From a virus: a stretch of 26,050 nucleotides of DNA. Position 1 is the stretch's first letter, and each line of letters opens with the position of its first letter. A program made the position numbers and the translations under genes. The stretch lies in the IMG/VR virus record IMGVR_UViG_3300034760_000007, positions 1 to 26,050 of that record. One strand, written 5' to 3'. Below the pieces are notes generated by a model that saw only the letters and a program-made list of their open reading frames with translations, made no database searches and had not been told where the DNA came from. Below are positions 1 through 26,050 of the stretch, piece by piece.

Positions 1-11
1 ACGTTCAACGG

Positions 12-380
12 ATGATCGACAGCCTCACTGAGGTGGTGGCGCACAGTGCCGACCCCACAGCCGAAATCGAGGCGTGGGACCCGGACGGCAACGGCTGGTT
101 CCCGGTCTCGGGCCTCACTTACGGCGCCGGCGGTCCTGTCCGCCTGTATTGCGACTCCGATGACGAGGAAGCCCCGCCGCCCGTGAGCGAGATCTCCGAC
201 GACCGGGAAGCCGCTGAGGCTCTGGCCAAGCACTGGACGGGCTCAGGCCTGAGCAGCGAGGCGGCGGCGGGGTTCGCCCAGGCGCACGCCTCCCTGGCCA
301 TCGCCTCCGCGCTGCAGGACATTGCCACCCATCTCGCCCGGATCGCCGACGAGCAGCAACGAACGGGAGCGCCGGCGTGA
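12..380 (+). CDS. Hypothetical acidic protein (possibly 5'-truncated)
   Basis: I do not recognise a family for this 122-residue protein. The N-terminal half is rich in Asp, Glu and Pro; the last ~60 residues are Ala-rich and predicted helical (AAAGFAQAHASLAIASALQ, HLARIADEQQ). The ATG at 12 is the first start in the window, but the frame is open back to the window edge, so the true start may lie upstream. It ends at 380 and shares a GTGA overlap with the next gene, which supports it as the first visible member of a translationally coupled pre-terminase operon. Function unknown. Confidence 0.6.
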   Translation: MIDSLTEVVAHSADPTAEIEAWDPDGNGWFPVSGLTYGAGGPVRLYCDSDDEEAPPPVSEISDDREAAEALAKHWTGSGLSSEAAAGFAQAHASLAIASALQDIATHLARIADEQQRTGAPA

Positions 381-1015
381 AGGCCACCTTCGACCCCAAC
401 GACAGGCGGTCATCGTCGTTCCCCACCGAGCGCATGCTCGAGGAGGTCCTGGCGGAGATCGAGTCGGCGATCGACGACGTGAGGTTCGGCATCCTCGACC
501 GTTCTGAACCCGATCCCAAGAAGCGCAAGCGGGGCCTGTCGGCCTTCGATTTGGTGCAGCGAACCCGATCAGGGTCCGGTGACGGCTTTCCTCGTTCGTC
601 CGGCGTTGGTGGCGGGGGCCAACGGTCGAGCGACTACAGCATCGTGGAATCAACAGTGGAGCGGCGCCTCGACCACGGTGAGGCGGGCGACCCGGTCAAG
701 GCCTTCTGGGCGATGTGGAACGACCTGATCGAGATGCGTAAGGCGGGACGCTCAGCGGTCCAGAAGCTGGCCGATGCGACACCTCCTGTGGCAGCTCCGG
801 GCGACCCATCCTGTCGCTGCTGCGGCAACCTCGTGGTGTACGCCCTCGAGCGGTGCCGCTGGTGCTACGAGTGGCACCGGACCGAGGGCTCCGATCCGCC
901 AGCCAGCATCCTCCAGGCGCGGCAGGACGGTCGACGAATCACGACCAAGCTCGTGGCTGAGGCCGAGGCCGCTGTGGCCCTGCAAGCCCGCCAGCGAAAG
1001 AAGCGCCGCCGGTGA
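377..1015 (+). CDS. Hypothetical protein with C-terminal zinc knuckle
   Basis: This 212-residue protein starts with GTG inside the GTGA that also holds the previous stop. Residues 1-60 are charged (PTERMLEEVLAEIESAIDD), 60-90 are Gly/Ser-rich and probably flexible, and residues 146-163 carry CRCCG and CRWC, a CxxC/CxxC pair likely to bind one zinc (C146, C149, C160, C163). The C-terminus is basic (ARQRKKRRR), suggesting nucleic-acid binding. It ends with another GTGA overlap with the endonuclease VII-like gene. A DNA-binding role is inferred from the zinc knuckle and basic tail; no specific family is recognised. Confidence 0.7.
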   Translation: MKATFDPNDRRSSSFPTERMLEEVLAEIESAIDDVRFGILDRSEPDPKKRKRGLSAFDLVQRTRSGSGDGFPRSSGVGGGGQRSSDYSIVESTVERRLDHGEAGDPVKAFWAMWNDLIEMRKAGRSAVQKLADATPPVAAPGDPSCRCCGNLVVYALERCRWCYEWHRTEGSDPPASILQARQDGRRITTKLVAEAEAAVALQARQRKKRRR

Positions 1016-1410
1016 AGTCCACCCGCGGACTCCATCCGACCGAGAAGCGGTGCATCTCCTGTGGCGTCGACAAGCCCATGGCGCACTTCGCCAGTCACGG
1101 GTTCGCTGTGGATGGGAAGCAGTCGGTCTGTCGCTGGTGCATGAAGGTGCGCTACTGGCGGGCCCGGGGAATCATCGGCGACTTCCCGACCGAGCCGCCC
1201 AGCGCGTGCGATCTCTGCGGACACGAGACGACGAAACTCAACATGGACCACTGCCACTCGACCATGCACTTCCGCGGGTTCATCTGCCCCACGTGCAACA
1301 CCGGGATCGGCAGCTTGGGCGACACCGCCGCTGCGGTCCGGAAGGCGCTGACCTACCTCGAGGCGGCTGAGGCCCGAATCGGCGCTTACACGGCTGCGGA
1401 TGCCTCGTGA
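1012..1410 (+). CDS. Recombination endonuclease VII-like nuclease
   Basis: This 132-residue protein matches the endonuclease VII family of ββα-metal nucleases, which resolve branched DNA before or during packaging. The core has C66xxC69, then D79-H80-C81-H82, then an RGF segment, then C92xxC95 followed at once by N96. The four cysteines would bind structural zinc, and D79, H80 and N96 correspond to the catalytic D40, H41 and N62 of T4 endonuclease VII. A second CxxC pair (C14/C17 and C40/C43) forms an N-terminal zinc finger, as in many phage relatives. Start is the GTG in the GTGA overlap at 1012. Its place upstream of the terminase fits removal of branches from DNA being packaged. Confidence 0.9.
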   Translation: MKSTRGLHPTEKRCISCGVDKPMAHFASHGFAVDGKQSVCRWCMKVRYWRARGIIGDFPTEPPSACDLCGHETTKLNMDHCHSTMHFRGFICPTCNTGIGSLGDTAAAVRKALTYLEAAEARIGAYTAADAS

Positions 1411-1562
1411 CCTGCACAAGGAGGTTGAGCATCACGGTTTCGGGCGTGGCGGCGTGTACTGTTTCGCTAGTTCTTGGGTGGGAGTGCGCCCGTGACGCCA
1501 GGCGGATGGGCTGGAGTCGAGCGGTGATTCGGTCGGAATCGACAACGCTCCTCCTCTTGTGA
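1407..1562 (+). CDS. Small candidate protein with lipobox-like N-terminus
   Basis: A 51-codon frame fills the only gap in this gene string exactly. GTG at 1407 overlaps the endonuclease VII stop (GTGA), and its own TGA at 1560-1562 overlaps the GTG of the HNH gene (GTGA again). The N-terminus is TCTRRLSITVSGVAAC: two arginines, a short hydrophobic stretch, then VAAC, which fits a lipoprotein signal with Cys17. Hydrophobicity continues to about residue 25, so a simple membrane anchor is the alternative. Codon third positions are less GC-rich than in neighbours, which lowers confidence. If real, it would be a small membrane protein made by coupled translation; function unknown. Confidence 0.4.
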   Translation: MTCTRRLSITVSGVAACTVSLVLGWECARDARRMGWSRAVIRSESTTLLLL

Positions 1563-1900
1563 GCCCACGAGTCGCTCTCCGCCACCCCTGCCCTGTTCCC
1601 GGATGCGGTGAGCTGGTCGAGACCCGAGGCCAGCGTGATGACGGGGCCTGCCCTGCCCACACCCGAGGCACCAGCGCTAAGCGCGGCTACGACCACCGAT
1701 GGGCCAAGACCGCCGCCCGCTTCCTCGCTCACCACCCCTGGTGTGCTCACCCTGGATGTACCGCTCGTGCCACTGTCGCCGACCATGTCCGCCTTCGTCG
1801 CCTGCTCCTCGCTGAGGGAGTGTCCAACCCCGATGCGGATGAGTACCTGCAGCCCTTGTGCAAGCCACACCACGACGTCAAGACGGGACGCGGGGCGTGA
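1559..1900 (+). CDS. HNH endonuclease
   Basis: This 113-residue protein has the HNH layout of nucleases encoded beside phage terminases. An N-terminal Cys cluster (C11, C16, C31) is followed by RGYDHRWAK, then C62xxxxC67, the VADH pair (D75, H76), and LQPLCKPHHDVKT with C101, H104 and H105. H76 and H105 are the likely catalytic/metal residues. HNH proteins next to terminases are known in other phages to act with TerL in packaging-site cleavage; that role here is inferred from position. GTG start at 1559 lies in a GTGA overlap, and the stop overlaps the next gene the same way. Confidence 0.88.
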   Translation: MSPRVALRHPCPVPGCGELVETRGQRDDGACPAHTRGTSAKRGYDHRWAKTAARFLAHHPWCAHPGCTARATVADHVRLRRLLLAEGVSNPDADEYLQPLCKPHHDVKTGRGA

Positions 1901-2148
1901 CCGACCGAGCGCCCATCGTCAAGGTCGGAGCGGCCGACCGTCTCGCTGACGGGCGGTGGGTTGTTCAGGGTTGGCACTTCGGCGTGGTCCCATGCTCGGT
2001 CGAGAGTTATCGCCATCCAGATATTGGGTGGCACACCATCGGCGGGTGGAGCCTCGACGACCTGGTCGCCCTTTCCGCTCAAGAGATGGAGTTAGCGAGG
2101 CTGACCACCACGCAGAGTGGGGGTGGGGTACCACCGGTGCAGCCCTGA
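1897..2148 (+). CDS. Hypothetical protein
   Basis: This 83-residue protein has no recognised family. I chose the GTG at 1897 because it forms the same GTGA overlap with the HNH stop as its upstream neighbours; a longer version from ATG 1858 would lie deep inside the HNH gene. It is rich in Trp and Gly in the middle (GRWVVQGWHFGVV, GWHTIGGW) and has a short acidic helix (SLDDLVALSAQEMEL). It is the last gene before the terminase block, with a 67-bp gap to terS. Confidence 0.65.
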   Translation: MTDRAPIVKVGAADRLADGRWVVQGWHFGVVPCSVESYRHPDIGWHTIGGWSLDDLVALSAQEMELARLTTTQSGGGVPPVQP

Positions 2149-2215
2149 GGCTGCGATACCCCCGTTAGCGCCGCGCACACGACCGCAGGATGAGCACTCT
2201 GAGGGGTGAATTGGC

Positions 2216-2728
2216 ATGGCACGACCCGGGCCCCTCCCCAAACCGCCGGCGCTGAAGCTCCTCGAGGGCAACCCCGGCCACCGTCCGATCCCCGACGCCC
2301 CGAAGCCGCCGCCGGTCGCCCCCCGCCAGCCGTCATGGGTCAAGCACCTCCCCGGTGCCGACGTCGCCGACGTGCGAAAAGCCGCTGCGGACGAGTGGAA
2401 GCGGGTCGTTCCCGTCCTCGACCACCTCGGCCTGCTCTCGACCATCGACGCAGCCCTGCTCACCGACTACTGCCTGTGCTGGGCCCGCCTGGTGCAGTGC
2501 GAACGGGCGCTTTCCACCGAGGGCCTGGTCGTCGAGGTCGACGTGACGAACAAGGACGGCGCCGTCGTCGGCTCCCGCCTCGCCCGCAATCCGCATTCGG
2601 TCACAGCCAAGGAGTACCGCTCGGCGCTGAAGAGCTACGTCGGTGAGCTCGGCCTCGGCCCGTCGAGTCGCGGCCGGCTGAACACCGGAGGCGCCGACAA
2701 TGCCGACGACGGCGACCTGCTCGACTAA
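2216..2728 (+). CDS. terS: Terminase small subunit, P27 family
   Basis: This 170-residue protein recognises viral DNA and loads the large subunit for packaging. The N-terminal signature LKLLEGNPGHRPI is typical of the P27/phiC31-type small terminase family. The middle (residues ~60-140) is a helical region ending in NPHSVTAKEYRSALKSYVGELGL, also characteristic of the family. Start ATG 2216 is preceded by a good Shine-Dalgarno (gaggggtga at 2201-2209). The reading frame overlaps the terL start by 29 bp, so the two subunits are translationally linked. Length is normal for the family. Confidence 0.93.
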   Translation: MARPGPLPKPPALKLLEGNPGHRPIPDAPKPPPVAPRQPSWVKHLPGADVADVRKAAADEWKRVVPVLDHLGLLSTIDAALLTDYCLCWARLVQCERALSTEGLVVEVDVTNKDGAVVGSRLARNPHSVTAKEYRSALKSYVGELGLGPSSRGRLNTGGADNADDGDLLD

Positions 2729-4307
2729 ACCGCTTCTCCAGACACCCCCTCCCAGCAAGGTTCCCGGCGCGTGGTTTGACCAAGCAGAGGTCGACCGGGT
2801 CGTCCAGTTCTTCGGTCGCCTCAAGCACGTGAAAGGCCAATGGCGCGGAGTCAGCTTCGCCCTCCTGGCCTGGCAGATCGAGTTCCTGATCGCTCCAGTC
2901 TTTGGGTGGAAGCACCCGGACGGGAATCGGATCGTCCGCACCGCCTGGTGGGAGTTCCCCCGCAAGCAGGGCAAGTCGACGCTCGCCTCTGGTTGCGCCC
3001 TGTACCTGTTCGCCGCCGATCGGGAGCCGGCCGCCGAGGTCTACGCCGCCGCCGGCGACAAGGACCAGGCCCGCATCGTCTTCGACGTGTCGAAGGACAT
3101 GGCCGAGGGCTTCATCGGGCTCCGCAAGAAGATCAGGGCCCTGCGCAACGTCCTGCTCTACCCGAGCACCGGCTCGCTGTTCCGGGTGCTCTCCTCCGAC
3201 GCCAGCCTCAAGCACGGTCTGAACGTCTCGGGCGCCGTCATCGACGAGGTCCATGTCCACAAGAACCGGGACCTGATCGACACGATCGAGACCGGCACCG
3301 GCTCCCGGAACCAGCCCCTCGTCATCTTCCTCACCACCGCTGATGAGGGCGACGACTCCAGCATCTACAACGAGAAGCGGGAGTACGTCGAGAAGCTCGC
3401 TGCCGGCATCGTTGTCGACCCCACGTTCTACGGCGTCGTCTTCGCCGCCACCCCTGCCGACGACCCCTTCGCCGAGAGCACCTGGGAGAAGGCCAACCCC
3501 GGCATCGACGTCACCGTCAAGCGGGAGTATCTCCGCAAGGAGGCGGCCAAGGCCGAGGCCACTCCTGGATACCTGAACACCTTCCTCCGCCTGCATCTGG
3601 GCATCCGCACCCGCCAGCAGACACGATGGCTCGACCTGGCCCGCTGGGACGCCTCCGCCGGACTCCTGCTACCTGACACCCTGGCTGGCCGGGACTGCTG
3701 GGGTGGCCTCGACCTCTCGGCCACCACCGACCTGACCGCCTTCGTGCTGGTGTTCCCCGATGACGCCCACGAGAGCCTCCAGGTGCTCTCCCACTTCTGG
3801 CTCCCAGAGGACGACCTCGCCTCCCGCATCAAGCGGGACAAGGTCCCGTATGACCGATGGCGAGCCGAAGGGTTCCTGACCCTCACCCCCGGCAACGTGG
3901 TCGACTACGACGTGGTCCGAGAGCACATCCTCTCCGCCGCCAAGCTCTTCAAGCTGCGCCGGCTCTCCTATGACCGTATGTTCGCCGGCCAGCTCGCCGT
4001 CGAGCTCGAGCTGGCCGGTATCGAAACCGCCCAGATCGCACAGACCTACGTCGGCCTGTCCCCCGGCTCCAAGGAGCTCGAGCGCCTGGTCCTGCAGGCC
4101 AAGCTCATCCACGGCGGGCACCCCATCCTGCGATGGAACGCCGACTGCGTCGAGGTCATGCGCGACGAGAACGACAACATCCGCCCGGTGAAGCCCAACC
4201 GCCAGTCGTCCACCAAGCGCATCGACGGCATCCCCGCCCTCGTGATGGCGCTGGACGGCTGGATACGCCGACCGAAGGCCAGGGCTAAGCGGGTCGCCTT
4301 CATGTGA
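2700..4307 (+). CDS. terL: Terminase large subunit
   Basis: This 535-residue protein is the packaging motor and headful or site nuclease. The ATPase domain has a Walker A-like FPRKQGKST (residues 86-94), a Walker B GAVIDE (178-183, catalytic E183) and a coupling motif VIFLTTA (208-214). The RNase H-like nuclease domain has acidic residues at GGLDLS (D338), LSYDR (D425) and KRIDGIPALVMALD (D509, D519). This order matches the TerL family common in siphophages, and length is normal. The ATG at 2700 lies inside the terS end; a GTG or ATG further in would cut the N-terminal arm. All catalytic positions are intact. Confidence 0.96.
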   Translation: MPTTATCSTKPLLQTPPPSKVPGAWFDQAEVDRVVQFFGRLKHVKGQWRGVSFALLAWQIEFLIAPVFGWKHPDGNRIVRTAWWEFPRKQGKSTLASGCALYLFAADREPAAEVYAAAGDKDQARIVFDVSKDMAEGFIGLRKKIRALRNVLLYPSTGSLFRVLSSDASLKHGLNVSGAVIDEVHVHKNRDLIDTIETGTGSRNQPLVIFLTTADEGDDSSIYNEKREYVEKLAAGIVVDPTFYGVVFAATPADDPFAESTWEKANPGIDVTVKREYLRKEAAKAEATPGYLNTFLRLHLGIRTRQQTRWLDLARWDASAGLLLPDTLAGRDCWGGLDLSATTDLTAFVLVFPDDAHESLQVLSHFWLPEDDLASRIKRDKVPYDRWRAEGFLTLTPGNVVDYDVVREHILSAAKLFKLRRLSYDRMFAGQLAVELELAGIETAQIAQTYVGLSPGSKELERLVLQAKLIHGGHPILRWNADCVEVMRDENDNIRPVKPNRQSSTKRIDGIPALVMALDGWIRRPKARAKRVAFM

Positions 4308-4325
4308 GAGAAGCAGAGGTGAGGC

Positions 4326-5735
4326 GTGCCCCAAGACTCGGAAGCACTCACCCCGACATGGTGGGTCAAACGCCTCGACAAGGCCAGGCGAGAGCGCAAC
4401 AAGCGGCTCAAGACCTATGACAAGTACTACCGGGGCGACCACCCCCTGCTGTTCGCCACCGAGAAGTTCCTCGAGGCATTCGGCGGCCTGTTCGGTGAGT
4501 TTGCGGACAACTGGTGCGACCTCGTCGTGGACGCGGTCGAGGAGCGCCTGAACGTCGAAGGGTTCCGCTATCGGGCCCCGGGACAGAGGCGCAGCCGCCG
4601 GGAGAACAACGACAACGACGCGTGGGGCATCTGGCAGGCCAACAACCTCGACTCCGAGAGCCAGATGGCCCACACCGAGGCCATTCTCAAGGAGGAGGCG
4701 TACACCCTCACCTGGTACGGCGACGACGGAGAGCCGGTCATCACCGTCGAGGACCCTATCCAGGTCATCGTCGAATGCGAGCCGGGCAACCGCCGCCGCC
4801 GCGCCGCTGCCCTGAAGGTGTGGCAGGACGACTGGACGTCGACCGAGATGGCGACGCTCTACCTGCCCGACAAGCTCTACAAGTTCCAACGACGCAGCGC
4901 CGCCGGCGGTTTCAGTGCCGGCGGCGCATGGGAGCCTCGCAAGGGAACCGACTTCGAGGTCGACAACCCGCTCGGAGTGGTGCCGGTCGTCCCCCTGGTG
5001 AACCGGCCCCGCCTCCTGGTCGCCGGCCAGTCCGAGATCGTCAAGGTGATCCCGATCCAGGACGCGGTCAACAAGCTGGTCACCGACATGATCGTCTCCT
5101 CCGAGTACGGCGCCTACCGCCAGCGCTGGGCGACGGGCATGGACATCCCCGTTGACCCGGTAACCAACCAGCCCATCGAGGACCTGAAGTCGGCGGCGAG
5201 CCGGCTGTGGCGGGCCGAGGACGAGAACACCAAGTTCGGCGAGTTCGAAGCCACCGACCTGCGCAACTTCGTGGTCGCGATCGAGATGCTCGTCCAGCAC
5301 ATCGCCAGCCAGACCCGCACCCCGCCGCACTACTTCTACCTCAAGGGCGAGTTTCCCTCCGGCGAGTCCATCAAGAGCGCGGAGACCGGCCTCGTCGCCA
5401 AGGCCCGCCGCAAGACCCGCTCTTTCGGTGAGGGCTGGGAAGAGACCATGCGCCTGGCCTTCAAGGTCAAGGGCGACCCCCGGGCCAACGTCACCGACGG
5501 CGAGACCATTTGGGCCGACCTCGAATCCCGCTCCGAGTCTGAACACGCCGACGCTCAGGTCAAGAAGAAGGACTTAGGCGTTCCGTGGGAGCAGAGCATG
5601 GAAGACCTCGGCTACAGCCCCCAGCAGATCGAACGCATGAAGGCGATGCGGACCGAGGACGCAGCGTTGGGGCTCACGCCCCGCCCCGAAGTACCGCCGA
5701 CAGGCACCCCGTCAGCCGACACGGCAGACGAGTAA
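4326..5735 (+). CDS. Portal protein, SPP1 gp6-like
   Basis: This 469-residue protein should form the 12-subunit ring at the capsid vertex through which DNA enters and leaves. The N-terminal WVKRLDKARRERNKRLKTYD and DNWCDLVVDAVEERLNVEGF segments, the following mixed α/β wing, and the LVARPSFL-free helical C-terminal half (MLVQHIASQTRTPPHYF, ESIKSAETGLVAKARRK) are typical of actinophage gp6-type portals. GTG at 4326 has an upstream purine-rich site (agaggtgagg). It sits directly after terL with an 18-bp gap, in the canonical order. No maturation protease or MuF-type gene lies between it and the scaffold. Confidence 0.93.
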   Translation: MPQDSEALTPTWWVKRLDKARRERNKRLKTYDKYYRGDHPLLFATEKFLEAFGGLFGEFADNWCDLVVDAVEERLNVEGFRYRAPGQRRSRRENNDNDAWGIWQANNLDSESQMAHTEAILKEEAYTLTWYGDDGEPVITVEDPIQVIVECEPGNRRRRAAALKVWQDDWTSTEMATLYLPDKLYKFQRRSAAGGFSAGGAWEPRKGTDFEVDNPLGVVPVVPLVNRPRLLVAGQSEIVKVIPIQDAVNKLVTDMIVSSEYGAYRQRWATGMDIPVDPVTNQPIEDLKSAASRLWRAEDENTKFGEFEATDLRNFVVAIEMLVQHIASQTRTPPHYFYLKGEFPSGESIKSAETGLVAKARRKTRSFGEGWEETMRLAFKVKGDPRANVTDGETIWADLESRSESEHADAQVKKKDLGVPWEQSMEDLGYSPQQIERMKAMRTEDAALGLTPRPEVPPTGTPSADTADE

Positions 5736-5753
5736 CTCCCAAAGGAGGGCGAC

Positions 5754-6314
5754 ATGCCCGACGAGCCCACTCCCACCCCCGACTCCGCAGAGCCGGACCC
5801 GACGCCTACCCCGCCCGCTGAGGACGAGGCAGCGAAGTGGAAGGCGCTAGCCCGCAAGCACGAGAAGGAAGCCAAGCGCCTCCAGGGCCTCGAGTCCGAC
5901 ATGGAGAAGCTCCGTGAGGCGTCACAGACCGAGCAGGAGAAGGCGCTAGCCGACGCCCGCAAGGAAGCCGCTTCCACCGCCACGACGGAGGCGACAACCA
6001 AGGCCAACCGCCGCGTCCTCACTGCTGAGATCAAGGCCGCCGCCGGCACGAAGCTGGCTGACCCGGCCGACGCCGTCCGGCTTCTCGACCTGGACTCCTT
6101 CGACATCGACGACGACGGCGAGGTCGACCAGAAGGCCATCACCGCCGCCATCCAAGACCTGCTGAAGACCAAGCCCTATTTGGCGGCCAATGGGAAGCTC
6201 CCGACGCCCTCCGCTGACGGCGGCCCCCGCAGAGGAACCGACTCGGCCGAGAACGTCAGTCCCGGCATCGGTCGTCTCCGGCACGCCTACAGCACAACGA
6301 GCAAGAAGACCTAG
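5754..6314 (+). CDS. Scaffolding protein
   Basis: This 186-residue protein lies between portal and major capsid genes, where the internal scaffold of procapsids is encoded. Residues 1-25 are Pro/Asp/Glu-rich and probably disordered. Residues ~26-70 (AAKWKALARKHEKEAKRLQ, LESDMEKLREASQTEQEKA) form a strongly predicted coiled coil. An acidic segment (DLDSFDIDDDGEVDQKAI) precedes a C-terminus ending in basic residues that may touch the capsid. Acidic-helical character and gene order fit the scaffolds of many actinophages. There is no serine-protease motif, so no capsid-cleaving activity is evident. The ribosome site aaaggagg just upstream is strong. Confidence 0.85.
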   Translation: MPDEPTPTPDSAEPDPTPTPPAEDEAAKWKALARKHEKEAKRLQGLESDMEKLREASQTEQEKALADARKEAASTATTEATTKANRRVLTAEIKAAAGTKLADPADAVRLLDLDSFDIDDDGEVDQKAITAAIQDLLKTKPYLAANGKLPTPSADGGPRRGTDSAENVSPGIGRLRHAYSTTSKKT

Positions 6315-6319
6315 TACCT

Positions 6320-6337
6320 GCCCGCCACTCGACGGGC
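6320..6337 (+). other. Small hairpin before the capsid gene
   Basis: GCCCG (6320-6324) can pair with CGGGC (6333-6337) around an 8-base loop, in the short gap before the capsid gene and just ahead of its ribosome site (aaggag, 6345-6350). No T-run follows, so it is not a typical terminator. With only five pairs in GC-rich DNA it may be chance; if real, it could protect the capsid mRNA 5' end. Confidence 0.25.
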
Positions 6338-6357
6338 TGACCACAAGGAGAAACCCA

Positions 6358-7428
6358 GTGTTCCAGTCCCTGCAGTGGCTCGCTATGGCGGCGCTCGTCG
6401 TCCTTGTTGCCTACCTGTTCGCCACCAAGCTCGACCACAGCGCCGCCGGCGGCCTGTGGGCCCGCCTCACCTACCACCAGCTCGCCCCCGAGCGGGGCGC
6501 ACTGACCCTCGTCGAGGCGGCCAAGCTCTCGCAGAATGACCTTCAGCGCGGGGTCATCGAGACCTTCGTCATCGAGAGCGCCGTGCTCGACCGCCTGCCG
6601 CTGATGCCCATCGAGGGCAACGCCTACGCCTACAACGAGGAGGCGACTCTCCCTGGCGTGGAGTTCCGAGCCGTCAACGCCGCCTATGCCGAGTCGACCG
6701 GCACGGTCAACCCCAAGACGGAGTCGCTGGTCATCCTCGGTGGTGACGCCGACGTCGACCGGTTCATCGTCCAGACCCGCGGCAACCTGAACGACCAGCG
6801 CGCCACTCAGACCCGCATGAAGGTCAAGGCGGCCGTCTACAAGTTCCAGGACGCCTTCGTCAACGGCGACACCGCCGTCGACGCCAACAGCTTCGACGGT
6901 CTGAAGAAGCGCCTCACCGGCGCCCAGGTCATCTCGGCCGCGACAAACGGCCTCGGCCCGGTCGCCGGCGGCCACGACTTCTTCGACGCCCTCGACGCCC
7001 TGATCGCCGCCGTACCAGGCGGTCCGGACGCCCTGTACTCCAACTCCGGCATCCGGGCCAAGATCCGGTCCTCGGCCCGGCGCCTCGGCGGTTGGGACAA
7101 CTACACCGAGATCGAGACCGGAAAGGCCATCGAGCGGTACAACGGCATCCCCCTGCTCGACATCGGCACGAAGGCTGACGGCACCGCCATCATCCCCCAG
7201 ACCGAGACGCAGGGCTCGTCCTCCGTCGCCTCATCCATCTACGCGGTGCGGTTCGGCCAGGACGAGACCGACCAGGCGGTCACCGGCCTCGACAACGGCG
7301 GCATCGACGTCCGGGACCTCGGCGAGATCGACGCCAAGCCGGTCTACCGGACCCGCATCGAGTTCTACTGCGGCCTCGCCGTGTTCGGCCGGGGCGCCGC
7401 CCGCCTCACCGGAGTCCTCGCCGCCTGA
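6358..7428 (+). CDS. Major capsid protein, HK97 fold, with N-terminal hydrophobic segment
   Basis: This 356-residue protein is the main shell subunit. From about residue 48 (ALTLVEAAKLSQND, RGVIETFVIESAVLDRLP, YAYNEEATLPGVEF) it matches the HK97-fold capsid proteins of actinophages, and NDQRATQTRMKVKA and DALDALIAAVPG are consistent with the later part. I chose GTG 6358 because aaggag lies 7 bases upstream; the same frame is open further back into the scaffold gene but without such a site. Oddly, residues 5-23 (LQWLAMAALVVLVAYLFAT) form a membrane-like helix before the normal family start. There is no later standard start, so this extension appears genuinely encoded. No protease gene is present to remove it. 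Confidence 0.93.
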   Translation: MFQSLQWLAMAALVVLVAYLFATKLDHSAAGGLWARLTYHQLAPERGALTLVEAAKLSQNDLQRGVIETFVIESAVLDRLPLMPIEGNAYAYNEEATLPGVEFRAVNAAYAESTGTVNPKTESLVILGGDADVDRFIVQTRGNLNDQRATQTRMKVKAAVYKFQDAFVNGDTAVDANSFDGLKKRLTGAQVISAATNGLGPVAGGHDFFDALDALIAAVPGGPDALYSNSGIRAKIRSSARRLGGWDNYTEIETGKAIERYNGIPLLDIGTKADGTAIIPQTETQGSSSVASSIYAVRFGQDETDQAVTGLDNGGIDVRDLGEIDAKPVYRTRIEFYCGLAVFGRGAARLTGVLAA

Positions 7429-7688
7429 TGCTGTGCCGGGCGTGTGGGTCTGAGTGGTGGATCGAGGAGCGGGTCATGCGGCCAGCGGCCGCCCCCTCTG
7501 TCGATCCGCACCTCATGACCCCCGCCAAGGAGATCCAGTTCCGCCTTCGCTGCGCCGACTGTGGCGCAGCACCCATCACCAAGGAGACAGATGGCCCCCA
7601 ACCTGCCCACCAAGTCCGCCTCGACCGCAAGCGACAAGGCCAACGCCCAGCTCGATCACAGCCAGGGCGGGACCACGACCAGGGATGA
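7428..7688 (+). CDS. Small zinc-ribbon protein
   Basis: This 86-residue frame starts at an ATG overlapping the capsid stop by one base (TGATG). It carries CRAC near the N-terminus (C3, C6) and CADC about 40 residues later (C43, C46), a plausible zinc ribbon. The last ~33 codons overlap the next gene in another frame by 98 bp and read as Arg/Gln-rich sequence typical of out-of-frame translation, so the functional part is probably the first ~54 residues. Role unknown; the position beside the capsid gene does not define it. Confidence 0.55.
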   Translation: MLCRACGSEWWIEERVMRPAAAPSVDPHLMTPAKEIQFRLRCADCGAAPITKETDGPQPAHQVRLDRKRQGQRPARSQPGRDHDQG

Positions 7689-7950
7689 CGCCACGGACAT
7701 GGGCGTGCCGATGCTCCCCGGCGACCCCTCGGAGCCCCAGGGGCCCGAGGACGCCCTCGGCGTCGGCCCCAAGCGGGGCGACTACACCTCGCGCCTCGGT
7801 GGGTCGGACTACCAGCCCCACCAGGTGGTGCGCGTCCCCGACGCCAAGCCGGGTGAGCCGATCGCCCGAGTCGAGGCCCAGCGTCCCCACGCCGAGGACA
7901 TCGGTGACGACAAGGGCGTCAAGGGCGGCACCCAGGCCGCCACGGCCTGA
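7591..7950 (+). CDS. Small acidic, low-complexity head-region protein
   Basis: This 119-residue protein has no recognised family. I chose ATG 7591 because aaggag lies just upstream; a GTG at 7561 in frame has no such site. The sequence is rich in Asp, Gly, Pro and Thr and is probably largely disordered, with a short ordered-looking part (YQPHQVVRVPDAKPGEPIARVEA). Its place directly after the capsid gene is where many phages encode a decoration or head protein, but nothing in the sequence proves that. Confidence 0.7.
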   Translation: MAPNLPTKSASTASDKANAQLDHSQGGTTTRDDATDMGVPMLPGDPSEPQGPEDALGVGPKRGDYTSRLGGSDYQPHQVVRVPDAKPGEPIARVEAQRPHAEDIGDDKGVKGGTQAATA

Positions 7951-7989
7951 TCCGTCCCATGAGCACAGGAAGGGGGGTGACCCGCTGAG

Positions 7990-10743
7990 ATGACTACCTA
8001 TGCGGGTCGCCCCGTCTTCCCGACCACCTTCCCCGACCAGTGGGGGAACGCCCGGCGCGGTGTCGAAATCGCCGTCTACGAGCTCGGCACCGACATCCTC
8101 GCCACGGCGTACACCGACCGCACGCTGTCACTGGAGATCGACCAGGCCGTCACGCCGCTCACTACCGACGCCTCGGGCAACTTCTGGCCCTTTCTCAACC
8201 TCGGCGAGTACGAGGCACTGCTTGACCTGCCCGGCGCCACCCGCGTCCCCTTCACAGTCCTCCCCGACTGGGATGAGCCCGGTGGCGTCGATGGTGGCGT
8301 TGGAGCGGTTGGTGCCGACTACCTCTCCAGGCTGACGCCGGCCGACGGACGCAACGTCGATGACGTGCTGACGGTCAACGGCTCCAACATCATCACCAGC
8401 GCCAAGGCCAACTGGACCTCCGCAGACGTGGGCAAGCCGATCTCGATCGGCAACGGCGAGACCCTCCTCGCCACTCGGACGACGATCACCCAGTTCGACT
8501 CCGAGAGCCAGGTCCGCACGGCGGTGAACATGACCGCCACCTCCGGCGAGGACGGCGTGGGGGCCTCGTGGGGGACCGACTGCGGCCCCGCTCTCGACGC
8601 TGTCCTCGCTACCTTCGCCAGCGCGAACACCGCCCGGCTCATGGTCGACGGCGTGTTCTTCCTCTCCACCCCGGTAGCACAGAGCTTCACGAACGCCACC
8701 TACACCGTTGAGCTGCTCGGCTTCGGCAACGGCTCGGCCTTCGTCATGGCCGGCGGCCCTTCAGCCACGCTCCTGAGCATCACCGGGGCCATCAACGTCA
8801 TCATCAAGGACGTCAACTTCGTCGGGACGAAGTGGGTGGGCAAGGACGCCAACACCTGCATCAACCTCGCCAGCTCCATCGGCCGGGCCGTGATCGACCA
8901 CTGCAACTTCTTCGGTCTATCCGGTGGGGACGGTCGGGCGGTGCAGTTCTCCACCTGCACCGGCATCCTGCGGAACTGCTCCTTCGGTGGCTGCGGGACC
9001 GGGATGGGGACGACGGTCCACTTCCTGAACTGGATGGGTTGCCGCATCGAAGACGTCATGATGATCGACTTCGCCTACGCCTACGGCAACCAGTACTCGA
9101 CGGCCAACACGACGGGCTCGGTGGGGCAGCCGGGCAACGTCTGGATCCACATCGACGATCCCTACGGCGACCCGAAGATCAACGCATCCTCCCAGGGCCA
9201 GGTGCGGATCTCGAACCTCCTGCTCGATGAGGGGCCGATCCGGGCCATCATCGTCAAATCCCTCAGCGGCGACCGCATCCACGACGTCGAGATGACCAAC
9301 GTCCAGATCAACGGCGGCTTCGCCGACGGTGGCGTGGAGGGGACTCCGGTCGGTACCCCCTTCGCCCGGGGTGTGGTCATCGAGGGGACCGACCGGGTGC
9401 GGATCAACCAACTCGTCGCCGCCTACCGAGGAGTGGACCAGTCCCCGACCATCGTCCCCATGCTGGAGCTCATCGACGCTGGCGTGGTCGAGTGCGTCGG
9501 CGTCGTGGCCGCTGGTGCCGAGCCGGGCCTCGGCGGGGGCATGACGACCATGAGCCTCATCACCGCCGACGCGGACACCGTCAGCTTGAGCCTGCGCGAC
9601 TGCGTCTACTCCTCGCTCGAGGCCGACTGCCCGGTGGTCATCCAGTCCGGGGCCGTCGGTGGAGTGGTCGCAGCCAACAAGCTCTCGGGCACCGTCACCG
9701 ATGCCGACTTCGACGCCTCCCCCCCGGACGGAACGCTCAAGGTGACCGGGAACCGCATCGCCATCCGCAACGCCGGGCAGTGGATCTACCTCTCCGCTCC
9801 GGCCATCGAGCCGAGCGCCCCGGCCGCGCCGGTTGCTGATCCGCAGAACACCTCGGCCGTGCTCACCTGGGTCGAGCCCTACAACGGCAACGCCATCATC
9901 ACCGGCTACGTCATCACCCCCTACATCGGTGCGACGGCCCAAGCGACGACCACGGTCGGGAATGTGCAGACCGGCACCGTCACCGGGCTGGTGAATGGCA
10001 CGACGTACACCTTCAAGGTGGCGGCCATCAACGAGATCGGCACCGGAGCGCAGTCGCCCTCGTCCAACGCTGTCATCCCCGTCGTCCGTCCCTCCGACGT
10101 CAGCGGACTGGCGATCTGGCTCCGGGCCGACACGCTCGGCCTCACCGACGGGGACCCGGTGTTGAGCTGGACCGACTCCTCCGGCCTAGGCCGTCACGCA
10201 GTCCCCTACATCATCCCCGCGCCGCCCACCTTCCAGACCAACGAGCTGAACGGCAAGCCCATCGTCCGCTTCGACGGTGTGGACGATGTGCTGCGGACAG
10301 CGACCTTCCCCCTCCCCCAACCGATCACCACCTTCGTGGTGGCGAAGTGGGCGACGGCCACCGACTACAAGGCCATCCTCGACGGCTACACAGCCTCCAC
10401 TGGAATCGTTGACCTCGAGGGCGCGTCCATCCGTCTCTACGCCGGAGCGGTTGCCACCTTCGGGGTTGCATCGACAGCGTGGCGGCTGCTGGCGGTCACC
10501 TGGGACAGTGCATCAAGCGTCGGCCGTGCCGAGGGCGGGGCCGGGACCCTGCTCGACCCCGGTACGGCAGCGCAGAACGGGCTCACCATCGGCTCCGGCG
10601 GCCTCGGCAGCGCTGGGAACGCCGCATGCGACATCGCTGAGATCGCAGTGTTCTCCCGTGTCCTGACCACTTCCGAGCTGAACCAGATCGGTGGGTCCTA
10701 CCTCGCCGCCAAGTACGGCCTGACGTGGACAGAGGTTCCTTAA
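7990..10743 (+). CDS. Large fibre-like protein: beta-helix, FN3 and LamG-like domains
   Basis: This 917-residue protein looks like a virion surface adhesin. Residues ~1-100 form a β-rich N-terminal domain (FPDQWGNARRGVEIAVYELG) that may be the attachment part. Residues ~110-600 have the repetitive Asn/Gly/Val pattern of a right-handed β-helix (INVIIKDVNFVG, RAVIDHCNFFGLSG, TGILRNCSFGGCG). Residues ~605-698 are a fibronectin type III domain (AVLTWVEPYNGNAIITGYVI, NGTTYTFKVAAIN). Residues ~700-917 resemble a LamG/concanavalin-like lectin domain (PIVRFDGVDDVLR, WRLLAVTWDSAS, IAEIAVFSRVL). Start ATG 7990 follows aggggggtga. It lies in the head module, before the connector genes, instead of with the tail fibres. 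A head-attached fibre is one reading; a displaced tail fibre is the other. Confidence 0.85.
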   Translation: MTTYAGRPVFPTTFPDQWGNARRGVEIAVYELGTDILATAYTDRTLSLEIDQAVTPLTTDASGNFWPFLNLGEYEALLDLPGATRVPFTVLPDWDEPGGVDGGVGAVGADYLSRLTPADGRNVDDVLTVNGSNIITSAKANWTSADVGKPISIGNGETLLATRTTITQFDSESQVRTAVNMTATSGEDGVGASWGTDCGPALDAVLATFASANTARLMVDGVFFLSTPVAQSFTNATYTVELLGFGNGSAFVMAGGPSATLLSITGAINVIIKDVNFVGTKWVGKDANTCINLASSIGRAVIDHCNFFGLSGGDGRAVQFSTCTGILRNCSFGGCGTGMGTTVHFLNWMGCRIEDVMMIDFAYAYGNQYSTANTTGSVGQPGNVWIHIDDPYGDPKINASSQGQVRISNLLLDEGPIRAIIVKSLSGDRIHDVEMTNVQINGGFADGGVEGTPVGTPFARGVVIEGTDRVRINQLVAAYRGVDQSPTIVPMLELIDAGVVECVGVVAAGAEPGLGGGMTTMSLITADADTVSLSLRDCVYSSLEADCPVVIQSGAVGGVVAANKLSGTVTDADFDASPPDGTLKVTGNRIAIRNAGQWIYLSAPAIEPSAPAAPVADPQNTSAVLTWVEPYNGNAIITGYVITPYIGATAQATTTVGNVQTGTVTGLVNGTTYTFKVAAINEIGTGAQSPSSNAVIPVVRPSDVSGLAIWLRADTLGLTDGDPVLSWTDSSGLGRHAVPYIIPAPPTFQTNELNGKPIVRFDGVDDVLRTATFPLPQPITTFVVAKWATATDYKAILDGYTASTGIVDLEGASIRLYAGAVATFGVASTAWRLLAVTWDSASSVGRAEGGAGTLLDPGTAAQNGLTIGSGGLGSAGNAACDIAEIAVFSRVLTTSELNQIGGSYLAAKYGLTWTEVP

Positions 10744-10746
10744 CGC

Positions 10747-11640
10747 ATGACTGCTCGCTGGACTGGATTGGAAGACCTGGGTGGCGAACTCGGGGACGTG
10801 ACCGCAGCCGAGTTGGTGGCGGCCATCGTCGCCCACGCTGGACTGCCGCATGCTGGCGACCACCCTGACGTCGACCATGACACCCTGGCCACGATCGTTG
10901 ACCTCCTCGCTCACCTGGCCGACACGTCGGTGCACGGCATCGCCGACACCACCGTCCTGGCGACCGACGCAGAGCTGGCCGCGGCCATTGCCGTTCACTC
11001 GGGCACGCCTCACGCCGGCGATCACCCCGACGTCGATCACGACACCTTGGCCACGATCGTCAACCTGGACGCAGCCAAGGCCGCGCTGGGCGATCCGCTT
11101 CCTGCGGGGTCGTTTCTAGTGCCAGTGGGCACACTGGGCACCGTCCCCCTGACGAACGGCAGCATGCTCATGGTTCCCCACCCACGATTGCGCGCCGGGC
11201 ATGTGGTGTCCAAGATCGGGGCGCCCCTCACCATTGCGGGCACGGTGGGGTCGACGTCGCTGCGCTACGGGCTGTGGACCTACGACGCCGCCTCACCGTC
11301 GTCCTTCGTTCTCCTGACCGACTGTGGGGTTCTGGCCGACCCGACCGTCGCCGACACCGAGGCCGCTGCGATGCTCACCCTGGCCAGCCCGTTCACAATC
11401 CCGACGGGTACCAAGACCGGACAGGTGCTCGCCTCCGTGGTCCTCCAGGGCACACCCGCCACATCCCCGACCATCCGGGGGCTGACGGGGGTCGGATCGC
11501 CGAACGTCCTCGCCGGTTACCCCGGAGGGAGCATGAGGCCGGGTGTGAGCCGCACGGGCATCACGGGCGCCCTGCCGGCGACCACGAGCGGGGCGGGCAT
11601 CACCACCACCGCGCCCTGGATCATCGTGAAGACCGGCTGA
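10747..11640 (+). CDS. Fibre-like protein with repeated N-terminal motif
   Basis: This 297-residue protein starts three bases after the preceding fibre gene. Residues ~25-107 contain two copies of a 29-residue unit sharing PHAGDHPDVDHDTLATIV, separated by LAHLADTSVHGIADT, a motif style seen in tail-fibre and minor tail proteins of actinophages. Residues ~115-297 are β-rich (GSFLVPVGTLGTVPL, SLRYGLWTYDAASPSSFVL, APWIIVKTG) and resemble the globular receptor-binding ends of such fibres. The pairing with the 917-residue protein suggests they act together on the virion surface. Position among head genes is unusual. Function is inferred from pattern. Confidence 0.8.
   Translation: MTARWTGLEDLGGELGDVTAAELVAAIVAHAGLPHAGDHPDVDHDTLATIVDLLAHLADTSVHGIADTTVLATDAELAAAIAVHSGTPHAGDHPDVDHDTLATIVNLDAAKAALGDPLPAGSFLVPVGTLGTVPLTNGSMLMVPHPRLRAGHVVSKIGAPLTIAGTVGSTSLRYGLWTYDAASPSSFVLLTDCGVLADPTVADTEAAAMLTLASPFTIPTGTKTGQVLASVVLQGTPATSPTIRGLTGVGSPNVLAGYPGGSMRPGVSRTGITGALPATTSGAGITTTAPWIIVKTG
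10819..10905 (+). repeat. Coding repeat, copy 1 (29 codons)
   Basis: First copy of a direct repeat inside the 297-residue fibre-like gene (residues 25-53). It shares 24 of 29 residues with copy 2 at 10981-11067. The two copies start 162 bp (54 codons) apart, in frame, so repeat number could change without disrupting the protein. Confidence 0.9.
10981..11067 (+). repeat. Coding repeat, copy 2 (29 codons)
   Basis: Second copy of the repeat (residues 79-107). The amino-acid sequence is more conserved than the DNA: many differences from copy 1 are synonymous (for example cat/cac, ctg/ttg, gac/gat), which points to selection on the protein instead of a very recent duplication. Confidence 0.9.
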
Positions 11641-11692
11641 CGTGATCCTCTGCCTATCGCCGACGACGCAGACAGATCAGGAGGTGCGCTAG

Positions 11693-12328
11693 ATGCCCGT
11701 CGTCCTTGCAGTCGGTTCAGAACCCCTCGCCTCGGTCGCTGACCTCGAAGCGATCATGGAGCGGTCGTTCACCACTGCGGAGGAAGCGACGGCCGTCATG
11801 CAGCTTCGACTCGCCTCCGCAGCCATCCGCAACTACACCCGCCAGACCATCTCACTCGTGTCAGACGACACGGTGGTCCTGCGAGGCACGAGCGCCCGGG
11901 CGTTCGTCCTTCCCGAGCGCCCCGTCGTCGGCGTGTCCATGGTCCGCATAGGCACCGTGGCCGTATCGACCGCCTCCTACCAACTCGTCAGGGACGAACT
12001 GTGGTGGGGAGCCAGCGCCCTGAACGTCGGCAACCTCGTCGAAGGCGTCGGCGGATGGGGCAACGCAGCATCGCCGGTCGAAGTCACCTACACCCACGGC
12101 TATGGCGTCATCCCCGACGACATCCAGGGCGTGTGCCTCGACATTGCCCTTCGGTCCATGCAGAACCCAGACGGGGCGACGCAGGTGCAGGTCAGCATGG
12201 GCCCGGCCAGCGTCACCCAGCAGTTCGCCGAGTCGGTGCCCCGCCTGCGGACGAAGCTCACCGAGGGCGAGAAGGAAACCCTCAACCTCTACCGCCGGCG
12301 GGTGTCGTGCAGCTCTCTGTCGACCTGA
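11693..12328 (+). CDS. Head-tail connector adaptor protein
   Basis: This 211-residue protein has the size, position and pattern of the gp6/gp15-type adaptor that forms a ring below the portal. The N-terminus (LASVADLEAIMERSFTTAEE, LRLASAAIRNYTRQ) is the helical hairpin typical of the family; a β-region follows (LPERPVVGVSMVRIG, VEVTYTHGYGVIPDDI), and YTHGYGVIPDDIQGVCLDIA is a well-known family segment. The C-terminal helix (KLTEGEKETLNLYRRR) is also usual. Start ATG 11693 has a strong aggaggt site. It opens the connector gene set. Confidence 0.88.
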   Translation: MPVVLAVGSEPLASVADLEAIMERSFTTAEEATAVMQLRLASAAIRNYTRQTISLVSDDTVVLRGTSARAFVLPERPVVGVSMVRIGTVAVSTASYQLVRDELWWGASALNVGNLVEGVGGWGNAASPVEVTYTHGYGVIPDDIQGVCLDIALRSMQNPDGATQVQVSMGPASVTQQFAESVPRLRTKLTEGEKETLNLYRRRVSCSSLST

Positions 12329-12549
12329 CCGTCACCCCCGAAGACAGCGGGGCGTTCACCTGCAGGGGCAGCATCGTCGCTCAGGACTCGACCAGTACCA
12401 CCAACCCAGCGGCTGCGACGGCCGAATGGCTCGGCAACATCGACGTCGCCCAGCTCGAAGCCGCAGCCCTCGAGGCCCAGTCTCATTCCGACGGCTCCTA
12501 CACCGCCGTCGTGCTCGAGCTGCTCAGGAGGTGGGCCGGTGGTCGTTAG
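12307..12549 (+). CDS. Small hypothetical connector-region protein
   Basis: An 80-residue frame lies between adaptor and stopper. GTG 12307 starts it 22 bp before the adaptor stop; no strong ribosome site is visible, so coupled translation is likely. The N-terminus is β-like (VQLSVDLTVTPEDSGAFTC) and the C-terminus helical (DVAQLEAAALEAQSHS, VVLELLRRWAGG). Without it, a 210-bp gap would remain in a tightly packed operon. The stop overlaps the next start region. No family recognised. Confidence 0.65.
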   Translation: MQLSVDLTVTPEDSGAFTCRGSIVAQDSTSTTNPAAATAEWLGNIDVAQLEAAALEAQSHSDGSYTAVVLELLRRWAGGR

Positions 12550-12973
12550 CCTCGCCGGCCCCCGCCGGATCATCGAAGCGATGATGACCGACGCCTGCAC
12601 CATCACCACGACCACCGCCACCCCGGTCGACGACGCCATCGACCCCGACACCCTCAAGCCGGTACCGGTCCCCGGTGAGACCCCGACCACCTTCTACTCC
12701 GGCCCATGCTTCTGGACCTCCCTGTACGGCGGCGAAGACCTGAAGTCCCCCGGCGCCGCTCCTGTCGAGCTCGGCGACGGCTGGCTGTTCCTGCCCTCAA
12801 CCGCCGGCGTTCCCACCCCCGGCGCCAAGGTGACGATGACCGCGTCGTTGAACGATTCCGCCCTCGTCGGCCAGGTCTTCACCGTGATCTCCGACGACCA
12901 GTCAACGCTCAACCTGGCCCGGGCTATCCGGTGTCGGGCGTTCACCCCCGGGAGGCCGATTCACGGTGATTGA
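12539..12973 (+). CDS. Head-tail stopper, DUF6093-like
   Basis: This 144-residue protein resembles DUF6093-type proteins of actinophages. An N-terminal helix (RRIIEAMMTDACTI) is followed by a β-barrel with FYSGPCFWTSL, the VPTPGAKVTMTASLNDSALVGQVFTVI core and a short last strand. This fold matches stopper proteins that close the connector after packaging. GTG 12539 has aggagg upstream. It overlaps both neighbours slightly. Gene order (adaptor, stopper, gp10-like, terminator) supports the call more than any single motif. Confidence 0.8.
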   Translation: MVVSLAGPRRIIEAMMTDACTITTTTATPVDDAIDPDTLKPVPVPGETPTTFYSGPCFWTSLYGGEDLKSPGAAPVELGDGWLFLPSTAGVPTPGAKVTMTASLNDSALVGQVFTVISDDQSTLNLARAIRCRAFTPGRPIHGD

Positions 12974-13334
12974 CGCCTCCTCCGCCCTTGCCCTCGCCTC
13001 CCAGTTCGAAGCCGTGGCCGGCGCCCTGCCCGTCAAGGCTCAGACCACGGTGATTCACTATGGCGCCCGCCTTCATTCCGCCGTCGTCTCCCGGGCCCCC
13101 GGCACCAGCTACCCCGGCACCATCCGCATCGAGCCGGTGACCCGTGGCTCCTTCGCGGGCGTCGGCGTTGGCACAGACCGCCGGGACGGTTTCCGCCGAG
13201 AGATGGGGTTTCACGGCCGAGACAGCCGGGGCCGCACGTACAGCCAGTCCGGGCAGGCGCACTTCTCTACCGGCTTCGACGCAGTGGCCGGCGACTTCGA
13301 ACAGGCGATGATCCGTCTCGCGCTCCAGGACTGA
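12966..13334 (+). CDS. HK97 gp10-like tail completion protein
   Basis: This 122-residue protein is of the HK97 gp10 type, which helps join tail to head. Recognisable parts are a first helix (ALALASQFEAVAGAL), then HYGARLHSAVVSRAPG, a short β-region with Gly-rich turns (GVGVGTDRRDGFRREMGF), and the C-terminal helix (DAVAGDFEQAMIRLAL). The G-F-x-x-E-x-G-F-x-G region is the family signature where a Tyr-Phe-rich loop is usual. GTG 12966 overlaps the stopper end by 8 bp, and the stop overlaps the next ATG (TGATG). Confidence 0.82.
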   Translation: MIDASSALALASQFEAVAGALPVKAQTTVIHYGARLHSAVVSRAPGTSYPGTIRIEPVTRGSFAGVGVGTDRRDGFRREMGFHGRDSRGRTYSQSGQAHFSTGFDAVAGDFEQAMIRLALQD

Positions 13335-13780
13335 TGGTAGCCCACCGCAGGGCGGTCACCGACGCTCTGCTCGTCATGCTCCGGGCCACGACCACCCCCG
13401 ACGCCCGCCCCCTCCGTATCGGAGACCACCGGGCACCCGAGCCCGCCGAGGACGAAGAAACACCTGAAACCCCCTTCGCCGTCCTCCGCTCCATCGGGGG
13501 GCCGGAACTGACCGGCTCCGCTTGGGCCAACCCCCACACCGACGCCCGCAACGACTACCGCCTGACCAGCGTGGGCGACAACCGCCGCTCGGCCGAAGCC
13601 CTTGCCGACGCCATCCGTGACGCCATCCTCGGCGTCGGGGCCAACGGCTACACGAAGGCCATCACCCCGACGGGTGCCCACGTCATCGACCGGGAGATGC
13701 TCACCGCCGGCCCCGCCACCCAAGAGGGCGTCTGGTGGAACGTGGCGGACGACTACTCGCTACGCGCTACCTCCGCCTGA
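13334..13780 (+). CDS. Tail terminator protein
   Basis: This 148-residue protein sits just after the gp10-like gene, the normal site for the tail terminator that caps the tube at its head-proximal end. It has an N-terminal helix (RRAVTDALLVMLRATT), a β-strand with PFAVLRSIGGPEL, a central region of the 'DARNDYRLTSVGDNRRSAEALADAIRDAIL' type (here split by a short loop), and a final strand (GVWWNVADDYSLRA). This α/β plan is shared with λ gpU-like terminators. ATG 13334 shares a base with the preceding stop. Confidence 0.82.
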   Translation: MVAHRRAVTDALLVMLRATTTPDARPLRIGDHRAPEPAEDEETPETPFAVLRSIGGPELTGSAWANPHTDARNDYRLTSVGDNRRSAEALADAIRDAILGVGANGYTKAITPTGAHVIDREMLTAGPATQEGVWWNVADDYSLRATSA

Positions 13781-13784
13781 TCCT

Positions 13785-13831
13785 CCGGCGCCCCATTTCA
13801 GCCTCTGCTTCGGCAGTGCTGGGGGTGCCGG
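13785..13831 (+). promoter_or_regulatory. Long hairpin with UUCG tetraloop upstream of tail genes
   Basis: In the 86-bp gap after the terminator gene, ccggcgcccc (13785-13794) pairs along all ten bases with ggggtgccgg (13822-13831), with one G-U pair. Inside, AGC (13800-13802) pairs with GCT (13818-13820), and CTGC (13805-13808) pairs with GCAG (13813-13816) around TTCG, giving the very stable C(UUCG)G cap. No T-run follows, so an intrinsic terminator is unlikely. It may protect or process the mRNA of the highly expressed tail protein downstream. Confidence 0.65.
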
Positions 13832-13866
13832 GCAACCTGCACCACCCACCCAACAAGGAGAGAGAC

Positions 13867-14061
13867 ATGCCCAACGAAGAGTGGGTGGAGATGACCCACC
13901 CCGAACTCGGCGAGGAAAGCACCTCCCCCGATGGAGGTCCCGCACTCGTCACCCAGCAAGCGTACGACGAGGTCTGGGCCGACAAGGGCTGGAAGCTCGT
14001 CGAGAAGCCGAAGCCCAAGGCGGCATCCAAGTCTGCCAGCGATTCCACCGGAGGGAAGTAG
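13867..14061 (+). CDS. Small conserved-type tail-region protein
   Basis: A 64-residue protein starting at ATG 13867 with aaggagaga upstream. The pattern WVEMTHPELGEE, ALVTQQAYDEVWADKGW, KLVEKP resembles small proteins often encoded just before the major tail protein in actinophages, in which a 'P-L-V-T-x-x-A-Y-x-x-V-W-x-x-K-G-W' segment is frequent. Its C-terminus is Lys/Ser-rich and likely disordered. Role unknown; the ATG of the tail protein follows after three bases, so the two are probably co-translated. Confidence 0.75.
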   Translation: MPNEEWVEMTHPELGEESTSPDGGPALVTQQAYDEVWADKGWKLVEKPKPKAASKSASDSTGGK

Positions 14062-14064
14062 CCC

Positions 14065-14556
14065 ATGCCCACCCCCGCATCCAACATTCGCTACTTCCGG
14101 CGTGGCATCTCGAAGGCGTACTTCGTGCCCACCATCGCCGCCCAGGCGGCACCCACCGCCGCCGAGGTCACCGCCGGCCAGAACCTCACGACGGACCTGG
14201 CCGACCTGACCGGGTTCACCTTCACCAACGAGCCCATCGCCGTCCCCGACTGGTCAGACAACTTCGACTCCAAGATCCCCGGGGTCGACACCACCAGCGA
14301 CGGCACGCTGACCTTCTACGAGCGGGCGCTCACCAACCCGCTGCGGACCACCCTCGGCAAGGGCGTCTCAGGCTACGTGGTCATCTTCTACGCCGGCACC
14401 GCCGGGGCCACGCCTGCGGCTCTCGACAAGTGCGAGGTCTGGCCGACCACCTTCACCGGTGCCGCCCGTGACTACTCCTCGGGCGCAGAGGGTGCCAAGT
14501 GGCACACCTCCGCGGTTCCCACCGCCCGTCCGTCCGTCGACGCTGTGATGGCGTAG
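14065..14556 (+). CDS. Major tail tube protein
   Basis: This 163-residue protein forms the tail tube. Gene order (terminator, small protein, tail protein, chaperones, tape measure) is the main evidence, backed by the β-rich sequence: RRGISKAYFVPTIA, AEVTAGQNLTTDLADLTGF, IPGVDTTSDGTLTFYERA, VSGYVVIFYAG, DKCEVWPTTFTG. These segments match the tube proteins of actinophages that start with 'R-x-x-x-x-G-x-S/T-K-x-x-F'. Its ATG lies three bases after the preceding gene. It is clearly paralogous to the protein at 19410-19874 (see that entry). Confidence 0.9.
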   Translation: MPTPASNIRYFRRGISKAYFVPTIAAQAAPTAAEVTAGQNLTTDLADLTGFTFTNEPIAVPDWSDNFDSKIPGVDTTSDGTLTFYERALTNPLRTTLGKGVSGYVVIFYAGTAGATPAALDKCEVWPTTFTGAARDYSSGAEGAKWHTSAVPTARPSVDAVMA

Positions 14557-14563
14557 GGCGCCG

Positions 14564-15109
14564 ATGGCCTTCGACTTCGAGGAGCTCCAGCGCAGGAAGC
14601 GCCCGGCCACGGCCGAGTGTCGGATTGCGCTGGACTCCGAGGTCATCGACACCCACGCCCGCGCCCTGGCCGCCTACGACGCGGCCAAGGCCGTCGCCGA
14701 CGAGCACCCCGGTCCGGCGTCCAAGGCGGCTCTCGCCGACGCCGAGGACGCGCTCGAGACGGCCGAGGCGGCAGCAGCTGAGGCCACGGTCACCTTCAAG
14801 TTCAAGGGGCTCAGCGAGGAGGACTGGGACGCCCTCGTGGGCGAGCACCCCGCTACCTCCGACCAGGTACGTAAGGCTCGCAGGGACGCCACCAGCGTCC
14901 CCACATGGAACGAGGACACGTTCCCCTGCGCCTTGGTCGCCGCCTGCTGCGTTGAGCCGGAGATGACCGTCGAGCAGGTCGAGCAGATGTGGAAGTCGCC
15001 GGACTGGAACGCTGCAGAGCTGCAGGGCCTCTTCTCCGCCGCCTACTCCGCCAGCCGGACGAGGCGGGTGCCCGAGCTGGGAAAAGGATTTGGCAGGACC
15101 CCGAGTTAA
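14564..15109 (+). CDS. Tail assembly chaperone (G-type)
   Basis: This 181-residue protein matches the short product of the chaperone pair that coats the tape measure during tail assembly. It has a basic N-terminus (FEELQRRKRPATAECRIAL), an Ala/Glu-rich helical middle (ALADAEDALETAEAAAAEA), and a conserved-type C-terminal half (FKFKGLSEEDWDALVGEHPA, WNEDTFPCALVAACCVEPEM, WNAAELQGLFSAAYSAS). It ends seven codons after the slippery heptamer at 15079-15085. A fraction of ribosomes should continue into the -1 frame to give a ~324-residue fusion. Confidence 0.92.
   Translation: MAFDFEELQRRKRPATAECRIALDSEVIDTHARALAAYDAAKAVADEHPGPASKAALADAEDALETAEAAAAEATVTFKFKGLSEEDWDALVGEHPATSDQVRKARRDATSVPTWNEDTFPCALVAACCVEPEMTVEQVEQMWKSPDWNAAELQGLFSAAYSASRTRRVPELGKGFGRTPS
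15079..15085 (+). promoter_or_regulatory. Programmed -1 ribosomal frameshift site (GGGAAAA)
   Basis: The heptamer reads G GGA AAA in the chaperone frame, the exact X XXY YYZ register for -1 slippage, so both tRNAs can re-pair as GGG and AAA. The zero-frame stop follows at 15107-15109, and the -1 frame is open to 15537. λ gpG/gpGT and many siphophages use the same device, and often the same kind of heptamer. Confidence 0.92.
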
Positions 15110-15537
15110 GGGCGGGCCTCGGCCTCTGCAACCGCTGGGGTATCCCGCATTCGCAATTTCTCGGGCGGGTGCCCGGCCCCGGCGAGCCGTTGTGGACCGG
15201 GGAGGACCGGGACAAGGCGCTGGCCTTTGAGCTCACCCAGCGGGAAGCGTGCCCGAGCTGCGGGATGCGCTCCGAGGACTTCTACGACGAGAAGGGCCAT
15301 CCCCACGACCCGCCGCTGTATGAGCCGGTGGTCAAGCGCTGCGAGGGCTGCGCCATCCGAGCCACCCGGCGCTACCACCTCGAGCGGGACGTCAAGGCCG
15401 AGTGTGGCGGCCAGGACGCCTCACCGGAAGCCATGCGGGCGCTGTCGATCCAGGAGCGCATCTCGGCGTCCCTGGCCGGCATGTTCGTGACCGTCCTGCC
15501 GTTCGACCCCTTCCGAGACATCAAGGGTGGTGAGTAA
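15085..15537 (+). CDS. Tail assembly chaperone, T-domain (expressed by -1 frameshift)
   Basis: This segment is translated after the -1 shift and is joined to the G-type chaperone (14564-15085), giving 174 plus 150 residues. It has two CxxC pairs: ACPSCGMRSEDFYDEKGHP and KRCEGCAIRA, a zinc-binding pattern common in T-domains of actinophage chaperones, followed by a helical region (MRALSIQERISASLAGMF). In λ the T-domain contacts the tube protein while G binds the tape measure; that role is inferred here. Independent starts exist in this frame (such as ATG 14989), but they have no clear ribosome site and lie inside the G gene. The stop at 15537 directly abuts the tape measure start. Confidence 0.9.
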   Translation, partial: RIWQDPELRAGLGLCNRWGIPHSQFLGRVPGPGEPLWTGEDRDKALAFELTQREACPSCGMRSEDFYDEKGHPHDPPLYEPVVKRCEGCAIRATRRYHLERDVKAECGGQDASPEAMRALSIQERISASLAGMFVTVLPFDPFRDIKGGE

Positions 15538-18500
15538 GTGGCCTTCCGCAACATCTCGGTCGACATGGGTGTCAACACTGCGCCGTACGTGGCCGGGATG
15601 CGTGCCGCTGCGCAGGAGACCCGCACCTTCGCTACCACCGCCACCAACGCCGGCCAGCAGGCCGAGGGAGCGTTCAAGGGCGCTGTCGGCGCCGCCAACT
15701 CCTACACCTCGGCCGCCAACTCCACTGCCTCCGCCACCAAGAAGGCCGAGACCAACATCGCCGCCATGGCGAAGCGCAACGTCGAACTGCGAGCCCTGGC
15801 GATGGAGTACCGCCGGGTCGCCGAGGAAGCCGAGAAGGGCTCCGCCCGCCAGGTCTCCGCCGCCCGCCTCGTCGAGGTCTCCAACAAACGACTTGCCGCC
15901 TCCGGCATGGCAACGGTGCCCGGCGGCCAAGGCCAAGGGACCACGGCGAGCCAGGAGGCGGGGATCGCCGCGGCCGCGCAGACAGCCAAGTCGACGTACC
16001 TGGCCGCCGGCGTCGCAGTCCACACCCTCATCCGGGGACAAAAGCTCTCCATCGACGCGTCCTCGGACCTCAACGAGTCGCAGAGCAAGTCGGTCCAGGT
16101 CTTCGGCGAGTCGGCGGCGGCCATCGAAAGGTTCGGCGAGACGGCACCCCGCTCGCTTGGCCAGTCCAAGCAGGCCACGATCGAGGCCGCGGCCACCTTC
16201 GGCACCCTGCTCCGGGGCATCGGCCAGACCCAGCCGGAAGCGGCCAAGATGTCGATGGCCGTGGTGAAGCTCGCCACCGACCTCGCCAGCTTCAGCAACC
16301 TGGACACCGCCGACGTCCTCGGGGACATCAAGAGCGGTCTCGTCGGCGAAGCGGAGCCGATGCGCAAGCACGGCGTTCTCCTCAGCGAGGCGGCGGTGAA
16401 GTCCGAGGCGTATTCCAGCGGAATCGCCAAGCTCGGCGCCGAACTCACCGAGCAGCAGAAGGTGCAGGCCCGCTACAACATCATCCTCCAGCAGACCACC
16501 ATCGCTCAGGGTGACTTCGCCCGCACCGCCGATGGCACCGCCAACAAAGAAAAGACCCTCGCAGCCACCGCTGAGAGCCTCAAGACCGAGATCGGCAGCG
16601 GCTTGGTGCCAATGTACGACAAGCTCGTCACCGCCGGCACCTTCGTCGGAGAGAGCACGCTCGCCATCGCCGACAAGATCGGCGGCCTCGGCAACGTCAT
16701 CGGTGCAGTCGTCAGGGGCGCAGCCGGCCCGCTCAGCGCCATCCTCGACCTGATCCCCGGCAAGCAGAAGAAAACCGGCGACGCCATCGAGAAGACCGAC
16801 GAGCAGCTTGCCAAGGAAGCCGCCACCCTCCTGCAGACGACGGCGGCGACCGACAAGTACAACCAGTCCATCGAGAAGCTCGCCGCCGAGGCCGGGCTGT
16901 CGGTGGGTTCCCTCACCGCCGCCCTGGGCTACACGGGTGCGGTCGGTGCCGACTCCTTCGACAAGGTCACCGCCTCAGCGCAGACCATGGTTCAGGCCAT
17001 CAATGCCGGCGTCAACGCCACCAGCTCGGCATTCCTCAAGAGCGTCGATGCGGTGAGCCACTTCTCGGCCTCGTCGCTGGCCGCCAACGTCAAGCGGGAA
17101 ACGGCCTCGACCCGCTCGGCCAACACGCTCGTCAACAACGAGAGCCGGGTCGGCGACGCCATTGAGCACGTTGCCGACCTGCAGGAGCAGTTCGCCGAGA
17201 AGGCCGCCGCGGACCGCGAGGCTTACGCCGAGAAGGTCATCGCTGCCAACCAGCGGGTCATTGAGGCCGACGAGCGGTACGCCGAGGTGGTCGAGGACAC
17301 GAACCGCCGGGTGGCGGACTCCGAGGAGCGCCACGCCGAGACGATCATCGCCCAGGGCGAGCGGGTGGCCGAGGCCGAGGACCGACTCGCCGACCTGCGC
17401 ATCGACTCCGCTCAGCGGGTCAAGGACGCCAAGGACAACCTCGCCCGCGATGTCGAGTCCAGCGCTGAGGGCATCGCCGACGCAGAGGAGCGCCTCGCCT
17501 CGCTGAGCGGCAAGCGGGGCAAGTCCCCGGCCCAGCTCGCCCGTCTGGCTCAGGCCCGGGAGCTCAAGGAGGCCGAGGAGAACCTCGCCAAGGCGCGCAA
17601 GCGGGCGCTCGAGGTCCAGGAGAAGGGCGAGGAGGCGGTACGCCGAGCCGAGGAGGACCATCTCACCGGCGTCGCCAAGGCCGAGGCCGACCTGACCCGG
17701 GCGCGCAAGGACCAGATCAAGTCCATCGCCGATGCCGAACGGGACGCCGATGACGCCCGCAAGGACCGCATCAAGTCCATCCGGGAGGCCGAGGAGAACG
17801 TCACCAAGGCCAAGGCCGAGCAGACCAAGCTGGCCGCCGAAGAGGCATCCATTGGCGTCCAGACCCTCGCCCAGACGCGCCAGATGGAGAAGGCCCTCGA
17901 CGCCGTCACCAAGGCCCAACAGACCCTCGGAGTGGCCGCCGAAGCCACCGGCGAGCAGCAGGCCGAAGCGGTCAAGGTCACCGTCGAAGAGGTCAAGCGG
18001 TTCTACGAGACGTCGCTGGCCGAGGGCAAGCGGTTTGCCGATGGCATCCGGGGCGCCATCAAGAAGGGCTACGACCCCGGGTTCATCTCCCGTCTGCTGC
18101 AGGAGGGTCCCCGCGAGGCGGCGCCCATCCTCGAAGCCATCGCCCAGGACCAGGACAACAGCCTGCGAGATCTCGTCAACGCCAGCGAGAAGGCCATCGA
18201 CGAGATGAACACCCACATCCGCGAGGTCGCCCGCCTGACCTTCCTGGCGACGACGTCGGGTACGGATGAGATGAACCGGGACTTCTCCGCTGCCATGGGC
18301 ATCCTCGAGCAGAACAGCCGCGACGGTGGCCGGCGCACAGCGCAAGCCATTGCCGCCGAGCTTGAGATCGGCGTCGGCGAGGTGGAGCGCATCGCCCGCA
18401 ACTTCGGCATCAAGCTCGCTGACGGCATCAACCCCGTGCTGACCGGCATCGGCGCCGTGCCGGTCACCATGGACCAGCAGGCCGACCGCACCTACTCCGG

Positions 18501-19410
18501 CATCCAGCAGTTCGCCGGCGGCGGCCATGTGCCAGGCACGGGTGACGGCGACACCGTCGCCGCCATGCTCACCCCTGGTGAGTACGTCCTATCGAAGCCC
18601 GCTGTCCAGCGCCTCGGGGTCGACTTCGTCGACTCCATGCACCAAGGGGCGCGACGGGGCTTTGCCGCCGGCGGCTTCGTTACCGCCGACGATGTTCCCC
18701 TCCCGCCCGACTACAGCGCCTACGGCGACAAGGCTGGCTACGCCGGATCCAAGACCAGCGAGCACGGCTACAACGCCGTCGTCGCCTACCTCAACGGCCG
18801 GCCGAAGCCCGCCGATCCTGGCACCCGTGCCGGTGAGGGCGACATCGGCGACGGCGAGATTGGCACGGGCTGGCGGGCCATCACCGACTACCTCGACAGC
18901 GTGGGCCAGGACTACATCGTCACCTCGACCGTTCGTCCCGGCGCCATCACGTCCTCGGGCAACCTGTCCAACCACGCGGTCGGCAAGGCCGTCGACATGG
19001 ACGGCGACATGCCAGCCATCTTCAACACCCTGCTCAACATCGCCGGCAGCCTGTCCGAGCTGTTCTACGACCCGGCGGGCTACTCCATCAAGAACGGCCA
19101 GCGAGCAGAGTTCATCGTGGGCGGCCACGAGGACCACGTCCACGCCGCTACCTTCGACCGCGGCGGCTTCCTGCAGCCCGGGATGAACCTGGCATGGAAC
19201 GGTCTAGGCGTCCCCGAGCCGGTAGGCGTCACCGCCATGGCGCTGGGCGCCCGACACGGTGGCGGCGACATCGTGGTCAACGTCACGGTCAACGGCCCGG
19301 CGCTGGGCACCACCGGCGAGCAGATCGCCGCCACCATCGCCGAACCCCTCCGTGCCATCTACGCCCGCCGGGGCCGCAACAACGCCGGCGACTACCTCGG
19401 GCGGAGCTGA
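15538..19410 (+). CDS. Tape measure protein with M15-like peptidase domain
   Basis: This 1290-residue protein sets tail length; at about 0.15 nm per residue (family rule) it implies a tail near 190 nm. Residues 1-110 are Ala/Thr-rich helices, ~370-410 include a hydrophobic stretch (GLGNVIGAVVRGAAGPLSAI), and ~540-770 form a long charged coiled coil (AERDADDARKDRIKSIREAE). Around 995-1020 is the tape-measure signature GDGDTVAAMLTPGEYVL. Residues ~1100-1210 carry a peptidase M15-like pattern: SNHAVGKAVDM (S1144, H1146, G1149, A1151, D1153) and HEDHVHAA (H1200, H1202), giving H-D-H zinc ligands for cutting peptidoglycan crosslinks. The C-terminus (LQPGMNLAWNGLGVPEPVG) is also typical. GTG 15538 abuts the previous stop. 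Confidence 0.95.
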   Translation: MAFRNISVDMGVNTAPYVAGMRAAAQETRTFATTATNAGQQAEGAFKGAVGAANSYTSAANSTASATKKAETNIAAMAKRNVELRALAMEYRRVAEEAEKGSARQVSAARLVEVSNKRLAASGMATVPGGQGQGTTASQEAGIAAAAQTAKSTYLAAGVAVHTLIRGQKLSIDASSDLNESQSKSVQVFGESAAAIERFGETAPRSLGQSKQATIEAAATFGTLLRGIGQTQPEAAKMSMAVVKLATDLASFSNLDTADVLGDIKSGLVGEAEPMRKHGVLLSEAAVKSEAYSSGIAKLGAELTEQQKVQARYNIILQQTTIAQGDFARTADGTANKEKTLAATAESLKTEIGSGLVPMYDKLVTAGTFVGESTLAIADKIGGLGNVIGAVVRGAAGPLSAILDLIPGKQKKTGDAIEKTDEQLAKEAATLLQTTAATDKYNQSIEKLAAEAGLSVGSLTAALGYTGAVGADSFDKVTASAQTMVQAINAGVNATSSAFLKSVDAVSHFSASSLAANVKRETASTRSANTLVNNESRVGDAIEHVADLQEQFAEKAAADREAYAEKVIAANQRVIEADERYAEVVEDTNRRVADSEERHAETIIAQGERVAEAEDRLADLRIDSAQRVKDAKDNLARDVESSAEGIADAEERLASLSGKRGKSPAQLARLAQARELKEAEENLAKARKRALEVQEKGEEAVRRAEEDHLTGVAKAEADLTRARKDQIKSIADAERDADDARKDRIKSIREAEENVTKAKAEQTKLAAEEASIGVQTLAQTRQMEKALDAVTKAQQTLGVAAEATGEQQAEAVKVTVEEVKRFYETSLAEGKRFADGIRGAIKKGYDPGFISRLLQEGPREAAPILEAIAQDQDNSLRDLVNASEKAIDEMNTHIREVARLTFLATTSGTDEMNRDFSAAMGILEQNSRDGGRRTAQAIAAELEIGVGEVERIARNFGIKLADGINPVLTGIGAVPVTMDQQADRTYSGIQQFAGGGHVPGTGDGDTVAAMLTPGEYVLSKPAVQRLGVDFVDSMHQGARRGFAAGGFVTADDVPLPPDYSAYGDKAGYAGSKTSEHGYNAVVAYLNGRPKPADPGTRAGEGDIGDGEIGTGWRAITDYLDSVGQDYIVTSTVRPGAITSSGNLSNHAVGKAVDMDGDMPAIFNTLLNIAGSLSELFYDPAGYSIKNGQRAEFIVGGHEDHVHAATFDRGGFLQPGMNLAWNGLGVPEPVGVTAMALGARHGGGDIVVNVTVNGPALGTTGEQIAATIAEPLRAIYARRGRNNAGDYLGRS

Positions 19411-19874
19411 TGCCGTCGACCGCGTTCATACATCAGGGAGTCTCTCGGGTCTACCTGCTGCCCGCTGTGGCCGTCCTCACCACCCCCACCCGGGCCGAGA
19501 TCAACGCCGGGGTCAACCTCACCGGCTCGCTGCAGTCCGTGGGTGGATTCGCCATCGACAACACGCTGGTCGAGGTGGCCCCGGTCGGCGCCGCCTTCGC
19601 TGAGCAGACCCCCGGCATCAACAAGACGACCGGACCCTGCACCCTCAGCCTCTACGACCACCGCACCAACCCGACCATCCGGGCGTCGGTGGCCGTGGGG
19701 CTGTCCCGCTACATCATCCTCGTCCCCTACGGCGACCTCTTCACCCTGCGCTGCGAGGTCTGGCCGGTCACCATCGCCGCCGTCTCCGACACCTGGGAGA
19801 ACGGCGTCGCCGTGTACCGGGTGCTCTTCGCCCCGAGGGTGGCGCCGACGCAGAACGCAGTGCTGCCGGCGTGA
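19410..19874 (+). CDS. Second tail-tube-like protein (paralogue of the major tail protein)
   Basis: This 154-residue protein starts at ATG 19410, sharing a base with the tape measure stop; a start at 19194 in the same frame lies within the tape measure and is rejected. It aligns end to end with the major tail protein: GVSRVYLLP against GISKAYFVP, AEINAGVNLTGSL against AEVTAGQNLTTDL, PGINKTTGPCTLSLYDHRTNP against PGVDTTSDGTLTFYERALTNP, CEVWPVT against CEVWPTT, and a shared A-P-T-x-x-A-V-x-A end. It lies after the tape measure, where the distal tail protein is usual. It may form the tube tip or a ring joining tube and hub. Paralogy is visible; exact role is inferred. Confidence 0.85.
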   Translation: MPSTAFIHQGVSRVYLLPAVAVLTTPTRAEINAGVNLTGSLQSVGGFAIDNTLVEVAPVGAAFAEQTPGINKTTGPCTLSLYDHRTNPTIRASVAVGLSRYIILVPYGDLFTLRCEVWPVTIAAVSDTWENGVAVYRVLFAPRVAPTQNAVLPA

Positions 19875-20197
19875 AGATTCCCGAGGGTTTCGACCTTGCC
19901 GCTCATCGGTTTGTCAGCGACAGTTCCAAGGCGACAGGGAAGCTGCTGCACGACGAGGGCAGCCGTGGCGACTCCCGCGCTGACGACCTGCTGGTGCGCA
20001 TCAATCCGGACAGGCCGAAGACTGCGGTCGCTGAAACGCTGCTACACGAGACGATGCACTGCATCTGGTCCGCGACAGCGCTCCGGGGCCATGCCGCAGA
20101 AGAGCACGAAGAGGCAATCGTGACAGGGCTCGCTCCGCTCCTGCTGGAAGTGCTCCGGAGGAACCCCGACTTGGTGGAGTTCCTGGTCTCAGCATGA
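19871..20197 (+). CDS. Small HExxH metalloprotein
   Basis: This 108-residue protein starts with GTG in a GTGA overlap with the tube paralogue. It carries a zinc-protease motif at LLHETMHCIW (H59, E60, H63). A glutamate cluster at 77-81 (EEHEE) could supply the third ligand, as in gluzincin-like or ImmA/IrrE-like folds. The rest includes an N-terminal β-segment (DDLLVRINPDRPKT) and a C-terminal helix (GLAPLLLEVLRRNPDLVEFL). No signal peptide is seen. It could cut a tail or host protein, or be a structural relative that binds zinc. Its end overlaps the next gene (ATGA), so it is made in step with tail proteins. Confidence 0.82.
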   Translation: MKIPEGFDLAAHRFVSDSSKATGKLLHDEGSRGDSRADDLLVRINPDRPKTAVAETLLHETMHCIWSATALRGHAAEEHEEAIVTGLAPLLLEVLRRNPDLVEFLVSA

Positions 20198-22212
20198 CGG
20201 TCACCTACCAGGCCAACGTGCCGGTTCCCACCTACCGCATCGGCTTCGCCGCCCAGCCCCTCGACCCGCTGTTCGGCATCGTGTGGACCGACATCACCAC
20301 GTTCACCCACAGCGACGGCCTCGACCGCCTCCGGGTGCTCTCCCGCAACTCCACCGCCGGCACCCAGCACGAGCTCAGCAAGGTCGAGGCCAGCGTGGGG
20401 CGCTACGTGCTCGACAACCGCGACGGGGCGTTCAACCCCATGAACACCGCCAGCCCCTACTACCCCAACGTCAAGACCGGCGTCATCTTCCAGGAGCGCC
20501 AGACGTGGGGCGGCATCATCCGCAACGTCTTCACCGGGTTCATCGAGGACTACGCCCTGCAGTGGGACAACGAGGGGCTGTCGCAGGTCGCCATCAACTG
20601 CGTCGACGCCTTCAAATGGCTGAACCTCGACAAGCTGGACGAGAGCGCCTGGCGCATCGAGGTCCGCAAGGACGTCAGCGCCAATGTGGCCGCCGGCCGC
20701 AACACCGCATGGCTTCGGCTCAACGAGTCACAGAGCGCCGAGGTTGCCACCGATTACAGCGGCATGGGCTTCGACGGCACCTACCAGCAGGGCCCCTTCC
20801 TCGGCCAGCCGCCCATCATCGCCGGCGACACCGACACGTCGATGGACGTGGCCGCCGAAGCCGACAGTCGGGCCAGCCTTCCGTACAAGCACCTCATCAC
20901 CGGGTTTCCCTTCACCTTCGAGTGCGTGTTCCGAGCCTTCGCCAACCGCGAGTACACACGGATGATCGTGGCAGCCTTCGACGGGCCGGTGGTCTTCCGC
21001 CAGATGTTCGAGGTGTTCATCCAGTCGGTCCACGGCAGCCCCTCCGACGTGGGCAAGATCATCGCGTTGGTGGCGAGCCCGTACCCCACCGGCACCCAGA
21101 GTGAGTCAACCATCACCGTCGACGACGGGGAGGTCCACCACCTCGCCATCGTCATGTCTGCGAGCAACAGCCTGCGCATCTGGGTCGACGGTGTCGACGT
21201 CACGCTCCAGACGCATACCGGCTCCTTCGCCTTTCCCAACGACCTGGTCAGCGGCTATGCCATCGGCAACTCTCCGGCCGTCAACTTCGGCGACTACGGC
21301 TTCGACGCCGGAGCCCAAGAGGACGACGAGGGGAACCTCGTCCTTGGCGGCATCCAGTCGGCGGTCTTCTACGACGGCCTCGCCCTGTCCTCCACCCGCA
21401 TCGCCGCCCACTCCCTCGCCGCTCGCACCGGCTGGGGGGCGGAGTCCACCGAGGCCCGCATCGGTCGCATCCTCGACGCCATCGGCTGGGCGCCAGCCGA
21501 CCGGGACCTCAACGTCGGCAACGTCGACGTCGTCGCCGGAGTCCCCGGCGGAACGGGGCTGGCGCACGTCGACATCGTCACCGAGACCGAGGGCGGCCGG
21601 TTCTACATATCACCCGGCGGGTTGGCAACCTTTCGCTCCCGCACCTACCCCATCCTTAACGTCCGGGCCACGGTGTCTCGGGCCACCTTCACCGACGACG
21701 GCACGCCCGACACCATCCCCTACGTCCCGCCCTTCGACCCCCACCTCGACGACCTCGACACCTGGACCCGGGCGAGCGTGGCCCGCATCAACGGGCCCCC
21801 GCAGGTCTACGACGCCACCCCCGGCAGCAACGCCACCCGCACACTGACGAAGACGGGGCTGCTTTTCGCTGAGGACCGGGACGCCCGGCACATGGCGCAG
21901 TACCTCGCCAACCTCTACCGCACGTCGAGGGTTCGGGTTCGCACCCTGGCCTTCATGCCGCAGAAGTCCCCGACCCTCGGGTGGCCCGCCGCCCTCGACC
22001 TGCGCCAGTGGGACCGCATCACCGTCAAGCGCACCCCGGCCGGCGGTGGTGCGGCGTGGATCTCCGACTGGATCATCGAGGGCATAGAGCACGACTGGTC
22101 GAGCGGTGCCACCTACTGGGAGACCCGCCTGTCCCTCAGCCCCGCCGATCCCGCCCGCTACTTCGTGATCGGCTCAAGCTTGATCGGCTCGAGCGACGTC
22201 CTGTTCTACTGA
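20194..22212 (+). CDS. Minor tail (hub-type) protein with LamG insertion
   Basis: This 672-residue protein resembles the large minor tail proteins of actinophages that form the hub below the tube. Residues ~1-165 (NVPVPTYRIGFAAQPLDPL, LSKVEASVGRYVLDNRDGAF, VFTGFIEDYALQWDNEGLSQ) and ~410-672 (IGRILDAIGWAPADRDLN, AEDRDARHMAQYLANLYR, WDRITVKRTP) are the two halves of the tail fold. Residues ~172-410 are an inserted LamG-like lectin domain (FTFECVFRAF, VDDGEVHHLAIVMSASNSLR, GGIQSAVFYDGLALS). The lectin part likely touches host glycans. Start ATG 20194 is in an ATGA overlap. Confidence 0.88.
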   Translation: MTVTYQANVPVPTYRIGFAAQPLDPLFGIVWTDITTFTHSDGLDRLRVLSRNSTAGTQHELSKVEASVGRYVLDNRDGAFNPMNTASPYYPNVKTGVIFQERQTWGGIIRNVFTGFIEDYALQWDNEGLSQVAINCVDAFKWLNLDKLDESAWRIEVRKDVSANVAAGRNTAWLRLNESQSAEVATDYSGMGFDGTYQQGPFLGQPPIIAGDTDTSMDVAAEADSRASLPYKHLITGFPFTFECVFRAFANREYTRMIVAAFDGPVVFRQMFEVFIQSVHGSPSDVGKIIALVASPYPTGTQSESTITVDDGEVHHLAIVMSASNSLRIWVDGVDVTLQTHTGSFAFPNDLVSGYAIGNSPAVNFGDYGFDAGAQEDDEGNLVLGGIQSAVFYDGLALSSTRIAAHSLAARTGWGAESTEARIGRILDAIGWAPADRDLNVGNVDVVAGVPGGTGLAHVDIVTETEGGRFYISPGGLATFRSRTYPILNVRATVSRATFTDDGTPDTIPYVPPFDPHLDDLDTWTRASVARINGPPQVYDATPGSNATRTLTKTGLLFAEDRDARHMAQYLANLYRTSRVRVRTLAFMPQKSPTLGWPAALDLRQWDRITVKRTPAGGGAAWISDWIIEGIEHDWSSGATYWETRLSLSPADPARYFVIGSSLIGSSDVLFY

Positions 22213-22221
22213 GGAGACGCC

Positions 22222-22656
22222 ATGCACATTGTTGAGGCGTCCCCCGACTACCTCGCCCGACTGTTCATCGAGAACGACCACCCCCACATCCGGGGCGGCA
22301 TGTGGATTCGGCACCGCAACGGCCAGCCACCGTTCGAGCCGCAGGGCTTCGCCCTGGGAGCGTCCCTCCCGGCCGAGGTCTACGAGGGCCAGTGGATCGT
22401 GCGCTGTGACGGGTGCCGGAACAGCCAGCTCACCAGCCGCGACGACAAGCGGTTCTTCTGCGTCAACTGCCTGAACGCCAACCACGGCGGGCAGTGGGTC
22501 AAGGTCACCTGGCCCCGCAAGGCCGACGACATCGAGGCCCTGCTGGTCGCCCGACCGTCGTTCCTGAATCGCAACTACACGCCGGGAGAAACCGTGCCGC
22601 AGCTCGCCGCCGAGAACAAAGAGCACAAGGCCCCCGTGCCGGCCGGGCTGCGCTAG
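22222..22656 (+). CDS. Zinc-ribbon protein of a type found in actinophage tail regions
   Basis: This 144-residue protein starts at ATG 22222 after gaggag. It has CDGC (around residue 72) and CVNC (around 90) in the pattern WIVRCDGCRNSQLTSRDDKR-FFCVNC, and an ending of the kind ...IEALLVARPSFLNRNYTPGETV-PQLAAENKEH. This arrangement, with R-P-x-x-x-x-N-R-x-Y/W-x-P-G-E-T-V, recurs in uncharacterised actinophage proteins encoded among minor tail genes. A single zinc site is likely. Whether it is a virion part or an assembly factor cannot be told from sequence. The TAG stop shares a base with the next GTG. Confidence 0.82.
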   Translation: MHIVEASPDYLARLFIENDHPHIRGGMWIRHRNGQPPFEPQGFALGASLPAEVYEGQWIVRCDGCRNSQLTSRDDKRFFCVNCLNANHGGQWVKVTWPRKADDIEALLVARPSFLNRNYTPGETVPQLAAENKEHKAPVPAGLR

Positions 22657-23141
22657 TGGCCTGGTCTGCCCCTCCGACGTTCGTCACCGGCGCTGTCCTG
22701 ACCGCGGCGCAGCTCCAGACCCTCAGCGATGACCTCACAGACCTCGACCGCAGGACGACCCCAGTGGCCGCCGGCGACGGCTCCGTGAGGACCACCAACA
22801 GCACCGTCTACGTCTCCCTCGGGACAGCTGCGGTGACCTGCACCATCGGTTCCACCGGCAAGGCGCTGGTCACGCTGTACTCGTCCTTCCAGGGAGACAC
22901 GGTCGGGATGCTGGTGATCATGTCGTACCAGATCACTGGGGCCTTCTCCTACGGCCCGAGCGACTCCGACGCCCTCACCTATCAGGTCTCCGACGCCCTG
23001 TTCTCCTCCCGCCACGGCGCCACCCACGTCGCTACCGGCATCACCCCCGGATCCTGCACCTTCACGGCCAAGTACGGCGTGAGCAGCGGCACCGGCAGCT
23101 TCAAGGACAGCCGCATCACCGTGACCCCGCTGGGCGCGTAG
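22656..23141 (+). CDS. Small fibre-like tail protein
   Basis: This 161-residue protein starts at GTG 22656 overlapping the preceding stop; upstream in-frame sequence belongs to the zinc-ribbon gene. The N-terminus (APPTFVTGAVLTAAQLQTL, DDLTDL) is the short helical motif often seen at the start of minor tail and fibre subunits in actinophages. The rest is β-rich (NSTVYVSLGTAAVTCTIG, KALVTLYSSFQG, CTFTAKYGVSSGTGSF), compatible with a small jelly-roll head. It may be a trimeric short fibre. The stop abuts the beta-helix gene. Confidence 0.78.
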   Translation: MAWSAPPTFVTGAVLTAAQLQTLSDDLTDLDRRTTPVAAGDGSVRTTNSTVYVSLGTAAVTCTIGSTGKALVTLYSSFQGDTVGMLVIMSYQITGAFSYGPSDSDALTYQVSDALFSSRHGATHVATGITPGSCTFTAKYGVSSGTGSFKDSRITVTPLGA

Positions 23142-24725
23142 ATGGGCCTACCGTCCAGCTACGACGAGTGGGCGGGCAACCAGAACGTGGCCCACTCCAC
23201 GGTCTCGAAGCTCTACGACGAGGCGTTCGGCATCATGGGCTTCGGTGGCCCCACCTCCGACCGCCGATGGACCTCCACGTTCGTCAAGGCCCTCGCCGCC
23301 CTCGGCGCCCGAGCATCCGCCGGCGGCCCGGCCATCGCCCTCGTGGTACCCAAGGGCCACGTCTTCGACGTGGAGCTCGACGTCCTGGACCTTCCGCCCA
23401 ACGTCCATTGGGCCGGCGGCGGCCGCCTGGTCACCAACCAAACCGGCACCGGCAACAACGGGGCGTTCGTCACCGGCGCCCGGGCCCAGGGCGTCGTCCT
23501 CGACGGTATCGAGTTCGAGTCGCCCAACAACACCGTCACCGCGGTGCGAATCCTCTCCTCGAGCGACATCGAGATTCGAGGCTGCCGGTTCTACGAGACG
23601 ACCATCCTGGGCGCCAACAACAACGACATTCTGTACGCCCACGTCGACACCTCGGCCAACGGCAACGTGTGCCGGGACATCCGGGTAATCGGCAACTACG
23701 CCACCCGCGTGCAGACCGACGCCTCACCGCACGCCGCCATCCTCCCGCTCTACACAGTGGGCGGGGTCATCGCCAACAACCGGATCGTGGGGCACCACCA
23801 GGGCGTGCAGTTCTGGGGCGGCAACGCCAACCCCGGCGCCAACGGGGTGCGGGCCAACGAGCGCAAATGCTCTGACATCGCCATCACCGGCAACGTCGTC
23901 ACCGGCAGCGTCGAGGGCGGCATCTGGGGCTCCATGGGCAAGCGGATCACCATCACCGGCAACGTGGTCAACGGCGCCGGCGACGTCGCCATCGACTTCG
24001 AGGGCTGCACCAACTGCGTCGCCTCGGGCAACACCGTCACCGGCGCACAGAACCATGCGCTGACCACGTTCTTCCAGTGCGACGACATCGTGTTCTCGGG
24101 GAACACCTGCACCACCACGGTCATGAACGGCGGCATGGCCCGAGTGGTCAACGGCTCCGGCATGCCGGACGTCCGCAACGTCAAGTTCATCGGGAACACC
24201 TTCGACTGCCTCAACGGCACCGGCAGCGTCCTGATCGAAACCTCTGAGACCGTGACCTTCGCCGGCAACGACTGCCGCAACGTGGCGATCATCACCAGGG
24301 TCAACAACCAGTTCCACACCATCATCCGCGACAACACGCTGTTCTTCGACCGGGTCGCCGTGACGGCGTTCCAGGCTATGGACCTGGGGTTCAACAACAT
24401 CCACGGCCGGCTGTTCGTGCAGCGCAACATCGTCACCAGCACGGTCCCTCAGCCGGCGCTGTCGGGGGCCATCCACAACGACCAGTTCGACGACAACAAC
24501 CCGGCGCTGTCGATCATCGAAGGCAACTTCATCGGTCCAGGTTTCGAGTACACGATCAGGAACCGCTGGGCCGGACCCGGTCCCGGCGTCAACGTGGCCA
24601 AGGCGCTCATCCGGGACAACATGTTCCCGGTCGGGTCACCGCCCTCGTTCGCTGAGTCGGGCGTCCTGCCCTCCATCGTCGAGGTCGAGGGCAACCGCTA
24701 CGACGACCTCACTCCTTGGCCCTGA
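23142..24725 (+). CDS. Right-handed beta-helix tailspike
   Basis: This 527-residue protein is almost wholly β-helix. After an N-terminal ~75 residues (SSYDEWAGNQNVAHSTVSKL), repeats of about 22-30 residues follow the pattern x-I-x-G-N-x-V/I-x-G (DIEIRGCRFYETTI, DIAITGNVVTGSVEGGIW, RITITGNVVNGAGDVAIDF, DIVFSGNTCTTTV, NVKFIGNTFDCL, TVTFAGNDCRNV). Such spikes bind or cut surface polysaccharides. No pectate-lyase catalytic set can be assigned by eye. It could be an enzyme (lyase or hydrolase) or a pure binder. Start ATG 23142 directly follows the previous TAG. Confidence 0.88.
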   Translation: MGLPSSYDEWAGNQNVAHSTVSKLYDEAFGIMGFGGPTSDRRWTSTFVKALAALGARASAGGPAIALVVPKGHVFDVELDVLDLPPNVHWAGGGRLVTNQTGTGNNGAFVTGARAQGVVLDGIEFESPNNTVTAVRILSSSDIEIRGCRFYETTILGANNNDILYAHVDTSANGNVCRDIRVIGNYATRVQTDASPHAAILPLYTVGGVIANNRIVGHHQGVQFWGGNANPGANGVRANERKCSDIAITGNVVTGSVEGGIWGSMGKRITITGNVVNGAGDVAIDFEGCTNCVASGNTVTGAQNHALTTFFQCDDIVFSGNTCTTTVMNGGMARVVNGSGMPDVRNVKFIGNTFDCLNGTGSVLIETSETVTFAGNDCRNVAIITRVNNQFHTIIRDNTLFFDRVAVTAFQAMDLGFNNIHGRLFVQRNIVTSTVPQPALSGAIHNDQFDDNNPALSIIEGNFIGPGFEYTIRNRWAGPGPGVNVAKALIRDNMFPVGSPPSFAESGVLPSIVEVEGNRYDDLTPWP

Positions 24726-24855
24726 TCTCCTCGCTGGCCGCTGCGGCCTGCGCCTCCAGATGAGCCGACAGTTCGTCCGATGCGGCGATGACCTCGGCCA
24801 CCGTCGGCTCGTTCCTGCCAGGCCGGGCGTACATGTATGTCGTGTCATCTGCCAT
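24709..24855 (-). CDS. Small reverse-strand protein
   Basis: This is a 48-residue frame on the minus strand, the only such gene I can support here. Starting at ATG (24855, complement), it reads MADDTTYMYARPGRNEP, then VAEVIAASDELSAHLEAQ and an Ala/Glu-rich helix ending in EEIRAKE. Codon third positions are strongly GC-biased like other genes of the window. It fills an otherwise empty 157-bp gap, ending tail to tail with the tailspike by a 17-bp overlap. There is no Shine-Dalgarno, but a TAGAAT box sits six bases before the ATG, as in leaderless actinobacterial genes. It may be expressed separately from the tail operon. Function unknown. Confidence 0.6.
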   Translation of the reverse strand: MADDTTYMYARPGRNEPTVAEVIAASDELSAHLEAQAAAASEEIRAKE

Positions 24856-24861
24856 GTCCCG

Positions 24862-24867
24862 ATTCTA
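24862..24867 (-). promoter_or_regulatory. Leaderless-type -10 box for the reverse-strand gene
   Basis: On the minus strand this reads TAGAAT, matching the TANNNT -10 element of actinobacterial promoters. The ATG of the small reverse gene begins after six further bases, the spacing at which transcription would start on the A of ATG. The -35 region is weak (TCCTCA at a 16-base spacing), which is common in such hosts. Confidence 0.5.
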
Positions 24868-24882
24868 CCGAGGGAGGTCCCC

Positions 24883-25041
24883 ATGAGGACTCGATTCGCC
24901 GTCCTACTCCGCCGCTTCGCCGACCGACTCGACCTGCCCACAATGACCATCTCAGGCAACCGCATCGGCAACTACGCCCAGGGCGTCCAGTGGACCGGCA
25001 ATACCGGGATCACCTTCACCTGCAACACGTTCTCTGAGTGA
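24883..25041 (+). CDS. Small protein resembling a single beta-helix rung
   Basis: This 52-residue protein starts at ATG 24883 with a strong gagggagg site. Residues 1-19 (MRTRFAVLLRRFADRLDLP) form an amphipathic basic helix of a kind often found at the start of actinophage small proteins. Residues ~21-52 (MTISGNRIGNYAQGV, TGITFTCNTFSE) look like one or two coils of a β-helix and resemble repeats in the adjacent tailspike (AITGNVVTGSVEGGIW). It could cap or extend the spike, or be a remnant of a larger spike gene. It ends with a GTGA overlap with the matrixin gene. Confidence 0.7.
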   Translation: MRTRFAVLLRRFADRLDLPTMTISGNRIGNYAQGVQWTGNTGITFTCNTFSE

Positions 25042-26050
25042 AGCCGAGACCTCCCCGGAACCCGGAGAAGCCCAGCAAGGTCGGTTTGGCCGAAGGCACC
25101 ACCGGCCCCGACGTCGCGGATCTGCAGCACTACCTCGCCCGGTACGGCTACCTGCAGCTCAACCCGAGCCGGACACCGGATGAGCGGCGGGAGTTCACCA
25201 ACGAGACGGCGGCGGCTCTCGCCCGCTACCAGAAGTTCTACAAGCTGCGGGTCACCGGCAAGCTGACCAGGGCCACCGTCGAACTCATGAGCAAGCCCCG
25301 ATGCGGGGTGCCCGACGTTGACCCGCCGGGCGTTCGAGGCTACGCGGCCGTGGGCAGCAAGTGGTCCTTCACCGACCTGAACTACGCCTTCTACAACCAC
25401 GCGTCGAGCCTCACCATCGGAGAGACCGAGACCGCCGTCGCCGATGGCCTCCAGCTCTGGGCCGACAACAGCCCGCTCACCTTCACCCCGGTTCTCATGG
25501 GCGCCACCCACGAGTTAGAAGCCGGGTGGTATACCGGCGACCACGGCGACGGCGCCGCCAACGTGTTCGACGGATTCGGCGGCCCCGGCCCAGTGGCCCA
25601 CTGCAACTACCCGCCCCCGGCAGGTGGGTCGGCCTACGTCACCGCCGGCCACGCCCACTACGACGACGGCGAGCCGTGGAACGTCGATGGCAGCCAGTAC
25701 GACCTCATGGCGGCGGCGGCGCACGAGTACGGCCACGGCCTCGGGCTCAACCACAGCGAGTACCAGGACGCCGTCATGTACGGAATCCTCCTCGGTCCCC
25801 ACAGCGAACTCCACTTCGACGACATCAACGGCATCCAGGCCATCTACCCCGGAGCGGTCGATCCGCCGCAGGACCCGGGCGGCACGCTCCCGGCGGTACC
25901 CACGGGAGTCTCGGCAACGGCCCTGTCCGCCTCGTCCATCGAGATCGCCTGGTCGGCGGCGTCCGGCGCCACCAGCTACGTCGTGGGGGTGGCCGACTCC
26001 GGCGCCGGCCCCTTCCCCAACATGGACACCACGGCGGGCACCACGCTGAC
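25038..26050 (+). CDS. Matrixin (matrix metalloproteinase) zymogen with PG-binding-like propeptide and FN3; 3' end outside window
   Basis: This gene starts with GTG in a GTGA overlap and stays open to the window end (at least 337 residues). Residues ~15-86 are a peptidoglycan-binding-like propeptide (GPDVADLQHYLARYGYL, ALARYQKFYKLRVTGKL). It ends in the cysteine switch PRCGVPD (87-93), where C89 should block the zinc. The catalytic domain keeps structural zinc ligands H169, D171, H188 and H207, the FDGFGG loop (177-182), AHYDDGEPW (206-214), the zinc motif HEYGHGLGLNH (H229, E230, H233, H239), a Met-turn (M247-Y248-G249) and FDDINGIQAIYPG. An FN3 domain begins near 286. No signal peptide is seen, so virion mounting or release by lysis is likely. 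All catalytic residues are intact. Confidence 0.92.
   Translation, partial: MKPRPPRNPEKPSKVGLAEGTTGPDVADLQHYLARYGYLQLNPSRTPDERREFTNETAAALARYQKFYKLRVTGKLTRATVELMSKPRCGVPDVDPPGVRGYAAVGSKWSFTDLNYAFYNHASSLTIGETETAVADGLQLWADNSPLTFTPVLMGATHELEAGWYTGDHGDGAANVFDGFGGPGPVAHCNYPPPAGGSAYVTAGHAHYDDGEPWNVDGSQYDLMAAAAHEYGHGLGLNHSEYQDAVMYGILLGPHSELHFDDINGIQAIYPGAVDPPQDPGGTLPAVPTGVSATALSASSIEIAWSAASGATSYVVGVADSGAGPFPNMDTTAGTTL

Follow-up and report, generated by a model that had tools for sequence, protein, structure and literature searches.

The nearest described system to the phage protease reported here, within the open-licence literature and going by its abstract, is the Listeria metzincin Mtz, which is phage-derived, works on the envelope and promotes lysis (PMC8235301). 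The enzymes of phage tails are usually seen as sugar-cutting depolymerases and wall-cutting lysins. In animal matrix metalloproteinases (MMPs), the prodomain has the PG_binding_1 (PF01471) fold and does not bind cell walls, and oxidation and prodomain cleavage are known activation routes; karilysin of Tannerella forsythia has a short propeptide and an aspartate switch in place of the cysteine switch. The window, that is, the whole stretch of DNA analyzed here, is a linear IMG/VR fragment of 26,050 bases and represents a Rowa-like actinophage late module, in which the tail gene cluster encodes a matrixin downstream of the tail spike. Our data confirmed that the cysteine-switch matrixin in the ORF at 25038-26050 is real, far beyond chance, and no description of a phage cysteine-switch matrixin was found in the open-licence literature.

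Gene neighborhood and domain layout

Upstream of the matrixin, on the same strand, lie genes for the terminase, an SPP1-type portal, a scaffold, the major capsid protein (MCP; 76% to Streptomyces phage Rowa), a connector, tail proteins and a beta-helix tail spike. The last genes of this series are listed below.

20194..22212, + strand: tail protein with a laminin-G-like domain (phrog_5313, 3.9e-30; PF13385)
22653..23141, + strand: minor tail protein (phrog_7565, 1.8e-7)
23142..24725, + strand: right-handed beta-helix tail spike (PF13229, 1.9e-8; phrog_2234 tail spike, 1.1e-9)
24883..25041, + strand: 52-aa ORF with a Shine-Dalgarno site and a GTGA overlap with the matrixin start
25038..26050, + strand: phage matrixin CDS, GTG start, truncated at the contig end, 337 aa read

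The tail spike matched annotated tail spikes at 28-30%, and no relatives of it were found in IMG/VR. The GTGA overlap suggests that translation of the 52-aa ORF and the matrixin may be coupled. The GC3 of the matrixin gene (0.905) and its codon usage fell inside the range of the other late genes of the contig. Together with this overlap and an unrelated phage contig (L118) in which a switch matrixin immediately follows a baseplate J gene, these values bear out the proposal of the earlier note that the protease is phage-encoded and sits beside tail genes; they also gave no compositional sign of a host-DNA chimera at the contig end, which that note had named as a finding that would count against it. 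The contig ends inside the gene, with no stop codon reached, and the near-identical contig L002 stops before it, so the junction between tail spike and matrixin is without confirmation from a second contig. Among the head genes of the window, the MCP was called as a 412-aa ORF that overlaps the scaffold ORF, its true start being near 6499, and no head maturation protease was seen between portal and scaffold (5736-6500), where Rowa has one. In another contig, a protein (L003:13463-14437, + strand) two genes downstream of a distant relative of the window's tail gene showed putative papain-like GDCV and GGHCV motifs when read by eye, Pfam calling only a PEGA domain, and is perhaps another protease at a tail-block end.

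The domains and motifs of the phage matrixin were assigned as follows.

25101..25289, + strand: prodomain with the PG_binding_1 fold (residues 22-84; PF01471; helices H24-35, H55-67 and H78-84 in the model)
25296..25316, + strand: cysteine switch PRCGVPD (residues 87-93; C89 codon at 25302-25304)
25359..25847, + strand: M10A matrixin catalytic domain (residues 108-270; PF00413; pLDDT mostly >90)
25542..25658, + strand: structural-zinc ligands H169, D171, H188 and H207, aligned with MMP-1 and bacterial homologues
25722..25754, + strand: catalytic zinc motif HEYGHGLGLNH (residues 229-239; H229, E230, H233, H239)
25776..25778, + strand: Met-turn M247, invariant in alignments
25818..25838, + strand: DDINGIQ, start of the C-terminal helix (residues 261-267)
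25878..26048, + strand: FN3-like domain, start only (residues 281-337; phrog_7440, 9e-4, and tblastn)

As anticipated in the earlier note, Pfam found both PG_binding_1 (1.8e-14) and Peptidase_M10 (7.2e-31; profile positions 1-158 of 159), and no NCBIfam family scored above its cut-off. The protein carries the marks by which matrixins (M10A) are recognized, namely HExxHxxGxxH, the Met-turn, structural zinc ligands consisting of three histidines and one aspartate, and the fold, and its PRCGVPD agrees with the PRCG(V/N)PD of pro-MMPs, whereas the N-terminal signal peptide of animal and plant MMPs is absent. C89, E230, the three zinc histidines and M247 were invariant across an alignment of 10 sequences with bacterial relatives, and H169, H188 and H207 were kept in at least 90%; D171 was kept in both human MMPs aligned (2/2). 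The best solved relative by sequence in phmmer was human proMMP-1 (2.9e-38, residues 24-285), with further matches to proMMP-10, proMMP-3 and karilysin. The MMP layout proposed earlier thus held for the prodomain, switch, zinc sites, Met-turn and DDINGIQ, while its FN3 domain is only begun (~55 residues present) and was not called by Pfam, the support being a weak match to PHROG 7440 (9e-4) and tblastn matches of the C-terminal part to FN3-like C-terminal regions of other proteins. The idea that this part is a copy of the FN3 of a 917-aa virion protein was rejected, blastp giving no match between the two. The N-terminus (MKPRPPRNPEKPSK...) has no signal peptide, and a longer start form with a host-type secretion signal, another finding that would have told against the earlier proposal, is ruled out because the codon directly before the GTG start is an in-frame TGA.

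An AlphaFold2 model built from an alignment of 25 rows had pLDDT >90 for most of residues 11-270 and <50 in the FN3-like part, the latter because this domain is truncated by the contig end. In Foldseek, the best PDB matches of the model were proenzymes rather than mature enzymes and spanned both prodomain and catalytic domain (proMMP-10, TMt 0.86; proMMP-1, rmsd 2.2 A over 251 columns; proMMP-3 also among the best); MMP catalytic domains gave TMt of about 0.9. These matches suggest that the modelled prodomain sits over the active site in the manner of pro-MMPs, an arrangement compatible with the predicted reach of C89 to the zinc, as had been proposed, with the caveat that pro-MMPs were in the AlphaFold2 training data. 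The "PG-binding-like" prodomain of the earlier note is right as a fold and unsupported as a function: PF01471 is also the MMP prodomain fold, so a PG_binding_1 match is no proof of wall binding, and the suggestion that binding to peptidoglycan triggers activation is unsupported.

Relatives in bacteria and viruses

A profile search revealed 33 bacterial loci related to the phage matrixin, including 10 intact loci with the prodomain, an RCG-type switch (RCAMPD in one) and the M10 domain in the same order and without a signal peptide; in L013, the called ORF starts within the prodomain. The closest relatives are chromosomal bacterial genes of about 35-47% identity in scattered phyla, and full-length ones are rare (3/396 Actinomycetota genomes). 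The flanks of four of these loci (L005, L006, L007 and L016), judged by eye from ORF translations, held seemingly ordinary chromosomal genes and no recognizable phage genes. Bacterial relatives with a signal peptide lacked the cysteine switch. By a simple hydrophobicity rule, a hydrophobic leader was found in none of 22 switch proteins (0/12 bacterial and 0/10 viral, including the 25038 matrixin) and in 15 of 20 close bacterial relatives without the cysteine. One protein (L074) has a leader and has kept the prodomain, its cysteine being gone (PRYDERPD). The leaderless switch proteins and L074 fit with the view that an enzyme retained in the cell needs to be latent, although the link between leader and switch did not reach significance when relatedness was taken into account (a single independent pair on well-supported branches), in a test of too little power. 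The earlier note had taken the missing secretion signal to suggest a protease carried on the virion. This argument fails to discriminate, since all 12 bacterial cysteine-switch matrixins found here are leaderless as well; leader absence is the rule for switch matrixins in our sample and says nothing about virions.

Direct searches of viral and genome contigs with the phage matrixin protein returned no relatives, nor did a first profile search of viral contigs, in which the patterns had fallen in the prodomain. Profile and pattern scans then identified at least nine further IMG/VR contigs encoding an RCGxxD switch and a matrixin domain without a leader (L037, L118, L129, L137, L151, L163, L166, L173 and L197), eight of the nine coming from the pattern scan. 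In a tenth viral contig, L204, the motif reads RCGCPS and the prodomain is gone. The cysteine-switch matrixin of the earlier note is real but not a one-off, and phages appear to use this class of latent proteases. In L037, the matrixin gene is isolated and lies on the other strand from the terminase, a moron-like setting. In the group of L129, L151, L163 and L166, a phage RNA polymerase gene lies near the switch matrixin of L163, its product (L163:5678-9361, + strand) matching RNA polymerase beta-subunit PHROGs. No match was obtained when the 25038, L137 and L166 proteins were compared with 50,697 phage records.

The layout closest to that of the phage matrixin under study was found in L137 (8311-9477, - strand), where an FN3-like C-terminal part was read by eye and from weak tail PHROG matches. 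Homologous proteins lie near the switch matrixin in three large-phage contigs (L137:6587-8302, - strand; L197:3319-4785, - strand; L118:6317-7242, + strand), as the next gene in L137 and L118 and about 1.1 kb off in L197. They share a signal-peptide-like N-terminus and blastp values of 1e-17 to 7e-6 among themselves, and belong to no Pfam or PHROG family; a CxxCH heme-c motif occurs in the L137 and L197 copies, the L118 copy being cut before that region. This protein is a possible conserved partner of the switch matrixin. In two further contigs, tape-measure-like proteins of 1701 aa (L148:7832-12937, + strand) and 1137 aa (L101:9316-12729, + strand) contain a HEIGHALGLPH metzincin domain embedded near the C-terminus (Pfam M10, 2.2e-6 in L148).

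Phylogenetic analysis placed the large-phage switch matrixins, which are the pattern-scan proteins entered in the tree, in one clade (99/97), the 25038 matrixin among the bacterial PG_binding types and L037 elsewhere. Several independent acquisitions of switch matrixins by phages are favored by this tree rather than shown, because it separates the phage proteins, yet a single clade of all of them was not rejected in the AU test (p 0.075).

A probable latent protease and its possible sites of action

Taken together, the motifs and the predicted fold lead us to lean, by a modest degree, towards a latent, late-expressed matrixin zinc endopeptidase that C89 would hold inactive in the cytosol and that would become active outside the cell. 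The protein would be made from one of the last genes of the phage tail operon and would accumulate in the host cytosol alongside virion parts. In this reducing compartment, C89 would cap the catalytic zinc, so the enzyme could not digest phage or host proteins during particle assembly. It may then exit in the lysate or along with the particle, with the C-terminal FN3 part as a conceivable anchor. Once out of the cell, the switch would open through oxidation of C89 or cleavage of the prodomain, and the active enzyme would cut surface proteins of the next host or proteins of the matrix that surrounds cells, so that the receptor becomes easier to reach. The truncation of the gene leaves the putative anchoring part and the downstream genes unseen, which counts against this explanation. 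As to where the enzyme would act, the virion comes first in our ranking without being probable in itself, release in soluble form at lysis ranks second, and other sites taken together rank last.

A broader statement, that tailed phages of several lineages carry a tail-borne cysteine-switch protease that is off during assembly and serves adsorption, is tentative and in our judgment rather unlikely; the same doubt attaches to its trigger, C89 oxidation or contact outside the cell, and to its targets, host surface proteins. If the tail-borne reading were true, it would introduce a penetration enzyme triggered by redox state or contact, as a class of its own beside depolymerases and lysins.

A leaderless, latent MMP-class protease beside tail genes, with relatives in no fewer than nine other virus contigs, suggests that phages attack protein layers too. 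It also suggests that, to produce a protease within the cell, phages rely on the cysteine latch known from animals.

The strongest competing explanation, which we regard as a realistic option short of probable, is a soluble lysis helper, latent in the cytosol and active only after lysis, that frees progeny to disperse by cleaving surface or matrix proteins and is not part of the virion. In Rowa, the nearest annotated phage, the tail block gives way at this point to the lysin, which makes it just as plausible that the matrixin opens a lysis or cargo cassette. The PG_binding-type prodomain with its weak PHROG endolysin matches and the many leaderless bacterial relatives of the same layout that have no virion point in this direction, as does Mtz, which acts on the envelope and promotes lysis but, unlike the phage matrixin, is secreted (PMC8235301, abstract). 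Such a role is harder to reconcile with a gene that lies near the tail spike and overlaps the ORF between them, and neither holin nor lysin was seen up to the contig end.

Less probable still is a moron or cargo gene, that is, a bacterial extracellular protease that a temperate phage acquired and that serves the lysogen in nutrition or biofilm, without any role in infection. The chromosomal location of the closest relatives, the position of the 25038 matrixin among them in the tree and the solitary L037 gene on the opposite strand would all fit such a gene. The matrixin under study, however, runs in the direction of the late tail genes and overlaps them, which leaves no room for a promoter of its own; lacking a leader, the protein would not exit a lysogen by the usual route; and no integrase occurred among the proteins scanned in the fragment.

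A virion maturation protease cutting a phage protein, an alternative raised in the earlier note and in line with the absence from the window of the head maturation protease that Rowa has, is very unlikely, since a long distance separates the gene from the head genes, SPP1-type phages that use a scaffold are not known to need a protease, and a reduced cytosol would hold C89 on the zinc during assembly. We give equally little weight to a chimera of the contig end with host DNA, in which the gene would not be phage-borne: the matrixin comes last on a linear fragment and L002 ends before it, but the GTGA overlap with the preceding ORF, a GC3 and codon usage matching the late genes and the presence of such genes in at least nine further virus contigs all argue against it.

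Comparison with known systems

The latent matrixin that we favor can be set beside known proteins. Bacterial matrixin family metalloproteases with a PG_binding_1 prodomain (Paenibacillus L005, Ornithinimicrobium L006, Chloroflexia L007, Streptomyces L012 and L016) are nearest in the tree and resemble it in domain order, a PRCG[FV]PD-type switch and the lack of a leader, whereas their C-termini differ (KTSC, DUF4214 and others). Karilysin is 42-43% identical in the catalytic domain (rmsd 1.4-1.8 A) but, unlike the phage matrixin, is secreted. Among virus-encoded proteins in BFVD, insect-virus MMPs (granulovirus, ascovirus, iridovirus and nudivirus) share the matrixin fold and have eukaryotic hosts, and the phage M10 proteins A0A6J5RTD2, A0A6J5P205 and that of Lactobacillus phage 3-521 carry generic names only and are structurally further away. 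Mtz, in contrast to the phage matrixin, is secreted, encoded at a chromosomal remnant locus and paired with the TIMP-like lipoprotein Tim, and its abstract makes no mention of a cysteine switch (PMC8235301).

Animal and plant MMPs (M10A; proMMP-1 and proMMP-10) have in common with the phage protein the prodomain fold, the PRCGVPD switch, both zinc sites and the Met-turn. The phage matrixin differs from them in lacking a signal peptide, in being phage-encoded, in an identity of about 35% and in a C-terminus that is FN3-like instead of hemopexin. Phage matrixins would also offer simple, minimal MMP zymogens for the study of switch opening. Collectively, the matrixin family and the switch layout were already known; what is new is their occurrence in a phage and, repeatedly, in other virus contigs.
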